A DNA stretch of 64,000 nt from Robertmurraya massiliosenegalensis JC6 (GTDB lineage: Bacteria; Bacillota; Bacilli; Bacillales; Cytobacillaceae), in NCBI RefSeq assembly GCF_000311725.1, contig NZ_HE978512.1, positions 199,893 through 263,892 on the forward strand. Direction: 5' to 3'. Shown here in pieces: positions 1 to 64,000 of this stretch. The notes beneath the pieces were generated by a model. It did not search any database and was not told the origin of the DNA. It saw only the letters and a list, made by a program, of their open reading frames with translations. How positions within the stretch are numbered: the first letter of the stretch is position 1; every line of letters begins with the position of its first letter. The translations under genes were made by a program, and so were the position numbers.

Positions 1-145
1 CAAATGCTGTCAACTCCTCAGCAAAAGAATCGAAAGCATCTTTTACAACGACTTCATCACCAGTCTTTTCAATTGCTTCCGCTAAAGCATAAGCCATCAT
101 TTCTGTAGTTCCGGTCATACTTGTAAAAACAATGAGCGTATTCAC
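1..145 (-). CDS. Flavodoxin, N-terminal part (runs off the window)
   Basis: The first 48 residues of a flavodoxin start at a GTG codon preceded by AGGAAGTGAG. Residues 9-15 read SMTGTTE, the (S/T)xTGxT phosphate loop that holds FMN, after the usual hydrophobic beta strand (NTLIVF). Flavodoxins are small cytoplasmic one-electron carriers that can replace ferredoxin. The rest of the gene lies beyond position 1. The upstream region carries two perfect TTGAT-N4-ATCAA boxes, which suggests redox- or oxygen-linked control. The family call is firm; the partner enzyme cannot be told. Confidence 0.85.
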   Translation of the reverse strand, partial: MNTLIVFTSMTGTTEMMAYALAEAIEKTGDEVVVKDAFDSFAEELTAF

Positions 146-188
146 AGACTCACTTCCTACTTAAAGACTTCACTATCATTACGAGTTA

Positions 189-266
189 ATCATAGTCGAA
201 TTCATTTGTTATTGAATTGATGCACATCAATTTAATTCGGAAATTAATTAAATTGATGCACATCAA
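189..266 (-). promoter_or_regulatory. Flavodoxin promoter with two FNR-like palindromes
   Basis: Palindromes TTGATGCACATCAA lie at 217-230 and 253-266. They are part of a 30-nt direct repeat (215-244 and 251-280) with a 36-bp period. On the minus strand a TATGAT -10 element sits at 194-189, placing the start of transcription near 182. The first palindrome is then centred at about -41.5, the classic class II activator position, and the second near -77.5. TTGAT-N4-ATCAA is the FNR consensus of proteobacteria; Bacillus Fnr prefers a CRP-like TGTGA-N6-TCACA site, so the binding protein is uncertain. Confidence 0.5.
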
Positions 267-325
267 TTTAATTCGGAAATGAATGAATTTGCTCTAGATC
301 ATTTTAGTCTAGAAATTTACTCCAG

Positions 326-355
326 AAAAAAGACTACTGCACAATTGCAGAAGCC
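326..355 (-). terminator. Terminator after the small membrane peptide
   Basis: On the minus strand GGCTTCTGC pairs with GCAGTAGTC (one mismatch, one wobble) around an AATTGT loop and is followed by six T residues. It ends the transcript of the 37-residue peptide at 364-477. Confidence 0.7.
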
Positions 356-363
356 TTCAAAAT

Positions 364-477
364 TTAATCATTAAATTTATAAACCTTTTTGTTCAAAATA
401 AAGATCCCGATAAAAGAAACGACAAAAAATACAATGCCAGATATGGTGGTTGGAGCTAAGAACTCAATAAAATCCAT
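364..477 (-). CDS. 37-residue single-span membrane peptide
   Basis: An ATG with a strong GGGAGGG ribosome site opens a 37-codon frame. The peptide starts MDFIEFLAP, has one hydrophobic span (about residues 10-29) and ends in a charged tail (NKKVYKFND). It has its own terminator and is transcribed away from the MarR-type gene, with an inverted repeat between them. Its size and the MxxFxxxLAP-like start loosely recall CydS-type subunits of cytochrome bd oxidases, but no oxidase gene is visible here, so that is only a hint. Expression looks likely; function is unknown. Confidence 0.55.
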   Translation of the reverse strand: MDFIEFLAPTTISGIVFFVVSFIGIFILNKKVYKFND

Positions 478-503
478 TTTAATCCCTCCCTTTATATCCT
501 AAT

Positions 504-535
504 ACGATATATTTATTGTATTTAAATTATATCGT
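504..535. promoter_or_regulatory. Inverted repeat in the divergent marR promoter region
   Basis: The arms ACGATATA (504-511) and TATATCGT (528-535) are perfect complements 16 bp apart. They lie between the divergent starts of the membrane peptide (477) and the MarR-type regulator (573). MarR proteins commonly bind such palindromes over their own promoters, so this is the natural autoregulatory candidate. Confidence 0.45.
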
Positions 536-572
536 GTTAAGATATAATTATCAATATCAAAGGTGGATTTTT

Positions 573-977
573 ATGACACATGAATTAACGAAAGAAACGT
601 ACGAATCACTGGCTGAATTTAGATATCAATTGAAGAAATTCCTTCATTTTAGTGATTCTGAAGCACGAAAAGTCGGAGTGACCCCTCAGCAACACCAGCT
701 CTTACTGGCGATTAAAGGGTTTCCCGGACGAGACACAGCGACACCACGTGAACTTGCTGAGCGCCTCTTCATTACACACAATGCTTGTGTAGGGCTGATT
801 GACCGCTGTTCACAACTCGGTCTTGTCACAAGAATAAACAATCCGGATGATGGACGCAGTGTTCTAATTAAATTGACTTTACAAGGCGAAGAAATTTTGC
901 AGCGTTTGTCTGAAATTCATTTAGAGGAAATTGCAAGAATAGGATTTTTACGAGTAAAACAGGATGAGACGGATTAA
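573..977 (+). CDS. MarR-family transcriptional regulator
   Basis: The protein has 134 residues from the ATG preceded by AAGGTGG; an upstream in-frame extension has no ribosome site and runs through the promoter. The MarR winged helix is visible: a helical N-terminus, the recognition region (TPRELAERLF then ITHNACVGLIDRCSQLGLV) and the wing NNPDDGRSVLIKLTLQG. MarR dimers sense phenolics, antibiotics or oxidants and usually repress a divergent or downstream gene. The only obvious divergent target is the 37-residue membrane peptide, so the ligand and regulon are open. Confidence 0.9.
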   Translation: MTHELTKETYESLAEFRYQLKKFLHFSDSEARKVGVTPQQHQLLLAIKGFPGRDTATPRELAERLFITHNACVGLIDRCSQLGLVTRINNPDDGRSVLIKLTLQGEEILQRLSEIHLEEIARIGFLRVKQDETD

Positions 978-988
978 AGAAGGATTTG

Positions 989-1023
989 AAAAAAAGAAGC
1001 CTCTGCATCCCCGCAGAAGCTTC
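989..1023 (-). terminator. Terminator downstream of the copZ-like gene
   Basis: GAAGCCTCTGC (996-1006) pairs with GCAGAAGCTTC (1013-1023) with one mismatch around ATCCCC. On the minus strand the stem is followed by a T tract, so it serves the minus-strand HMA gene and may also stop marR read-through. Confidence 0.7.
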
Positions 1024-1031
1024 CAAAAAAA

Positions 1032-1253
1032 TTATGAAATTTTCAAAGATAAGACAGGATACCCTAACTTTTTCAATGTTTCTTTTAGTTGTTCAGCCTT
1101 CAATTCAGCCTCATTCCACTCTACTTTTACTTTGCTTGAATTAAACATCACTTTGGCAGATTCTACACCTGCCGTTCTCTGAAGGACCGTTTCAATTTTC
1201 TTAATGCAAGATGGACAAGTTAGTGGCTCTAATTGGAATATGATTTTTGCCAT
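1032..1253 (-). CDS. CopZ-like heavy-metal-associated (HMA) protein
   Basis: The protein has 73 residues from the ATG behind GAGGAGGTTAAC; longer in-frame starts lack a ribosome site. It is a single HMA fold with the metal motif TCPSCIKK near residues 12-19 (CxxC), as in copper chaperones and the N-termini of CPx-type ATPases. Its length matches CopZ (about 70 residues). It stands alone: no copA or csoR lies nearby, so copper is the likely ligand but zinc or another soft metal cannot be excluded. Confidence 0.8.
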   Translation of the reverse strand: MAKIIFQLEPLTCPSCIKKIETVLQRTAGVESAKVMFNSSKVKVEWNEAELKAEQLKETLKKLGYPVLSLKIS

Positions 1254-1339
1254 TTTGTTAACCTCCTCGAATGTTATACCTTGATTGTAAGAGAATTTGA
1301 AAATGAATAAATTGAGGAAGATCAAGAATGGGACAATAT

Positions 1340-2008
1340 TTATAATGCACGATCTTGATATTCTTTAATTCCTTCAACGATCGCATCGGCCACACGATTT
1401 TGGAAATCTTCATCCCACATATCAGACTCATCTTGAGGATTGGTCAAATAGCCTATTTCTATCAAAGCTGCTGGCATTTTCGTATCCTTTACAACAAACA
1501 AATCCTTTTTCAATGCCCCTCTATCCCTAAATCCAGTGGCATCTACCACATGTTTTTGCATAATCTCCGCAAAATGTTGGGAATGTTTATGATAGTAAAA
1601 AGTTTCTGTGCCCGAAACATTGGGATCTGAAAACGTATTACCATGAATCGATATAAATAAATCTGCTTCTATTTCATTCGCATAGTTCGGTCTGTGCCTA
1701 CTTTCTTGAGAAATAAATTGATCATCCACTCTTGTCATAAATACTTGTATATTAGGTTCCTGTTCCAGTAATTTTTCCACTTTTTTCGACACATTTAAAG
1801 TAAAATCTTTTTCATGCTGGCCACTGACACCTGTTGCTCCAACATCTACACCACCGTGGCCCGGATCAATAACAACCTTTAAAGGGGTGTCATTACTTTT
1901 ATCATGATCAGCATTTTCTTTATGACTACTATCATTAGACTCGCCACATGCTGCTAATAGTAGTAGTGAAAATACGATTAACGTAAATACCCATCTATTT
2001 TTCCGCAA
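1340..2008 (-). CDS. N-acetylmuramoyl-L-alanine amidase lipoprotein (Amidase_3)
   Basis: The 222-residue protein has a lipoprotein signal (lipobox LAAC, Cys at about 21) followed by a Ser/Asp/His-rich linker. The catalytic domain starts near residue 43 with VVIDPGHGG (zinc His), continues with FISIHGNT (second His) and ends with ALIEIGYLTN (catalytic Glu). It cleaves the amide bond between MurNAc and the stem peptide. Lipid anchoring puts it on the outer face of the membrane. The next gene is a peptidoglycan-type deacetylase, so the pair may remodel the same wall polymer. Confidence 0.9.
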   Translation of the reverse strand: MRKNRWVFTLIVFSLLLLAACGESNDSSHKENADHDKSNDTPLKVVIDPGHGGVDVGATGVSGQHEKDFTLNVSKKVEKLLEQEPNIQVFMTRVDDQFISQESRHRPNYANEIEADLFISIHGNTFSDPNVSGTETFYYHKHSQHFAEIMQKHVVDATGFRDRGALKKDLFVVKDTKMPAALIEIGYLTNPQDESDMWDEDFQNRVADAIVEGIKEYQDRAL

Positions 2009-2044
2009 TTTTTTTCCTTCTTTCTATTATTTTGATTTGGACTG

Positions 2045-2908
2045 TTATGGAATGTCGAGACGATAGCAACGGTCATAGCATTTAAATTGCATAGGTGCTA
2101 CCGAAGCATCGAATTTTTTCATTTGATAGCCGTTTGTTGTTAAATAGGTCAAGAGTTGCGGTAAATATTTCGCGGTTTTAGCTTGGTCATGCAATAGCAC
2201 TACTAGAGGTGTGACACTATCTTTTTCCATCGACTCCATCGAAGAAACCACATTTTCCACGTATTTACCTTCTGGCAATTCCCAGTCCCGGCTATCGATA
2301 TTCCAATCCCATAATTCATAGCCTGCCTCTTTCAGAACCTTTCTGAAAGGATCTGTTAAATAAGGGACACTTCCGTACGGAGTCCGAATAAGCGTGGACT
2401 CTATTCCCGTAATTTTTTTCAGTACTTCCTGGGTTTGATTCATTTCGGCAAGAGCCGTTTGTTGAGATTGATAGAAATGATTAATATCATGTGTTACAGC
2501 ATGTAACCCTACAGCATGTCCATCCTCAACTATCCGTTTTACTAAATCAGGACGCTCTTCCATTTGAGGAGAAAGCATAAAAAAAGTTGCATTTGCTTGA
2601 TGTTCTTGTAACATGTCAAGAATATCGTCTGTTGCGATAGTTGGACCATCATCAAATGTTAAATACACAACTTTCTCGTTTATACTATTTGAACTAGTCT
2701 GCGGTAATTCTATCTCCTTTTTCTGCTTATTTGCTACCTCACTGTTTACAACTTCGTCCTTCATTAAAGAAGGGAAAGAAAACGTGCTAATAAGACATAG
2801 TATTAGAAAAGTCATTACGAATTTACTACCGATTCTTCTCTTTTTGGTTGCTTGCTCTCCATTTTCCGCCATAATGAAATAATGACTCATTCCTCTCTCT
2901 TCAAACAT
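2045..2908 (-). CDS. Polysaccharide deacetylase (NodB homology, membrane-anchored)
   Basis: A hydrophobic segment (about residues 30-48) is followed by the NodB domain: YLTFDDGPT (catalytic Asp and metal Asp), HAVTHD (metal His pair), RTPYGS and a C-terminal LLHD. These metal-dependent enzymes remove N-acetyl groups from peptidoglycan or chitin-like sugars. The start is uncertain: the first ATG has a poor ribosome site, and later ATG codons at residues 7 and 13 are possible. Two perfect 11-bp direct repeats lie 28 bp upstream, matching a site on the other side of the adjacent two-component system, so that system probably controls this gene. Confidence 0.85.
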   Translation of the reverse strand: MFEERGMSHYFIMAENGEQATKKRRIGSKFVMTFLILCLISTFSFPSLMKDEVVNSEVANKQKKEIELPQTSSNSINEKVVYLTFDDGPTIATDDILDMLQEHQANATFFMLSPQMEERPDLVKRIVEDGHAVGLHAVTHDINHFYQSQQTALAEMNQTQEVLKKITGIESTLIRTPYGSVPYLTDPFRKVLKEAGYELWDWNIDSRDWELPEGKYVENVVSSMESMEKDSVTPLVVLLHDQAKTAKYLPQLLTYLTTNGYQMKKFDASVAPMQFKCYDRCYRLDIP

Positions 2909-2935
2909 CTTTTACTGTTTAAAGATTAATAGAGG

Positions 2936-2957
2936 GAGATAAAGATGAGATAAAGAT
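2936..2957. promoter_or_regulatory. Tandem 11-bp repeat, candidate response regulator site
   Basis: GAGATAAAGAT is repeated perfectly head to tail (2936-2946, 2947-2957). Read on the minus strand it is CTTTAT-N5-CTTTAT, the spacing used by OmpR/PhoB-type regulators. It is immediately upstream of the deacetylase start. A close copy lies at 6276-6297. Confidence 0.5.
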
Positions 2958-3057
2958 TCTATCGAAATGGTTTAAAGAATATCGTTTACAGGTTGGAGAT
3001 TAGGTGAAGCATAGACGGAAAAATTTCGTTTAAGAAGTCAATGACTTAGTGAAAGAC

Positions 3058-3088
3058 AAAAAAAGCCATCCGTACAAAACGAATGACT
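3058..3088 (-). terminator. Terminator of the two-component operon
   Basis: On the minus strand TCATTCGT pairs with ACGGATGG (with G-T wobbles) around TTTGT and runs into seven or eight T residues. It lies 140 bases beyond the kinase stop codon. Confidence 0.6.
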
Positions 3089-3228
3089 TAACTATAAAAA
3101 ACATGAAATGACTATTTTAATTTTATAATTACGTTTCTCAAGCTTTTGAAGTTAACTGAAAACAAGATAAATATTAAAATTTTAAGTGGGCTTTGAATGA
3201 AAAACGCTAAAAATATTCGTTTTTTACG

Positions 3229-5085
3229 TTACCTTCGTACATTTTGAAATCGACTCAAATAAAAGTAAAACAGGACTCCATCTTCTGTATTCAAAACACC
3301 ATATGGCACACCATGAAGCTCTAATATATTCTTTGAAATGGCAAGCCCTAATCCTGTTCCACCCTTTGAACGCCGGCGGGACATATCCCCACGATAAAAA
3401 CGATCCCATATCTTTTCTAGTTGTTTTTCCTCGATATGAGCCCCCTTATTTTCCACACATATCTTTACTCTCTCATTTTCTTCACTCATAGAAATCATGA
3501 TTGTTTCATTTTCTGGCGTGTATGAAATAGCGTTGGTAATAAAATTCGTTAACACTTGTTCAATTCGAAGTGGATTTGCCACGACCTCTATATGGGAAAG
3601 TTGTTTGTGAATATGTAATTGCTTGTTCTTCATATCTAAAGCTAATTGCTCACAAATATACTCAATAACCTGATCGATATAAAAGACTTCCATCTCCATC
3701 TTATACGTACCAGACTCAAATTTTGCTAGCTCGAGCATATCAACAATGAGCCTATCCATTTTATCTACTTCTTTAGTCATTGCTTGAAAATAATAATCTC
3801 TTTTATGACTTGCGACATCATCTTCTAAAATTGAGATGCAGCTTTTCATAATGCTTAAAGGTGTTTTTAATTCATGTGAAACACCAGCAATAAATTCTTT
3901 TCGAGTCGCTTCTAATTGTTTTTCTTTTTCTATATCCTGCTGCAATTGGTTAATATACGAGTGCAAAGTATGCGAAAGCCGATTAATATTGTCTGATAAA
4001 GCACCAATTTCATCATTGGATGTGACAGGAATCGTCTCTGAAAAATCCAAGTTTGCCATCTTGTTTGTCGTATTATTCATTTTGATCAATGGTTTCGCAA
4101 TCTTTTTTGAATAATAAAATGTTGCCAGCACTGTAAGAAAAAGTACAAATATAATTAAGTACACATAATAGTCTGTTAGCATTTGGACAGCTTCATCAAC
4201 GGGTTGTAATGATGTCATAGCAAATATATAATTCGTTTCACCACTCGAATCGGTTACGGGTTTCATGAATAGTTTGTACTTTATATTATTTTCTTCATAG
4301 TCAACGGGTTCGGCATTACTACTAGACTTTTCATGTAACAGCAACCTTACTTGAAATTGTTTTATCCTTTCCACAAACACGCGATTTGAGTAAATATTTG
4401 ATCTTATTGTCCCAACGGGTAATTGCAATTCCTCAATGACTCCCCATAAAAAGAGCGACGGGTTTTCACTAGGAGCAGGAGCTATTTCAGCTCTTTGACC
4501 GTTTTGTTCTTCAGGTAGCTGTATGTCACTAGGTGTAGGTTCAACGATCGTTCTTTGACCATATAACTTTTCTGAAAGCTGCCTATTCTCTAACACATAG
4601 TTTCCATCTGCTACTGTTAAAATAGCAGGAATTATGACTTCATCTTTATTTGTCCCGTCAATCATTATTCGATTTCCCTGTTTTAAATAAAACTGCACCC
4701 TTTCAATCTCTTCTAATCCCATGAAGCTATACAAAGGAATGCTCATTTCACGATTAGAGAAAATCGGATTTCGAGAAGTGTCTAATTGAATTTTTACCGA
4801 AAAATCATTTGCATATTTAATATTTCCAACGCTGTCTAGTATCGTAATCCACGTCTGATTTTCCTCGTAAAATTCATGCTCTAATCTTTGAATCGATTGG
4901 GCATCTTCTCCAGCCTTTAACAACTCTTGCTCAAAGGATTGTATGTTCGTATTTATATCACTTATCTTTTGGTTGGCATAATATTGTTTGAAAAATAGGA
5001 TAATGCCAAAAAACACAATAGCCAAAATGAGCATACATAATGATGTTGTTAGTAAAAATAGTTTTGTAACGATCCCTTTTTTCAT
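3229..5085 (-). CDS. Sensor histidine kinase with a large extracytoplasmic domain
   Basis: The 618-residue protein has TM1 at residues 8-34, an extracytoplasmic sensor region of about 270 residues, TM2 near 307-326 (YYVYLIIFVLFLTVL), a HAMP linker, a HisKA box GVSHELKTPLS (His about 405) and an HATPase_c domain with N box NFITNAISYTP and G box GGTGLGLAISKN. It autophosphorylates and passes phosphate to the response regulator, whose gene overlaps its start by 4 bp. The sensor region holds a 20-residue tandem duplication (GQRTIVEPTPSD and GQRAEIAPAPSE) encoded by a 60-bp repeat. The neighbouring deacetylase suggests a cell envelope signal; the ligand is unknown. Confidence 0.93.
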   Translation of the reverse strand: MKKGIVTKLFLLTTSLCMLILAIVFFGIILFFKQYYANQKISDINTNIQSFEQELLKAGEDAQSIQRLEHEFYEENQTWITILDSVGNIKYANDFSVKIQLDTSRNPIFSNREMSIPLYSFMGLEEIERVQFYLKQGNRIMIDGTNKDEVIIPAILTVADGNYVLENRQLSEKLYGQRTIVEPTPSDIQLPEEQNGQRAEIAPAPSENPSLFLWGVIEELQLPVGTIRSNIYSNRVFVERIKQFQVRLLLHEKSSSNAEPVDYEENNIKYKLFMKPVTDSSGETNYIFAMTSLQPVDEAVQMLTDYYVYLIIFVLFLTVLATFYYSKKIAKPLIKMNNTTNKMANLDFSETIPVTSNDEIGALSDNINRLSHTLHSYINQLQQDIEKEKQLEATRKEFIAGVSHELKTPLSIMKSCISILEDDVASHKRDYYFQAMTKEVDKMDRLIVDMLELAKFESGTYKMEMEVFYIDQVIEYICEQLALDMKNKQLHIHKQLSHIEVVANPLRIEQVLTNFITNAISYTPENETIMISMSEENERVKICVENKGAHIEEKQLEKIWDRFYRGDMSRRRSKGGTGLGLAISKNILELHGVPYGVLNTEDGVLFYFYLSRFQNVRR

Positions 5086-5768
5086 CGTTTTGCCTCAAAT
5101 TTATAGCCAGAGCGTATAACGGTTACAATAAGATTTGCTTTCATTCCTAATTTATGGCGTAAATTACGAATATGACTATTAACAGTCCGATCATCACCCG
5201 TAAATTCATAACCCCAAACTTTCATAATTAATTGTTCCCTCGTAATAATAATTCCAGGATTTTGCATTAAATAGGTTAATATTTCAAATTCAGTATGTGT
5301 TAGACGAATCATCTCCCCATCTAGTCTCACTGTACGCGAAGGGAAATGGACATCGATTCCACAACTCGCTAAAGCATCTTCAGCAGCTTTCCTATGTTTT
5401 GTAGAATATCTACTTTCAATCAACCGTTTTACCCTCGCTAATAAAATTTGTGGACTGTATGGTTTTGTCACATAATCATCCGCACCTAATTCGAAGCCCA
5501 GAAGGGTATCATCTTCATCTGAACGAGCCGTCAACATAATAATTGGTACATTAGAAGATTTACGAATCCGTCTACATACTGACCAACCATCTACCTCCGG
5601 CAACATGATATCTAAAATGACTAAATGTACTTCATGTTCTTCAAATAATGATAATGCTTCATTTCCATCTGCTGCTTCTAGCACTTCATAGCCGCCATTT
5701 AATAAATAATCCTTCACTATTTCACGTAAAATGTCTTCATCTTCTACAATTAAGATTGTTTTTTTCAT
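5082..5768 (-). CDS. OmpR/PhoB-family response regulator
   Basis: The 228-residue protein has a receiver domain with acidic residues near 10-12 (VEDED), phospho-acceptor Asp in LVILDIMLPE (about 53) and the conserved Lys in YVTKPY. It is followed by a winged-helix DNA-binding domain (LTHTEFEILTYL, then DDRTVNSHIRNLRHKL). It is the first gene of a two-gene operon with the kinase (4-bp ATGA overlap). OmpR-type dimers bind direct repeats about 11 bp apart, which fits the repeats at 2936-2957 and 6276-6297. Confidence 0.95.
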   Translation of the reverse strand: MKKTILIVEDEDILREIVKDYLLNGGYEVLEAADGNEALSLFEEHEVHLVILDIMLPEVDGWSVCRRIRKSSNVPIIMLTARSDEDDTLLGFELGADDYVTKPYSPQILLARVKRLIESRYSTKHRKAAEDALASCGIDVHFPSRTVRLDGEMIRLTHTEFEILTYLMQNPGIIITREQLIMKVWGYEFTGDDRTVNSHIRNLRHKLGMKANLIVTVIRSGYKFEAKR

Positions 5769-5792
5769 TTATATCCCTCTCAACATCTAAGG

Positions 5793-6066
5793 CTTGTAAC
5801 CGCTAAGTAGAAATGAACACTTTCTTACCCAAAAATGCTAAATAAGACTGAACACTATTTTCCAGTAGAGACGTGCACTTTATTTGGAGAGGCGGGCATG
5901 ATAGCCTACTTCGGCTGAGCCAGATACTTTGGTACATCTGGCTTCGTGGCTCACAATCTTGCCCGCAGAGGCTCCATGTAAAGTGACAATGGGTACGTTC
6001 TAATTTCCAGTAAAGTGTTCACTTCAATTTAGCAAAATGTGTTCAAAGTTATCTGACGGTTACAAG
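5793..6066. repeat. Long imperfect palindrome, MITE-like
   Basis: Nested inverted arms run inward from both ends: CTTGTAACCG (5793-5802) with CGGTTACAAG (6057-6066), TGAACAC (5814) with GTGTTCA (6039), GCTAAAT (5837) with ATTTAGC (6027), TGAACACT (5849) with AGTGTTCA (6014), CACTTTA (5876) with TAAAGTG (5979) and GCGGGCA (892-898 of that kb) with TGCCCGC (960-966). A central hairpin GAGCCAGAT/ATCTGGCTTC follows. There is no coding frame. The structure suggests a non-autonomous palindromic element or a highly folded RNA. No target duplication was identified. Confidence 0.55.
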
Positions 6067-6210
6067 GCTCTTTTCGCATACATTATTGTTTGGTAATTTG
6101 GTATAGTCATGCGCTATTCTCCCCTAAGAATAACGAAAAATTGTGTGTAGCTCTGCACCAAGTATGAGACGTGAATGTCAGGTTGTAATTTTTTTTAGAC
6201 ATTTACAAAA
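6064..6210. repeat. Dispersed repeat, copy 1
   Basis: This copy starts AAGGCTCTTTTCGCATACAT and ends near GACATTTAC (6198-6206). It shares both ends, an internal TAGTCAT and a similar length with the segment at 7682-7820. The middle parts have diverged. It abuts the palindrome at 5793-6066. Beyond it, TTTTTTAGACA (about 6190) and TGTCTAAAAAA (about 6236) form a further inverted repeat. Together the two copies bracket the Fic module and the VOC gene. Confidence 0.45.
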
Positions 6211-6275
6211 GACAAAATCATTACGAAAACAGCGTTGTCTAAAAAAGGTCCATCTTCTTAAAAGAATATCACAGT

Positions 6276-6297
6276 GATGTAAAGATGAGATAAAGGG
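6276..6297. promoter_or_regulatory. Second tandem 11-bp repeat, candidate response regulator site
   Basis: GATGTAAAGAT followed by GAGATAAAGGG is the same 11-bp tandem arrangement as at 2936-2957 (core TAAAGATGAGATAAAG). It lies about 230 bp upstream of the antitoxin/Fic pair and 500 bp upstream of the response regulator start. Confidence 0.4.
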
Positions 6298-6507
6298 GGA
6301 AGCTTCAGATTATAAAAATACTTCTGCTGGCAAAACACGAGATTAAAATGGTGACGAATCGCTGTATAAATAGAAGAGGGAAGAACGCAATTTTCCTAAA
6401 CATAGGAATGGAAGTTTATCTATTTATACGCCCTCCCTTTGTAGAAAGCTTCAATGAGAAATTGTATAATAAATAGACATACCGTTGGTGAAAAGAGGTT
6501 GAGATTC

Positions 6508-6681
6508 ATGAAAGAAATAAAGATGGAATCGAAAGAATTTAAACGAGTTCTTCACAATCTTCATTTGGAAAATCTAAGTCTTACTCCTGCCATGCAGAAA
6601 GAAGTACTGCAACTGGTGAATGCGAACATGTCTATTACTCCCACTCTTATAAAGGATTTACTAAATCATGGAAAATTATAG
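6508..6681 (+). CDS. Putative antitoxin of the adjacent Fic toxin
   Basis: The 57-residue protein starts at the ATG behind AAAAGAGGTTGAG. It is entirely helical in character (MESKEFKRVLHNL, TPAMQKEVLQLVN). Class I Fic antitoxins such as VbhA block the toxin's ATP site with an (S/T)xxxE(G/N) helix; the best match here is NLHLEN, with Asn in place of Ser/Thr. The gene overlaps the Fic frame by 14 bases, the typical antitoxin-first, translationally coupled layout. The role is inferred mainly from context and size. Confidence 0.6.
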   Translation: MKEIKMESKEFKRVLHNLHLENLSLTPAMQKEVLQLVNANMSITPTLIKDLLNHGKL

Positions 6682-7237
6682 GAATGATGATTATTTATTA
6701 AAGCATAATTTATTAGAAATCACATCCCCCGAGGAGTTAGAAAAAGCCGAGGTACTGGCCTTTTCGCTTCGGGCAACGAAATTGGAACAAGCAGGGGTTC
6801 ATTCCATATCCATGACGATGAAAGGATTTCAAGATTTGCATTATTATTTGTTTCAAGATGTCTATTCATTTGCAGGAACATTTCGAGATGTTCAATTAAT
6901 GAAGGGCAACACTCGTTTTTGCCAAGCTCAATTTTTAGATTCCTATGCAATGGATTTATTTCGAGAGCTAAACGAAGAGCCTGCCTGGGAAGGACTAGAT
7001 CAAGCAGCAGCGCGATTAGCTTATTTTAAATCGGAGCTCAATATGCTCCATCCCTTCCGAGAAGGAAATGGAAGAACTGTTAGAATGTATTTGTATGCTT
7101 ACGCATTCAGCCGCAACGTAGAGTGGGCATACGAAACAATAAATCGGGAGAAGTATATGCAAGCCGTAATTCAATCTGTTACTGACTTGGAAGCATTACG
7201 TCAACTTTTTAAGGAAACCATTCGATTTATGGATTAG
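6668..7237 (+). CDS. Fic-domain AMP-transferase toxin
   Basis: The 189-residue protein has a complete Fic core: HPFREGNGRTVR near residues 132-143 matches HxFx(D/E)GNGRxxR, with catalytic His, metal-binding acidic residue and nucleotide-contacting Arg all present. The upstream DVYSFAGTFRDVQLMKG segment is the usual Fic beta-hairpin flap. Such enzymes AMPylate or otherwise nucleotidylate targets, often DNA gyrase or topoisomerase IV in toxin modules. The protein shows no internal inhibitory helix, consistent with class I control by the small upstream protein. Confidence 0.9.
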   Translation: MENYRNDDYLLKHNLLEITSPEELEKAEVLAFSLRATKLEQAGVHSISMTMKGFQDLHYYLFQDVYSFAGTFRDVQLMKGNTRFCQAQFLDSYAMDLFRELNEEPAWEGLDQAAARLAYFKSELNMLHPFREGNGRTVRMYLYAYAFSRNVEWAYETINREKYMQAVIQSVTDLEALRQLFKETIRFMD

Positions 7238-7273
7238 TTTCCTAAGAATAAAAAATAAGTTTATCCATCAACA

Positions 7274-7654
7274 TCATACTGTCAATTCTAAAAGATTCCC
7301 TTCTGGGTCTTCTATAACACTCTCATAATAGCCATCTCCAGTCACACGAGGACCATTTACAAGACGGTAACCCGCAGCTTGTAATCGCGCTGTCATATGA
7401 TTGACAGACTCCATACTTCCTAATGAAACAGCCATATGAGCCCAGCCAATTCGATCTTCTTGCTGCGGCTTATTGACACCTGTCTTACGCATAATCTCTA
7501 CACGAGCCCCTTCTTCAAAGGTTAAAAAATAAGACTCAAACTCTTTATCTTGATTGTGGTATTTTCCGTTTGCTTTCGCATTAAAAAATGTTTCATAAAA
7601 TGTTTTCATCCGCTCGATATCGTTCACCCAGATGGCTACGTGTTCTATTTTCAT
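7274..7654 (-). CDS. VOC/glyoxalase-family metalloprotein
   Basis: The 126-residue protein carries the paired beta-alpha-beta-beta-beta units of the vicinal oxygen chelate fold. Likely metal ligands are His5 ([10 protein letters not shown]), a Glu in GARVEIM, a His in WAHMAVS and the last Glu in GNLLELTV. Members include lactoylglutathione lyases and dioxygenases. Substrate cannot be assigned. It is a single gene, convergent with the Fic gene. Confidence 0.85.
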
Positions 7655-7681
7655 CTCTTTTAGCTCCTTATTCTTTTTTTA

Positions 7682-7820
7682 ATAAGGCTCTTTCGCATAC
7701 ATTGTTGCTATTTAGTCATAGATAGGAGAATAAAGCCCTATTATTACTCGTTAAATGAGGATCAAGTAAGCAAAATTAATGTGTGTTCTAAAACCTCATT
7801 TGAGGCAGACATTTACGAAA
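7682..7820. repeat. Dispersed repeat, copy 2
   Basis: It begins AAGGCTCTTTCGCATACAT and ends at GACATTTACG, like copy 1 at 6064-6210. It fills the gap between the VOC gene start and the MFS gene end. It carries a small hairpin CCTCATTTGAGG near its right end. No coding potential is seen. Confidence 0.45.
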
Positions 7821-7847
7821 AAACCGCATTTAATATCAATTTATGAG

Positions 7848-9056
7848 TTATATGGCAGTCGTACCAGAAGCATTGCTTTTCAGTACGTGATTTAGTCTTT
7901 CAGAAACCAAAAGCATGAATCCGACCAAGATAACGACCCAAAAAGGGAAAATTCCTATTGTCGAGTATGAAGCAACAAAACCAAGTAGAGGTGGCATAAA
8001 TGTAGTGCCAGTGTACGCAACTGCCATTTGATAGCCCATTATGGTTTGAGAATGTCGTTTTCCAAAACGGGTAGGCGTTTCGTGCAACATGCACGGAAAT
8101 ATCGGTGCTAATCCAAACCCAACAATCATAAAACCTACAAGTGCGAAAGTCGCTGGTAACGGTAACAATAGAATAATCGCTCCAGTCAACGCGATTATTT
8201 GCCCTGTACGAATGATCGTACGATTACTAAATTTAAAAGTAATAAAGCCGGTTAAAAATCTACCTATTGTTATTCCCGCGTAATAAAAGGAAATCCAGGC
8301 GGCAGCTGTTGAGGCACTTACTTCTTTGATCGTAACTAAATAGCTACTCCCCCAAAGTCCAATCATGGCTTCGATCCCACAATAAAATAAGAAGCTTCCC
8401 AGAGACAGTTTTACTCCTTTAATTTGTAAAGGATTTACATGTTCAAGAGCTTGGTTCAATACATTATTTGAATCTTCCATCTTATTTACTGCCTTACCAC
8501 GGTTAGTTGCCACTCTACTCCATAAAGGCAATGTGATGAAAAGGATGATAACTAACAAAAATTGAATTCCAGATATAAGAAAATATCCATTTCTCCACGA
8601 ATTCTCTTCTAAAATAAACCAGGACATCATTACAGGACCAAGAGTTGCCCCTACACCCCAAAAACAATGTAACCAACTCATATGATGGGATTTGTAGTTT
8701 GTTGCAACATAATCATTCAAGCCTGCATCAACAGCACCCGCTCCTAATCCAAGTGGAATCGCGCAAATAGCTAACCACAACACCGAAGGAGCAAAATAAA
8801 ATCCTAATAGAGCACCTGCAGTCATTAGTACACTTACAAATGTTACTCTTCCTGTGCCAAATCGTTTTAATACTTTTCCACTAAACAAACTAGAAATAAT
8901 CGTACCACCAGCAATCATCATAAAAAGGAAGCCAGCAGTCTCGAGTGGAGCACCGATGTCCGTTTGCATCTTCGGCCATGCTGCCCCTAACAGAGAATCA
9001 GGTAAACCTAGACTTATAAAAGCCAGATAAATAATGAGTAAAAGGAATGTAGACAT
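7848..9056 (-). CDS. MFS transporter, sugar permease type
   Basis: The 402-residue protein has about twelve hydrophobic spans. The first half contains the MFS loop motif (SGKVLKRFGTGRV after TM2) and GLGLGAGAVDAGLNDYV in TM4, a signature seen in fucose/glucose-type permeases. A central cytoplasmic loop lies at about residues 185-215. The ROK-type regulator gene lies 25 bp upstream on the same strand, so the pair is most likely one operon for uptake of a sugar or glycoside. Substrate is unknown. Confidence 0.85.
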   Translation of the reverse strand: MSTFLLLIIYLAFISLGLPDSLLGAAWPKMQTDIGAPLETAGFLFMMIAGGTIISSLFSGKVLKRFGTGRVTFVSVLMTAGALLGFYFAPSVLWLAICAIPLGLGAGAVDAGLNDYVATNYKSHHMSWLHCFWGVGATLGPVMMSWFILEENSWRNGYFLISGIQFLLVIILFITLPLWSRVATNRGKAVNKMEDSNNVLNQALEHVNPLQIKGVKLSLGSFLFYCGIEAMIGLWGSSYLVTIKEVSASTAAAWISFYYAGITIGRFLTGFITFKFSNRTIIRTGQIIALTGAIILLLPLPATFALVGFMIVGFGLAPIFPCMLHETPTRFGKRHSQTIMGYQMAVAYTGTTFMPPLLGFVASYSTIGIFPFWVVILVGFMLLVSERLNHVLKSNASGTTAI

Positions 9057-9081
9057 ACAACTCCCACCTTCTGTTTTTACT

Positions 9082-10077
9082 TTACCTACTTAATTCATTG
9101 ATCATAAGCTCAAAACCTAGATATTGTAAGCCGAATAAATAATCTTCCTTTAAATTACTCATGATGATCGTAGGGAGATGTTCTGCGGGAATATACGCTG
9201 AGCTTCTCTTTAAAATTTGCTCTTTTACCAAGTGATCCACTTCATCATCGCAAAATATGATGGCATAAGGGTTCATGATTGCGACAAATGAAGCTACTAA
9301 TCTTGCAATGGCATCGATTTTTCTATCCATCATTTTTTCAGTCCACTTTGCATTTTCCAAGGATTGTCCAAAATTACAGTCATCATATTGCGGAACAAAA
9401 GAAACCTCACCTGAAAAATTGGATTTCCCTCGTACGACAGTCCCATTTACCAATATTCCTGCACCAGGGCCATTTTGACCAAAATACAAATAGATTATAG
9501 AATGATTTTTTTCAATGGTTTTACGCTCTTGGTAGCCGAGCACTGCGGCATTCATATCATTTTCGATCACAACAGGTATCGAGAATCGCTCCTCTAAATA
9601 TTCCTTTAAATGAAAGCCTTGTAGATACTCATATCCTGGTATATAAATAATACGTCCATGATCTACAGACCCAGGTACACCAATAGCTAAAGAGGAAATT
9701 TTCGGATACTTCCCGATTAACTCTTCTACCATCCTCGTAAATATTTCTAATTTATCGTCTGTTAATACACTTTGTGCTTTCCCTGCCTCTTTTATCTCTC
9801 CAAAACCATTAAAAACATGATAATAGGTCTCTGATCTCTCTAAAAATATCGCTAACCCTAATTTAAACTCCGGATTATAAGCGTATCTTTTCGCCCTTCT
9901 TCCACCACTTGAACGATCAAAACCGACTGAAATAAGCTCTCCATCCTCTTCCATCTGTGATAAAAACTTGCTAATAGTAGGAAAACTAATCCCTAATTTT
10001 TCGCTAAGTTCAACTTTTGTGATGCTTTCAAGCTCTAATAGTGATTTCCGTATCCTTTTAAGAATCTCCGTTTTCAT
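9082..10077 (-). CDS. ROK-family transcriptional repressor (XylR/NagC type)
   Basis: From the ATG at 10077 the protein has 331 residues. An N-terminal winged helix (KVELSEKLGISFPTISKFL) is followed by a ROK sugar-binding domain with LAIGVPGSVDHG, ENDMNAAVLG and GPGAGILVNG. The usual CxCGxxGC zinc motif is missing (only one Cys at YDDCNFG). A longer frame opens at 10134, but that ATG lies in the centre of a perfect operator palindrome, so it is rejected. No start has a strong ribosome site. It probably represses itself and the downstream MFS permease, released by a sugar. Confidence 0.88.
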   Translation of the reverse strand: MKTEILKRIRKSLLELESITKVELSEKLGISFPTISKFLSQMEEDGELISVGFDRSSGGRRAKRYAYNPEFKLGLAIFLERSETYYHVFNGFGEIKEAGKAQSVLTDDKLEIFTRMVEELIGKYPKISSLAIGVPGSVDHGRIIYIPGYEYLQGFHLKEYLEERFSIPVVIENDMNAAVLGYQERKTIEKNHSIIYLYFGQNGPGAGILVNGTVVRGKSNFSGEVSFVPQYDDCNFGQSLENAKWTEKMMDRKIDAIARLVASFVAIMNPYAIIFCDDEVDHLVKEQILKRSSAYIPAEHLPTIIMSNLKEDYLFGLQYLGFELMINELSR

Positions 10078-10118
10078 CGGTTTAGGATTTGTTTTTATAC
10101 AGAACACCGCCTTTGAAA

Positions 10119-10190
10119 GACACTTATTAAACATCTTTAATAAGTGTCGAAATAATAAACTTATTAAAACAATTTAATAAGTTTATTATT
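10119..10190. promoter_or_regulatory. Twin perfect palindromic operators of the ROK regulator
   Basis: Operator 1 has 13-bp arms (10119-10131, 10136-10148) around CATC. Operator 2 has 18-bp arms (10151-10168, 10173-10190) around ACAA. Both share the half-site CTTATTAAA/TTTAATAAG with a 4-bp spacer, resembling XylR-type sites. They are 2 bp apart and directly upstream of the regulator, so cooperative autoregulation is likely. Confidence 0.75.
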
Positions 10191-10247
10191 ACTGTATCAC
10201 ACAAATAGATTTTGTAAACAAATTACTTTTTCAACTTTCATATTCAC

Positions 10248-10284
10248 GCAAAAAAAAAGAGAGAGACGACTATGTCGCTCCTCT
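10248..10284 (-). terminator. Terminator of minJ
   Basis: On the minus strand GAGGAGCGAC pairs imperfectly with GTCGTCTCTC and is followed by a run of about ten T residues. It lies 50 bases past the minJ stop codon. Confidence 0.65.
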
Positions 10285-10334
10285 ACTTTTCTGCACTCAA
10301 AATATCATTCTGGAAAAGTCTATGAAAATTTACA

Positions 10335-11528
10335 TCACCCAACCTCTGTCCCCCATTTTTTCTCTTCTTGGACAAAGAGGATCCCTAGTTCGTGATGGTC
10401 GCCCTCATATAGTGCTCGTTGGACAAAGCGGATTTGCCCGTTTACATCGAGTACCTCTAGTTTACAATGGGCTCTGTTTCGTTGCAAAGCCGTATAAAAA
10501 CCAGTTTCGTCATGAATCGCCGTTCCATTCACTTTCATGACGAGCTCCCCTACCTGAAGGGCCATTTTGTTAGCAGGTGATTCGGGAAGAATGCCCAAAA
10601 TCATTAAACCATTGTTTCGCTTGGAAAAATAAAATGGTAGATTCTCATCGGCCATTCGTTGTCTTAAAGCAATGATTTCTCTCCCTAGTATCGCTAGTGA
10701 AACCGCAACAATTGATAGAATTGGAATCCAGTAGCTTCCGACTATGATAGGCACTATTAGGACACCTAAGGCGATGACTTTTTTTCCGACAGCTTGTACT
10801 GCTTCTTTTGGCAACATCCCTTGAATTCGTTGATGAAATCCAATCGTAAACGGAACGAGCAGTAACGAATAGCTCTCTGCTCCAATGGAAAATACAGGCC
10901 ACCATTCAAATGGGGCTTGTAAGGCTGAACCTGGTACAAGTAAAAAGGCAGGAATGATCCACAAGCGTTTAACTTCATGAATCCCGACACGCTGACCTCT
11001 TTTACTCGTCGTAAGTTTTGGCGATGTCCCTTTCTTTCCATTCACGAGGATAAGGATGCCTTCAGCAATCACGAGTAATGCTAATAATGCTGCGATTGAA
11101 GGGAATATTTTTCCCTCTAATTGGGCAAATGCATTTTGAAACAATGGAACTTGCCAATTTTCTCCACCAGCAAAAATCGTTAAGAAGAAGGCAAAACCAA
11201 CGGTAAAGACTGGCGATAATAAACGTGGACTCGTTGTAAGGCTTAAAAGCAACGTCAAAATTGCCACAAATAGAATAGTAGCAAACGGAATCGTCAATCC
11301 TGCTCCGATCGTGACAACTGAAATTCCAATTCCAACAACAATTCCTAATGGCAGGAGCTGTCTTAGCTCAAAATAGGCATTCTCAGCTCGTACGCTGAAA
11401 TTTTTCCGTTCTCTTTTCACGCGTGACACACCTAATACTGCTGCTAAAAAGAAGCTATAGTAAAAAATAGGATGAAGAAAAAGTTTAAGTGTCCCCTTTA
11501 AAAATTCTATGAGCCAATCGATTCCCAT
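10335..11528 (-). CDS. minJ: Cell division topological determinant MinJ
   Basis: The 397-residue protein equals the length of Bacillus subtilis MinJ (YvjD). It has multiple membrane spans over about residues 5-290 and a C-terminal PDZ domain (GLMILGILPESPANKMALQVGELVMKVNG region). MinJ bridges DivIVA and MinD at poles and septa to place the division site. The ribosome site is GGGAGGTGG. Its place beside ctpB, ftsX and ftsE matches B. subtilis, which supports orthology. A 21-bp repeat array lies upstream. Confidence 0.9.
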   Translation of the reverse strand: MGIDWLIEFLKGTLKLFLHPIFYYSFFLAAVLGVSRVKRERKNFSVRAENAYFELRQLLPLGIVVGIGISVVTIGAGLTIPFATILFVAILTLLLSLTTSPRLLSPVFTVGFAFFLTIFAGGENWQVPLFQNAFAQLEGKIFPSIAALLALLVIAEGILILVNGKKGTSPKLTTSKRGQRVGIHEVKRLWIIPAFLLVPGSALQAPFEWWPVFSIGAESYSLLLVPFTIGFHQRIQGMLPKEAVQAVGKKVIALGVLIVPIIVGSYWIPILSIVAVSLAILGREIIALRQRMADENLPFYFSKRNNGLMILGILPESPANKMALQVGELVMKVNGTAIHDETGFYTALQRNRAHCKLEVLDVNGQIRFVQRALYEGDHHELGILFVQEEKKWGTEVG

Positions 11529-11735
11529 ACTGCCACCTCCCTTTAATTCGAAATCTATTAAAATGATGCATTCATCACTCTATGTAAAATGGTTTCAATT
11601 TCTATTTTACCAAATGTTTGCTAGGTTAGGCACCTGAAATATTCAACGACATGCCGATTTTCTATCTTGTGGAAGGTCTTTTTTGACTTTTAATCACATT
11701 TTGCTGTTGTGGGTTTTCATTTTGTAGTGAAGTGG

Positions 11736-11890
11736 TGGCGGGGGTGCTTTTCCCTTGAATTGGATTTTCCCGTGGGATTGCGGGGGTTTCTGAGTTTATT
11801 GCGGGGGATTTGCCAATGATTGCGGGTGGTTTTTCGTTTATTGCGGGTGAATCGGCCTTAATTGCGGGAGTTTTCGAGGTTATTGCGGAT
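11736..11890. repeat. 21-bp phased TTGCGG array (locus A)
   Basis: The core ATTGCGG recurs with TTGCGG starts at 11778, 11799, 11820, 11841, 11862 and 11883, exactly 21 bp apart. A degenerate copy TGGCGG sits in phase at 11736. The 13 bases between cores are unrelated. The last copy reads ATTGCGGATTTGT. The array lies between the 3' end of the transglutaminase-like gene and the minJ start. A frame through it gives only a PAI-type heptad repeat and is not taken as coding. Confidence 0.85.
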
Positions 11891-11929
11891 TTGTGATACA
11901 AAGACGCCAGTTTGAGACGTCAATATTCA

Positions 11930-11963
11930 GGGTAGGGAACGTCTCATCCCCTACCCTTTTTTT
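11930..11963 (+). terminator. GC-rich hairpin after the transglutaminase-like gene
   Basis: GGGTAGGG (930-937) pairs with CCCTACCC (949-956) and a seven-T tract follows on the plus strand. It lies just beyond the minus-strand stop at 11973, so it may act as terminator for that gene even though the T tract is on the opposite strand. Confidence 0.45.
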
Positions 11964-11972
11964 GCAAATCTA

Positions 11973-13661
11973 TTAATATTTCACACCTTTACGGATATGG
12001 GTTTTCTCAAACTCTGTCATATCGGGGTCAAAATACTCATCTGTATAGGAAGCGACAAATTGATCCTTTTCGATATAGCCTGAACCCCATGTCGGATCCA
12101 TCGTTAGCCACTCACCATCAACCATCACTTCAACCCAGGCGTGGTTCGCTGGCCAAAAACCACCAAGTGATGTTCCCTCTATAAATCTTGCTTCCATATC
12201 AACTGCGCGAAATAAAGCAATCGCTAAGTAGGAGTAATCTTGACATACACCTGTTTTTAAATCAAGTGTTTTCAATGCGCTATCATCCCACTCAAATTCT
12301 TTATTTCTTAGTTTCCCAACATCGTAGCTCACATTCTTTGTGACATAGTCATAAACCGCTTTTGCCTTTTCACGGTCAGTCGTAATCCCTGCTGTCATTT
12401 CTTGAGCCAATTCAATAATTTCAGGTGCGTCTGATTCCACCCCCCGAGAAGGTAGGAGATCTCTTTTATCCTCGGCAGTTGATTCGACCTCAAACTGAGC
12501 AAAACCGAAGAAACGGAAATAATCACTGTTTTCCTCTTTAATTTCCGGGACACTGACGGTGATTTCATACGTTCCAGGTCCGAAACGTAAATAAAAAGAA
12601 TCGTCAAACGTGAAATTTTCCACTGGAATGACATCTAACGCTTCATCTTCTCCCTTTTTCGATGCCACATAAATATGGGTCGTGTCTTGAGCAAATTCAG
12701 CATCTGGATCAATCGTACCTTTAATGTGGTACTCACCATCTGATACTTCTCCACCAAAAGTCGGATACTCTAAGGTAACACCACGTTCCATATAGACATT
12801 GGAATAATCAATTGGTTTCATTACCTGCTCTGACTCGTTATCGATTAATATTTTCGTGCCTACCTGGTAATAATTTTCTCGTTCTTCATCTGGGACCAAT
12901 ATCTCTAACTCATGTAAACCTTTTCCATAAAAAAGTGGGACCTCATACTCAAATTTCCCTTCTTGAATCGGAAGGACATGCTTCCATTGTTCCGCATCTT
13001 TCCTTAAGGTGAGCATGAGCGTATCGCCGTGGACCGATTCCCCTACTTTTCCTTGAAGAGAGAAAGTCTCATTTTCTTTCACATAACTTGCATCTAAGTC
13101 TAGATCCAATCCTGCGTCAAATCCGTATGGTGTGTAAGTAAGATCACGTTTTTGCTCAGGATTTACATTGATAACTTCAAAACTCGCCGTATCATAGTAA
13201 TAATTCTCCTGATCTTTACTTGGGAGCTGGACCGTTACCCGATATTCACCCTCTCCGTTAAAAAAGTGTATCGTTTGTTTGAAGGAACCTTCTTCAATCG
13301 GCGTGTAATACTCATGCTCTAATCCTGCTACTCCCTCTTCATTGGAACGAATTTTAATCCATGCATAATCTGACTTCAACTGATCAAACTGCTCGATCGT
13401 ACCCTCAATCGACACCTTGCCATTTACGGCAAACTTTTCATAATCTGGTTTGCTCATTGTTGCGCCGATTTCCTCTGCATATGAACTTAATTCAAGTGGA
13501 ACAAGCTCCATCTCTCCGTTTTTTTCTTCTACTAATTGTTCATATTGATCCTGTTCTTCCTCTTCTTTCGTCTCACTTTTTTCCGTGTTGCTGCAGGCCG
13601 TCATAAAGAAAACAAATGATAACAAAGAAATCAGGATAAAACGTAGCGATTTTCGGTTCAT
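11973..13661 (-). CDS. Transglutaminase-like lipoprotein
   Basis: The 562-residue lipoprotein starts at the ATG behind AAAGGAGGAAAAT and has lipobox MTAC. A long region of three or four Ig-like beta segments (residues about 50-400) carries repeated elements such as GTIEQFDQ and GKVGESVHG, with repeated GEYRVTVQLPS-like strands. The C-terminal transglutaminase-like domain has catalytic Cys in LKTGVCQDYS, His in PANHAWVEV and Asp in TMDPTWG. It is probably an extracellular cysteine protease or crosslinker acting at the cell surface. Substrate is unknown. Confidence 0.85.
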   Translation of the reverse strand: MNRKSLRFILISLLSFVFFMTACSNTEKSETKEEEEQDQYEQLVEEKNGEMELVPLELSSYAEEIGATMSKPDYEKFAVNGKVSIEGTIEQFDQLKSDYAWIKIRSNEEGVAGLEHEYYTPIEEGSFKQTIHFFNGEGEYRVTVQLPSKDQENYYYDTASFEVINVNPEQKRDLTYTPYGFDAGLDLDLDASYVKENETFSLQGKVGESVHGDTLMLTLRKDAEQWKHVLPIQEGKFEYEVPLFYGKGLHELEILVPDEERENYYQVGTKILIDNESEQVMKPIDYSNVYMERGVTLEYPTFGGEVSDGEYHIKGTIDPDAEFAQDTTHIYVASKKGEDEALDVIPVENFTFDDSFYLRFGPGTYEITVSVPEIKEENSDYFRFFGFAQFEVESTAEDKRDLLPSRGVESDAPEIIELAQEMTAGITTDREKAKAVYDYVTKNVSYDVGKLRNKEFEWDDSALKTLDLKTGVCQDYSYLAIALFRAVDMEARFIEGTSLGGFWPANHAWVEVMVDGEWLTMDPTWGSGYIEKDQFVASYTDEYFDPDMTEFEKTHIRKGVKY

Positions 13662-13766
13662 ATTTTCCTCCTTTAGCAAAGCTGTGCTATTTTATAAGTT
13701 TTACGTATGATAAAGAGGATAGTTTCTAAGACTTATAGACCTATTTTCTCTAGGCGAAAAGAACTA

Positions 13767-14060
13767 TTACACAAGTGCGCTCATCGCTCTCCATATTAAG
13801 AAAAAGGCTGCTACAGATAAACCGCCGTAAATCATATTTTTTGTCACCCTATTACCTTTTTCATTAATTCCTGCGAAATTAATGGCGGCAAGGATCGTTA
13901 AAATAAACGCCATGCCTCCAAATGTGGCTAGATTTCCTCTTTGTCCATCGAGCTGGATTTTCCAATTTTCATCAGCTACTTGAAAAACGTAAACAGTAAA
14001 TAAAACTACAAATATGATTAAATAGACGATTGTCATATTCCGAAAAGTCTTTTTCTTCAT
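13767..14060 (-). CDS. Small three-span membrane protein, paralogue 1
   Basis: The protein has about 97 residues with three predicted membrane spans and a conserved middle (QLDGQRGNLATFGG, ending FFLIWRAMSALV). It is clearly a tandem duplicate of the next gene. ATG at 14060 was chosen; a GTG 18 bases upstream begins immediately after the T tract of a terminator and has no ribosome site. Family and function are not recognised. Confidence 0.75.
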   Translation of the reverse strand: MKKKTFRNMTIVYLIIFVVLFTVYVFQVADENWKIQLDGQRGNLATFGGMAFILTILAAINFAGINEKGNRVTKNMIYGGLSVAAFFLIWRAMSALV

Positions 14061-14078
14061 CAAATGCTCATCTCTCAC

Positions 14079-14123
14079 AAAAAAAAGATTAGCTCCAACA
14101 AAGTGGTGGTGCTAATCTTTTTT
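14079..14123 (-). terminator. Hairpin between the paralogous membrane proteins
   Basis: GATTAGC pairs with GCTAATC (about 14087-14117), flanked by A8 on the left and T6 on the right, so it can work in both directions. On the minus strand it ends the upstream paralogue and sits directly before the start of the downstream one, where it could act as an attenuator. Confidence 0.7.
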
Positions 14124-14130
14124 CATTTCG

Positions 14131-14424
14131 TTAAACAAGGGCCATCATTGCTCTCCAAACTAGGAAAAACACCGCAACCGTTAGGCCACCAAATATCATA
14201 CCTTTCGTTACAGTATTACTTTTTTCTCTAATTCCTGCAAAATCTATTGAGGCAAGAATGATGCCTATAAATATCAAGCCAAGAAAGATAGACAAATTTC
14301 CTCTATGTCCATCTAGCTCAAATTGCCATTGTCCACCAGAGGCACGATAAAGATAGAGGGCAAATAAACTCACGACTATAAAGATATACGTGTAGGTTAT
14401 AAGCATAAACTTTTTCTTATTCAA
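14131..14424 (-). CDS. Small three-span membrane protein, paralogue 2
   Basis: The 97-residue protein starts at a TTG codon behind GAGGTGAGAT. It shares DGHRGNLSIF, IDFAGIREKSNTVTKGM and FFLVWRAMMALV with paralogue 1 (DGQRGNLATF, INFAGINEKGNRVTKNM, FFLIWRAMSALV). The Asp-Gly-x-Arg-Gly-Asn element between spans 1 and 2 is the most conserved part. It is probably one operon with paralogue 1. Function unknown. Confidence 0.78.
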   Translation of the reverse strand: MNKKKFMLITYTYIFIVVSLFALYLYRASGGQWQFELDGHRGNLSIFLGLIFIGIILASIDFAGIREKSNTVTKGMIFGGLTVAVFFLVWRAMMALV

Positions 14425-14441
14425 AATCTCACCTCATTTAC

Positions 14442-14615
14442 TTACGATTGTGGTTGAGGATATATTCCTCCACCAGGATTTATTGTCGTATTTCCACCTG
14501 GTACTCTTGGATTCATTGAATTTTGTATACTAGTTGGGTCTAGGGTTTCTGTTGATCCAGGAGTAGTACTTGGCTCCTGATTTCCTCTCGGTTCTTGCGT
14601 TAAAAATGAAAAAGA
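14442..14615 (-). pseudogene. Start-less Pro/Gly-rich C-terminal fragment
   Basis: An open frame of 57 codons ends TTINPGGGIYPQPQS and is rich in Pro, Gly, Thr and Gln, but it has no ATG, GTG or TTG before the preceding in-frame stop. In a neighbouring frame just upstream lies a hydrophobic stretch (ILTLIFFIFNA) behind AGGAG. This looks like a secreted or anchored protein whose signal segment was put out of frame or whose start was lost. It ends 18 bases before the start of paralogue 2. Confidence 0.4.
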
Positions 14616-15074
14616 TTAAGGTTAAAATTCTCCTAAAGTCTATATAATAACTACCATCCGTTCACATATTCGTCAAATTTATACCAACTTAGGAAAATAA
14701 TAGAATTATACTACCAATATTTTGAAATCGAAATAATTAAAAGTTCTAAAGTACTAGTAGTGTATAGGAAAAAAGAATAAGATGGAGATTATCACAACCT
14801 AAAAGGATAAAATTTATGGAGAAGAAATATGACAAATGTTAAAATTCATAGGTCTTTTCTACCTTTTTATGTATCAAACTACTTACTTTTTGCGTCTATA
14901 TTCATAACAGAGCGATTCTTACTATGAAACAAACGTAATGTGTAAGAACGTCTTCATGTTGGGAAGATGTGAGCGTCTACGTTGTTGATGATATATAATG
15001 AAGATGGAGATTCTGACTTAGGCAATTGGCGACCATTTTCAATTCACCTTTACAATTAGAACGAGGAGATTTCT
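14616..15074. other. Gene-free gap before the class A PBP gene
   Basis: AT-rich, with no supported gene. A TATAAT at 14994-14999 and the GAGGAG ribosome site before 15075 suggest that the PBP promoter lies in the right-hand part, but no good -35 hexamer is seen. No repeat of the phased families is present. Confidence 0.5.
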
Positions 15075-17159
15075 ATGGAAAGATTACTTCCGGTTTGGGA
15101 AAAGGTCAAGCGTTTTTGGAAAAGGATGCATTTTACCCAAATCCTATTATTACTAGGTTTATCGTTAATTCTATTTACAATTATTTATTTTGCTGTTTTA
15201 GCAAGCCAAGCAAATGTGGAATCTTTAAAGGCCGGTTTGAATCAATCAACCGTCATTTATGATAAAAATGAAGAGGTCGCTACAGAAATCGCGACCAATC
15301 GAACATCCGGTGTAGACGCTGACGAACTACCCGAACATGTCAGAAACGCAGTGGTCGCAATTGAAGATCACCGCTTTTATGAGCATAATGGTTTTGATGT
15401 AAAAGGGATTGTACGTGTATTCTTCAAGAATTTATTAGCTGGAAGAATCACCGGTGGCGGCAGTACGATTACACAGCAGCTCGCCAAAAACGCTCTCCTT
15501 TCACCTGAACAAACGTATCGTCGTAAAGCAGAGGAGTTATTTTTAGCAGTCGAGCTTGAAAAGACATATAAAAAAGACGAAATCCTGCAAATGTATTTAA
15601 ATCAAAGTTATTTTGGTAGTGGTGCTTGGGGAATTGGCCAAGCTTCAAAAAAGTATTTCAATAAAGAGTTAAAGGATTTGACCATCAGCGAGGCTGCTCT
15701 TTTAGCAGGACTTCTGCAGTCCCCTTCCGCTCGGGATCCTTATAAGCATTTAGATCGGGCGATTGAACGGAGAAATGTGGTTCTTTCGCGTATGTTGGAA
15801 AATAACATGATTACCAAGGACGAGTATGAGGTAGCGAAAACCGCGGACGTCCATTTAGAGGATGGTGGCGGAAGCTTCATTAAGCGCGACTACCCATTTT
15901 ATGTCGATGCTGTTTTAGATGAAGCAACTGGAAAATACGGGTTAACTCAAGAAGAAATTTTAACAAGAGGCTATCAAATCTATACTAATATGGACCAAAA
16001 TATCCAAACAGCGATGGAGCAAGTCTATGCAAAGGATTCCGTCTTCCCGAGAGGAAAAGGCGGAGAAATCGTGCAAAGTGGCGCAGTCATGCTCGACCCA
16101 CACACTGGTGGAGTCCTTGGCCTTGTCGGCGGCCGCGGAGATTATGTCTTCCGAGGCTTTAACCGGGCTACCCACTTACAAGCACAGCCTGGTTCCACTC
16201 TTAAACCGTTAGCTGTTTATACTCCGGCAATCGAGGAAGGTTATCTCGTCACCTCAATTTTGCAGGATGAGAAGAAAACATATGGCAAATATGCTCCAAC
16301 AAACCCTAACGGCGTCTACAAAGGGGATGTCCCAATGTATGAAGCGCTTGAAGAGTCACTGAACGCACCGACCGTTTGGTTGTTAAATGAGATTGGCTTG
16401 GCAAAAGGGCTTGATTCCTTGAAACGATTTGGAATTCCGTTAACCGAGGAAGATAAATATTTAGGAATTGCCCTCGGCGGGATGCACAAGGGAATTTCTC
16501 CATTACGATTAGCTGAAGCCTATTCTGCCTATGCTAATGAAGGAAAGCGTCATGATGGTCATTTAATTACGAAAATTGTTGGACCGACCGGGAACATCAT
16601 TGCCGAGCATAAAGGGAAATCAACACGGGTCACATCAAAAGCAGTCGTTCGCGAAATGAACTCGATGCTATTGAATGTTGTCGAATCTGGAACAGGTACG
16701 GCGGCGAAAATTTCCGGTGTTGAAATCGCTGGTAAAACAGGATCTACCCAGCTTCCTTACGAAGATATCAACGGCTCTAAAGACCAATGGTTTGTCGGCT
16801 ACACCCCAAATGTTGTTGGCGCCGTTTGGCTCGGTTATGACCAAACAGATAGAGAGCATTACTTATCAAATAGTAGTTCCGAAAATGTCGTACCGATCTT
16901 CCGAGCGATTATGGAGCAGTCGCTGCCACATCTGGAACCTGGCGAATTTGACGTCGTATCCGTCAATTCCAGACTCGCTGGTGTAAGCGAAAAAGAGGAG
17001 AAAGAAAGTAAGGAAATTACAGAAACCATTAAGGAAAAAACAGAAGCACTAAAAGAAGTCATCAAAGAGGAAAGCCCAAAATGGAAGCAAGTCCTTCAAG
17101 AAATCAAAGAAGACGCCATCTGGCTTAAAGACTATGTGAAAGAAAAGATTGGTAACTAG
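15075..17159 (+). CDS. Class A penicillin-binding protein
   Basis: The 694-residue bifunctional wall synthase has a TM anchor at about residues 22-45. The GT51 glycosyltransferase domain contains EDHRFYEHNGFD (catalytic Glu), GGSTITQQLAKN and KAEELFLAVELEKTYKKDEI. The transpeptidase domain has SxxK in QPGSTLKPLA, SxN in EESLNAPT and KTG in AGKTGSTQ. Length and architecture fit the PbpF/PbpG group of Bacillus. The last 50 residues are a Lys/Glu-rich helical tail. The start has a GAGGAG ribosome site. Confidence 0.93.
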   Translation: MERLLPVWEKVKRFWKRMHFTQILLLLGLSLILFTIIYFAVLASQANVESLKAGLNQSTVIYDKNEEVATEIATNRTSGVDADELPEHVRNAVVAIEDHRFYEHNGFDVKGIVRVFFKNLLAGRITGGGSTITQQLAKNALLSPEQTYRRKAEELFLAVELEKTYKKDEILQMYLNQSYFGSGAWGIGQASKKYFNKELKDLTISEAALLAGLLQSPSARDPYKHLDRAIERRNVVLSRMLENNMITKDEYEVAKTADVHLEDGGGSFIKRDYPFYVDAVLDEATGKYGLTQEEILTRGYQIYTNMDQNIQTAMEQVYAKDSVFPRGKGGEIVQSGAVMLDPHTGGVLGLVGGRGDYVFRGFNRATHLQAQPGSTLKPLAVYTPAIEEGYLVTSILQDEKKTYGKYAPTNPNGVYKGDVPMYEALEESLNAPTVWLLNEIGLAKGLDSLKRFGIPLTEEDKYLGIALGGMHKGISPLRLAEAYSAYANEGKRHDGHLITKIVGPTGNIIAEHKGKSTRVTSKAVVREMNSMLLNVVESGTGTAAKISGVEIAGKTGSTQLPYEDINGSKDQWFVGYTPNVVGAVWLGYDQTDREHYLSNSSSENVVPIFRAIMEQSLPHLEPGEFDVVSVNSRLAGVSEKEEKESKEITETIKEKTEALKEVIKEESPKWKQVLQEIKEDAIWLKDYVKEKIGN

Positions 17160-17179
17160 CCTAAGCGGCAACACCCAAT

Positions 17180-17232
17180 TACCCTATTTTTGGAGAAGCG
17201 GTTTTATGTTTTTCCAAAAATAGGGTATTTTT
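17180..17232 (+). terminator. Terminator of the PBP gene
   Basis: TACCCTATTTTTGGA pairs with TCCAAAAATAGGGTA around a 17-base loop, followed by TTTTTC. It starts about 20 bases after the stop codon. Confidence 0.85.
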
Positions 17233-17285
17233 CATTCTACTATCTTGTTTGCCGGAGAATTCTGCTACCGGGGTTTGGGGAGATG

Positions 17286-17541
17286 CGCAATTATTGTTGA
17301 AACCTGCGCAATTACCTGGGATTCATACGCAATTACGACCAAAACTACCGCAATCAGCCGGGATTCGTGCGCAATCACGACCAAAACTACCGCAATCTGC
17401 CGGGATTCATACGCAATTACGACCAAAACTACCGCAATCAGCCGGGATTCTTGCGCAATCACGACCATAACCTACGCAACGAACAGCTAACCACACGCAA
17501 TCTTCATCGATTTCCACGCAATCAACTCAAAACTGCCGCAA
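17286..17541. repeat. 21-bp phased CGCAAT array (locus B, largest)
   Basis: CGCAA cores start at 17286, 307, 328, 349, 370, 391, 412, 433, 454, 475, 496 and 517, all exactly 21 bp apart, plus one at 537 (20 bp). Thirteen copies. In the middle, units alternate between TGCGCAAT or TACGCAAT and ACCGCAAT, giving a near-perfect 42-bp higher-order unit. This is the reverse complement of the ATTGCGG core of loci A and D. It fills the convergent gap between the PBP and ctpB genes. Confidence 0.9.
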
Positions 17542-17575
17542 TCCCTTGCAATTCCCAATCTAATTTACCGACACA

Positions 17576-17616
17576 CCAAAAAAACAGCCGAAGTTCCCCT
17601 CAACTTCGGCTGTTTC
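17576..17616 (-). terminator. Terminator of ctpB, bidirectional
   Basis: AAACAGCCGAAGTT pairs perfectly with AACTTCGGCTGTTT around CCCCTC, with A and T runs on the flanks. It lies within 10 bases of the ctpB stop codon. Confidence 0.9.
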
Positions 17617-17623
17617 TCTTATT

Positions 17624-19060
17624 TTATCTTACAATATAGCGTAGTGCCGTCTGTAATTGTAAGTCATTTTGTTCTTTTTTCATTGCTTCGATGATAGCTG
17701 TTTCTAGGGCTGAGGCAGTTTGTTTATCAATTCGGCCACTGGCAGATAGATTTTTGTGATTTTGGAAGGCCATGACTGCTTTTTCCGTGTTTTCATCAAA
17801 GTAGCCGTCCTCACGACCTGGTGCAAAACCAAGTCCATTTAGCATTTGCTGGGCATTTTGTACTTGTTCATTGTTCATATCCTTCATTAAGGCTGCATCA
17901 ATTTGTAGTGGATGCGTATGATAAATTTCTGGTTGATCGACTTTTATATCTGGTTCAATTCCCTGCTTATGAATCCAATTTCCATCTGGAGTTAGCCACT
18001 TAAAGATGGTCAGCTTTATGTTACTACCGTCCCCCATTGGTACGGGTTGTTGAACCGTCCCTTTTCCAAAGGTGTTTTCGCCAATCAGTTTATAGCCATT
18101 TGCTTCTTTTAGGGCACCCGCCAAAATTTCGGAAGCAGAGGCACTTCCTTTATCAACAAGAACGACGACAGGATAAGACTTTTCTTTTTCCAAACTTGAA
18201 AAGTAACGGAGTTTTTCTCCAGTTCGTTGTTCAATTTGGACATATGGTTTTTCCTTTGTCACAAACTCCTTAAGGATTTCTTCCACACTTGTTAAAAGTC
18301 CACCTGGATTTCCGCGAACATCGATGATCAGTCCTTCGATCCCCTGCTTCTCCATTTTTGTAAGCTCTTCTTTAAATTCATTTGCTGTATCCTCTGAAAA
18401 AGAGGTAATTTCAAGGTAACCAACATTTTTACCACCTTGCTTTTTTACATCTCCATATACGGTAATTTGCGGAATCTCATCGCGCTTTACTTCCACGACG
18501 AGTGGATCACGCAAGCCTTGCCTCTCAATTTCAAGCTCAACCGTCGAACCTTTTTCGCCACGAATTTTCAACGTTGCTTCATATAAATCAAGCCCCTCAA
18601 CACTTTCGCCATCTACAGAGAGAATGCGATCATTAGGCTTTAAACCAGCTTTCTCTGCCGGTGAATCTTTAAATGGTGCGACAATGATGACCTTTCCATC
18701 AACCATGCTTACTTCAGCACCAATTCCTTCAAAGGAAGACTCCAACGTTTCATTAAATTGCTTGACCGTCTCCTTGTCCATATAGACTGAATATGGATCA
18801 TCGAGCTTGCTCAGCATTCCCTGTATAGCTCCCTCTACCAATTCTTCCTCTTTAATCTCTTCCACATAACTGTTCTTAATCAATTCATAGGCTTTTCCGA
18901 CTTTTTCTAAGCTTGCTAGTTCGAGTTCTGCTTCTTGATTCTCGCTCTCCTCCTGTGGCTGCTGTACTTCCTCACCAGTCCACTCAAACACAGCATATGT
19001 ACCTAATGCACCTAGGCCTAAGGAGCAAGCGATGATCAGAGCAGTCCATGTACGTTTCAT
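17624..19060 (-). CDS. ctpB: S41 C-terminal processing peptidase CtpB
   Basis: The 478-residue protein has an N-terminal membrane anchor (residues 5-26), a PDZ domain (SPAEKAGLKPNDRILSVDG), an S41 catalytic domain with Ser in GSASASEILAGAL and Lys in GKGTVQQPV, and a C-terminal peptidoglycan-binding type 1 repeat (NAQQMLNGLGFAPGREDGYF). Length and position between ftsX and minJ match B. subtilis CtpB (YvjB), which cleaves SpoIVFA in sporulation signalling. This is the best sign in the window that the organism sporulates. Ribosome site CAGGAGG. Confidence 0.92.
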   Translation of the reverse strand: MKRTWTALIIACSLGLGALGTYAVFEWTGEEVQQPQEESENQEAELELASLEKVGKAYELIKNSYVEEIKEEELVEGAIQGMLSKLDDPYSVYMDKETVKQFNETLESSFEGIGAEVSMVDGKVIIVAPFKDSPAEKAGLKPNDRILSVDGESVEGLDLYEATLKIRGEKGSTVELEIERQGLRDPLVVEVKRDEIPQITVYGDVKKQGGKNVGYLEITSFSEDTANEFKEELTKMEKQGIEGLIIDVRGNPGGLLTSVEEILKEFVTKEKPYVQIEQRTGEKLRYFSSLEKEKSYPVVVLVDKGSASASEILAGALKEANGYKLIGENTFGKGTVQQPVPMGDGSNIKLTIFKWLTPDGNWIHKQGIEPDIKVDQPEIYHTHPLQIDAALMKDMNNEQVQNAQQMLNGLGFAPGREDGYFDENTEKAVMAFQNHKNLSASGRIDKQTASALETAIIEAMKKEQNDLQLQTALRYIVR

Positions 19061-19213
19061 TGTCTACCTCCTGTCTGTCCAATGGTAAGCCCTTATAGAA
19101 GGCCATTTCTCAGGGCCTTTTATAAAAAGTAAGTTTGTCTCTTCACTATATGATGAAGTCGGACGAGTTATGAATCTAACCCTATGTTCTTTTCGATCCG
19201 AATGGCAGGTCGG

Positions 19214-19400
19214 ATAAGCGGAGATTTTTCCGTTATCTGCTAGGTAGGGCTGTTTTTTAGGGGATATAAGGGAAGATTTTCCGCTTATGCAGAGCAAAAT
19301 CGCCTATTTTCAAATTATTTTAGTCAATAGGCGGAATTTCTCCTGCTATTTAAGCTGATTTTTATGGTATTTGCTAATTAAGCGAAAATTTTCCTGTTAT
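19214..19400. repeat. Four-palindrome intergenic element, copy 1 (locus H)
   Basis: Four 23-bp palindromic units of the form ATAAGCGGAAGATTTTCCGC start at 19214, 19266, 19327 and 19378 (spacings 52, 61 and 51). The same four units with the same spacings occur at 37985-38171, and the stretches between units are also recognisably related. Unit 2 differs by one base between copies. It lies between the M23 hydrolase 3' end and the ctpB start. Confidence 0.8.
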
Positions 19401-19464
19401 TTATCCGCTCAAAAGCTTAAAAAAAAGAAAATGACGTATATATGTACATACTTCATAGAAAAGA

Positions 19465-19515
19465 AAAAGCTGAAATCAAAGAGTCGCCTTTAACGACCTT
19501 TTGACACAGCTTCTT
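19465..19515 (-). terminator. Terminator of the M23 hydrolase gene
   Basis: On the minus strand GAAGCTG and AAGGTCG pair with CGACTCTT and CAGCTTTTTC in a two-step stem that runs into a T-rich tract. Confidence 0.55.
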
Positions 19516-19536
19516 CTTGTATCGATTAATTCGAAT

Positions 19537-20811
19537 TTATAATGGAACGATTCCAACTGGATTGATTGCATTGCTTTTTGATAGATTCCATTCGCCTCTA
19601 TGAAGTTCAAAATGCAAATGCTGACCATATGAACGACCCGTGTTGCCCATTAGACCAATTTGCTGCCCTTTTGAGACAGTCTGTCCTTCGCTTACGGCAC
19701 GGCTACTCATATGAGCATATACCGTCGTATATGTTTGTCCATTTATATAATGAGCAATGAAAACGGCATTTCCATAGCTGCTAGAATAATAGGAACGAAT
19801 TACGACTCCAGAAGCAGCTGCGTAAATCGGCACCGTACCACTCGCAGCGATGTCCACACCTTTATGATCACCTAGTGAACGACTTCCAAATCCAGAAGAT
19901 AAATAGCCAGCAGCTGCCGGTTTTGTCCAAACTCCGCTTGATACCACTGGTGCTGTTGTTGAAGTTGATCCATTAGAAGCCTTAGCTGCTTTTGCCGCTT
20001 CTTCTGCTTTTCGTTTCTCTTCTGCTATTCTTTGATTCTCTAACTCTATCGCTTTTTGCATCGCTTTTTTCTGGGAGGCAAGGATGGCCTTTTCTTCTTC
20101 CATCTCTACCAGTTCATCATGCATATGTTCCTCTTCATGTTTCAAAGAAGCCATTACTTTTTCCTTCTCAGACTTTTGAGCATTCAAGGATTTCTTCATC
20201 GCTTCTAACTCTTGCTTCATCTTTTGAAGCTCAGAGAGTGTATCTTTGACTTCCTTTTGCTTACTTTCAAGTTCGGCTTTATCAGCATTATGTTCCTTCA
20301 AAATGTTTTGATCGGCTTGAACGAATACAGCTACCGCCCCAAGGCGATCGATAAAGTCGCTAAAGCTCTTAGCACCGAGAAGGACATCAAAATAGGTGAC
20401 TTGTCCATTTTCTTGAATCGTGCGAGCTCGATTTTTCAAAAGTTCATTGCGATTGGCAATACGCTCCTCGAGAACTTTGATTTCTTCTTCCAATTTCTTA
20501 ATATTCGCTTCAGCTTCATCAATTTGTAGTTCTTTTTCTTTAATTTTCGCTTCTGTATCCCCAACTGCTGTATCGATTCTCTTGATGTCTTGATCTACAG
20601 TCGCCTGTTCATTCTTGACGTCATTTAATTTTTCATTATGTTCATTTAACTTTGAATTAAGCTCAGACTGCTTTTCTTGAATACTCTTTTGTTGTTTACT
20701 TAATTCATCAATTTTTGTGTTTGCAGATGCTTTTTCTAAAGGATAACCTGTTGCTAAAGTAGCCAAACCAATTGCTGCAACTACTGAGACGGTTAAGAGC
20801 TTTTTCTTCAA
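19537..20811 (-). CDS. Coiled-coil M23 peptidoglycan hydrolase, FtsEX partner
   Basis: The 424-residue protein has a signal peptide (cut near ASA-NTK), a long coiled coil at about residues 30-270 (PcsB/CwlO-N type), an Ala/Ser linker and a C-terminal LytM/M23 endopeptidase domain. Zinc ligands are seen in GDHKGVDI (His, Asp) and GQHLHFELH (HxH). It follows ftsX directly. ABC protein FtsEX activates such coiled-coil hydrolases at the membrane (PcsB, EnvC, CwlO); B. subtilis CwlO carries an NlpC/P60 domain instead and is not encoded here. Confidence 0.9.
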   Translation of the reverse strand: MKKKLLTVSVVAAIGLATLATGYPLEKASANTKIDELSKQQKSIQEKQSELNSKLNEHNEKLNDVKNEQATVDQDIKRIDTAVGDTEAKIKEKELQIDEAEANIKKLEEEIKVLEERIANRNELLKNRARTIQENGQVTYFDVLLGAKSFSDFIDRLGAVAVFVQADQNILKEHNADKAELESKQKEVKDTLSELQKMKQELEAMKKSLNAQKSEKEKVMASLKHEEEHMHDELVEMEEEKAILASQKKAMQKAIELENQRIAEEKRKAEEAAKAAKASNGSTSTTAPVVSSGVWTKPAAAGYLSSGFGSRSLGDHKGVDIAASGTVPIYAAASGVVIRSYYSSSYGNAVFIAHYINGQTYTTVYAHMSSRAVSEGQTVSKGQQIGLMGNTGRSYGQHLHFELHRGEWNLSKSNAINPVGIVPL

Positions 20812-20843
20812 TGCAGATTTCTCCTCCCTCTTTTATGTAAGAA

Positions 20844-20871
20844 GGATCCCAAGGACGGACCTTAGGGATCC
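20844..20871 (-). promoter_or_regulatory. Perfect leader hairpin of the M23 hydrolase gene
   Basis: GGATCCC-AAGG pairs with CCTT-GGGATCC, a 12-bp stem with a 5-base loop and one unpaired base. It lies about 20 bases upstream of the GGGAGGAG ribosome site and has no T tract on the coding strand, so it looks like an mRNA 5' stabiliser or regulatory leader rather than a terminator. Confidence 0.5.
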
Positions 20872-20997
20872 AAGACTTTTTTATTTGAATCAGAATTGTG
20901 CTTCTCTAGTTCTAAACAATAAACGTACTAGGATTTTAGAGTGACTTTGAATAAATAATGCTAGAATTACTCTTTTTTCAATTTAACTTCGAGCACA

Positions 20998-21891
20998 TTA
21001 AATTTTTAAAAACTTTCGTACTGACATGACGCTTCCCCAAATTCCAATAAATGCCCCGATCAGAACTAGCAAGCCACCTACTTGGAACATAAATGGATTA
21101 AACTCTAACAAATGGATAAAATGACCTTGCAGTTTTGAAGAAATATAATCATAAGAGTAGCTATATATTAAGCTAATGATGGTAATCGGAATGATTGAAC
21201 CTAAAACACCGAGCATAAGTCCTTCTAAGAAGAACGGCCAGCGGATAAACGAGTTCGTTGCACCGACAAGTCTCATAATCTCAATCTCTTTTCTTCTCGC
21301 AACAATCGTAATTTTAATCGTATTTGAAATTAAAAACATGGCTGTAAATAAAAGCCCGATAATTAAAACAAGACCGACATTTCTACTCGTTTTAATAAAA
21401 GAGAAAAGCTTTTCAACATCATCTTGTCCATATCTTACCTTAGAAGTAAAATCAAACTCTTCAATTTTCTTAGCAGCAGTTTCTAACTGCTCAGGTTTTT
21501 TCGTTTTGACGACATAGACATCATAGAGGGGATTATCTTGTTCAAATAATTTAAAAGCTTCCCCTTCTTCACCTAAACTCGAAATTAAGTTATCGAGTTC
21601 CTCTTCCTTAGCTGAAAAAACGACAGACTCGACTTCAGGTAATTTTTCAATTTGACCTTTTAATGCATCTTGATCTTCTTTAGTTGCAGCAATATCAATA
21701 TGAACACGGATACTCACGTCTTCTTCTATATCAGTTGCCACTTTATTTAAGTTCATCATAATGACGAAGAATACACCGACTAATAGCAGTGTCACTGTTA
21801 CCGCACTTATGGACGCAAAAGTCATCCAGCCGTTACGTGCAAGGTTCCTTAAGCTCTCCTTCATATGTCGGCGAATGGTTCTAGCTTTCAT
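20998..21891 (-). CDS. ftsX: Cell division ABC transporter permease FtsX
   Basis: The 297-residue protein starts at the ATG behind GAGGTGATTACGGAT; MKARTIRRHMKESLRNLARN then aligns with the usual FtsX N-terminus (GRHLRESFKSLGRNGW in B. subtilis). TM1 is at about 22-45, a large extracellular loop follows (about 50-170) and three more spans lie at the C-terminal end. The start overlaps the ftsE end by 11 bases. FtsX transmits FtsE ATP hydrolysis to an extracellular wall hydrolase, here probably the next gene. Confidence 0.93.
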   Translation of the reverse strand: MKARTIRRHMKESLRNLARNGWMTFASISAVTVTLLLVGVFFVIMMNLNKVATDIEEDVSIRVHIDIAATKEDQDALKGQIEKLPEVESVVFSAKEEELDNLISSLGEEGEAFKLFEQDNPLYDVYVVKTKKPEQLETAAKKIEEFDFTSKVRYGQDDVEKLFSFIKTSRNVGLVLIIGLLFTAMFLISNTIKITIVARRKEIEIMRLVGATNSFIRWPFFLEGLMLGVLGSIIPITIISLIYSYSYDYISSKLQGHFIHLLEFNPFMFQVGGLLVLIGAFIGIWGSVMSVRKFLKI

Positions 21892-22567
21892 ATCCGTAAT
21901 CACCTCGCTGTTCATCACGGATAATTTGACCATTTTCAATAGCAATTACGCGATGTCTGATTGTATTAACAATTTCTTTATTATGAGTTGCCATCAAGAT
22001 CGTAGTTCCTCTTGTATTTATCTCTTCGAAAATTTTCATGATTTCCCATGATGTGTCCGGATCGAGGTTTCCTGTAGGTTCATCGGCAATCATCACCTTT
22101 GGAGAATTAACGATCGAACGAGCAATCGACACCCTTTGTTGCTCTCCACCAGAAAGTTCAGTTGGTAACATTCTCGCTTTATGCTTTAAATTAACGAGAT
22201 CCAATGTTTCCATCACACGTTTTTTAATATATTTAGGTTGCTCTTCAATAACTTCAAGTGCAAATGCGACATTTTCGTAGACAGTTAATCTTGGTAATAA
22301 TTTAAAGTCTTGGAATACGACACCTAATTGGCGACGGAAATGCGGAATTTTACTTTCCTTTAACTTTCCAAGATTGACTCCGTTGATCATAATCGTACCT
22401 TTACTCGGTTTTTCTTCACGGAACATCATTTTGATAAAAGTAGATTTTCCGGCTCCACTTGGACCAACTATATATACAAACTCACCTTGATTGATGCGTA
22501 CGCTAATCCCATTAGCAGCGACGACACCATTCGGGTACTTCTTATATACGTCTTCCATTTCGATCAT
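21881..22567 (-). CDS. ftsE: Cell division ATP-binding protein FtsE
   Basis: The 228-residue ABC ATPase has Walker A GPSGAGKS, Q-loop VFQDFKLLPRLT, signature LSGGEQQR, Walker B VMIADEPTGNLD and the switch His in ATHN. It is full length for FtsE. The ribosome site is AAAGGGTGA. First gene of the ftsE-ftsX-hydrolase set; works at the inner face of the membrane. Confidence 0.95.
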   Translation of the reverse strand: MIEMEDVYKKYPNGVVAANGISVRINQGEFVYIVGPSGAGKSTFIKMMFREEKPSKGTIMINGVNLGKLKESKIPHFRRQLGVVFQDFKLLPRLTVYENVAFALEVIEEQPKYIKKRVMETLDLVNLKHKARMLPTELSGGEQQRVSIARSIVNSPKVMIADEPTGNLDPDTSWEIMKIFEEINTRGTTILMATHNKEIVNTIRHRVIAIENGQIIRDEQRGDYGYES

Positions 22568-22831
22568 TTATATCACCCTTTAGGTATTTTCTATATTCAA
22601 TATTGACAATATCATTATTTTTGTTCTTTTTTGCAGCCAAAACCATTATAACATCATATTTTGTCGATTTACCTTTAAAAAATATTACATTTTCTTTTCA
22701 ATGTGGAAAAAAACCTAATATTTTACAAAAAGAGAGGAAATTCTTCCTAAATCAGGATCGTAGTTATCGTCTTAAATTCCTAAATCGGTGAAATAAAAGG
22801 AGAATTTTGGCGAATTTTGGATGAGGATCAA

Positions 22832-22858
22832 AAAAAACGATCCAGCTAGGACCGCTTT
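22832..22858 (-). terminator. Terminator after the membrane cytochrome c gene
   Basis: On the minus strand GCGGTCC pairs with GGATCGT (wobbles allowed) around TAGCT, followed by TTTTTTTT. Confidence 0.7.
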
Positions 22859-22870
22859 TTGGAGTGCTAT

Positions 22871-23296
22871 TTATTTCATACCCGCTAACCATTCTGCGAC
22901 TGCAGTTGCTTCTTCACCTTTTAATTGGCCAGGAGGCATGATGCCGACACCATCAAGAATGATTTTCTCAATTTCTTCTTTTGTCATTTGTGAACCAATT
23001 TTCGATATATCTGGTCCAACTCCACCTGTTAAATCGGCAGCATGACAAGTAGAACATTTTTGCGCATAAGATTTTTCATAGTCAACAGTAGCAACAGATT
23101 CTCCACCGCTGGAATCAGTGTCTGCTTCTGTATCAGTTTCTGTCTGAGTGTCCGTTTCTGTTCCGCCATCTGTGGCTGTTTCAGATGTTGTTTCTGATCC
23201 TGAAGATTTTTGATTCTCACTTTGCAAAGTGAAAAATACTAATGCTATTAAGGCAATTATAAGTGCTGCTAAAACGGCAAGATGCTGTTTCTTCAA
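22871..23296 (-). CDS. Membrane-anchored cytochrome c (c550 type)
   Basis: The 141-residue protein has an N-terminal membrane span (residues 6-25) without a lipobox, then a low-complexity Ser/Thr/Glu/Asp linker (about 30-70). The haem domain has CSTCH and a distal Met in IMPPGQL. This is the architecture of CccA (TM-anchored c550), while the next gene is of lipoprotein CccB type. Both likely shuttle electrons to a caa3-type oxidase on the outer membrane face. Confidence 0.85.
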   Translation of the reverse strand: MKKQHLAVLAALIIALIALVFFTLQSENQKSSGSETTSETATDGGTETDTQTETDTEADTDSSGGESVATVDYEKSYAQKCSTCHAADLTGGVGPDISKIGSQMTKEEIEKIILDGVGIMPPGQLKGEEATAVAEWLAGMK

Positions 23297-23431
23297 TTAA
23301 AACTCCCCCTAAATTCTGTGAAAATGACATGATTCTTCCTTTATTATAAAAAAGCCATTTCACAATAGCCGTTTAATTTGTATCAATTTAGTGAACTTAT
23401 TCTTTTTTTATAATATTTCTAAATTGAAACA

Positions 23432-23466
23432 TAAAAAAACGCCCTGTCTTTTTGAGGCAGAACGTT
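23432..23466 (-). terminator. Terminator of cccB
   Basis: On the minus strand ACGTTCTGCC pairs with GACAGGGCGT around TCAAAAA, followed by TTTTTTT; it directly follows the stop codon. Confidence 0.75.
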
Positions 23467-23476
23467 TACTTTACGA

Positions 23477-23806
23477 TTATTTTTTAGCGGCAAGCCATTC
23501 TGCTAGAGCATCTGCTTCTTCGTCGGAAACATTTTGTGCTACCATTGCTCCTCTTCCGTTGACAATGACATCCTTAATTTCATCAGCAGATAGATGTCCA
23601 CCAGCTACGGAAAGGTCTGGTCCAACTCCTCCGGTTAAATCTCCTCCGTGACAGGCAACACAGCCTTTATCATTATAAATTTGCTCTGCATCAGCACTTG
23701 CTGTTTCTCCCCCACCCGTATCTTCTGTTGCTCCGTCATCTCCGCCACCACAAGCAGCCAAGACGAGTGAAGTACCCATTAATAGTGCAAGAAGCTTCTT
23801 CTTCAA
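23477..23806 (-). CDS. cccB: Cytochrome c551 lipoprotein
   Basis: The 109-residue lipoprotein (lipobox LAAC followed by GGGDD) has a short acidic linker and a class I cytochrome c fold: CVACHGGDLTGG haem site and a distal Met in GAMVAQN. Size and anchoring match B. subtilis CccB (112 residues), which is also near prfB and ftsEX. Its haem domain is clearly related to the neighbouring TM-anchored cytochrome (shared ADLTGGVGPD-like segment), suggesting tandem duplication. Confidence 0.9.
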   Translation of the reverse strand: MKKKLLALLMGTSLVLAACGGGDDGATEDTGGGETASADAEQIYNDKGCVACHGGDLTGGVGPDLSVAGGHLSADEIKDVIVNGRGAMVAQNVSDEEADALAEWLAAKK

Positions 23807-23857
23807 TTGAAACCCTCCTCAGGTAAATAATACATATACGTGATAATTATACCAATT

Positions 23858-24718
23858 CTATACTCGTTTGAAACCCTCGCCGAGTACCTCTGCCGCATCC
23901 ATAACGACAACAAATGCAGTTGGATCAATACTTTTTACCAATTGTTTCAATTTTGTGAACTCAGTCTGATCCACGACACACATGAGGATTGGTCTCTCTT
24001 GATCGGTATAACCACCATATGCTGATAGTTTTGTCACACCTCTATCAATTTTATTCAAAATTCCTTCACGAACTTCATGTTGCTGGTTTGTAATGACCAT
24101 GACCATTTTCGAGCGTCCCCAGCCAATTTGCACCAAATCGATCGTTTTACTTGTTACATACAGACCAATTAAAGCATACAAACCTCTTTCAATATCAAAA
24201 ACAGTTGCAGCAGTCAAGACAATCAGTCCGTCAATGAGCGCCACACATGTTCCCAGTGAGAGTCCAGTAAATTTATTAATGATTTGCGCCGCTAAATCCG
24301 TTCCCCCTGTAGAACCTTTTCCGCGAAAAACGATTCCGAGTCCTAACCCGACGCCAATACCCCCAAATAGAGAAGCTAAAAGAGGATCAGTCGTCCACGG
24401 CTCCAAATCCTTCGTTACGAACACGATAAACGGAAGAAATATGGTTCCAATCAATGTTTTCAGACCGTATTGCCTTCCTAAAAAAATAACGCCTGCAATA
24501 AATAAAGGGATATTAAAGGCCCATTGAACATAAGCCGGCTCCCAACCTAGAATGGCATCAGTTATTGTACTAATCCCACTTACCCCACCTGAAGCAACTC
24601 GATTGGGAAGAAGGAAGACATTAAAGGCAAGCGCCACAGCGGCAGACCCGATTAAAATATATATGTACTCTAGTGCTTTACTCCATCTAGGATGGTATGT
24701 ATTCGTTCTCTTACGCAT
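23858..24718 (-). CDS. yvjA: YitT-family membrane protein (YvjA)
   Basis: The 286-residue protein has about five membrane spans in its N-terminal part (YitT/DUF161, with GGVSGIS and GKGSTGGTDLAAQI motifs) and a soluble C-terminal DUF2179 domain (residues about 200-280, VMVITNQQHEVREGIL). Family members are numerous in Bacillus and poorly characterised. Position between cccB and prfB matches B. subtilis yvjA. Confidence 0.85.
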   Translation of the reverse strand: MRKRTNTYHPRWSKALEYIYILIGSAAVALAFNVFLLPNRVASGGVSGISTITDAILGWEPAYVQWAFNIPLFIAGVIFLGRQYGLKTLIGTIFLPFIVFVTKDLEPWTTDPLLASLFGGIGVGLGLGIVFRGKGSTGGTDLAAQIINKFTGLSLGTCVALIDGLIVLTAATVFDIERGLYALIGLYVTSKTIDLVQIGWGRSKMVMVITNQQHEVREGILNKIDRGVTKLSAYGGYTDQERPILMCVVDQTEFTKLKQLVKSIDPTAFVVVMDAAEVLGEGFKRV

Positions 24719-24908
24719 AAAATAATTCTCCTTTTGCTTAGGATATCTCAGATGTGGATTATCATGCCGTCAGTGAGTATATCATGTGGAAAAAATACTG
24801 TAAATGTTAGTGTAGTAACGTTTTAACGGAGTAAAACTCGGTGGGAATTGCGGCTTTCGAAGAAGATATACTCTTGGGAAGGTCCTCTGGTTCCCCCAAT
24901 TTTGTCTA

Positions 24909-25016
24909 TATCGGCGGTTTTGGCGATATATCGGCGAAAAAACGGATATATCGGCGTTTTTAGCAATATATCGGCGAAAAATCGAATATATCGGCGTTTT
25001 TAGCAATATATCGGCG
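24909..25016. repeat. 20-bp phased ATATCGGCG array (locus E)
   Basis: TATCGGCG starts at 24909, 24929, 24949, 24969, 24989 and 25009, exactly 20 bp apart. Spacers partly alternate (GAAAAA and GTTTTTAGCA types). It lies in the yvjA-prfB gap, 135 bp before a second array with a different core. Confidence 0.88.
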
Positions 25017-25151
25017 AAACGCTCTAACCCTCTAAAAAATCCAAGTAATTGGTTTTTCAACGCTTCATGTGTATGAAAAATGCTGTTTCCCGCCTGAAAG
25101 TTACCTATTTTTCAGAATTCAAACACATGCAGCATCCCGCATTTTGGCGGA

Positions 25152-25240
25152 TATCGGTCTAAATTTGATTTTATCGGTCTAATTCAAAATCTATCGGTCT
25201 AAATCGAATTATATCGGTCAAAACGCACCATTTATCGGTC
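25152..25240. repeat. 20-bp phased TATCGGTC array (locus F)
   Basis: TATCGGTC starts at 25152, 25172, 25192, 25212 and 25233. The same motif in inverted orientation forms the array at 29264-29391, so the pair brackets prfB and secA. It lies 33 bp before the prfB terminator. Confidence 0.85.
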
Positions 25241-25272
25241 TTACGCAGCTAAACGTAAACGCCCAACACACT

Positions 25273-25302
25273 AAAAAGACCCTCACGCCACGTGTGAGGG
25301 TC
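25273..25302 (-). terminator. Terminator of prfB
   Basis: On the minus strand ACCCTCAC pairs with GTGAGGGT around ACGTGGC and is followed by CTTTTT. Confidence 0.85.
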
Positions 25303-25316
25303 CAACTAACATATAA

Positions 25317-26421
25317 TTATAAACTCAATTTCGAACGCAAGTAGGCATTGATGAACGGATCTAAGTCCCCGTCCATAACCCCTTGTACGTTTCCGCTTTC
25401 GGTGTTCGTGCGGTGGTCTTTAACCATGGAATAAGGATGGAAAACATAAGAACGAATTTGGCTTCCCCAGCCGATATCCTTTTGCTCACCGCGAATTTCT
25501 GCAAGTTCTGCTTCCTGCTCTTCAATCTTTTTCTGATAGAGCTTCGCTTGAAGCATTTTCATCGCTGCTTCACGGTTTTTAATTTGGGAGCGTTCATTTT
25601 GACATTGAACGACGACACCAGTTGGCAAGTGAGTAATACGAACCGCTGAATCGGTTGTGTTAATATGCTGACCACCAGCACCAGTCGCACGGTACGTATC
25701 AACCTTCAAATCCTCTGTGCGAATGTCAATTTCAATTTCATCATTCATCTCCGGCATTACTTCACATGAAACGAATGAAGTATGGCGACGACCAGAAGAA
25801 TCGAACGGAGAAATACGAACCAAGCGGTGAACTCCTTTTTCCGCTTTCAAGTAGCCGTAAGCATTATGACCTTTAATCCCGAGAGTGACACTTTTAATTC
25901 CTGCTTCATCCCCTGGCAAATAATCCAATGTTTCCACTTTAAAGCCTTTTTTCTCCGCCCAACGTGTGTACATACGAAGAAGCATCGAGCCCCAGTCTTG
26001 AGACTCTGTTCCACCTGCACCGGGATGCAGTTCCAAAATGGCATTATTTTTATCATACGGCTCGCTCAAAAGAAGTTGGAGCTCGTAAGCATTCATGCGC
26101 TTCACTAATTCCTGCATTTCAGACACTAACTCTGCCAATAGCTCCTCATCACTTTCTTCCTTTACAAGCTCATACGTTAACTCTAAATTTTCAAACGTCT
26201 CGTTTAAATCATGAAATTCATGAACTTGATCCTTCAACCCATTTGATTCACTAATGACCGCTTGTGCACTTTGCTGATCATTCCAAAATTCCGGCTGAAG
26301 CATTTCATCCTCAAGCTCGGCAATGCGCGCCTCTTTGTTCTCTAAGTCAAAGAGACCCCCTAAAGTCCGCTAATTTCTTAGCTGTATTTTCTAACTCATG
26401 ACGAATATCTGCTAATTCCAT
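25317..26421 (-). CDS. prfB: Peptide chain release factor 2 (programmed +1 frameshift)
   Basis: RF2 releases the peptide at UGA and UAA. The ATG at 26421 opens 24 codons (starting [12 protein letters not shown]) that end in an in-frame TGA at 26349-26347. A +1 shift at CTT joins them to the long frame, giving 367 residues in total, the normal RF2 length. The anticodon-mimic SPF (RISPFDSSG) and catalytic GGQ ([11 protein letters not shown]) are present. The secA gene is upstream on the same strand as in B. subtilis, but a terminator and a long palindrome separate them here. Confidence 0.95.
26346..26361 (-). promoter_or_regulatory. prfB autoregulatory +1 frameshift site
   Basis: Minus-strand AGGGGG (an internal Shine-Dalgarno) is followed three bases later by CTT-TGA-C. 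This is the known RF2 control site: when RF2 is scarce the ribosome pauses at UGA and slips +1 on CUU. All required elements are intact. Confidence 0.95.
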
Positions 26422-26445
26422 TTCTGTCACCTCATATTTTTTTTC

Positions 26446-26506
26446 GGGTCGCGGGGACAGGTTCCTCGTCCCAAACAGTGGGACGAGGAACCTGTCCCTA
26501 TGACCC
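26446..26506. repeat. REP-like perfect palindrome upstream of prfB
   Basis: Two 19-bp perfect arms (26454-26472 and 26480-26498; GGGACAGGTTCCTCGTCCC and its complement) surround AAACAGT, with a further GGGTC/GACCC pair outside. It sits between the secA terminator and the prfB start, in the prfB leader. From memory, GGGACAGGTTCC-type palindromes recur in Firmicutes near IS200-like REP-associated transposases; no such transposase is in the window. Confidence 0.65.
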
Positions 26507-26515
26507 ATTTTTCAG

Positions 26516-26545
26516 AAAAAGAGAGCCGGTTCACCGACCCTCTCT
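26516..26545 (-). terminator. Terminator of secA
   Basis: On the minus strand AGAGAGGGTCGG pairs with CCGGCTCTCT around TGAA, followed by TTTTTC. It separates secA from prfB. Confidence 0.8.
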
Positions 26546-26608
26546 GCTTGCAAAATCATTTTTGGAAATGTCCAGAATCCGGCAATTCCTCTCCAGAGGT
26601 TTTCGATC

Positions 26609-29122
26609 TTAAGACATTTTTCCACAACAGTTCTTATATTTCTTACCGCTGCCGCAAATACATGGGTCATTACGTCCCACATCTAGTGCTTTAACGACTG
26701 GCTTCTTCTTTACTTTTTCTCCGTCTTCCTTCGGATTAACCGCTTGACCTTTTGCTACTTCTTCACGCTCAAGGTTATTGCGAATTTCCGCTTTCATGAC
26801 ATATTTCGCTGCGTCATCCTCAATGGCCAAGACCATTTCTTCAAACATGGCGAAGCCTTCTTTATTATATTCACGAAGCGGATCAATTTGACCGTAGGCA
26901 CGAAGATGAATTCCTTGACGGAGCTGATCCATTTGGTCGATATGGTCGATCCACTTCGAATCCACTGCACGAAGAAGAACAACCTTCTCAAACTCACGGA
27001 TTTGCTCCTCAGAAAGCTGACTTTCTTTTTCATCATAACGCTCTTTTACCTTGGCAAAAATAACGTCGATGATTTCCTCAGTATCCTTATTACGAATATC
27101 ATCAATCGTCAAATCACCTTCTTGTAAAAGGTTTCCGTTGACGTAATCGATGATTCCTTGAAGATTCCAACTATCTCGCTCCTCATGCCCCGGTGTAAAG
27201 GCCTCTACATGACGAGTTAATGAGCTTAGAATCATATTTTCAAGGATGCTTCGTAAATTCTCAGATTCAAGAACCTCATTACGCTGCTTGTAAATGATTT
27301 CACGTTGCTGACGTAGAACATCATCATATGACAAGAGCTGCTTACGTGCATCAAAGTTATTCCCTTCCACACGTTTTTGCGCTGATTCAACCGCTTTAGA
27401 AACCATTTTACTTTGAATTGGCTGGGAATCATCCATTCCAAGACGAGACATCATCGCTTTCATATTGTCAGAACCGAAGCGGCGCATCAATTCATCTTCC
27501 ATAGAAAGGTAGAACTGAGTGACACCAGGGTCCCCTTGACGACCAGAACGTCCGCGAAGCTGATTATCAATACGGCGGCTTTCATGGCGTTCCGTACCGA
27601 TAACAGCTAAACCACCAAGTTCTTTTACCCCTTCACCAAGCTTGATGTCGGTACCACGACCAGCCATGTTTGTGGCAATCGTCACGGCACCCTTTTCACC
27701 AGCGTTAGCGATAATTTCCGCTTCACGGCCATGGTTCTTCGCATTTAATACATTATGATGAATCCCTTTTTTTGTTAAATATTTGGAAATAAGCTCAGAT
27801 GTTTCAATCGCAACCGTACCAACGAGGACAGGTTGTCCCTTTTTATTACGCTCAGCGATATCCTCACATACGGCACGGAACTTCCCTTCCATTGTCGCAT
27901 AAATTAAATCTGGACGGTCGTCACGAGCAATCGGTTGATTCGTTGGTATTGCCACAACGTTCATATTATAAATGTTACGGAATTCCTCTTCCTCTGTCTT
28001 TGCCGTACCCGTCATACCCGAAAGTTTTTCGTACATACGGAAAAAGTTCTGGAACGTGATCGATGCAAGGGTCATACTTTCATTTTGGATTTCCAAGCCT
28101 TCTTTTGCTTCAATTGCTTGGTGGAGTCCATCACTGTAGCGACGACCTTTCATTAAACGACCTGTAAATTGGTCAACGATGACGATTTCACCGTCTTGAA
28201 CAACATAGTCAACATCTAAATGCATGCTCGCATGGGCCTTTAACGATTGTCCGATATGATGATTTAAGGCAACATGACGAATATCAAAAAGGTTCTCAAT
28301 GCCAAAAGCCTTTTCCGCTTTCGAGATCCCATCTTCAGTGAGCTGAACGCCTTTTGTTTTCTCATCATAAGTATAATCTTCGTCCTTTTTCAACGTACGA
28401 ACGAAGGCATTGGCTTGAATATATAATGCAGTCGACTTTTGCGCAGATCCTGAAATAATTAATGGTGTTCTCGCTTCATCGATTAAAATCGAGTCAACCT
28501 CATCGATAACGGCAAAGTTCAATGGACGCTGAACTTTTTGCTCCTTATAAAGGACCATATTATCACGAAGGTAATCGAAGCCAAGTTCATTATTCGTGCT
28601 ATATGTGATATCACATGCATACGCTTCTTGCTTTTCTTCTTTTGTGAGGCTATTTGTGTTCAAACCTACTGTGAGCCCTAAAAATTGATAAAGCTCACCC
28701 ATTTCAGTGGCGTCACGACTAGCCAAGTATTCGTTGACCGTGACGACATGTACACCTTTTCCAGAAAGGGCGTTAAGATAAACGGGCATCGTAGCCGTTA
28801 ATGTTTTACCTTCCCCTGTTTTCATCTCAGCGATGTTTCCTTCATGAAGGGAAATCCCCCCCATGAGCTGAACAGGATATGGGTGTAATCCAAGAACACG
28901 TTTCGCCGCTTCACGAACAACGGCAAACGCCTCTGTTAAAAGGTCATCTAATGTTTCACCCTTTTGGTAGCGGGCTTTGAATTCTTCTGTTTTTTGACGA
29001 AGTCCTTCATCACTTAAAGCAGCAGTTTTTGACGCAAGAGCCTCGATTTCCTCACTCATCTTCGTTAATTTCTTAATCTCTCGCTTATTCGGATCAAATA
29101 CTTTATTTAACATTCCAAGCAT
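26609..29122 (-). CDS. secA: Preprotein translocase ATPase SecA
   Basis: The 837-residue motor drives proteins through SecYEG. Visible are Walker A in [11 protein letters not shown], the DEVD box ([17 protein letters not shown]), [12 protein letters not shown] and [12 protein letters not shown] helicase motifs, and a C-terminal zinc site [13 protein letters not shown] that contacts SecB-like partners or the ribosome. Length matches B. subtilis SecA (841). The ribosome site is AAAGGAGCG. Upstream lies a 20-bp repeat array rather than another gene's coding end. Confidence 0.97.
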
Positions 29123-29263
29123 TGAATACGCTCCTTTAATTCATATGTAAAATCGGCTCTATTTCAATAAAAATCATGGATAACTCGTACTATATTCTTA
29201 TTAATATTACCATTTCCACTTTGGAGTGACAACTTTGGTGAGTGTGGAGGTGATTTGGGGTTT

Positions 29264-29391
29264 GACCGATATATGGGGTTTTTTGACCGATATAATTCAA
29301 ATTAGACCGATATATTTCAATTTGGACCGATATATTTCAATTTGGACCGATAAAATCAAAATTAGACCGATATCTGTAAAATAGACGGATC
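29264..29391. repeat. 20-bp phased GACCGATA array (locus G)
   Basis: GACCGATA starts at 29264, 29285, 29305, 29325, 29345 and 29365, with a last degenerate GACGGAT at 29384. Spacing is 20 bp apart from one 21 and one 19. The core is the reverse complement of locus F. It lies between the SEC-C gene terminator and the secA start. Confidence 0.85.
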
Positions 29392-29451
29392 TTCTTGGTT
29401 TGTTTTTCCTCAAAAACTCAATACCCTCGATGATTTCGCTAATATTAAGAC

Positions 29452-29480
29452 AAGAGACCAGCCGATAGCAGCCAGTCTCT
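29452..29480 (-). terminator. Hairpin after the SEC-C protein gene
   Basis: On the minus strand AAGAGAC pairs perfectly with GTCTCTT, extended inward by TGGCTG/CGGCTG. The following tract is only weakly T-rich. Confidence 0.55.
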
Positions 29481-29494
29481 TGCCATAATACTTG

Positions 29495-30583
29495 TTAAAA
29501 AGGCATATCCCGATTCTCAAATTCGCCGTTAATATCCTCCGCATACATTGCACGCATATCCGTAAGTTCTTCATCTACAACAGATTCCATATCCGTCACG
29601 GCTACGCTTAGGGTAGCTGGAGAAATGCCGTATTGATGCGCTACCTCTTTTTTTGTTATTTTCATGAGAGGATTAAGTGTCAAAATAAGATATTGAACAG
29701 CAGCGGCATAGGTAGCCGGCTTTTTCGTTAACTGCGCTACTTTTTCGCAATATTTATACCAAAGGATGTTCCCGCCTGCAATCACCATTGGTGAGGCATC
29801 GAGGTTTTTCATTTCACTTTCATAAAGCTCGGCGACTGCCCGATGGGATTCATTGCTCCACTTGAAATCACTCGCACCATATTCAAGAGATGCGTAAGGC
29901 AACTCATTCATCATATAAATCATTTCATCTGCTAAAAAATCGATTGGTTCATCATAATCGGAAGCAGAAAATCGGTCTTTGATAAACTGTTCATCCTTAT
30001 CATCCGTTTCTCCCTCTAAATCAAAAGCAGTCGGGAAAAAGGTCCACTCATTTCCAAAAGGAACTAAAAATCCAAACACAAAGGAGTTCTCTGCCGATTC
30101 AATTGGTTCCAAAATCTTGATGGAAAGCGCCTCTTCCGTCAACGTATCGAGCACGGTCATATTGCTCTCATCAATGGAAAGCAGGCGGCCAGCAAGTGGA
30201 CGTGGATTGGTCCAAGATTGAAGGATTTCCTTCACCTTTGGACGCTGAATCATTCTACTTTTCTCCTCGATAAATCGTTGTAGAATCGTACCACCATTAT
30301 CAACATGCTCAAATAAGGCAAACCAAACGGTATGGATGAATAGGTAATACTCCATTTCCTCCTCATCCTCAATCAACAACTCCTCCGCCTTGTACTCGAA
30401 ATCTTGCTCAATTTCAAACTCGTACTCTCGAATCGCATATTGGATCAGTTGCACCTGTAGATCAATCACTTCTTTTTCAATTATTGAAGTAATCGAAACA
30501 GTTTTCTGCATGCCACAGCATTTCTTATATTTTTTTCCACTTCCACATGGGCAAGGCTCGTTACGGCTTATCTTTATATTCAT
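29495..30583 (-). CDS. SEC-C motif protein of unknown function
   Basis: From the ATG behind GAGGAGAAGT the protein has 362 residues. The N-terminal 28 residues carry a SEC-C zinc motif ([16 protein letters not shown]) like the SecA C-terminus. An acidic all-alpha middle follows, and near residue 310 a helix-turn-helix-like segment (KKEVAHQYGISPATLSVAVTDME). The gene is next to secA, whose own C-terminus has the same motif, but no functional link is shown. It is monocistronic with a hairpin terminator. Confidence 0.75.
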   Translation of the reverse strand: MNIKISRNEPCPCGSGKKYKKCCGMQKTVSITSIIEKEVIDLQVQLIQYAIREYEFEIEQDFEYKAEELLIEDEEEMEYYLFIHTVWFALFEHVDNGGTILQRFIEEKSRMIQRPKVKEILQSWTNPRPLAGRLLSIDESNMTVLDTLTEEALSIKILEPIESAENSFVFGFLVPFGNEWTFFPTAFDLEGETDDKDEQFIKDRFSASDYDEPIDFLADEMIYMMNELPYASLEYGASDFKWSNESHRAVAELYESEMKNLDASPMVIAGGNILWYKYCEKVAQLTKKPATYAAAVQYLILTLNPLMKITKKEVAHQYGISPATLSVAVTDMESVVDEELTDMRAMYAEDINGEFENRDMPF

Positions 30584-30709
30584 ACTTCTCCTCAGTCCAT
30601 TCATTTGTAATAATTATTCCTATTATAACATTTTTCGACATTTTTCCTTTAAAATGAATAAGTTATTCCGATATAACAATGGTGAATACAAACTTGGAGG
30701 TACTTCAAC

Positions 30710-31678
30710 TTGAAAAAACTTACTATTTTTCTATTACTCGCCTTTTTCATTACTGGCTGTTCCCAATCAGCCACCGTGGAAAAAGACACTGAACATAAAA
30801 TTGGAATTCTCCTATCTGATGCTGGACTAGGAGATGAATCTTTTAATGATTCTGCTTTCCGTGGGTTAGAAAATGCTCGGGATGAATTTGGAATCCTTTT
30901 TGATTATCGTGAAGCAACAGATGGAGATTTAGAAGGCGCCTTAACGGAACTTGTCGAGGATGATAACGACATCGTTATCGGTCTTGGTTTCTCGGTTAAA
31001 GAAGCCGTCGAAAAAGTTGCAACGGATCATCCTGATCAACTCTTCCTATTAATTGATGAAACATCTGAATTGGAAAATGTCATTACGATCACGTTCAAGG
31101 AACAAGAGGGAAGTTTCCTCGTCGGCATGATTTCAGCGATGATGAGCGAATCGAACAAAGTAGGATTTATCGGTGGGGTTGATGTTCCCCTCATTCATCA
31201 TTTTAGAGCTGGTTTTGAGCAAGGAGTTCATTATGTCAAACCAGATGCAGAAGTATTCATTGATTTTGCTGGTACTTTTGACGATGCAGATTTAGGGAAA
31301 CAATTAGCGACGAAGCAAATTCAACAAGGGGCAGATTTCATCTACCACGCGGCTGGGTTCACCGGATTTGGTGCGCTCCAAACAGCACAGGAACAAAATA
31401 TTTTAGCTGCCGGTGTGGATACAGACCAATTTTTCGTAGCGGAAAAGGCCGTCGTAACATCCATGATCAAAAAGGTCGACCAAGCCGTTTATGATATTGC
31501 AAAAATGCTCTACGAAAATGGGAAAATTGATGCTACATCCTTCGAGCTTGGTTTGGCTGAAGATGGCGTTGGCCTAGCTGAAATTCGTGTGAAATCATTA
31601 ACACCAGAACAAGAAAAAATGATCGAAGACGCTACTGGAAAAATAACTTCAGGTCAATTAACCGTTAATGCGGAGTAG
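30710..31678 (+). CDS. BMP-family substrate-binding lipoprotein (Med-like)
   Basis: The 322-residue lipoprotein starts at TTG behind CTTGGAGG, with lipobox ITGC. The BMP/purine-nucleoside-binding fold is shown by GILLSDAGLGDESFNDSAF, VGFIGGVDVPLIHHFRAGFEQG and AAGVDTDQF. Relatives include nucleoside ABC-transporter receptors and B. subtilis Med, a comK activator of similar size. No ABC transporter genes are adjacent. Instead a chemoreceptor follows 12 bp downstream in the same orientation, so it may act as ligand receptor for chemotaxis. Confidence 0.85.
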   Translation: MKKLTIFLLLAFFITGCSQSATVEKDTEHKIGILLSDAGLGDESFNDSAFRGLENARDEFGILFDYREATDGDLEGALTELVEDDNDIVIGLGFSVKEAVEKVATDHPDQLFLLIDETSELENVITITFKEQEGSFLVGMISAMMSESNKVGFIGGVDVPLIHHFRAGFEQGVHYVKPDAEVFIDFAGTFDDADLGKQLATKQIQQGADFIYHAAGFTGFGALQTAQEQNILAAGVDTDQFFVAEKAVVTSMIKKVDQAVYDIAKMLYENGKIDATSFELGLAEDGVGLAEIRVKSLTPEQEKMIEDATGKITSGQLTVNAE

Positions 31679-31690
31679 AGGAGATAGAAA

Positions 31691-33352
31691 ATGAGACTAC
31701 GAGAACGTTTACTAACGATCGCTATCATTCCTTTGGTTTTAGCGGCAATTGTGATTTCTATTATTATTGTGCAATTAATTAATATCCAAAGTTCAGGTGA
31801 ACAGGATGTTGAAATTTTACTAGAAGTAGAGCAATTAAATGGACAACTAGTGGTGGCTAAGCAGTCACTCTCTAATTACACGTTCAACTCATCTGAGGCG
31901 AACAAAGTAGAGGCATTAGGTACATTAAATAAAATCGAAACTTACTTTCAGGATTTGAGCTCTATTTTACAAGAAAATGAACATCAAGAGATTTTAAATA
32001 AAGCCTCCTTTAAATATGAAGATCTATTCGCAAAAACAACTGACGCTTTTGAAAAAGGGGATACAGCAGCGATTAAACGAGAATCGATCCGTATTTCTGG
32101 AATATTAAACGATATGTATCTTCTTGATCGGGAAACTAGCACATGGTATCAAGAAATGCTCAAGCAAACTCAGAGAAATATTGATTTTATTGTCGTCTTT
32201 ACTGTTATCAGTATTGTCGTCATGATTGTATTGTCAGTTCTAGCTTCATGGATATTGGCAAGACGAATTACGAAACCACTTAATGATGTCGTACAAATGG
32301 CGAATAATATTGCCGCTGGTGATTTAACACAAGAAATCGCAATCACCGATAAAAAAGCAAATAGCCGCTTTGAAATGGATCAGCTAAACGTTGCCTTTTC
32401 CTATATGATTAACCATTTAAGAGGAACAGTTCAATCGATTGATCAAATCGGCGATGAAGTAACAGCCTTCACAAAGGATGTTTCAGATCAAATGAGAAAG
32501 CTTCAAGAAGTAAGTACTCAAGTTGCATCCTCTACAGAAGAGCTAGCAAAGGGAAGTGAATCGATTTCTGAGGATATCCAATCAACAGCTACGCTGATGT
32601 CCAATATGAGTCAAGACTTCTTACACGTTCAAGACGAGAGCAAGCTCGCATCTGAAGCAAGTATCAGCGCCTACCAATCTGTGCAGCAAGGACGAAACTC
32701 TCTTGAAAAGCAAGGTGAAATTGCCAAGCAGCTTTCCCATTCAACAGAAGATATTACTCGCTCTGTTAAAGATTTCACCAAGTTCACTGGTGAAATTAAC
32801 GCAGCCGCCCAATCGGTACGTGAAATTGCGGAACAAACGAATCTCCTTGCGTTGAACGCAGCGATTGAAGCAGCCCGTGCTGGAGAAGCTGGAAAAGGCT
32901 TTGCCGTCGTAGCTGATGAAGTTCGTAAGCTCGCAGACGATTCAACAAAAGCAACTCAACTAATTACAACGATGGTGACCAATATCACGAATGGTCTGCA
33001 AAGCATCTCGAAAGCCACCGATCTTGGCACCGAATTATCAGAACAACAAGAACAAGCCAAGATTGAAACCGAGCATGCCTTTGAAACGATCGCAACAGAC
33101 GTAACATCGATCCAAGAAAAGCTTGATGAGCTTGTCCGCAGTATCGAAAGCTCGAACGAAATGAGCAATCAAGTAACCGTTGCCGTTGAAAATATTTCGG
33201 CGATAACAGAAGAAACAGCAGCTGGAACAGAAGAAATTTCCGCTTCCACCGAAGACCAGCTCGACGCCTTCCAACAAGTTAGCGTAATGGTTGAAAAGTT
33301 ACAAGGAATGACAGAAACAATGCAAGAAGAATTGAGTAAGTTTAAATTGTAA
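31691..33352 (+). CDS. Methyl-accepting chemotaxis protein
   Basis: The 553-residue protein has TM1 at 9-29, a four-helix-bundle-like extracellular domain (30-160), TM2 near 162-185, HAMP ([23 protein letters not shown] region) and a long cytoplasmic coiled coil with the conserved tip [21 protein letters not shown]. It signals to CheA/CheW. GAGGAGATAGAAA precedes the ATG. It is co-oriented and probably co-transcribed with the BMP lipoprotein. Confidence 0.93.
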
Positions 33353-33366
33353 AGTAAGATTGGATA

Positions 33367-33400
33367 ACCGCATTCCCAAGTTCTGGGGATGCGGTTTTTT
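33367..33400 (+). terminator. Terminator of the BMP-MCP operon
   Basis: ACCGCATTCCC pairs with GGGGATGCGGT around AAGTTCT, followed by TTTTTT. The sequence is almost the same as the hpf terminator at 38241-38280. Confidence 0.9.
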
Positions 33401-33534
33401 AGTGTGAAAATTGATACTGTATTTAGGCATATTAGCACATGAAGATAAAATAGCAATTTTTATAAAATGACATAAAACGACAAATTTCCACATAATCATT
33501 AGGTATAATTATCTATTTTTGGAGTTGATTTACA

Positions 33535-33714
33535 ATATTTGTTGAAAAACAGCTACTTGAGTTTTATGATTTAGATAGTTCATTAAAACCATTGACAAGA
33601 ACTTTGGGTAAATTTGTCGAAAAGGTAGCGAAGTACCATGATAAAGCCGAAGAGCCTGGCATCCCAATTATCAAATCCTTTTGCTGGTTTTTGTATAAAA
33701 GTAAGAGTCCATAG
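33535..33714 (+). CDS. Possible small protein without a standard start codon
   Basis: An open frame of about 60 codons (including KPLTRTLGKFVEKVAKYHDK and ending FLYKSKSP) lies behind TTTTTGGAG and a TATAAT-like box, but the only near-start codons are ATA or GTT. It may be a real gene with a rare start, a decayed gene, or chance. No homologue is recognised. The remainder of the 33.4-33.86 kb gap holds nothing else convincing. Confidence 0.3.
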   Translation: MFVEKQLLEFYDLDSSLKPLTRTLGKFVEKVAKYHDKAEEPGIPIIKSFCWFLYKSKSP

Positions 33715-33856
33715 ATTAATAGATATTAAAAGAACGATGAATGTTCTTGTTTCATTTGTGACACACGTAACAAAAAGATTCTTATCCAATTATGTCTTCA
33801 AATCATGTGTTTGAAAAATTGGATTAAGGATAATACGAAAAGGAAGTTGACATTAA

Positions 33857-34039
33857 ATGAAAGCTCTTAATAACAAACAGGTTTGTTTTAAATGTAAACA
33901 ACACAAGCCTGTTGATGACTTTTATGAAAAAGGAAATCGCTTTATGAATTGTTCAGAATGTCGTAAAGATAGATACCATAGAAAAAAGTCACTAGAAGTA
34001 TTACTGAATAAAGAGAAAGAAGAAAATCGATGTCTTTGA
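33857..34039 (+). CDS. Small zinc-ribbon protein (two CxxC pairs)
   Basis: The 60-residue protein has VCFKCKQHKPVDDFY followed by MNCSECRKDRYHRKK, two CxxC knuckles separated by about 20 residues. The same module (KxCxxC...KPxxxFY...CxxCxxxR) is common at the N-terminus of HNH-type and phage-related proteins, but here nothing follows it. A weak AAAGGAAG lies 9 bases upstream. Likely an orphan DNA- or RNA-binding ribbon. Confidence 0.55.
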   Translation: MKALNNKQVCFKCKQHKPVDDFYEKGNRFMNCSECRKDRYHRKKSLEVLLNKEKEENRCL

Positions 34040-34114
34040 ATGACCTGTCATCATAAGTAAACAGCTTGCCAAGTTCATCAAATCGTTATTTTCACATAGA
34101 AAGGGTGATTTATC

Positions 34115-34354
34115 TTGACCGTTTTATTTGGTTCAATCGAATATTTTGAAAAAGAAATCGTCCAACACATGTCTAACGATCCCTATCGTCATCTATCTGC
34201 TAGTAAACAGTTAGAAGCTTCCTACGAATGGATAAAAGATGAGTTAGCAAATGTTTTTATATGCAGCGAAACAACCAAGAAAGATTTACTAGAAAACCTT
34301 TCGAAAGCTTATGAAAAGGTTAGCGTCTCCATGGAGACATTGACTAAAACTTAA
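34115..34354 (+). CDS. Small helical protein of unknown function
   Basis: The 79-residue frame starts at TTG behind AAAGGGTGATTTATC. The product is mostly alpha-helical (SASKQLEASYEWIKDELAN, KDLLENLSKAYEKVS) with one Cys and no membrane span. A strong terminator follows 33 bases after the stop, supporting a real transcript. Family not recognised. Confidence 0.6.
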   Translation: MTVLFGSIEYFEKEIVQHMSNDPYRHLSASKQLEASYEWIKDELANVFICSETTKKDLLENLSKAYEKVSVSMETLTKT

Positions 34355-34387
34355 CTTAATACGTCCGGATGAATTTCATAAAATCGG

Positions 34388-34441
34388 TAAGGCTTTACAG
34401 ACAAGATTTCACAAAGGCTCTTGTCTGTAAAGCCTTATTTA
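34388..34441 (+). terminator. Strong terminator, 19-bp perfect stem
   Basis: TAAGGCTTTACAGACAAGA (34388-34406) pairs perfectly with 34419-34437, followed by TTTATT. It closes the small-gene cluster. Confidence 0.85.
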
Positions 34442-34563
34442 TTGATTCAAACTCGGGATTCGGATTCATTTGGATATTAACCGATACATGATTCGTACGC
34501 TTTAGATATTAATTATACGTTAGTGTTCTGAGAAGACCGTGAGCCGGCTGAACCTTAGAAATG

Positions 34564-34674
34564 CGCAATCAGCCTGGAATCGTGCGCAATTATTACGAAA
34601 AGACCCGCAATGACCTTGAAATCGTACGCAATTATCCGCAAAACACCCGCAATGATGCCGAAAAGACCCGCAAT
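34564..34674. repeat. 21-bp phased CGCAAT array (locus C)
   Basis: CGCAA cores start at 34564, 34585, 34606, 34627, 34648 and 34669, exactly 21 bp apart, alternating GCGCAAT/ACGCAAT and CCCGCAAT as in locus B. A chance extra CGCAA lies out of phase at 34637. It lies in the convergent gap after the small plus-strand gene, with core orientation as in locus B. Confidence 0.88.
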
Positions 34675-34785
34675 CAATGCTGTCAGGGGAGGTTGAACAG
34701 CCCAAGCCTACAGCACTTACCCAAAACTTCATACAAAAAAAGTGCTCAACCTGCCAACAAACTGACAAATTAAACACCTTTCCCA

Positions 34786-35316
34786 CTAGCCTAACACAAG
34801 GGCGCCATATGCGAGTGCCCCAGCAATGACATAAGCGGGGTGAACCTTCATTTTTTCCATTAAAACAAAGCTCAGTCCACCAATAAATAGCGTTTGCCAA
34901 ATCCCTACTCCTTCGTAGGCAGAAAAGAAGAAATCATACGTCATGATTCCGAGCAAAACAGCGATGACAGGACGAATGTAAATCGTCATCCATTTTACCT
35001 TTGGCGATTCCTTAAATTTCATTAATAGCCCAAGAAGCGTAATCATAAGAATCAGTGATGGGCCAACTGTCGCAAAAATCGCCACAACTGAACCGAGAAT
35101 GCCACCTTGCTGGAAGCCAATATAACCAGCCATTTTCGTCGCAATGGGGCCTGGTAACGCATTCCCCAGTGCAAGCATTTCACTAAATTCATTTACAGTG
35201 AACCATTCATAACGGTCAACTACTTCATTTTCAATCAATGGAATGGAGGAAGGTCCTCCCCCATACCCAAGTATTCCAGGAATAAAGAAGGCTAAAAAGA
35301 TCTGCCAATAAATCAT
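34786..35316 (-). CDS. Chromate transporter half, C-terminal type
   Basis: The 176-residue membrane protein of the ChrA fold starts FLAFFIPGILGYGGGPSSIPLI and contains the hallmark ALGNALPGPIATKMAGYIGFQ. It is half the length of a fused ChrA and is partnered by the similar gene upstream (4-bp overlap). Split pairs such as B. subtilis YwrA/YwrB act together as chromate exporters. Because it sits beside a YwrD-like gene, orthology to that cluster is likely. Confidence 0.88.
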   Translation of the reverse strand: MIYWQIFLAFFIPGILGYGGGPSSIPLIENEVVDRYEWFTVNEFSEMLALGNALPGPIATKMAGYIGFQQGGILGSVVAIFATVGPSLILMITLLGLLMKFKESPKVKWMTIYIRPVIAVLLGIMTYDFFFSAYEGVGIWQTLFIGGLSFVLMEKMKVHPAYVIAGALAYGALVLG

Positions 35317-35891
35317 GCTCCTTCTGCCTCCTTCTTCTTTTCCTTAGTCATAGAATCTTTTTTCCATAGTGCCGCAATTAATAAAATCACAATAATAATA
35401 GCAGGATGAATATGTAGAAATTCCAATACAATTAAGCTCACAATAATAAAAACAATGGACCACTTCAAGCCAAGCTTAGAGCCGGTCGATTTTTTCACAA
35501 AGTCCCATGTCAATGATCCGAGCATCACCATCACGACCGGAACAACAGCCATTGACATACCATGCACCCATGGTTGATCCTTGTAAGCATTTAGAGCCGT
35601 CAAAAGAACAATAATCATAATAATCGACGGAACGATCGAGGCGAGAATTGCGTTCACCATCCCAAAAATTCCACCTAAACGATACCCGATATAACCGGCC
35701 ATTTTTGTGTTAATTGGACCTGGAAGGGCGTTGGCTAAAGCTAGGATATCTCCAAACTCATCGGAATCCATCCATTTAAACGTATCCACAACCTCCTTAT
35801 GCACGAGTGGAATAGCGGAAGGACCTCCTCCAAATCCTAGAATTCCAGAACGGAAAAAGGCAATAAAAATATGTAGCTGCTGTTTCATCAT
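35313..35891 (-). CDS. Chromate transporter half, N-terminal type
   Basis: The protein has about 192 residues from the ATG behind AAAGGTGG; an upstream TTG would place that ribosome site inside the frame. It has the same fold as its partner: RSGILGFGGGPSAIPLV and ALANALPGPINTKMAGYIGYR. Residues 1-175 span the membrane about six times and end in a charged tail. The two halves overlap by 4 bp and probably form a heterodimer. Confidence 0.88.
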   Translation of the reverse strand: MMKQQLHIFIAFFRSGILGFGGGPSAIPLVHKEVVDTFKWMDSDEFGDILALANALPGPINTKMAGYIGYRLGGIFGMVNAILASIVPSIIMIIVLLTALNAYKDQPWVHGMSMAVVPVVMVMLGSLTWDFVKKSTGSKLGLKWSIVFIIVSLIVLEFLHIHPAIIIVILLIAALWKKDSMTKEKKKEAEGA

Positions 35892-35956
35892 TTTAAAAAT
35901 ACCACCTTTCAAAAGGCTTGTGATCTACTTGCGACCACAAACCTTCCCATACCAGT

Positions 35957-37567
35957 TTACCACGCCGCAATCGATCCGTCTGTCCTTGATTCCGTACCAC
36001 CCATCAACACACCTGTTTCCGGATTGCGCCAAATGATTTGTCCGCGGCCAAAGCCGCCTGTGTCAACTGTCGTTTCAATTTGGTGACCTTTTCGCACCAA
36101 GCCCTGCGCTAAATGATTTGGAAAACCAGGCTCCACTTGAACCTTTTTATCCCCTACCCACTGCCAACGCGGTGCATCTAACGCAGCCTGTGGATTCAAG
36201 TCAAAATCAATCGTATTCATGATCACTTGCATATGGCCCTGTGGTTGCATATAACCACCCATCACACCGAATGGACCGACAGCTTGATCGTCCTTCGTCA
36301 AGAAACCTGGAATAATCGTGTGATACGTCTTCTTCCCAGGCTTCAATGCGTTCGGGTGCTCTGGATTAAGGGAAAAATCATGTCCACGATTCTGCAGGGA
36401 AATCCCTGTTCCCGGTACAACAAGGCCAGAACCAAAGCCCATATAATTACTTTGAATGAAGGAAACCATATTGCCTTCTCCATCTGCAGTTGCTAAATAC
36501 ACTGTTCCGCCTCGAGGTGGAGCATATGGCGTTGGATCAATGGCTTGATCGCCAATTTGCGCACGTCGTGATTGACCATATTCATCAGATAATAGTTCTT
36601 CTACTCTCACAGGCATATCTCGTGGATCGGTGATAAATGCTTTTCCATCTGTATAAGCGAGCTTCATCGCTTCGATTTGCTTATGGTACGTCTCAAGCGT
36701 ATCTTTTCCTGCGAAATCAAACCCTCTAGCAATATTTAAAGCTAAAAGCGCTACTAACCCTTGCCCATTTGGCGGAATCTCCCACACATCATAGCCACGA
36801 TAGTTGACCTTGATTGGTTGCACCCACTCAGCCTTATAGTCAGCGAGGTCTTCTTTAGAAAGAAAACCATGATATTTTTTGGAAAATTGATCGATTTTCT
36901 CGGCTAGCTCTCCACGATAGAAACTTTCCCCGTCCGTTTCAGCGATGGAGCGAAGAGTGGATGCATGACCCGGAGACTTCCAAATCTCACCAACTTGTGG
37001 TGCTCTTCCATCTGGAGCAAAGGTCTCAAACCAATGTTGAAATTCTTCTTCTGTTAGTTTTTGCTTATAATTTCGATATGCAACAGCCCAATATTTACCG
37101 AGAATTGGCGTTAACGGATAGCCATTTTCCGCATAATCAATGGCTGGAGCTAACACCTCTTTGAGTGAAAGTTTCCCAAAGCGTTTCGATAATTCAGCCC
37201 AAGCTGAAGGTGCGCCAGGAACAGTGACCGGAATTAAACCATGAGTCGGCATTTTTTCATGGCCTCTCTCTTTCACCGCTTCAATGCTAATCGATTTTGG
37301 AGATGGACCACTTCCATTTAAACCGTGAAGCTCCCCCTTCGTCCAAACAAGGGCAAATGCATCACTTCCGATTCCATTAGAAGTTGGCTCAACTACAGTT
37401 AACGTCGCCGCTGTAGCGATGGCTGCATCAATGGCATTGCCACCTTTTTTCAAAATATCAAGGCCCGCTTGTGCCGCTAATGGTTGTGAAGTGGCGACCA
37501 TTCCTCGATTCGCGATCACGGACGTTCGTTGCGACTGGTATGGATAATTTAAAAAATCAAACTTCAT
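35957..37567 (-). CDS. ywrD: Gamma-glutamyltransferase-like protein (YwrD)
   Basis: The 536-residue protein of the Ntn-hydrolase GGT family has N-terminal GMVATSQPLAAQAGLDILKKGGNAIDAA, the cleavage and nucleophile region PPRGGTVYLATADGEGNMVSF (Thr nucleophile), and a C-terminal substrate loop GFGRGQIIWRN. No signal peptide is seen, so it is cytoplasmic like YwrD. It cleaves or transfers gamma-glutamyl groups, possibly from glutathione-like substrates. Confidence 0.9.
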   Translation of the reverse strand: MKFDFLNYPYQSQRTSVIANRGMVATSQPLAAQAGLDILKKGGNAIDAAIATAATLTVVEPTSNGIGSDAFALVWTKGELHGLNGSGPSPKSISIEAVKERGHEKMPTHGLIPVTVPGAPSAWAELSKRFGKLSLKEVLAPAIDYAENGYPLTPILGKYWAVAYRNYKQKLTEEEFQHWFETFAPDGRAPQVGEIWKSPGHASTLRSIAETDGESFYRGELAEKIDQFSKKYHGFLSKEDLADYKAEWVQPIKVNYRGYDVWEIPPNGQGLVALLALNIARGFDFAGKDTLETYHKQIEAMKLAYTDGKAFITDPRDMPVRVEELLSDEYGQSRRAQIGDQAIDPTPYAPPRGGTVYLATADGEGNMVSFIQSNYMGFGSGLVVPGTGISLQNRGHDFSLNPEHPNALKPGKKTYHTIIPGFLTKDDQAVGPFGVMGGYMQPQGHMQVIMNTIDFDLNPQAALDAPRWQWVGDKKVQVEPGFPNHLAQGLVRKGHQIETTVDTGGFGRGQIIWRNPETGVLMGGTESRTDGSIAAW

Positions 37568-37774
37568 ATGTATAGCTCCCCCTTTATCGTAGGCCCTGTT
37601 CTCAGACTATGACGCAAATTGTTTCGAAATGCGTACGATTGCCTAAATGAGCACCAAGACCTTCCTTATTATTAAGAAAAATACGAAAAATCCGCATATT
37701 TATATTGTAATAGACTAGGGGGAGAAGTACAATTAGAGGATTTTTTTGGAAATACAGTTATGGGAAATGGTGGA

Positions 37775-37886
37775 TTGCGGGGGTTTTCAGAGTTATTGCG
37801 GGGGTTTGGGCCATAATTGCGGGCTTTTTGGAAAAGATTGCGGGTACATTGGTGATAATTGCGGGTAAATCCAAGTTCATTGCGGA
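37775..37886. repeat. 21-bp phased TTGCGG array (locus D)
   Basis: TTGCGG starts at 37775, 37796, 37817, 37838, 37859 and 37880, exactly 21 bp apart. The invariant core is ATTGCGGG, with 13 unrelated bases between. The last copy is ATTGCGGATTTCGT, as in locus A. It lies between the ggt start and the four-palindrome element copy 2. Confidence 0.9.
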
Positions 37887-37918
37887 TTTCGTAGTTTCTA
37901 ATGGGAAGACAATCTAGA

Positions 37919-37945
37919 GAAAAAAATTCCTACAAAATGTAGGAA
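37919..37945 (-). terminator. Orphan terminator between repeats D and I
   Basis: On the minus strand TTCCTACA pairs perfectly with TGTAGGAA around TTT, followed by TTTTTTT. No gene ends here, so it must stop either hpf read-through or a transcript of the four-palindrome element. Confidence 0.75.
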
Positions 37946-37984
37946 GCTCTGGTTTGTCTTGTTCGCTCCAAACATCTATCACCC

Positions 37985-38171
37985 TTAAGCGGAGTTTTTC
38001 CTGTTATCTCCTCAACGGGAGTCCCTTTTAGGTGAAATAACGGAAGATTTTCCGCTTATGGAGAACAAAATCGTTTATTTTGGCATTTTTTGAGAGAATA
38101 GCAGGAAATTTTCCTGTTATGTCGGCTATTTTTCATGATGCTAGCTCATTAAGCGGAATTCTTCCTGTTAT
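37985..38171. repeat. Four-palindrome intergenic element, copy 2 (locus I)
   Basis: Four 23-bp palindromic units start at 37985, 38037, 38098 and 38149. Spacings 52, 61 and 51 are identical to copy 1 at 19214-19400. Units read as ATAACGGAAGATTTTCCGCT-like. Intervening sequence shares islands such as AAAATCG and GAACAAAATCG with copy 1. It lies between the hpf terminator and an orphan minus-strand terminator. Confidence 0.8.
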
Positions 38172-38240
38172 TTTTTCATCCCGATATTCCTCGTATACGA
38201 ACATTAAGTCGAGGGAATTTATATATTGCTAGATAGGAAC

Positions 38241-38280
38241 AAAAAACCGCATTCCCCGTACTGTACTTGGGAATGCGGTC
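38241..38280 (-). terminator. Terminator of hpf
   Basis: On the minus strand ACCGCATTCCC pairs with GGGAATGCGGT around AAGTACAGTACG, followed by TTTTTTG. It directly follows the hpf stop codon. Confidence 0.9.
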
Positions 38281-38292
38281 AACTATCTTCGA

Positions 38293-38847
38293 TTATTGTG
38301 CTTCAATTAAACCATAACGGCCGTCCTTACGTTTGTACACCACATTAGTGAGGTTTGTTTCCGCATTGGTGAAAACGTAGAAGTTATGACCTAACATATT
38401 CATTTGAAGAATCGCTTCTTCGCTATCCATTGGCTTTAGGTCAAAGCTTTTTTGACGAACGACTTCAAGATCTTCTTGCTCTTCTTCCGTCGCAACAGCG
38501 CCAGGCTCTTCAAAGTTTGCGAAGAAATTATTGACGCCGCCTTTTTCACGGAACTTACGGTTTACTTTTGTTTTATGTTTACGAATTTGTCGCTCTAATT
38601 TATCTGTAATTAAATCAATCGCTGCATACATATCATCATGAATTTCCTCTGCCCGTAATACAAGATTTGGCATTGGAATGGTCACTTCTACCTTGGATCT
38701 CTTGTCATTGTAGGTCTTTAAGTTAACATTAACATTCGCATCAGGAGTTTCAGTAAAATACCTTTCGAGTTTAGCAATTTTCTTTTCAACATACTCTCTA
38801 ATTGCTGGAGTTACCTCAATGTTTTCTCCACGTACGTTAAAATTCAT
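38293..38847 (-). CDS. hpf: Ribosome hibernation promoting factor, long form
   Basis: The 184-residue protein has an N-terminal S30AE domain (MNFNVRGENIEVTPAIREYV) and the C-terminal dimerisation domain of long HPF (residues about 125-184, KSFDLKPMDSEEAILQMNM). It dimerises 70S ribosomes into inactive 100S particles in stationary phase and stress. Position near secA and flagellar genes matches B. subtilis yvyD. Ribosome site AAAAGGAGGAG. Confidence 0.95.
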   Translation of the reverse strand: MNFNVRGENIEVTPAIREYVEKKIAKLERYFTETPDANVNVNLKTYNDKRSKVEVTIPMPNLVLRAEEIHDDMYAAIDLITDKLERQIRKHKTKVNRKFREKGGVNNFFANFEEPGAVATEEEQEDLEVVRQKSFDLKPMDSEEAILQMNMLGHNFYVFTNAETNLTNVVYKRKDGRYGLIEAQ

Positions 38848-39098
38848 AAGTGAACTCCTCCTTTTCGATTATCCTTCACCTATCAATCCTTGTCTACTGG
38901 TCACCATCACGGCACCAGAAACAAAAGACTTAACACTATAGCCTCTTTAAAAAAGACTATATAGTACATTTCTATTTTAACCCAACAAACTCCTGCTAAA
39001 ACGGTAAAAAAGGTTTAAAAAGTTTGTCGAATTGGTGAATGGACGCTCAATGGATATTCTATAACATCTTACTTGATTAAACCATCATCAAATTGTAC

Positions 39099-39536
39099 CT
39101 AAGTGTAAATATTAATCAGAATTCCTTTAATTTCCCCAACAAGATCGGCAATATTAAGTCCCACTTTTTCTTTTTCTAAAACCTCATTTGTTAAGTCAAT
39201 TAGTTTTTTATCTACTTCTTTTACAATTCTGTGAGTCCTTGTTGAACCACGATGATTAAAGCTGAAATTCTCTGATAATTCTAAACCATTATCTACAACC
39301 TCTTTTAAAAAATCACGAACCATTTTCTTATACTTACGCAAATTATCGACAGTTTGGTTTTCAGTAAGCATCTTCCCCTGCTTCTCGATCTCATTTACCT
39401 TTTTTGTCAAGCGATCATAAGTAATCACACTTCGTTCACGGTTCATCACAGATTGAAATTGAATAGATTCCTTCGAAAATGGCTCTTGAGATTTTACCTG
39501 TCCGGATAATGTACTTTTTATACGACTGACTTCCAT
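39099..39536 (-). CDS. yaaR: YaaR-family (DUF327) protein
   Basis: The 145-residue, highly charged helical protein ends with NIADLVGEIKGILINIYT and contains RKYKKMVRDFLKEVVDNGLEL and RTHRIVKEVDKKLIDL, features of YaaR/DUF327. Function is unknown. Position among flagellar genes is noteworthy, as B. subtilis yaaR is elsewhere. The gap to the next gene (about 160 bp) holds no clear site. Confidence 0.8.
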   Translation of the reverse strand: MEVSRIKSTLSGQVKSQEPFSKESIQFQSVMNRERSVITYDRLTKKVNEIEKQGKMLTENQTVDNLRKYKKMVRDFLKEVVDNGLELSENFSFNHRGSTRTHRIVKEVDKKLIDLTNEVLEKEKVGLNIADLVGEIKGILINIYT

Positions 39537-39700
39537 TCCCTATCACCTAATTCATAAATATATAATACAGTTTTTGCAAACATTATTTTCTCTTTTCCAA
39601 ATTCCTCAATTGCAAGTGAAGTATAGATTATTGTAACAGGAAGCTTTCGTCACAATTAATCCTTTTATAAAACTAAGACAGTATCAGGAGAGAGCATTAG

Positions 39701-39994
39701 CTAATAACTACGCTCAAGTTCATCCAATAATAATAAGGTTTGTGCAATCATTGCATAAATCTGCGGTGGAACCGACTCTCCCATATCTACACTTAACAAC
39801 ATATTCATTAAAACTTCATCTTCTTGTAGCTCAATCTTATTTTCCTTGGCTAGATTCACTATTTTTTTGGCAACCTTACTAGAAACCTTGATTCCCTCGC
39901 TAGCCCTTGTACCTTGATTATATCGAATTAATGCCTTAGATGAACTACTTATTTTTTCGCCATTTTTTGGAAGGAAGTTTTTTGATTTCATCAT
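39701..39994 (-). CDS. ylqH: FlhB C-terminal-domain homologue (YlqH/FlhX type)
   Basis: The 97-residue protein resembles the cytoplasmic domain of the flagellar export switch FlhB without its membrane part: ALIRYNQGTRASEGIKVSSK, then VPPQIYAMIAQTLLLLDEL. The NPTH cleavage motif is absent, as in YlqH. In B. subtilis ylqH follows ylqG, a FliK-like gene, exactly as here (4-bp overlap), so the pair probably modulates export specificity or hook length. Confidence 0.8.
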   Translation of the reverse strand: MMKSKNFLPKNGEKISSSSKALIRYNQGTRASEGIKVSSKVAKKIVNLAKENKIELQEDEVLMNMLLSVDMGESVPPQIYAMIAQTLLLLDELERSY

Positions 39995-41991
39995 ATTGTT
40001 ATATCATACCCTTTACTTTCATTTTCGAGTTGGTTTTTTACTAAAGCTTTTTCCTGTACCGTGGAGCCGTTCTGTTGTTCTAGCGGTTTGACCTTCATAT
40101 GGTTTAAATTGTAGCCAATTTGTCCAAAACGTTCTTGTGTGATCTCTGTAAACTCCGCTATCTTTTCACTGAGATTATCTTTATTACTTTTAAAAGTAAG
40201 GGAAACATTTTTCTCAGATGCAGACATTAAGACACCAACGTCACCTAGCTTTTTAGTGTGTAAAACAAAATAAATTGTACAGTTTTCCCAATCCAGCTTA
40301 TCTTCCTCGTTTCTAGAGTTTACATATATTTTAATGTCTTCAACTTGCTTATCCATCATATATGGTAATTGGAAAAACAAACTTTGTTCTCCTGTGGAAG
40401 TTTGCTTACTTAATAATTGTTGTCCTGAAATACTGTTCACTACCTGTTCAATTGATTGTTTTTGATTTGCTTTGGTAGTCTCATCTTTCATCATTTTTAG
40501 TAAAATGGATTTCAAATTCTCAGCTTGTTGTTCATTCGCTGGAGTACCCGTCTTTGATATTAGAGAGTAACCGACTTCCCGTTCATTTGATAAACCTATT
40601 TTATTAATAGCTTCATACATTAGTCTTGGAGAAGGTTCTCCATTTGGAAAAGGCTTAACAACTTTCTCCACTGTATTCCCTAATTGTCTTAGCAAATGCT
40701 CCTCTGTAGAATATTTATTCGAAATAAAATGTTTCATTTTTACTTCTGATGGCTTAAATAAAAGCTTTTCAACCATACCTTTTACTTCTCTTACAGCTTT
40801 ACTAGCCTCTGTCACATCACCTTTTGCTAAAAGCTTTTTAGCATCAGCTAATTGCGAACTTGCTACTAGCAATTTTTTTTCTGTTACCATATCTGTGTAA
40901 AGGAGAAAATCACCTTTTAATATTGCTTTATCAAGTTTATGAATCGTTGACTCTAAAACTTGTTTAACATTTGTTTGATTGATTGGGGTTCTATTTTCCA
41001 GTATTCTCAAAGTATTCTCTAAATTTCTAGTTACATCTTGTTTTAATGCTTTAAAATCGAGAGTCATTTGAGACAAATTCTTTGTGATTTCCGTAACGAT
41101 TACATTGATTGATTCTGGTTTTTGCACTAACAAGGATTCATTTATATAATTATTTTCTACTTTAGCTAAATCACTCATTGCCTGATTTGGTGTATTAGTT
41201 GCAAATCTATTCTTAATCAAAATCCCATCTTGATTTTGATCTACATTTTCACTATCTTGAGGGATCATTTGCTTTATATTCTCAGTTAACGAGGCAAAGT
41301 CAACTTCCATTCCATACTTAGAAGCCTCAGTAAAAGCTCTTATGATCATATTTTTTGTTGAATCGTCCAACTCATTTTCATTCGATAATTCTTTTGCAAT
41401 ATGATTAACCTCTGCAAGCTCTACTTTGAAATTTTTATCTCCTCCCAAATTAGAAGAGGCTTTCAAAGTAGAAATGATTTCTTCCAATAACGACGAGAAT
41501 GTATTACCATGTAAAGCTTCATGTACTGATTTAATCGTTGCTGCAGATAACGGTATTTGTTTATGAAGCATGGTCTGTAAGGTTTTCTGTCTTTGTTCGA
41601 AGTTTCCTTGACCATTCGTTAAGTATTCTCTAACTAAAGCAATATTTTCTTTTGACACAGGCATCCCTTTAGCAGCGAAAGCACGAATAGCTTCTTCTAC
41701 AGATCCTTCGACGCCCATCTTTTTACCTAAATCATCGATAGAATTTCGTTCAGTAACTTTTGCTGTAATAACCCCATCAGCAGACTTGCCTGTTATCTCG
41801 ATCGTGACCACACCTTCTTTCGGTACAGTCCCTTCAAACTTCACCATTGAATCATGACCTTTAACTGAGACAATTGCTTTTTGATTATCCAATCTACTTC
41901 TAATATTAACCTGTAATTGATCTCCTATAATGAAGTTTACATTGGACGAAATATTATTGGACATAACACTGCCCGGAAGTTGAATTTGCAT
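39991..41991 (-). CDS. ylqG: FliK-like flagellar protein (YlqG type)
   Basis: The protein has 666 residues from the ATG behind CGGAG; a GTG 9 bases upstream lies inside that ribosome site. It is low in Trp and Cys, rich in helices and Lys/Glu. The C-terminal region (IYFVLHTKKLGDVGVLMSAS and LTFKSNKDNLSEKI) is the FliK-type core. The middle (residues about 90-520) is probably an extended ruler-like segment. Upstream sequence TCGATAAA with an AT-rich -35 side resembles a sigma-D promoter. Confidence 0.75.
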   Translation of the reverse strand: MQIQLPGSVMSNNISSNVNFIIGDQLQVNIRSRLDNQKAIVSVKGHDSMVKFEGTVPKEGVVTIEITGKSADGVITAKVTERNSIDDLGKKMGVEGSVEEAIRAFAAKGMPVSKENIALVREYLTNGQGNFEQRQKTLQTMLHKQIPLSAATIKSVHEALHGNTFSSLLEEIISTLKASSNLGGDKNFKVELAEVNHIAKELSNENELDDSTKNMIIRAFTEASKYGMEVDFASLTENIKQMIPQDSENVDQNQDGILIKNRFATNTPNQAMSDLAKVENNYINESLLVQKPESINVIVTEITKNLSQMTLDFKALKQDVTRNLENTLRILENRTPINQTNVKQVLESTIHKLDKAILKGDFLLYTDMVTEKKLLVASSQLADAKKLLAKGDVTEASKAVREVKGMVEKLLFKPSEVKMKHFISNKYSTEEHLLRQLGNTVEKVVKPFPNGEPSPRLMYEAINKIGLSNEREVGYSLISKTGTPANEQQAENLKSILLKMMKDETTKANQKQSIEQVVNSISGQQLLSKQTSTGEQSLFFQLPYMMDKQVEDIKIYVNSRNEEDKLDWENCTIYFVLHTKKLGDVGVLMSASEKNVSLTFKSNKDNLSEKIAEFTEITQERFGQIGYNLNHMKVKPLEQQNGSTVQEKALVKNQLENESKGYDITI

Positions 41992-42111
41992 TAGACGCAC
42001 TCCGTTCTAATATTCTTACTTAATTTATCGACAAGAATGAAGAATTTTGAATGTGGAAAGTAAAGGGGGGGATTGTTTAAAAACTTCAACCTCTGTTTTG
42101 CTCTTAAAAAT

Positions 42112-42140
42112 GGAAAACTGACCAAAATAATTTTGGTCAG
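42112..42140 (-). terminator. Terminator of yjfB
   Basis: On the minus strand CTGACCAAAAT pairs perfectly with ATTTTGGTCAG around one A, followed by TTTTCC. Confidence 0.85.
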
Positions 42141-42147
42141 CCTTTTA

Positions 42148-42348
42148 CTACCCTTTTAAATCAATATTTCCACCTAAATGTGGTTCGGCAGCATGTTGAA
42201 GTGCTTGAACATCCGCACTACTCATCATTTTTGCAACAAAATCCCCCTGACCTTCTGCTTGATCCATTGTTTTTTTCATTACGGATAGAGAAGCTTGCTG
42301 CTGCATCTGTCCTTGACTCATGGCCATTGATAATGCTGCAATATCCAT
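42148..42348 (-). CDS. yjfB: YjfB-family motility protein
   Basis: The 66-residue protein begins MDIAALSMAMSQGQMQQQAS and ends PHLGGNIDLKG, both hallmarks of the YjfB family (Motility_YjfB), which is sigma-D controlled in B. subtilis. It is Met- and Gln-rich with no signal peptide. A sigma-D-type promoter lies about 110 bp upstream. Molecular role is unknown. Confidence 0.88.
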   Translation of the reverse strand: MDIAALSMAMSQGQMQQQASLSVMKKTMDQAEGQGDFVAKMMSSADVQALQHAAEPHLGGNIDLKG

Positions 42349-42457
42349 ATAAACACCTCCACATTCTTTATATCGGACAACTCTACTAAAGATTAATCTT
42401 ATTTGAGTTTGTACGATCTATACCGTTTAAGTCTTAAGCCAACAAAAAATTTACTAA

Positions 42458-42484
42458 ATATCGGAAATTTCACTTTATTTTTCA
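42458..42484 (-). promoter_or_regulatory. Sigma-D-type promoter upstream of yjfB
   Basis: On the minus strand CCGATAT (464-458) matches the sigma-D -10 element perfectly; 16 bases upstream TGAA (484-481) stands where TAAA is expected. Confidence 0.5.
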
Positions 42485-42619
42485 AAATGAAACTTCTATT
42501 ATAAATATATAATCTAATTAACATTGTGGCTAACGTGATGACGAAGATCATGTAGCCTATCGTTTTAGTCTACCTTCACACTATTGTGATCAAAATCAAA
42601 TATTAAAGGAGGATTGAAG

Positions 42620-42805
42620 ATGGTTGCTGTTGGCGGAGTAGGACAAGGACAAGGCCCAGTTTCACAGTTTGTCATATCGAATAAAGAGAGAGCAGAGCAA
42701 GCAATTGAAAGTAAAATTAGAGAAGCTCTTCAGAATCCCGAAAAAACCATTAGAGAGATTCAACAGCCTTCACCACTTTCACAATTTCTGGATATTAAAA
42801 TATAA
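42620..42805 (+). CDS. Small Gly/Gln-rich protein in the flagellar cluster
   Basis: The 61-residue protein starts at the ATG 7 bases after AAAGGAGG; a TTG 6 bases upstream is too close to that site. It reads VAVGGVGQGQGPVSQFV, then a helical segment (KERAEQAIESKIREALQNP) and ends QFLDIKI. Family is not recognised. Its own terminator overlaps the stop codon. Context suggests a motility role. Confidence 0.65.
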   Translation: MVAVGGVGQGQGPVSQFVISNKERAEQAIESKIREALQNPEKTIREIQQPSPLSQFLDIKI

Positions 42806-42830
42806 ACACCTTTTTTAGGTGTTTTTTATT
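42804..42830 (+). terminator. Convergent terminator
   Basis: AAACACCT pairs perfectly with AGGTGTTT around TTTTT, followed by TTTATT. It lies between the convergent small gene and the FliS-like gene. Confidence 0.8.
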
Positions 42831-43182
42831 AGTTCTCCCAGTTTTCAAGTAACACATTAAGATGGCTTTTTCCTTCAAGGATAAGCACTTTATCTTTTTT
42901 TAGATTAGCCAAAATTAAAGAATGGTTAATATAATCTAGCAATATAATAAGGTTTTGTCCAGATTCTGTGTCTCTTGCAACATATACCATCATTTCAAGA
43001 ATCAATTGCTGTGCCTTTGTCAAAGATTCATTTCGCTTTTGAATATTATCATCGTCTATAGACCGGATCGCTGTTTCTAAGCTATTTATCGTTTCACGTA
43101 GCAAAAGCTTCACGATATCTTCTGAAGATGCTGTTATCAAACTAATTATTTTATATCGATCGTGAACCTTGTGATGATTCAT
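42829..43182 (-). CDS. FliS-like flagellar chaperone, divergent paralogue
   Basis: The protein has about 117 residues. It keeps the FliS pattern of helices: SSEDIVKLLLRETINSLETAI, LTKAQQLILEMMVYV and LIILLDYINHSLILANLKKD, ending with LENWEN. It lacks the canonical N-terminal Y-x-x-N segment of true FliS, which is also encoded at 44531-44929. It lies divergent from an unusual flagellin-like gene, so it may be that protein's dedicated chaperone. ATG at 43182 was chosen over an upstream GTG. Confidence 0.65.
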   Translation of the reverse strand: MNHHKVHDRYKIISLITASSEDIVKLLLRETINSLETAIRSIDDDNIQKRNESLTKAQQLILEMMVYVARDTESGQNLIILLDYINHSLILANLKKDKVLILEGKSHLNVLLENWEN

Positions 43183-43213
43183 TTTTCCCACACCCTTTTA
43201 ACCTTCTATATTA

Positions 43214-43240
43214 ATATCGGCAATCTCGATTACTTTTTTA
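43214..43240 (-). promoter_or_regulatory. Sigma-D promoter of the FliS-like gene
   Basis: On the minus strand TAAA (240-237), 16 bases and CCGATAT (220-214) give a perfect sigma-D match, 32 bases before the start codon. Confidence 0.75.
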
Positions 43241-43254
43241 AATCTTTATGACTA

Positions 43255-43279
43255 TAAAACAGGGAAATTTAACCGATAT
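43255..43279 (+). promoter_or_regulatory. Sigma-D promoter of the flagellin-like gene
   Basis: TAAA (255-258), 14 bases and CCGATAT (273-279) match the sigma-D consensus, 43 bases before the TTG start. It is back to back with the promoter at 43214-43240. Confidence 0.7.
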
Positions 43280-43321
43280 ACTATATGAAAAAGACATCAC
43301 TAGAATGTGAGGTGAAAAAGT

Positions 43322-44134
43322 TTGAAGATTAATAATCAATCCATGGTATCATTTTCAGTTAATCGCTACCAAAAAAACGAAACAAAGATCCAAAAATCTT
43401 TGGATCATCTTTCGACAGGATTAAGCATTGGAAAAGCAAATGCTAATGCAAGCGGTGTAGCTGTATCCGAAAAGATGCGTGCACAAATTCGTGGAATTGA
43501 ACAAGCTCAACGGAACATGCAAGATGGTTACTCAGCCCTTGAAGTTGCTGATTCAGGCTTAAACCACGTTAATAGTTTACTTCAACGAGCAAAAGAGTTA
43601 AGCGTCCTTTCAGCCAACGATACATTAAACAATGAAGACAGAGAAAAAGCACAAGTTGAATTGGATGAACTATTACAAGGTATTAATGATACAGCTAACA
43701 AGATGGAGTTTAATACAAAAGCCATTTTAGGTGAAAGAATTCCCCTTTTAATCATGGTAGGAGCAAATCCAGGTCAACATATTAAAATTGACTTAGTCCG
43801 AACAAGTACTACTGAACTTGGACTAGATAGTGCAAGCTTAAAAACTCAAGAAGATGCGAATACCTTAATTAGCAAAATTGATGATGCAATAACAAAGATT
43901 GCGGATCATCTAACAACAATTGGGGCACATCAAAAATCTATTGAACACCATCTAGATAATGCAGAAGTATATGCAAACAACTTAACGAAATCATTTTCGA
44001 TGTTGACGGATGCTGATATGGCCAAAGAATATTTAAACTTCTCAGTTGCTAATATTAGACAGAAGGGTGACGAAATGCTGATCAAGCATGTCAATCAAAA
44101 CGCCCATGATGTACTAAAAATCTTAAACGTATAA
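43322..44134 (+). CDS. Divergent flagellin-like protein
   Basis: The 270-residue protein has only the conserved D0/D1 ends of flagellin and little central region. The N-terminal part has KSLDHLSTGLSIGKANANAS and SEKMRAQIRGIEQAQRNMQDG; the C-terminal part has ADMAKEYLNFSVANIRQKG and VLKILNV. Deviations stand out: no NTLRQL-type motif near residue 12, and QANQ replaced by KHVNQNAHD. It starts at TTG. It may be a minor filament subunit or a junction-type protein; the main hag is not in the window. Confidence 0.85.
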   Translation: MKINNQSMVSFSVNRYQKNETKIQKSLDHLSTGLSIGKANANASGVAVSEKMRAQIRGIEQAQRNMQDGYSALEVADSGLNHVNSLLQRAKELSVLSANDTLNNEDREKAQVELDELLQGINDTANKMEFNTKAILGERIPLLIMVGANPGQHIKIDLVRTSTTELGLDSASLKTQEDANTLISKIDDAITKIADHLTTIGAHQKSIEHHLDNAEVYANNLTKSFSMLTDADMAKEYLNFSVANIRQKGDEMLIKHVNQNAHDVLKILNV

Positions 44135-44146
44135 TAAACCGAAGAA

Positions 44147-44179
44147 GGAAGCCTTTCTAATAGAAAGGCTTCCTTTTTT
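44147..44179 (+). terminator. Terminator of the flagellin-like gene, bidirectional
   Basis: GGAAGCCTTTCTA pairs perfectly with TAGAAAGGCTTCC around A, followed by TTTTTT. It also overlaps the end of the convergent FliT gene. Confidence 0.9.
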
Positions 44180-44531
44180 ACTTTCGCTTATCATAATAAC
44201 TACCATCATATGTGGCAAGATTTGAATATGGATTTGTATAAGGCTGACGGGAGCGTTTTCTTTGTTTAACTTCCTTCAGATCACTCTTAATAGTAGCGAA
44301 AAGAGCATTTAAACCCTTCTCAAGCCTTTGTTCCATTTCTATTATTTTCGAGTCCTCAGAAGGAGTACTTGTAATGAAACTTCCTCGCTGCTTTAATTCA
44401 CTAATAATCTCTTCTCTTTGAATGAGTGTCTCCTCAGTTTTCTTAATTTTCTCATCACGTTCAAGTTTTTGATTTTCAAGAACAGCCACTAACTCTCTTG
44501 AACATGAAATAAGCTTTTGAACTAATTCCAT
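44178..44531 (-). CDS. fliT: FliT-like flagellar chaperone
   Basis: The protein has 117 residues starting at the ATG that overlaps the fliS stop (TGATG). It is all helical: ELVQKLISCSRELVAVLENQ, IKKTEETLIQREEIISELK and LEKGLNALFATIKSDLKEVKQ, then a basic tail with YDKRK. Position directly after fliS and its size match FliT, the chaperone of FliD. The sequence is weakly conserved, so context carries much of the call. Confidence 0.75.
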   Translation of the reverse strand: MELVQKLISCSRELVAVLENQKLERDEKIKKTEETLIQREEIISELKQRGSFITSTPSEDSKIIEMEQRLEKGLNALFATIKSDLKEVKQRKRSRQPYTNPYSNLATYDGSYYDKRK

Positions 44532-44929
44532 CACACTTGATTTCCTTGATACAGCTTCTGACGATTTAATCGAATAACTTCTTTCCAAGTATCACGAAAC
44601 TCGTTGACATAGCCTTCTACTTCTTCAAGAATTTCAACGCTATTTTGTACGTTTGCATCAATTAGCCTACGATTCATGTATTCATACATTTGCATCATCT
44701 CTTTAGCAATACCATAGTCTTGATTCAACGTAATCATCAGCTCTTGAATAATTTTCTGTGCCTTTTGCAAGTTTTTATTTTTTTCTTCAATATTTTTATC
44801 TTTCATTGCTTGCTTGCCTTTTTGTAAAAATTTCAAACAACCATTATATAGCATTAATGTTAATTCACCCGGTGAGGCTGTGTTTACGCTGTTCTGCTTA
44901 TAAGCATTTTGAACCTGTTGAGTTACCAA
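44531..44929 (-). CDS. fliS: Flagellar export chaperone FliS
   Basis: The 132-residue canonical FliS has QNAYKQNSVNTASPGELTLM, LYNGCLKFLQKGKQAM and YEYMNRRLIDANVQNS, with final helix FRDTWKEVIR. It binds the flagellin C-terminus and prevents premature polymerisation. It lies in the order fliD-fliS-fliT as in Bacillus. Confidence 0.95.
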   Translation of the reverse strand: MVTQQVQNAYKQNSVNTASPGELTLMLYNGCLKFLQKGKQAMKDKNIEEKNKNLQKAQKIIQELMITLNQDYGIAKEMMQMYEYMNRRLIDANVQNSVEILEEVEGYVNEFRDTWKEVIRLNRQKLYQGNQV

Positions 44930-44962
44930 TGTTTAAACATCTCCTCATTCAATATAGTGCAT

Positions 44963-46498
44963 TTATCCTCCAAATTGTTCCATTATAAATGCAGATTGTT
45001 GATTTGCTTTTTGAATCGCTTGCTCCATGGCTGTAAACTGACGCCAGTATCGAGCTTCAATATCTTCTAAACGACGTTGAAAATCTGTAATTCTATTTTC
45101 TACATCATCTAATTGTCGACCGAGTGAGAATTGATTATTTGTATGTGTTGCTTTTCCTGCTTTTGTTTCAATATTTTTTGTCATATCTGTCATAGTGTTT
45201 CGAAGTCTTTGGACAATTCCACGTGTATCGGATGTAACTTGACCATTGGCATCCTTCGTTATATTTCCAGATTGTGTTAAAGTCTGGACTACCTTTTCAG
45301 GATCGCTTTCTAGAGCAGTACGTAATTTATCCGTGTCAATTACAAGTTTTCCATTCTCAGAAATAACATTAGAGGTTGTAATACCAAATTCTGATAATGT
45401 ATCAATGACATCCTCTCCAATACCATCCACTCTACTATATAAACCTCGACGCATTTCTGAGAGACCATTTGAAATTATTGAATCACTTCGCAAAAGGCCG
45501 CTTTTCGCCTTCTCTTCCCATAATTCAATTTCCTTTTCAGACATGTCCTTTTTTTGTTCTTCTGTTAACGGAGGGTAATCACGATAACGTTTTTCCTTTA
45601 TGGTGTCATTAAGAGAACTGATGAGATCATTATATTTATTAACGAATTCCTCAACTTTTGTTACCATACTATCTACATCTGTTGTAGAAGTAAAGGTTAC
45701 AGGAGTTGTAGACTCGGCCTTTAACGTAAAAGTCAATCCATTGATTTCAAATGTATTACCTGAACGTTCCATTTCTAGACCATTCATATTAAATATGGCG
45801 TTCTCTCCCCCATCTGCGAGGTTCTTACTAGAAAATCCTAACTTTGCAAAAAAGTCAGTATCATTTTCCTTGATTTCAAAATCATCAGGACTCCCGCCCG
45901 TTTTCGTTGTTGCAATCGAAACCTTTTTTGATTGTTCATCAAAAAACATCGTAACCCCTGCTGAGGAACTATTAATTTTCTTGATCACATCACTAAGCTT
46001 TTCAGAAGAATCAAATGTAAAGGTATGTGTCTTATATTTGGTATCTGATGTTTCATCATAAACATCCAGTGATAATTCTACCTTCCCCTCTGCATTAGTT
46101 GTCATACCAAGCTCCGCTAGAGTGCTAGAAGAAGTAATATCCTGCCCCAATGCCGTATCTGATGCACCTGCCGCAGATTTAGCTATGTTAGAAACACTGT
46201 GGAGTGTCATCGTCCCATCTAAAGCATTACTTTTTGCTGTAGCAGTGGCAACTGCACTATTAGAAGAAGTGACTATTTTTTTATTAAAATTACTTGAGAT
46301 TACAAAATTATCAACCAAATATTTATCAAAATCCGCTAGTTTTTTATTAATATCTCGATAAGAATCCCTTTGCCACTCAAAAGTTTGTTTGTTTTGAACC
46401 AATTTATCTAGAGGAATTCTTTCCGCTTTCATTAAATCTCCAACAATGGTATCAATATCCATACCACTGGCCAAACCACCAATTCTCATATTAGCCAT
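44963..46498 (-). CDS. fliD: Flagellar filament cap protein FliD (HAP2)
   Basis: The 511-residue protein has the FliD N-terminus (IGGLASGMDIDTIVGDLMKAERIPLDKL) and the C-terminal coil DVENRITDFQRRLEDIEARYW followed by YWRQFTAMEQAIQKANQQS. FliD pentamers cap the growing filament. It is preceded by flaG 14 bases upstream and followed by fliS, the usual flaG-fliD-fliS-fliT order. Confidence 0.95.
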   Translation of the reverse strand: MANMRIGGLASGMDIDTIVGDLMKAERIPLDKLVQNKQTFEWQRDSYRDINKKLADFDKYLVDNFVISSNFNKKIVTSSNSAVATATAKSNALDGTMTLHSVSNIAKSAAGASDTALGQDITSSSTLAELGMTTNAEGKVELSLDVYDETSDTKYKTHTFTFDSSEKLSDVIKKINSSSAGVTMFFDEQSKKVSIATTKTGGSPDDFEIKENDTDFFAKLGFSSKNLADGGENAIFNMNGLEMERSGNTFEINGLTFTLKAESTTPVTFTSTTDVDSMVTKVEEFVNKYNDLISSLNDTIKEKRYRDYPPLTEEQKKDMSEKEIELWEEKAKSGLLRSDSIISNGLSEMRRGLYSRVDGIGEDVIDTLSEFGITTSNVISENGKLVIDTDKLRTALESDPEKVVQTLTQSGNITKDANGQVTSDTRGIVQRLRNTMTDMTKNIETKAGKATHTNNQFSLGRQLDDVENRITDFQRRLEDIEARYWRQFTAMEQAIQKANQQSAFIMEQFGG

Positions 46499-46512
46499 TT
46501 ACTCACCACTCT

Positions 46513-46902
46513 CTATATTTTTTCATCGACTACCATTCCGAGAAATTCTTGCATTGAATAAAATGCATCTAAAAGTTTTTTGGGAGGGATTTCCCTAATT
46601 ATCTTGTCTGTGTTTGCATCTACAACTTGTACATAGTACTGATCTAAATTTTCATGTAAAACAAACTTGGAATTCCGATGTTGAACTTCTATAAATTCAT
46701 TTAAAGAATCCACGACATGTTTTAGTTGTTTTGTATCAAAAGATGTTCTCTCTTCTTCTGTTATATCCGACTGTTTTCTTTGTTGAATCAATATGCTGGA
46801 AAGTTCAGTAACAGTCCTTGAGCTTTGAACAGATTTATTGTGTTGCTCAGCCTTCGTATCTGAGAACACAACATGACCGTGGGATGATGAAGAAATTTTC
46901 AT
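46513..46902 (-). CDS. flaG: FlaG family protein
   Basis: The protein has 129 residues from the ATG behind AAAGGATGCGAAGTT. The C-terminal half has LNEFIEVQHRNSKFVLHENL, YYVQVVDANTDKIIREIPPKKLLD and FLGMVVDEKI, the FlaG signature. FlaG influences filament length. It starts the flaG-fliD-fliS-fliT operon. Confidence 0.92.
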   Translation of the reverse strand: MKISSSSHGHVVFSDTKAEQHNKSVQSSRTVTELSSILIQQRKQSDITEEERTSFDTKQLKHVVDSLNEFIEVQHRNSKFVLHENLDQYYVQVVDANTDKIIREIPPKKLLDAFYSMQEFLGMVVDEKI

Positions 46903-46940
46903 AACTTCGCATCCTTTCAAACAAAAGATCTTACTATATT

Positions 46941-46965
46941 TATCGGCTAATCTGCAAAATTTTGA
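46941..46965 (-). promoter_or_regulatory. Sigma-D-like promoter of flaG
   Basis: On the minus strand GCCGATAAA forms a -10 element (about 947-939), and TTCAA lies 15 bases upstream. It resembles sigma-D (TAAA-N15-GCCGATAT) with one or two changes, about 40 bp before the flaG start. Confidence 0.5.
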
Positions 46966-46993
46966 ATACCTTTACCTAAAAATAATTTCCAAC

Positions 46994-47030
46994 AAAAAAA
47001 TACATCTCCTAATCTGGAGATGTATTTTTT
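46994..47030 (-). terminator. Terminator of the pseudaminic acid operon, bidirectional
   Basis: ATACATCTCC pairs perfectly with GGAGATGTAT around TAATCT, with A7 and T6 flanks. It directly follows the pseC stop codon. Confidence 0.9.
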
Positions 47031-47031
47031 A

Positions 47032-48177
47032 CTAGCTTATTACATTCTTTAAAGCTTCTATTACATCCTGTACATCTCTGTCTGTCATCTTAGGAAACAT
47101 AGGAAGAGTCAATGCTTGTTGATAGAAATTTTCCGCAATTGGACAGGCACCTTTCTTGTAACCCATTTTTTGATAATATGGATGCCAATATACTGGTATG
47201 TAGTGGACATGAACACCAATATTTAAGGCACGCATTTCCTCAAATATTTGCTTTCGAGGTTTGCGGATAATCTTATGATCAAGCTGAATCATATACAAAT
47301 GCCAGCCTGATTCTGTTTCTGCAAGTTGCATTGGAAGTATTAAACCAGGGATTTCAAACAAAGCTTCATTATATTTTTGGACAATCTTACGCCGTTTGTG
47401 TAAAAAATCATCTAGTTTCATTAATTGTGATAATCCTAATGCCGCCTGCATATCGGTCATGCGATAATTATAGCCAAGGTCAGTCATCTCATAATACCAA
47501 TCCCCTTGTGCGATTGAATAAGGGGTTTTTTCAATGCCATGGCTCCTAAATTGCTTTAACTTCTCGTAAAAGTCTCTTGAGTTGGTTGTAATGATGCCCC
47601 CTTCTGCAGTTGTAATCGGCTTAACTGGATGGAAGCTGAACATCGTCATGTGAGCTTGTGCACCCACTTTTTCACCTTTATAATAAGCTCCTAAAGAATG
47701 GGCGCCATCCTCTATAACAATCAAATTATATTCTTCAGCAATGGACATAATCTCATCTAGATCTGCTGGCTGACCTGAAAAATCAACAGGCATAATAGCT
47801 TTCGTATTAGCTGTGATTTTTTTTCTAATTTCATGCGGGTCGATATTATATGTTCGGGGATCAATATCTGCAAACACAGGAGTCCCCTTGCAATAAAGAA
47901 CTGCATTTGAAGTAGCTGCAAAAGTAATTGGGGTCGTAATTACTTCATCTTCCTGACCAATTCCCGCTACATGACACGCACCATGTAATGCTGCTGTTCC
48001 GTTAGTAAAAGCAACCGCAAATTTGGCTCCAACATAGTCAGCCACAGCCGACTCAAATTGCTCAATTTTCGGCCCTTGTGTTAAAAAAGGAGACTTCAAA
48101 ATCTCAATCACGGCCTCTATGTCTTCTTCATCAATCCATTGACTACCATAAGATAAAAATTGCTCTCGTCTCTTCAT
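47032..48177 (-). CDS. pseC: PseC-type UDP-4-amino sugar aminotransferase
   Basis: The 381-residue DegT/DnrJ/EryC1 aminotransferase has AFTNGTAALHGACHVAGI (cofactor loop), IEDGAHSLGAYY and the PLP lysine in SFHPVKPITTAEGG. PseC converts the 4-keto product of PseB to UDP-4-amino-4,6-dideoxy-N-acetyl-altrosamine, step 2 of pseudaminic acid synthesis. PseG, PseI, PseH and a PseF-like gene lie in the same operon, so PseC rather than LegC is favoured. PseB is not in the window. Confidence 0.9.
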   Translation of the reverse strand: MKRREQFLSYGSQWIDEEDIEAVIEILKSPFLTQGPKIEQFESAVADYVGAKFAVAFTNGTAALHGACHVAGIGQEDEVITTPITFAATSNAVLYCKGTPVFADIDPRTYNIDPHEIRKKITANTKAIMPVDFSGQPADLDEIMSIAEEYNLIVIEDGAHSLGAYYKGEKVGAQAHMTMFSFHPVKPITTAEGGIITTNSRDFYEKLKQFRSHGIEKTPYSIAQGDWYYEMTDLGYNYRMTDMQAALGLSQLMKLDDFLHKRRKIVQKYNEALFEIPGLILPMQLAETESGWHLYMIQLDHKIIRKPRKQIFEEMRALNIGVHVHYIPVYWHPYYQKMGYKKGACPIAENFYQQALTLPMFPKMTDRDVQDVIEALKNVIS

Positions 48178-48183
48178 ATCTTG

Positions 48184-48987
48184 TTATTCCTTTTGAAAAG
48201 CATTTACTAATTTAGGTTCGATTTTGCTCAGCTTGCCATCAAGAAAGTGATCGACTATATCATTATTATATGTTTGGTAAATGAGTCTTAAATGCTGTGG
48301 TGTCCAATCAGTACCCACATATAATTTTCCATTCCCTTTTTGTGGGGTATAACGAATTTGTTCTAATTTGAGCTCAGTTAAAATCTTTATTAAATCATGT
48401 GCAACCTGCTGAACTCCTTTACACGCTACATCATGTACTCCATCGCCATAAGATAATTCGGGAACTGAGTGGTGGATGATATCTCCCCCATCGAGTCTTA
48501 CTGATAATTTATGTATGGTCATACCAGCCCAATTCGGCCGAAGCATATAGAACGGCCAAAAAAGTGTAATATTTCCTTTATACCATGGTGAAAGACCACC
48601 GTGTATGTTCCATGAATGCTCTGGTAATGCCTGCAGCAAGTTTGCATCTAACTTATGCACTCCATAGCTAATCACGATATCTGGAGAAATTTCTTTTATA
48701 AAATTGATTGTCTCTTGACTGTTTAAAGTTTCTATCGTTACATTTAGACTCGATATTCCCTCAACGACTTTTTCGTTCCCAGCAAAAAAACGGTGTTCAG
48801 CTTCATCACGATCTTGAAAGTGACGGATAAAATTCCAATGATCAATTGGTTCTAATCCTTGCGGCGGTTCTGGTACAAAAGATTCTCTTTGCTCAATCAC
48901 ATGCCCTGCTACTATTCCCAATTTTGCCAATTGATTTACTACATAGAAATGGCGAGGATGTGATCCTGTTAACAAAACAACTTTCAT
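48184..48987 (-). CDS. Formyltransferase-family sugar-modifying enzyme
   Basis: The 267-residue protein has a Formyl_trans_N fold: a GSHPRHFYVVNQL start, ISPDIVISYGVHKLDANLL, catalytic region WNIHGGLSPWYKGN (Asn and His of the N-x-H triad) and VRLDGGDIIHHS (Asp). It would transfer formyl from 10-formyl-tetrahydrofolate to an amino sugar. In this operon the likely acceptor is the 4-amino or 7-amino group of the pseudaminic acid pathway. It overlaps the upstream gene by 4 bp. Confidence 0.8.
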   Translation of the reverse strand: MKVVLLTGSHPRHFYVVNQLAKLGIVAGHVIEQRESFVPEPPQGLEPIDHWNFIRHFQDRDEAEHRFFAGNEKVVEGISSLNVTIETLNSQETINFIKEISPDIVISYGVHKLDANLLQALPEHSWNIHGGLSPWYKGNITLFWPFYMLRPNWAGMTIHKLSVRLDGGDIIHHSVPELSYGDGVHDVACKGVQQVAHDLIKILTELKLEQIRYTPQKGNGKLYVGTDWTPQHLRLIYQTYNNDIVDHFLDGKLSKIEPKLVNAFQKE

Positions 48988-50330
48988 TGTGACAAGCTCC
49001 TTTTATCAAAAAATGGTCCTTCTAACAAACCGACTTCTTTCAATTTTACAATAGATGCCTCAAAATCCACTAATGGGTATTGAAGGTTTGAAGCTATATC
49101 CACTAGAGTTTGCTCACCATCCGAATAATTCAATAGCATTAATACTTGATTTAAATGTTGGCGATTATCGATTATTGTATTATTCGATTTTCCCCATACA
49201 CCTGGAGCATTCAAATCAGGATATAAATCATATTTACTCAATTTAGGTTCACCAAATGGTTTTAAATTACGATAATATCCGTTCAACTCCTGCAATTTTA
49301 AGATCTCTTCTATTTCATCTACACTTTTTAGCAATGCTTCAATGGTCATTGAGTCTTTTGTATCCAGGGAATTGTGATAGCCTGGATATTGACCATAAAT
49401 CATTCTCGAGAACTGACCTACTGGCAAATTAAAGCCTGGTGAACAATATTGTCTCTCATCTGAACCATATAGCGGAGTAAAAGGACGTACAGTCATGTTT
49501 CGCTTTTCCCTATTTACTAAATGTTCGATAAGGTGATTCAATGGTGCTTGTTGATTACGAGACATTTTATAGCTTAGCGGTTGATCTACTCCACCTAAAC
49601 AAGTCAGCACTATACCAGAATGAATATTGTCTTTTAAGTATTGACCATATTGAGCTAAGTACGCAATTGAACCAATTGTTTCTGGATGAAAGACAAAACG
49701 ATATGTAAATTCACGATTTTCCCATTTTTTTAGCCGATTGTAGAGAAAAGTTGCAACAATTGGACCGCTCAATTCGTTATTAGCCATCGATGGATGGCAA
49801 ATATATGAAGAGATCAATACTTCCTTCTTCGATTTACCAGGTAGAACGACCTGGGCAAAATTTAATTCACCATCTATTTTTTCACTATCAATATAGACGT
49901 GATATTCATCCTCTTCCAAACTATCTAGCTGAGCTTGAGACATACAAAATCCCCAACGCTCTTTGTAATAAGAAATTACATATGGTATCGCATTCGGAAG
50001 ATGTGGAACCGTATAGACATGTTGTTTTAACTCTTCTAATGGAATCTTAGCATCTATCGCTTCACTATAATTAACTACATGTAAATTACTATTAGAAATA
50101 TTGATAATCTCATTACCTTTAGAATCTTTTATCCAAGCCTCTCGAATGATCCATTCTCTCGGGATCTCCCAATCAAACACTTGTGTACCAGTCGGAACAG
50201 CTTCCATTTTAACAGGAATGTATTCTTGTAAAATACGAATCGTTTGACGGACACCTTCGCCTGTAATACTACGTAAGATTGGGAACAGACGATCGAATAA
50301 CTCATCCATCTGATTTAATTCATTACTCAC
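48984..50330 (-). CDS. DUF4910-type M28-like peptidase/hydrolase
   Basis: From the GTG that overlaps the pseI stop (GTGA) the protein has about 448 residues. It resembles DUF4910 aminopeptidase-like proteins: PILRSITGEGVRQTIRIL near the start, SSYICHPSMANNELSGP and FVFHPETIGSIAYL in the metallo-domain, YHNSLDTKD as the last ligand region, and a C-terminal winged-helix-like segment (LVDIASNLQYPLVDFEASI). Members occur in surface sugar loci. The reaction is unknown; an amide-cleaving step on a sugar is plausible. Confidence 0.75.
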   Translation of the reverse strand: MSNELNQMDELFDRLFPILRSITGEGVRQTIRILQEYIPVKMEAVPTGTQVFDWEIPREWIIREAWIKDSKGNEIINISNSNLHVVNYSEAIDAKIPLEELKQHVYTVPHLPNAIPYVISYYKERWGFCMSQAQLDSLEEDEYHVYIDSEKIDGELNFAQVVLPGKSKKEVLISSYICHPSMANNELSGPIVATFLYNRLKKWENREFTYRFVFHPETIGSIAYLAQYGQYLKDNIHSGIVLTCLGGVDQPLSYKMSRNQQAPLNHLIEHLVNREKRNMTVRPFTPLYGSDERQYCSPGFNLPVGQFSRMIYGQYPGYHNSLDTKDSMTIEALLKSVDEIEEILKLQELNGYYRNLKPFGEPKLSKYDLYPDLNAPGVWGKSNNTIIDNRQHLNQVLMLLNYSDGEQTLVDIASNLQYPLVDFEASIVKLKEVGLLEGPFFDKRSLSQ

Positions 50331-51373
50331 AATAATAACTCCCAACTTAGTGGCGTACCTTTTAAAGCGTCCTTGTTAATTTTTTTCCCTAGGATCAAAT
50401 CATAATACTTGGGTTCTAGCCCTAAGCCAGGACGGACGTTTCGGAGATTTTTCTCGGTAAAAACTTCCCCTGCTTTCATGTCTTCTCCAATATATAAGGA
50501 ACGGCGATGTTCTAAAGATGGCTTTTCTACATCTGTTGGTCCATATTGAATATGCCCAATACTTTGCCAAGCACGTTCTGTTTCTTCAACTAACATCTTC
50601 AATTCCTGTGGTTCTAAAGAAAAGGCCGAATCGACGCCTCCTTCTGCTCGCGAAGTAGTGAAATGCTTTTCAATTACCGTAGCACCAAGTGTTACTGCCG
50701 CAACAGACACCCCCACTCCCATCGTGTGGTCAGATAATCCTATCTCAGTTCCAAATAACTCACGCATATGCGGGATTGTTGCCAAATTGGAATTTTCTGG
50801 TGTCGATGGGTAAGTGCTTGTACATTTTAATAGAACAATTTGTTCATTTCCTTCTTCTCTTACCGCTCGCACTGCTTCATCAAGCTCTGCAGCTGTAGCC
50901 ATACCTGTTGAGATAATAATGGGCTTACCTGTTCTGGCCACTTTCTTAATTAAAGGTATATCAACATTTTCAAAGGAAGCAATCTTATAGGCTGGTACAT
51001 TTAACGTTTCTAAAAAATCGACTGCTGTTTCATCAAATGGTGAACTAAAGGCAAGTAAGCCAAGCTCCTTGCACTTATCAAAAATTTCTTTGTGCCACTC
51101 CCAAGGTGTATATGCTTCTTTGTATAAATTATAGAGCGACTGTCCCTTCCACAGATTTGTATCTGATGAAATGAAAAACTCACCAGTATGAACATCGAGA
51201 GTAATCGTATCTGGTGTATAGGTTTGTAATTTCAACGCATCTACTCCAGCATCCGCAGCTAATTCTACTAAATGTAGCGCTCTTTCAAGTGATTGATTGT
51301 GATTACCCGACATTTCTGCAATGATGAATGGTTTCTCATTTCGACCGATGGCACGATTTCCAATTTTAATCAT
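50327..51373 (-). CDS. pseI: Pseudaminic acid synthase PseI
   Basis: The 348-residue NeuB-family protein has FIIAEMSGNHNQSLERAL, KLQTYTPDTITLD, IISTGMATAAEL, LSDHTMG and GATVIEKHFT, followed by a C-terminal SAF (antifreeze-like) domain (RRSLYIGEDMKAGEVF). It condenses 2,4-diacetamido-2,4,6-trideoxy-altrose with phosphoenolpyruvate. GNHNQSLERA favours PseI over NeuB or LegI. It overlaps pseG by 4 bp. Confidence 0.93.
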   Translation of the reverse strand: MIKIGNRAIGRNEKPFIIAEMSGNHNQSLERALHLVELAADAGVDALKLQTYTPDTITLDVHTGEFFISSDTNLWKGQSLYNLYKEAYTPWEWHKEIFDKCKELGLLAFSSPFDETAVDFLETLNVPAYKIASFENVDIPLIKKVARTGKPIIISTGMATAAELDEAVRAVREEGNEQIVLLKCTSTYPSTPENSNLATIPHMRELFGTEIGLSDHTMGVGVSVAAVTLGATVIEKHFTTSRAEGGVDSAFSLEPQELKMLVEETERAWQSIGHIQYGPTDVEKPSLEHRRSLYIGEDMKAGEVFTEKNLRNVRPGLGLEPKYYDLILGKKINKDALKGTPLSWELLL

Positions 51374-52353
51374 GATCTCAACTCCAATATATAGCTAATC
51401 CAAGCATTTGGTTCTCCTTGGCTTTCTGTTAAACTTAAACCTTTTTGGCTAATTGATAGCAATTCTTCTTTTCGCTTTGGAAGACTATGTAATAAATTCA
51501 TGTATGATTCCACAGAAACATCTTCATGCCAGCCTAGATTGATAACAGCACCAAGCTTTGCTGCTGTTTCAGTTGCCGTAATTTGATTATCCGCAACGAT
51601 TGTACTAGAAGATGGTAGCCCGACATAACATCTTTCCCATGTCGTAGAGCCTCCTGCTCCAATGGAAAAATCGACTTCATTCATTAGCTTTGCCATGTAA
51701 TCAATTTGGCAATGATATTCGTAATGTTGTATAGCACAAATAGTGCGAATTTCCTCTTTATGAACATTACCATTTCCAACAACTACATGGATGACTTCAA
51801 ATGAATGGTTCGTTTTTTTTAGAGCCTTTAAAACTTTCATCGTCTCGTTTGTCGGATCCGTCCCACCCATGAAGACTAAAAGGTTTTTAATTTCACCCGT
51901 TCTTTCGCGCTGTTTGACACGTACAGCAATAAATTCATCACGCATAATTAAATAGTTTGGCCCTAACAATTTCTTGCAATCGTTTGGAACTAACAAATCA
52001 TATCGTGATTCAAAATTAGGGACGACATTTTGATCAATCAAAACATCACATTCATGTCTCCGATTCGCTAAATCATCAATGACCACTATTTTTTTTACAT
52101 GGGGGCAGATATACTTTTCCCACTCTTCATCTATTTGATAATGATCAATAATACAGATATCTGTTGATTGCATATTGCGGACAACTGGGTATCCTTTTCC
52201 TTCAACAACACTAGTTAAATCACCAGGTAATACTTCCATAAAAAAAGTCACTTGATGGCCCTTTTTTTTCATGGCTTCTGCAATTGTAAGACACCGCATC
52301 ACGTGACCACTCCCTATTTCAACGGAAGCATCTGCACGAATCAAAATATCCAT
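51370..52353 (-). CDS. pseG: UDP-sugar hydrolase PseG
   Basis: The 327-residue GT-B-fold nucleotide-sugar hydrolase has RADASVEIGSGHVMRCLTIA at the start (the conserved GxGHxxR), CIIDHYQID and SIGAGGSTTWERCYVGLPS. PseG removes UDP from 2,4-diacetamido-2,4,6-trideoxy-altropyranose before PseI acts. Start and neighbours overlap by 1-4 bp within the operon. Confidence 0.93.
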   Translation of the reverse strand: MDILIRADASVEIGSGHVMRCLTIAEAMKKKGHQVTFFMEVLPGDLTSVVEGKGYPVVRNMQSTDICIIDHYQIDEEWEKYICPHVKKIVVIDDLANRRHECDVLIDQNVVPNFESRYDLLVPNDCKKLLGPNYLIMRDEFIAVRVKQRERTGEIKNLLVFMGGTDPTNETMKVLKALKKTNHSFEVIHVVVGNGNVHKEEIRTICAIQHYEYHCQIDYMAKLMNEVDFSIGAGGSTTWERCYVGLPSSSTIVADNQITATETAAKLGAVINLGWHEDVSVESYMNLLHSLPKRKEELLSISQKGLSLTESQGEPNAWISYILELRS

Positions 52354-53075
52354 TAAACCACCGGCTTTTGTTCAATATGGGCATTGATTTTCGCCACTTC
52401 AGGATGTTCAATTAAATAGTTGATAACATCCACACTTGAAACACGGACATCGTTAAAGTGTTGCCCAATCTTAGAGATGAGTGCATAGTCTTCTTCTGTA
52501 TCTAAAGTGATGCGGAGATCAGGATATTGTCGATTATACGGTACTTGATATGTTGTTCTTGAAAATTCTTCTTTAAATTCATAGGCATAGTATGTCACGT
52601 GTTCACGATGACGCGTTTCATGTCCATGCTCATGAATATATGTTAACGCTTGATAGGAAACCATTTCGACAGCTAACCCTCGAGGAAGTCCATCGCTTAA
52701 ATCAACAATGTCTACTTGTTTTTCTTGCATACATGCAACGACTTCAGATGCCATTTCATAATCTACAAATGGACAATCTGCTGTTACGCGAAGGATATAG
52801 TCTGGAGAATATGGTTTGGCACACTGAACAAAGCGATCAAGTACGTCTACTTCTGATCCACGATAATAAGCTATTTGATGTTCTATACACCACTGCTCAA
52901 CTGCATCATCTTGTGATAATGTCGAGGTAGCCACAATAACTTCGGAGACGCCTTGAATTCTCTTACACCGTTCTGTTACATATGTTAAATTGTCCGTATT
53001 GCCAACAGGCTTTAAGATTTTTTCTGGTAGACGAGTGGACCCCATACGCGCTTGGATTATTGCGATTGTTTTCAT
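52353..53075 (-). CDS. PseF/SpsF-like cytidylyltransferase
   Basis: The 240-residue protein starts IAIIQARMGSTRLPEKILKP (nucleotide-binding loop) and has ILRVTADCPFVDYEMAS and DLRITLDTEEDYALI. This is the SpsF form of CMP-sugar synthetase. In this operon it most likely activates pseudaminic acid with CMP. Overlaps the LuxC-like gene by 4 bp. Confidence 0.85.
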   Translation of the reverse strand: MKTIAIIQARMGSTRLPEKILKPVGNTDNLTYVTERCKRIQGVSEVIVATSTLSQDDAVEQWCIEHQIAYYRGSEVDVLDRFVQCAKPYSPDYILRVTADCPFVDYEMASEVVACMQEKQVDIVDLSDGLPRGLAVEMVSYQALTYIHEHGHETRHREHVTYYAYEFKEEFSRTTYQVPYNRQYPDLRITLDTEEDYALISKIGQHFNDVRVSSVDVINYLIEHPEVAKINAHIEQKPVV

Positions 53076-54262
53076 AGAACCACCACTTCTCTCGTAAATG
53101 ACTTTAGAAAGTTCTGCCCATCCCAGACACCGTCAAAGTTTAACGCCTGACCTATGGGCACCATACGGTCCAAGCCTCTTGTCGGGATATCATCAATCAA
53201 AGTCTTCAATACATTTCTATCATACCCAAAGTAAGAAAGTGTTTGATCTTTATCTATTATGATTTTTGCAAGCTGATTTATTTCTTCGACTTCAATTTCA
53301 AAGAACAAACCTCCCCCACAATGTCGCTCTCGAGCATCATCAGGCAAATCTTTAAATTGTACTCGTGAAAAAAAGGTTGCGTTCTTTACTTCTTCTACAT
53401 CATTACTCGTTGCTAGCCAAAGAGCAGTTGAATATTTCAGAACCTGCGTAGATGCCATGAGCTCATATTTCTTTTCTTGTATCTTCTTCTCGAAAGCTGC
53501 CCAAAAACGAGATTGAGCACTTTCTATACCCGTTCCACTCCAAATGACAAGTCTCGGTGATGAACAAGCCATCTGATCGAACCAAAAGACATCATTATAA
53601 AATTGTTCGATAAGCTTATCTAATGCTTGAACATCTAGATCGACCACTGCCTCTGCTGATAGAGCAGCTAATGAAAATCGATCTGGAAATGTTAATTCAT
53701 TCGCCATTGGAGCAAGTCTAGATTGACGAATAGTTGAAATTGTTGAATCTCCACCCCAAATAACACGTGTATGACAGGACATGCTTATTTTTTCTGTGAT
53801 TTTTTCTTCATGTCCATATGTACATATTATCGTCCGACTCGCGACACTTTCAAATTCGGGAAGTGCTATCACCTGTAATATTTGGTCTAGTAAACCGTTC
53901 GACTGACCTTTCCCGGATACACGAATAATATTGCGATTACCTGCGAGGAGTGACAACATCCATGAATATACAAAGATCGTATCTACATTCGAGGGTGCAA
54001 TGTGAAAAACAGTTCCCCTCCCCTTGATAATCTTTCTAGAGTTTTCTATTTCCCAAGCCTGATACATTTCTTGAATATTTGCTTTTCTTAGCCAATAGCC
54101 TAATGAGACAATTTCTGGGTTACTACGAATACGAATAAGTTTCTTAGATAACGCTTGTATAAACTTTAGAACTTCCTGATCAAATGGCTCAAAGATTTTT
54201 TGCCTAGTAAGATTTTTTAATGCATGATCAAATTCAACATTGTTTGGCCAATATAGTTTCAT
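53072..54262 (-). CDS. LuxC-like acyl-CoA/acyl-protein reductase
   Basis: The 396-residue protein of the aldehyde dehydrogenase superfamily, LuxC branch, has GTVFHIAPSNVDTIFVYSW, IRVSGKGQSN and the catalytic Cys in DQMACSSPRLVIW. LuxC reduces an acyl group from a LuxE-bound or CoA thioester to an aldehyde with NADPH. Adjacent LuxE-like, AMP-ligase, carrier protein and SDR genes make a complete acyl-activation and reduction unit. No luciferase genes are present, so the acyl product serves something else. Confidence 0.88.
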   Translation of the reverse strand: MKLYWPNNVEFDHALKNLTRQKIFEPFDQEVLKFIQALSKKLIRIRSNPEIVSLGYWLRKANIQEMYQAWEIENSRKIIKGRGTVFHIAPSNVDTIFVYSWMLSLLAGNRNIIRVSGKGQSNGLLDQILQVIALPEFESVASRTIICTYGHEEKITEKISMSCHTRVIWGGDSTISTIRQSRLAPMANELTFPDRFSLAALSAEAVVDLDVQALDKLIEQFYNDVFWFDQMACSSPRLVIWSGTGIESAQSRFWAAFEKKIQEKKYELMASTQVLKYSTALWLATSNDVEEVKNATFFSRVQFKDLPDDARERHCGGGLFFEIEVEEINQLAKIIIDKDQTLSYFGYDRNVLKTLIDDIPTRGLDRMVPIGQALNFDGVWDGQNFLKSFTREVVVL

Positions 54263-55320
54263 GTTCTTGTAACTCCTTGAAATGTATCACTACATCCACG
54301 TAATTCTGCTTTTGGAATACGACCTAATATGTTAAAGTATTTGCCTTTCCAACCGCATTCACAGTTATCCTCGCCTATAATAGTGCCTAGGTCTTCTGTT
54401 AATAATGAATGTCCTGGATAACTATGTGGCAATTCACTTAAGACCTGTACTAATCCTTGATTCCCGTGGGAAAGAACCTCAAAAGTAATCGGATCGCGAA
54501 TAATGACATCAGCATAATTAGGTGTATGTAAATGCCCTTTAGTACATTCTACAAAGATTGAGCCTACTTGTTCTACCATGCCATAATAATTATGCACTTC
54601 ACGAATGCCAAGCTCACTCTTTAATAGTTGATTGAAGGTCTCCGAATCAACGGCTTCATCCTTCAACTTTTTCCACCCACCACCGTGAATTAAAATACTT
54701 TCTCCAAAGTCAATTTTATATCCTCGTTGCATCGATTCCTTGTATATATACTGCCAAATCATAAAGGTGAACCCAAACAACAAAATACGTTGCCCTTTGT
54801 ATTCTTCCAGAAAAGCTCTTAAACCGTCAACATCTAGCGACATATCATCATTTAATGCATAAAAATGCTTACGACCAAAATTTGAAAACCCCAAAATCCC
54901 GGCTCCTCGGGCACTGAATGAGTTCCGATTCTTTAACACTGACTTCGTATCTAAAATAATCATGGGCATACGTTTCGATCCAAGGATCGGCTTCATTACT
55001 TCTACAAGTGCTTTCGTTTGAGCGATGGAGGTTTCTTTATCTAAATATATCTTAGAAACTTGCTGTCCTGTCGTACCACTGGAAGTAAGAACTTTTACGA
55101 TTTCTTCTTTTGGTACAGAAACTAGGTCCATAAGTTTAAACAGTTGGACTGGTAAAAAAGGTACATCGTATAAAGTCTGAGCTTCAATGTCTAATTTACT
55201 TTTACTTATCATCAAACGATATGCTTCACTTTGTTCAAAGTGCCATTTGGTTAAATCGTTCATCTTTTCTAAAAGCATCGGCTCCTTGTTTTCTTTTGTT
55301 AAATGATAAGGAATCGTCAT
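54259..55320 (-). CDS. LuxE-like acyl-protein synthetase
   Basis: The 353-residue protein starts at the ATG behind AAGGAGAAT, overlapping the ligase stop as ATGA. It resembles LuxE: LTSSGTTGQQVSKIYLDKET (AMP-binding), ILLFGFTFMIWQYI, GGGWKKLKDEAV and a C-terminal region with ECGWKGKYFNILGR. LuxE takes an acyl group as acyl-AMP onto its own Cys and hands it to LuxC. Substrate chain is unknown. Confidence 0.88.
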   Translation of the reverse strand: MTIPYHLTKENKEPMLLEKMNDLTKWHFEQSEAYRLMISKSKLDIEAQTLYDVPFLPVQLFKLMDLVSVPKEEIVKVLTSSGTTGQQVSKIYLDKETSIAQTKALVEVMKPILGSKRMPMIILDTKSVLKNRNSFSARGAGILGFSNFGRKHFYALNDDMSLDVDGLRAFLEEYKGQRILLFGFTFMIWQYIYKESMQRGYKIDFGESILIHGGGWKKLKDEAVDSETFNQLLKSELGIREVHNYYGMVEQVGSIFVECTKGHLHTPNYADVIIRDPITFEVLSHGNQGLVQVLSELPHSYPGHSLLTEDLGTIIGEDNCECGWKGKYFNILGRIPKAELRGCSDTFQGVTRT

Positions 55321-56669
55321 AAACAATTCTCCTTCAATGTTACATAATCTATTTTCCCATTAGTTAGATGCGGAATTTTTTCTAAAACCATCACTTTATA
55401 AGACGTTTTGTGAAGCTTATATAACCGTTCAATTTCCGTTTTGACATCTCCAAGTAATAGTTCATTTTCAATCACTATAACTAATTTATCGTCATTTCCA
55501 GTACAGGCTATAGTAGTTTGTAAATTAGATTCAAGCTTTTTTTCCACTTCATCCATATTAATTCGTAAACCAAATAATTTAATAAATCGCTTCATCCGGC
55601 CTGTAATGATAAAATAACCTTCATCATCCGTCTCTGCAGTATCACCAGTATGAAGCACCCCATTCATTTCATCACCTTTTGTTAAATCATCTAGACATTC
55701 TGCATACCCCATCATTACATTAGGACCCTTATAGATTAATTCATTTGTATTTGAATCCAGTAGAAGTTCGCCATTTGGAATGGCTATACCGATTGAGCCA
55801 GATTTCTCCTGAATTCGTTCTGGTGGTACAAATGACATTCGTGGAGAAGCCTCAGTTTGTCCGTACATGACATAAAATCGCTTATCTTTTTCGATTGCAT
55901 ACTCTGCAAACATTTTTACAAGCTTCTCGCTAAGACGCCCACCTGCCTGGGTTAACGTTTTTAAATGCGGTAATTCCATTTTCAAAAAACCAATGCGATG
56001 GAGCATTTGATAAGTAAAAGGTACCCCTGGTATGGATGTAGCTGCGTGCTTCTCAACACACTCCCAAAAATCTTTAGAAATGACACTATCATCTGAAAGA
56101 AGTAATGTAGCCCCTACTTGCAAGTGACTGTTAACAATCGACATACCATAAGAATAAGACAAGGGCAGATTCATAACTGCACGCTCATTTTCATCGATTT
56201 GAAGATATTCCACAATCGACTCTGCATTTGACTGGATATTATCGTAAGAGAGCCGCACAAACTTTTGGCTACCAGTTGTACCAGAAGTACTAAGTAAGAG
56301 TGCTAGTTCTGGGTGTATATCTATTTCTACCTTCATCTGACGTACTTGATAGAAGGAAGCTTTTTCATACCCTGAAAATGTTTGAGCATTTCCGACAATC
56401 CATTTCGGTTGATAACTTGTTACAATTGTCTGAAGCAGTTCCTGATTAGTATCAGCATTCATTAATATTACTGCTTGCCGAGAACTTAATGCTGCTAAAT
56501 AGGCAGCTAGTACTTCTACTTTATTTTCACAAATTATAAGTACTAGTTCTTTCTTCATTGAATCGAATTGATACTTTTTGAGTTCTAAAAGTAATTGTGA
56601 GTACGAAAAATTTTTCTCTTTTGTTATAACTGCTAGGCGATCTGATTCTTTCAATTCAAAGAAACTCAT
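55317..56669 (-). CDS. AMP-dependent acyl ligase
   Basis: The 450-residue ANL-family enzyme has P-loop LLLSTSGTTGSQKFVRLSYDN, VMYGQTEASPRM, LHTGDTAETDDEGYFIITGR and a C-terminal Lys in TNGKIDYVTLKENCL. It is shorter than typical fatty-acid ligases, about the size of those that load carrier proteins. It lies just after the ACP gene and probably loads an acyl group onto it. Confidence 0.88.
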   Translation of the reverse strand: MSFFELKESDRLAVITKEKNFSYSQLLLELKKYQFDSMKKELVLIICENKVEVLAAYLAALSSRQAVILMNADTNQELLQTIVTSYQPKWIVGNAQTFSGYEKASFYQVRQMKVEIDIHPELALLLSTSGTTGSQKFVRLSYDNIQSNAESIVEYLQIDENERAVMNLPLSYSYGMSIVNSHLQVGATLLLSDDSVISKDFWECVEKHAATSIPGVPFTYQMLHRIGFLKMELPHLKTLTQAGGRLSEKLVKMFAEYAIEKDKRFYVMYGQTEASPRMSFVPPERIQEKSGSIGIAIPNGELLLDSNTNELIYKGPNVMMGYAECLDDLTKGDEMNGVLHTGDTAETDDEGYFIITGRMKRFIKLFGLRINMDEVEKKLESNLQTTIACTGNDDKLVIVIENELLLGDVKTEIERLYKLHKTSYKVMVLEKIPHLTNGKIDYVTLKENCL

Positions 56670-56727
56670 CTATGTATCCCCTTCAAATGGAAAAGGTATG
56701 GTATCATTACCACACCCTCCATCTTCT

Positions 56728-56964
56728 TCAAAATTGTATATCGTATTTAGCTAAGATTTCTTTGGCTTTTGCAAATGAACTCATTTCCAAGACATCATCC
56801 GTATCAAGCATTGTATTAAATTGATCATCAATCTCTGCAATCAAGGCCATGTGTCCAACTGAATCCCATTCAGAAATAGTATTATAAGTTAATTCGTCCG
56901 TTACTTGTGTCTTATCAATTCCTAACACTTCAGAGAATATGGAGCGTAATTTTTCTTCATTCAT
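56728..56964 (-). CDS. Acyl carrier protein
   Basis: The 78-residue acidic four-helix ACP has the phosphopantetheine serine in SEWDSVGHMALIAEI (WDSVGH in place of the primary-metabolism GADSLD). It is distinct from FabF-type ACP and is surrounded by a ligase, a LuxC/LuxE pair and an SDR, so it is a dedicated carrier. Ribosome site TAGGGATT. Confidence 0.9.
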   Translation of the reverse strand: MNEEKLRSIFSEVLGIDKTQVTDELTYNTISEWDSVGHMALIAEIDDQFNTMLDTDDVLEMSSFAKAKEILAKYDIQF

Positions 56965-57036
56965 TTTAAATCCCTACCTAACTTTTTCTATACTTATATT
57001 ATCGGAGAAAGCATTAAATCTTTTAATCTCCGTTGA

Positions 57037-57576
57037 TTAAATATCAAAATTTGCTTTATATTTATGGAATTTTTCACACTCATTATTCCAAGTGGAAGCC
57101 AAAAGCTCAAAATACTCTACATCATGAAATTTATCATATTTGAATATATGTTCCTTGTAGGTTGCCGTATGGGTAAATCCATAGTGCAGATGCATTTTCA
57201 TCATTCCTTCATTACCAGCCATTACTTCAGCATAGAGCTTATTCAAGCCTAAACCAAAAAAAGCATGGTTATATAGATAAGGTTGGATTCGCCCCGCAAT
57301 AATCGCAAAGTTCAAATCCCCAATATAATATCCAAATGTCGCCTTTTTATGCTGCATATCGATATTATTTAAGGATATAAGCCCAATAGATTTCCCTTTG
57401 TATTCAATCATCCAATAATATTGTGTAGAATCTTCTGAAATAGCCTCAAACCAACGTTTTTGGTTGTCCAAATCTCTCTTTATATCCGTATACATATACT
57501 TTGTTACATGTTCACTCGTCCGCCACTCCAGAACTTGTTCCAAATCAGTTTCATTTATTTTTTTGAATGTTATCAC
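57037..57576 (-). CDS. pseH: PseH-type N-acetyltransferase
   Basis: The 179-residue GNAT has FKKINETDLEQVLEWRTSEHV at the start, FGYYIGDLNFAIIAGRIQPYL in the acetyl-CoA region and LNKLYAEVMAGNEGMMKMHLHYGF, typical of PseH. It acetylates the 4-amino group made by PseC using acetyl-CoA. GTG start behind GAGGTGATAGA. Confidence 0.85.
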   Translation of the reverse strand: MITFKKINETDLEQVLEWRTSEHVTKYMYTDIKRDLDNQKRWFEAISEDSTQYYWMIEYKGKSIGLISLNNIDMQHKKATFGYYIGDLNFAIIAGRIQPYLYNHAFFGLGLNKLYAEVMAGNEGMMKMHLHYGFTHTATYKEHIFKYDKFHDVEYFELLASTWNNECEKFHKYKANFDI

Positions 57577-57606
57577 TCTATCACCTCATTAAAGAAGAGC
57601 ATGATA

Positions 57607-58350
57607 TTATAATACCATGCCTCCATCAACACCTATAACTTGTCCTGTGACATATGAAGACAAATCTGAAGCCAAAAATAAAATAGTGTTAGCTACTTCT
57701 TCTGGTTTCCCAATACGCATCATCTTAATTTCATTTAACCTTTGAGCGTACTTGTCTTCTGATAATTGTTTTGTCATATCTGTATCAATAAAACCTGGAG
57801 CAACAGCATTAACTCGAATGTTATAAGGTCCTAGTTCTTTTGCTGCTGAATAAGTAGCTCCTATTACCGCTGCTTTACTTGCTCCATAAACTGTTTGTCC
57901 AGTATTTCCAGTCCGACCAATAATTGAACTAACATTAATGATGGAACCACTCTTCCTTTTCATCATCATGCGTGCAGCATACTGCATATGATAAATAACT
58001 GCCTCAATATTAATAGAGAACGTATTGGAGACTTGTTTTTCATTGATCATACCTAGTAATGCATCATCTAAAACACCTGCATTGTTAACTAATATATCAA
58101 GTTGTCCAATGTTTTTCTTTATCCATATGAAGGCTTTTTTGACTTCTTCCGTATCACGAACGTCGTAGACAATTGTATGAACTTGAACATCATATTCTTT
58201 TTGAATTGAATTTTTCAGTTCGTTTAGTGCTTCTTCATTCCGTCCATGAATAATAAGACTAGCACCGTGTTTAGCACATGTCAGGGCGGTAGCACGACCA
58301 ATTCCTCGGGTAGCGCCAGTAATAAAAATAGTTTTTCCTTTAATCACTTT
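57607..58350 (-). CDS. Short-chain dehydrogenase/reductase, FabG-like
   Basis: The 247-residue classical SDR has TGATRGIGRAT (NADPH loop), NNAGV, catalytic Ser in INVSSIIG and YxxxK in YGASKAA, and the C-terminal GQVIGVDGGMVL. It is likely a 3-oxoacyl-ACP reductase working with the adjacent ACP. GTG at 58350 was chosen because GAGG lies just upstream; an ATG at 58362 is the alternative. Confidence 0.85.
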   Translation of the reverse strand, partial: KVIKGKTIFITGATRGIGRATALTCAKHGASLIIHGRNEEALNELKNSIQKEYDVQVHTIVYDVRDTEEVKKAFIWIKKNIGQLDILVNNAGVLDDALLGMINEKQVSNTFSINIEAVIYHMQYAARMMMKRKSGSIINVSSIIGRTGNTGQTVYGASKAAVIGATYSAAKELGPYNIRVNAVAPGFIDTDMTKQLSEDKYAQRLNEIKMMRIGKPEEVANTILFLASDLSSYVTGQVIGVDGGMVL

Positions 58351-58397
58351 CCTCATCTCCATTTAAGTAGGAATCATCATTATATATACCCAAAACC

Positions 58398-59207
58398 CTA
58401 TTCCGGTGGAGAATGAACTTTTATAAATTCTTCTGGGGTATAGAATAATTCAATATTTTCTTTTATTTTCTCATCATCCCAATCCCACGGTTTAATTTTG
58501 AGTAATGCCTCTATAATGTTAGCTGTGTAACGGAATCGAATCACTCTCGCTGGTACCCCACCCACTATGGCATACGGAGGTACATCTTTTGTAACAACAG
58601 CACCAGCAGCAACTACTGCTCCGTCTCCAATTGTAATCCCATTCATGATAGACGCATTCGCACCAATCCAAACATCGTTTCCTATTAATAGTCTATCAGC
58701 TTCCAGCTTAGAGATGACTTTCTCATTATCTTCTTCCAAAATCCCTCTACTTTTCTCAAATAGAAATGGATGAGTGGATATAAATTCCAATGGGTGCGGA
58801 TAGAGACCAATTGATGCAGAACTATTGATCGAGCAATACTTTCCAACTTCCCTAACTATTTTTTCTGAATTACCATTATTAAAATTTAATCCATAAGTTT
58901 TAGCACCAACATGTACCGTCTTCATAAACGGAGTAATAATCTTAATATTATTCGGAAGAGATAATTTTCTTATAATTTCCTCATAAAAAGAAGATGCGAT
59001 AATAATTAAATCAATATTACTGTAATTCACTTCTCTAAAATCTTTCACTTCTTTTCCGCAAAATAATTTATTGGGAGAATGATCATCGATAAAAAAATCT
59101 ATTTTATCCTGCTGCGGTCCTAACTCTTTCAAAATACGATAGGCACCACTACCAGTTCCATATATAGTTATTACTTTATAATTTAAGGTTTCTTCAAATA
59201 AGTCCAT
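58398..59207 (-). CDS. Hexapeptide acyltransferase with an N-terminal Rossmann-like domain
   Basis: The 269-residue protein has an N-terminal alpha/beta region ([35 protein letters not shown]) and a C-terminal left-handed beta-helix acyltransferase ([37 protein letters not shown]), of the CatB/xenobiotic acetyltransferase branch. The N-terminal part resembles the start of the next gene upstream. It may acylate a sugar, possibly using the acyl groups made by the LuxCE/ACP module. Ribosome site CGAGG. Confidence 0.8.
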
Positions 59208-59290
59208 TCTTTAACCTCGAAATACTAATCTTCCAATTCAAAATTAAATGTACAAATTACACCATATTATTCTCCTAGAATAAATGAATT

Positions 59291-60607
59291 TTACTGTATT
59301 TCAAAGTTATTCATAACACTAATAACTAATTCATCTGTTGTATCAAAACAATGTACAATTTCGATTAAATTTTCTTGCTCATACAATTCATGTTTCATTC
59401 CAAAAAGTTCATCTAATCTAGATAAACCTGAATAATGATCTGGATAAACGATAATCTTTTTACATGTACTATTAGCTATAATATCACAAAAACCACTTCT
59501 ATAAGCTATCACATATCCTGCCTTTTCAGTAACAGCAACGGCTTCTCTAAAATCAAAGTAGAGTGGAATAGTCCCATCAATTGGTCCTTCTTCTTTTGAA
59601 CCACAATTAGTACACACTATATAATTTTCGTTTTTTAATTTTTTTGCAAGATTCGCCCAGAACTCCCATTTTATTTGAGGAATACTATTTGCATATGGAG
59701 CTAGTATAACCGTTTTTCCTTCTATTAATCCATTTTCTTTAAACAGTTCATTTACATATTCTTCTTTTCTCAAATTTGTTGGTTTAACAAATTTACTTTC
59801 TTCATCGAGACCCAACAAACCAAGTTTAATATCATCTATAAAATTGAGCCCTTTATAACCATCTAAATACTGATAAAGTTCTAAATGAGAGAAATAAGGA
59901 TTGATTACCTTTATTTTTTCAGGTAAAAAGTGAGCCAATTGAGCTAATTTATCGCTATCATCCCATGAAAGAACTTCTATATTTTCAATATTGAATAGTT
60001 TTGCAGTTTTTTCACACGATTTTCCTATGACAGTTAAGACAAATTTTGTTTCAAATCCTTTATTAACCTTTTCAATATAACTTTTAAGATACGAACAAAT
60101 AATATAAATATCACCGTTTGGTCTAACCGGAGACATAATGACTAGAGCATCACCATATTTTTTTTGTAAATTTTCATATATATCAAAACCTTGAAGGACT
60201 CTCTCTTCAGCATAGTTTACAGAATCTAGGGATAAATCAAAGTTCATATTTTCGTTCATATCCAAGACTCGGAGAATATGTTTATCCTCCAGATACCCCA
60301 TTCTTTCAAGCTGTAATTTCATTTCTTCATAATATTTCGAGCTAATAAGAATAATTGTATCGTCCTTAAATTTTCTTAAAATATCCTCTGGAGAATCGAT
60401 TTTAATATCCATGAAATTTTTCCCATGAAGAAGTACGTTATTATCTATAACCGAGTCTACTGTGATTCCCATCTTATTAAAATAATTTATCATGATAGTT
60501 CCAGGTGCATTTGCCCCGAAAATAACAATTTTTTTGTTCTCTAGTACTCTCGTATTTAATAAGTTATTCAAATTCTCAAATAGTTTCGCTAACAGTTCTC
60601 CTTTCAC
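59291..60607 (-). CDS. GT9-like glycosyltransferase with an N-terminal Rossmann-like domain
   Basis: The 438-residue protein has an N-terminal domain IVIFGANAPGTIMINYFNK, then IILISSKYYEEMKLQLERMGY, similar in pattern to the acyltransferase at 58398-59207. From about residue 150 a GT-B region follows (LVIMSPVRPNGDIYIICSYL, VILAPYANSIPQIKWEFW, AYRSGFCDIIANSTCKKI), which resembles heptosyltransferases (GT9). It likely transfers an activated sugar in the same glycan. GTG start behind AGGAGG. Confidence 0.65.
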   Translation of the reverse strand: MKGELLAKLFENLNNLLNTRVLENKKIVIFGANAPGTIMINYFNKMGITVDSVIDNNVLLHGKNFMDIKIDSPEDILRKFKDDTIILISSKYYEEMKLQLERMGYLEDKHILRVLDMNENMNFDLSLDSVNYAEERVLQGFDIYENLQKKYGDALVIMSPVRPNGDIYIICSYLKSYIEKVNKGFETKFVLTVIGKSCEKTAKLFNIENIEVLSWDDSDKLAQLAHFLPEKIKVINPYFSHLELYQYLDGYKGLNFIDDIKLGLLGLDEESKFVKPTNLRKEEYVNELFKENGLIEGKTVILAPYANSIPQIKWEFWANLAKKLKNENYIVCTNCGSKEEGPIDGTIPLYFDFREAVAVTEKAGYVIAYRSGFCDIIANSTCKKIIVYPDHYSGLSRLDELFGMKHELYEQENLIEIVHCFDTTDELVISVMNNFEIQ

Positions 60608-60618
60608 CCATTTTCCTC

Positions 60619-61011
60619 CTATAGATCACGATTTACAATAAATTTTGTTTCACAAAATTTATCCCTGAGAGTATTAATAGCGTGGGCTGTTAACAAACCA
60701 GAGGGCTTTTTATCATTAATAAGGATTCTCTCACCGTAGGGAACATCATATATAATTTGATTAAAACGAATCCCTTGGCTATCTAGAAATTCCTCTGTAA
60801 CCTCTTTATATTTTTCACTTCTAGATGTTACAAAAATAATGTTGTCCTCATCAGATAAATTTTGAAAGAACTCCTTTGCACCTGATAATAATGTATCTTT
60901 TCCATCTATTTTATAACCATTGTGTTTGACAATGGTACCATCAATATCCATAATCCATGTTTTACTCAAAGTTGATACATTTAGAGTATTAAACTCATCA
61001 TTGTTACTCAT
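60619..61011 (-). CDS. HAD-family phosphatase
   Basis: The 130-residue protein has motif I WIMDIDGTIVKHNG, motif II IFVTSRSEKY and motif III region LINDKKPSG, a small cap-less HAD phosphatase. It overlaps the SIS gene by 8 bp and is next to a kinase/nucleotidyltransferase, so it probably removes a phosphate from a sugar-1,x-bisphosphate or similar, as GmhB does in heptose pathways. Confidence 0.8.
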   Translation of the reverse strand: MSNNDEFNTLNVSTLSKTWIMDIDGTIVKHNGYKIDGKDTLLSGAKEFFQNLSDEDNIIFVTSRSEKYKEVTEEFLDSQGIRFNQIIYDVPYGERILINDKKPSGLLTAHAINTLRDKFCETKFIVNRDL

Positions 61012-61588
61012 TTTTTAACATCTCTCCAATATAACCACCTGGATGATTCATTTTAAAATCCTCAAGCTTTATATTTTTCTTTTTAGCTATCTGCATGGCA
61101 ACTGCCTGCAAAACGATTAAATTTAATGTTGTCGAATTATTTGGCATCACATTCCACAAATCACCTTCGTGTTCCAGATGAATAACTAATTTATTTTCTA
61201 TTTCATTTGTTAATGTACTATTGTCCCTAAAAGTTATTAACCATGGATTTATGTTCCTTTTCGTTAATAATCTCGATAGATAGATAGACTCTTCTGTTTC
61301 TCCACTCTTTGTCAGGATTATAACTAGGTCACCTTCTTTAACAACACCCAAATCTCCGTGAATAGCCGAATTAGTATGAAGAAAGCAAGCATCCAACCCA
61401 AGTGATACCATTGTTCCGACAAATTTATCACAAATCGGAACATTTTTACCTAAGCCTGAGACAATTATTTTATTGTTTCTATTTAAGGTATCTACACTAT
61501 CATTCACAAGCTTTAGAAATACCTTTTCATCAATTTGTTCAATTGAATAATTTATAACACTTATTAAATGTTTGAAATAATCAATCAC
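61004..61588 (-). CDS. SIS-domain phosphosugar isomerase
   Basis: The 194-residue SIS protein has KIIVSGLGKNVPICDKFVG, VIILTKSGETEESIYLSRLL and LHTNSAIHGDLG. Relatives are GmhA and KdsD. GTG start overlaps the nucleotidyltransferase stop by 4 bp. It would isomerise a ketose phosphate feeding the neighbouring kinase/nucleotidyltransferase. Exact substrate unknown. Confidence 0.82.
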   Translation of the reverse strand: MIDYFKHLISVINYSIEQIDEKVFLKLVNDSVDTLNRNNKIIVSGLGKNVPICDKFVGTMVSLGLDACFLHTNSAIHGDLGVVKEGDLVIILTKSGETEESIYLSRLLTKRNINPWLITFRDNSTLTNEIENKLVIHLEHEGDLWNVMPNNSTTLNLIVLQAVAMQIAKKKNIKLEDFKMNHPGGYIGEMLKNE

Positions 61589-63084
61589 AGCACTTCCTCC
61601 AAATGATAGATCCCGTTATAAAATGCTCCACAAATAGCATCAAAATCTTCCCATGCGTAGGTTGTCAATGAAAGCCAAATAACTGCATGAATTATCTTGA
61701 TTTGTTCTTGAGAAACATCATCTCTTAGTAGATCAAAAAACAAATCTTCTAATTCTTCCCAGCCATTTGATTTTATTTCTAAGCTTACATTACCTTCTTT
61801 CATTTCCAGCCTAAAATTTTTAAGATTAAATTGATCATAGTTCCCAACAAGAGAGTAGTATAACTTCGCCCAATCATATGCTGGATCTCCATAGTATTTT
61901 GTCTTTCCAAAGTAGCCCCGAGGATCTATTAATACAGGCGTCAAATCTTCCTTTAATATCATATTCGAAAAAGTACAATCACCGTGTAGTACCTTGAAAC
62001 TTTCTACATGCAATTTATTTAATTTTGCTTCTAGTTCTTTTTGATAAAAATAAATATTTCTACAATCTCTACCATTTACTCTAATTATTTTTTGATCTGC
62101 AAATGGAATCATATCCCTTACGACCGAAAGTCTTTTGAATGTCTTACTAATATAGGCATCCTTCACACTAAAATAATCGGTCTCACACGTACCCTTTTGA
62201 TGAAGTAATCTGAGATTATCAATTATATTTTTTAAGATTTCCCTTTTTTCAAATAGACTCAATTCTTTATATTCATATACATTACTTCCAATAATTCGTT
62301 CCATTACGAATGGTTCGTAGCTGTGAATTTCAGGAACTTTATCATAACCAATTTCATTTACAAAGCGATACCAGTCTTTTTCTTTTTGAGCTAACTGCCT
62401 TCCCTGCTCATTAATACCTGTTTTCATAATACGTCCATCTTCTACTAACAACCTATTAAAAGGTCGACATTTTTGAACTTCCAATTTATTATATTCTGAA
62501 ATAAGACCATATTCTTTTGATTTATTCAAAGGTAATTCTCTAAATTGCAGTTTTTTCTTTTGTAGCCATCGAACAAATTCTCCCTCCTCAGGAATATCAT
62601 CTAAGCCACTCTTATCCAAAAAAGTAAATAAACCTGCTACACCAAACTCCTTAGAAGATTCTTCCACAAACTCATTACTTTCGTATTTCCAACGACATTG
62701 AAAATCCTTCGATATTCCAATAAACTGCCCTTCCTTCGGCAGAGTGAAATCCTCAGAAAGTACTAAGTCTGACCATATCAGCATGAAGTTCTTATTATCA
62801 GGTATATAATCTAATGCTGTTCTTATACCTGCAAGTGTGCCTTTTTTCCCTTCGGTATCTATAAGCAAATAATTTACTTTCGCGAAGGCTTTTAAATACT
62901 CTCTAAGCACATCAAATTTATAGTCACCAATTATAATAAATTTCTTGTCAGGAAATTTATTAAAGAGATGAAAAAGCATTGGTAAATTATTTATAGGTAC
63001 TAAACACTTTGGTTTATTCTTTGTCAAATAATCCATTCTAGTACCTTTACCACCCGCTTGAACGATAATATAATCACATGACAC
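61585..63084 (-). CDS. Fused nucleotidyltransferase and APH/choline-kinase-like kinase
   Basis: The protein has about 499 residues from the GTG that lies 9 bases after GGGAG; the ATG at 63093 touches the ribosome site. N-terminal half: sugar nucleotidyltransferase (IIVQAGGKGTRM, KPKCLVPINNLP, LIWSDLVL). C-terminal half: aminoglycoside/choline kinase-like (LHGDCTFSNMIL, VLIDPRGYFG, GDPAYDWAKLY). One protein could thus phosphorylate and activate a sugar or alcohol, working with the SIS and HAD genes downstream. Confidence 0.82.
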   Translation of the reverse strand: MSCDYIIVQAGGKGTRMDYLTKNKPKCLVPINNLPMLFHLFNKFPDKKFIIIGDYKFDVLREYLKAFAKVNYLLIDTEGKKGTLAGIRTALDYIPDNKNFMLIWSDLVLSEDFTLPKEGQFIGISKDFQCRWKYESNEFVEESSKEFGVAGLFTFLDKSGLDDIPEEGEFVRWLQKKKLQFRELPLNKSKEYGLISEYNKLEVQKCRPFNRLLVEDGRIMKTGINEQGRQLAQKEKDWYRFVNEIGYDKVPEIHSYEPFVMERIIGSNVYEYKELSLFEKREILKNIIDNLRLLHQKGTCETDYFSVKDAYISKTFKRLSVVRDMIPFADQKIIRVNGRDCRNIYFYQKELEAKLNKLHVESFKVLHGDCTFSNMILKEDLTPVLIDPRGYFGKTKYYGDPAYDWAKLYYSLVGNYDQFNLKNFRLEMKEGNVSLEIKSNGWEELEDLFFDLLRDDVSQEQIKIIHAVIWLSLTTYAWEDFDAICGAFYNGIYHLEEVL

Positions 63085-63098
63085 GAATTTCATCTCCC

Positions 63099-63617
63099 TT
63101 ACAAGTTCAAAAATAGGTCAGTAAACTTGTCATTACCTGTATAAGTTATTGGATCTTCCTTGATAAACTTACGGTTTTGCAAAATACCTATACTTATAAT
63201 TTCCTCTAAAGTAATTCCTTTTTTATCTACTAAATTCTTAGCAGTTCGTCCTTTTAACTCATCTAACGATGCAATTATTAACTTGTCTGTGAACATATAC
63301 AAGTTATAGAAATTCATAAGTTTCTCTATATTCTCCCTTGAAAGGTTAATGCATTGCGTCGGTTTATTTATAAATAGTGAATATGACTTCATTATATTCT
63401 TATCAAATGTTACTAAATAGATTTTCTCAACATTCTTGACTTCAGCAAATTGATTTAAGTATAGTAATGTATAATAATTTACTTCTTTATCATCTGAAGG
63501 CATAAGAATAACATAATCATTTACACCAAAGTTTACATTTTTCATGAGTTCAATCCAAAGATTTCTACCTTCGTATGCAAAATTCAGTTTTTCTTGTAAC
63601 ACTGTTTTCAATTCCAT
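63099..63617 (-). CDS. Unknown conserved-looking protein of the glycosylation locus
   Basis: The 172-residue soluble alpha/beta protein (VNDYVILMPSDDKEVNYYTL, EKIYLVTFDKNIMKSY) ends EDPITYTGNDKFTDLFLN. No family was recognised. It precedes the nucleotidyltransferase-kinase by 5 bases, so it belongs to the same operon. Ribosome site GGGAGATG. Confidence 0.6.
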   Translation of the reverse strand: MELKTVLQEKLNFAYEGRNLWIELMKNVNFGVNDYVILMPSDDKEVNYYTLLYLNQFAEVKNVEKIYLVTFDKNIMKSYSLFINKPTQCINLSRENIEKLMNFYNLYMFTDKLIIASLDELKGRTAKNLVDKKGITLEEIISIGILQNRKFIKEDPITYTGNDKFTDLFLNL

Positions 63618-63711
63618 ATAACATCATCTCCCAACTAAGAAACCATTTAATGCTATCTGATGGATCTTTAAAAATTGCACACTATTTCTTATTAATCTGT
63701 AGTTAAATACT

Positions 63712-64000
63712 CTATTTAATAATTTCCTCAAGTTTTATGCGTGGAAATATATCGAGTTCAGTACTTCTAGAACAATTTGCTACTTTTATATTCTTTTCCT
63801 TTAGTACCCTTAGGGCCTTGCTATAGCCTGCATATATTTTCTGAACATTAGGTGAGTAAAATTGTTCACCCTTTTCTCTATATTTAGGATGAAAATGTTC
63901 AGCTTTCCCTTCATATTCTAGAATTTTAAATCCTCCATACACTAAGTCTTCCTTAGACTTGTTATATGAAAAATCTAGACCTAGGAAGTAAATTTCTTCA
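63712..64000 (-). CDS. C-terminal part of a possible Maf/DUF115-type flagellin glycosyltransferase
   Basis: The frame is open to the window edge, giving 95 residues: IYFLGLDFSYN, then VYGGFKILEYEG, a helix AGYSKALRVLKEKNIKVANCS and an end PRIKLEEIIK. The GLDFSYN-like strand followed later by NCSRSTELDIFPRIKL resembles the end of MptE/DUF115 motility accessory factors, which attach nonulosonic acids to flagellin. The call is tentative because the catalytic part lies outside. Confidence 0.45.
   Translation of the reverse strand, partial: EEIYFLGLDFSYNKSKEDLVYGGFKILEYEGKAEHFHPKYREKGEQFYSPNVQKIYAGYSKALRVLKEKNIKVANCSRSTELDIFPRIKLEEIIK

Follow-up and report, generated by a model that had tools for sequence, protein, structure and literature searches.

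Phased intergenic repeat arrays in Robertmurraya and other Bacillales as probable cognate sites of NERD-domain nuclease-like proteins

The genome of Robertmurraya massiliosenegalensis JC6 and those of several related genera contain intergenic arrays of 8-bp cores repeated every 20 or 21 bp. We propose that these arrays are the cognate sites of a dedicated family of NERD nuclease-like proteins, which may spread their own arrays, and we put the probability of this reading at about 0.7. Support for it comes from the linkage between NERD genes and arrays, the matching of cores to individual NERD genes, the predictions that this matching yielded, the conservation of catalytic residues, and the block-like similarity between arrays. 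The arrays that led to this proposal lie in the gap between prfB and yitT, in a 64,000-nucleotide stretch of contig NZ_HE978512.1 (positions 199,893 to 263,892) that we refer to as the window.

Arrays in the window and their anatomy

An earlier note on this DNA had described two arrays with different cores, TATCGGCG and TATCGGTC, side by side in the prfB-yitT gap, and both were confirmed at those positions and steps (Table 1), with counts far above chance. The six TATCGGCG cores start at 24909, 24929, 24949, 24969, 24989 and 25009 on the forward strand; none lies elsewhere in the 64-kb window, 0.85 would be expected by chance, and a count of 6 was reached in 0 of 100 shuffles. In the case of TATCGGTC, cores start at 25152, 25172, 25192, 25212 and 25233 in the gap, and the count for the whole window is 13 against 1.18 by chance, which was matched in 0 of 100 shuffles. 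The note's description of these arrays as real, non-coding and phased at two helical turns is borne out, as is their assignment to one wider class together with arrays that have a 21-bp step. Its reasoning from the step needs correction, because a 20-bp step alone cannot exclude coding for the 21-bp arrays; it is their position that makes these intergenic. Two inverted pairs that cross each other, CATGTGT/ACACATG and ATGCTG/CAGCAT, are found between the TATCGGCG and TATCGGTC arrays, in the order CATGTGT..ATGCTG..ACACATG..CAGCAT.

Table 1. Arrays and neighbouring features in the window (window coordinates)
Feature	Position	Strand	Remarks
Array of six ATTGCGG cores	11777..11889	+	21-bp step; NERD1 core class
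Array of 12 or 13 ATTGCG cores	17284..17542	-	mostly 21-bp step; 42-bp dimer pattern
yitT-family membrane protein gene	23858..24718	-	next gene past the arrays
Array of six TATCGGCG cores	24909..25016	+	exact 20-bp step; linkers AT-rich and position-specific
Spacer separating the TATCGGCG and TATCGGTC arrays	25017..25151	.	two crossing inverted pairs
Array of five TATCGGTC cores	25152..25240	+	steps 20, 20, 20, 21
prfB intrinsic terminator (approximate span)	25270..25320	-	hairpin and T tract, facing the arrays
prfB (peptide chain release factor 2)	25317..26303	-	neighbour; 3' end toward the arrays
Array of six TATCGGTC cores	29264..29372	-	between SEC-C gene and secA
Array of six ATTGCG cores	34562..34674	-	21-bp step
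Array of six ATTGCGG cores	37774..37886	+	21-bp step

A scan for phased k-mers found seven arrays in the window, three of the TATCGG type and four of the ATTGCG type with a 21-bp step, and there are dozens of such arrays in the JC6 genome. The genome-wide search for further phased copies, which the note had proposed as a check, returned 37 forward and 15 reverse phased pairs, and 0 for the reversed control pattern, so that the refuting condition named in the note, an absence of such copies, does not hold. The totals for JC6 are 52 phased pairs of TATCGGYS and 63 of ATTGCGG, with none for the reversed control. A repeat of another kind lies at window positions 211-291, where a 36-bp unit with a ATTAAATTGATG/CATCAATTTAAT palindrome is repeated in tandem in about 2.2 copies.

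The spacing of the cores is quantised. Over some 770 kb of retrieved sequence, consecutive TATCGG cores were 20 bp apart 122 times, 21 bp 27 times and 40 bp 9 times, and successive ATTGCG cores were 20 bp apart 25 times, 21 bp 97 times and 42 bp 8 times, the spacings of 40-42 bp corresponding to one skipped core. Spacings of 19 or 22 bp did not occur among these cores, and control 6-mers gave no comparable pattern in the same DNA; a single 19-bp step was seen in one decaying array that was viewed separately from this count. Each unit consists of an invariant 8-bp core with an AT-rich stretch ahead of it, and a TTT/TTC tract at approximately positions 11-14 of the 20-21-bp unit. Six units per array is the rule in JC6, and up to 51 are found elsewhere, the longest array seen being one of 51 TATCGG units in Peribacillus tepidiphilus (L147:1385-2419).

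The cores are conserved and the linkers between them are variable. Linkers at the same position of an array resemble each other across loci more than they resemble linkers elsewhere in the array, and 0 of 500 permutations gave as strong an effect in either core class; the flanks are unrelated. This is what would be expected if arrays were copied as whole blocks, although position-specific linkers could instead reflect function. Neither a target-site duplication nor a recent insertion was seen.

NERD genes and the matching of cores

We scored a NERD locus as having an array when at least four units at 20 or 21 bp lay no more than 700 bp from the gene. By this measure, 42 of 72 NERD genes have a phased array, as opposed to 0 of 79 control windows of the same size taken from the same loci; the other 30 loci count against the pairing that we propose, but some of them may have degenerate arrays. 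Arrays on both sides of the gene are found in a minority of the 72 loci, and their orientation is mixed. In JC6 itself, all three close NERD paralogues adjoin arrays, each with a different core: NERD1 has two near-identical ATTGCGGG arrays, one on each side of the gene, NERD2, at C2:105689-106627, has a TATCGGCG array 17 bp past its stop codon, and NERD3 has an adjacent ATTCCGGA array. In P. tepidiphilus, a NERD homologue is located between two TATCGGTC arrays. In Bacillus methanolicus MGA3 a NERD gene adjoins upp (PMC12802215), and JC6 NERD1 is positioned near the place of that gene.

Read by NERD paralogue, the cores include TATCGGTC, TATCGGCG, TATCGACC, ATTGCGGG, ATTGCACC, TATCCGCG, TATGCGCG, TATGCTCG, TATGGGTC, TATTAGCC and many others, and most of them begin with TAT or ATT and vary at the five remaining bases. 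Because the cores vary by paralogue, we rejected a single fixed code for the whole family. Three cores read at NERD genes predicted further arrays in the expected genomes. Thus, ATTCCGGA, taken from the NERD3 locus and then searched, is present at about eight places in JC6, with 26 forward matches against 0 for the control, and its arrays include contig C1, which is without the other two core classes. The core TATCCGCG, read at NERD genes of genomes G014, G026 and G027, gave 66, 114 and 8 pairs in these three; most of the 101 genomes searched had 0, and TATCCGCG arrays again adjoin NERD genes in G034 and G039. Finally, TATTAGCM, read in G030 and G017, gave 76 and 20 matches in these genomes, 69 in their congener G046 and at most 4 elsewhere. 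Because each array family shares its core with an array beside a NERD gene, it appears that the nuclease and its matching repeats have evolved together, as partners.

Two further loci deserve mention. A fourth, divergent NERD gene of JC6 (26% identity; L278:1492-2409, C2:555523-556401) has no 20/21-bp array; upstream of it (L278:1050-1350) are tandem repeats of about 67 bp, each with an inverted TCCGAAT/ATTCGGA pair, which are possibly another kind of cognate repeat. In Ectobacillus antri (L229:2069-2516), the NERD reading frame continues into the array that belongs to it, and the array is then read as repeats of seven residues (RPIEAGN / RPIEEK...).

The function of the NERD domain has been little studied (PMC9040797). 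In the proteins considered here the domain forms the N-terminal part, with a PD-(D/E)XK-type nuclease fold; next comes a zinc ribbon, and the C-terminal end, predicted to bind DNA, is a winged helix-turn-helix. Pfam places the domain (PF08378; E=1.7e-22; 80.5 and 70 bits against a cut-off of 22.1) at residues 42-154, with the zinc ribbon next to it. Residues E46, Q77, D79 and K94 and the four zinc cysteines are present in 75 of 75 sequences, and E92 in 74 of 75; the invariant catalytic residues E46, D79 and K94 lead us to predict nuclease activity. The whole-gene dN/dS ratio is about 0.1 in several moderately diverged orthologue pairs for which dS could be estimated, and the zinc ribbon is the fastest-evolving part (0.29 and 0.49 in two pairs). 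In the AF2 model (pLDDT 84, pTM 0.80), the N-terminal part resembles the Can2/VC1899 nucleases (Z 9.0 and 8.8), as well as XisH and restriction-type enzymes, and the C-terminal part matches winged-helix folds (Z 7.6, rmsd 1.6-2.0). These fold matches are modest, with VIA Z scores of 7-9 and a best Foldseek E value of 6e-3; a fold search of the PDB gave nothing at E<=0.001, and a profile search gave no match to an HUH transposase.

Among 101 relatives, members of the NERD family are found in 88, with 1-11 per genome and occasional broken copies among the paralogues, and TATCGG and ATTGCG triples in 25 and 7, respectively; in a few triple-bearing genomes the triples look like coding repeats, as in G031 with its near-identical 21-mer units. 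Arrays of five units were found, in a scan of named genomes, in Robertmurraya, Cytobacillus, Oceanobacillus, Ectobacillus, Paraliobacillus, Peribacillus, Metabacillus, Rossellomorea, Planomicrobium and others. In a set of 398 Bacillota genomes, only a handful have the family, and nearly all of these are Bacillales. A phage origin of the arrays was rejected, as 2.9 million viral contigs contained 6 triple matches for each of two patterns. One genome that counts against the proposal, G060, has 29 TATCGG triple matches (TATCGGCC arrays) but only one weak NERD match; either its assembly, which is 88% complete, lacks the NERD gene, or arrays persist after the gene is lost.

Change of core at the eno locus

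In several genera, a NERD gene adjoins the 3' end of eno, and the core beside it differs between species. It is TATCGGCG in JC6 and R. siralis, TATCGGTC in R. kyonggiensis and R. yapensis, TATCCGTA in G003, TATTAGCA in G030 and TATCCGCG in G027, and, where tested, the arrays across the genome change along with it. In four Robertmurraya orthologues, the recognition helix starts with SED where the core is TATCGGCG and with SDT where it is TATCGGTC. Each of the eight TATCGGCG arrays of JC6 has five or six intact cores; the cores of its TATCGGTC arrays outside the window are mutated or few. Given that one orthologous NERD gene carries either core depending on the species, and that in JC6 the TATCGGTC arrays decay and the TATCGGCG arrays are intact, the comparison suggests, from few arrays, that the two arrays of the prfB-yitT gap represent the current (TATCGGCG) and the former (TATCGGTC) specificity of one NERD lineage.

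The earlier note had suggested that the two cores may be variants read by related proteins. They are probably protein-read variants of one core, but most likely not the sites of two paralogues side by side, since both adjoin one orthologous eno-locus NERD gene in different Robertmurraya species. Two paralogous proteins, one for each core, would agree with the general rule that different cores within one genome accompany different NERD paralogues. Yet no NERD gene adjoining a TATCGGTC array was found in JC6, and the sister-species orthologues of its TATCGGCG-linked NERD carry TATCGGTC, so that we regard two proteins as unlikely.

The arrays themselves come and go at orthologous positions. In G000, G004 and G006 (R. 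siralis), the prfB-yitT gap has a TATCGGTC-type array beside prfB and then a TATCGGCG-type array, the linkers and copy numbers differing; this gap is without arrays in G001, G002 (R. kyonggiensis), G003 and G005 (R. yapensis). The gap between the SEC-C gene and secA (window 29122-29495) contains a solo TATCGGTC array, and its counterpart in Cytobacillus oceanisediminis (L154:4250-5760) contains both a TATCGGTC array, in the opposite orientation, and a NERD gene. Possibly a NERD gene was once present beside the solo array and has been lost.

Proposed mechanism, alternatives and relation to known repeats

We propose the following mechanism. Every NERD paralogue would pair with an 8-bp core of its own, in most cases a TAT (or ATT) with five variable positions after it. 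The zinc ribbon and the winged helix would bind this core, one protein for each 20-21-bp unit, so that neighbouring copies of the protein all sit on the same side of the DNA. One array would stay at the NERD gene, while arrays with the same core would disperse as whole blocks of about 120 bp and land in intergenic gaps at the 3' ends of genes. The NERD nuclease would act on DNA and promote the copying of its own arrays, as is thought for RAYT transposases with REP sequences. As specificity drifts, a new generation of arrays would replace the old one; of the two gap arrays in the window, the one with TATCGGCG would carry the core that the NERD lineage at eno reads now, and the one with TATCGGTC a core that this lineage read earlier. 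The parts of this mechanism do not have the same standing. We are highly confident that NERD proteins and arrays are functionally paired, and direct binding of the arrays by the protein is likely, whereas for NERD-driven copying we consider the odds to be about even; cutting by the protein, and any benefit to the host, we infer.

The chief rival to NERD-driven copying is a system that serves the host, in which NERD would bind DNA as a chromosomal factor, and the arrays would insulate transcript ends or act as roadblocks there, against read-through, R-loops or the spread of supercoils, and would be kept by host selection. It would fit the position of the arrays: divergent gaps, which make up 109 of 494 intergenic gaps in the same loci, hold 8 of 121 arrays, and in JC6 a terminator faces the 3' side of 18 of 25 arrays at a median of 36 bp, compared with about 14% of random stretches. 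It would also fit the conservation of cores while linkers vary, and a chromosomal NERD gene under purifying selection. Against this, the avoidance of divergent gaps may merely reflect harm from insertions there, arrays at orthologous gaps are gained and lost between species of one genus, and the catalytic residues are invariant, although mere binding would not need them. All in all, we consider a host-serving role possible, but the weaker candidate. Among the points against our own proposal is the orientation toward a neighbouring terminator, which is strong in JC6 but not in the wider set of named genomes, where a terminator was found on the 3' side of 46 of 113 arrays and on the other side of 48. 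The avoidance of divergent gaps also led us to reject upstream regulatory sites as a general role, and a replication-strand rule was rejected as well: arrays occur on both strands around the single 5.27-Mb contig of G056, and therefore the strand bias of JC6 is not general.

A role in defence or self/non-self discrimination, in which the nuclease would attack invading DNA while the chromosomal arrays hold or license it, is improbable. The nuclease fold, the several diversified and occasionally broken paralogues per genome, and the presence of CRISPR ancillary nucleases among the nearest fold matches could be accommodated by it. On the other hand, PADLOC recognised no known anti-phage system, its best match being Csm2 at E=0.008 over only 25 residues; no NERD relatives were found in viral contigs or phage records, and plasmids gave a single weak match; and the neighbours at the loci viewed are housekeeping genes, not defence islands. 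Least probable by far is that the arrays are neutral tandem repeats generated by replication slippage: copy number does vary, up to the maximum given above, and 40-bp dimers amplify, but slippage would not explain cores that are identical over many loci while linkers diverge, the quantised spacing, or the strong linkage to NERD genes.

In organisation, the NERD arrays resemble the REP/RAYT systems (TnpA-REP; REPtrons, REPINs), in which a chromosomal nuclease-type gene is flanked by a matched repeat with which the enzyme co-evolves (PMC2817692, PMC8266576); like REP sequences, they have many dispersed intergenic copies on the chromosome. In REP/RAYT the cognate repeat flanks the gene on both sides in inverted orientation; at the NERD loci, as given above, an array adjoins 42 of 72 genes, a minority have arrays on both sides, and orientation is mixed. 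They depart from these systems in both defining features: RAYT is an HUH tyrosine (IS200/IS605-like) transposase and NERD a PD-(D/E)XK-like protein with a zinc ribbon and a winged helix-turn-helix, and REP is a palindromic hairpin, single-stranded, with a GTAG head, whereas the NERD arrays are phased direct repeats without such a head. The STAR elements of Staphylococcus are also intergenic direct repeats with a conserved core, variable spacers and copy number, species-specific loci and unknown function (PMC3532100), but they have a GC-rich 14-bp core, TNTGTTGNGGCCC, a spacing of at least 40 bp, no phasing and no reported linked gene, as opposed to 8-bp cores at 20/21 bp. The TAACTGA repeats of Beggiatoaceae, short intergenic direct repeats at many loci per genome (PMC4679880), consist of one heptamer and are proposed RNA-level sites near start codons, in contrast to the many cores and 3'-end locations of the NERD arrays. 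STAR and TAACTGA repeats are thus alike to NERD arrays only as intergenic repeats. CRISPR arrays combine cas genes with repeats of about 21-48 bp whose spacers are non-repetitive, while here we find 8-bp cores, related position-specific linkers and housekeeping neighbours. Plasmid iterons and ParR-parC repeats are direct repeats of about 20 bp phased by two helical turns; the NERD arrays differ from them in being dispersed on the chromosome without a replication or partition gene. SmdA, a membrane cell-morphology factor, shares the NERD domain but lacks several of its conserved residues (PMC9040797) and has no linked repeats.

Our search of the open literature, as distinct from subscription papers, found no paper that joins NERD proteins and intergenic repeats, and the pair seems not to have been described before. 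It may be, and we see about as much for this as against it, that NERD nucleases form an undescribed class of partnership in which each enzyme reads a five-base code after a fixed TAT, spreads its phased arrays on its own chromosome and changes its code, leaving old arrays to decay. On the reading that we prefer, in which the arrays are cognate sites of NERD proteins, NERD, an orphan nuclease domain, would be linked to specific DNA sites, and a large class of Bacillales intergenic repeats that lack annotation would have an explanation. The many pairs of paralogue and core would provide ready-made data from which a protein-DNA recognition code could be worked out. Furthermore, REP/RAYT would be joined by a second, independent case in which an enzyme confined to its host has cognate repeats dispersed in the genome, and the origin and persistence of such repeat populations would become testable in Gram-positive bacteria.
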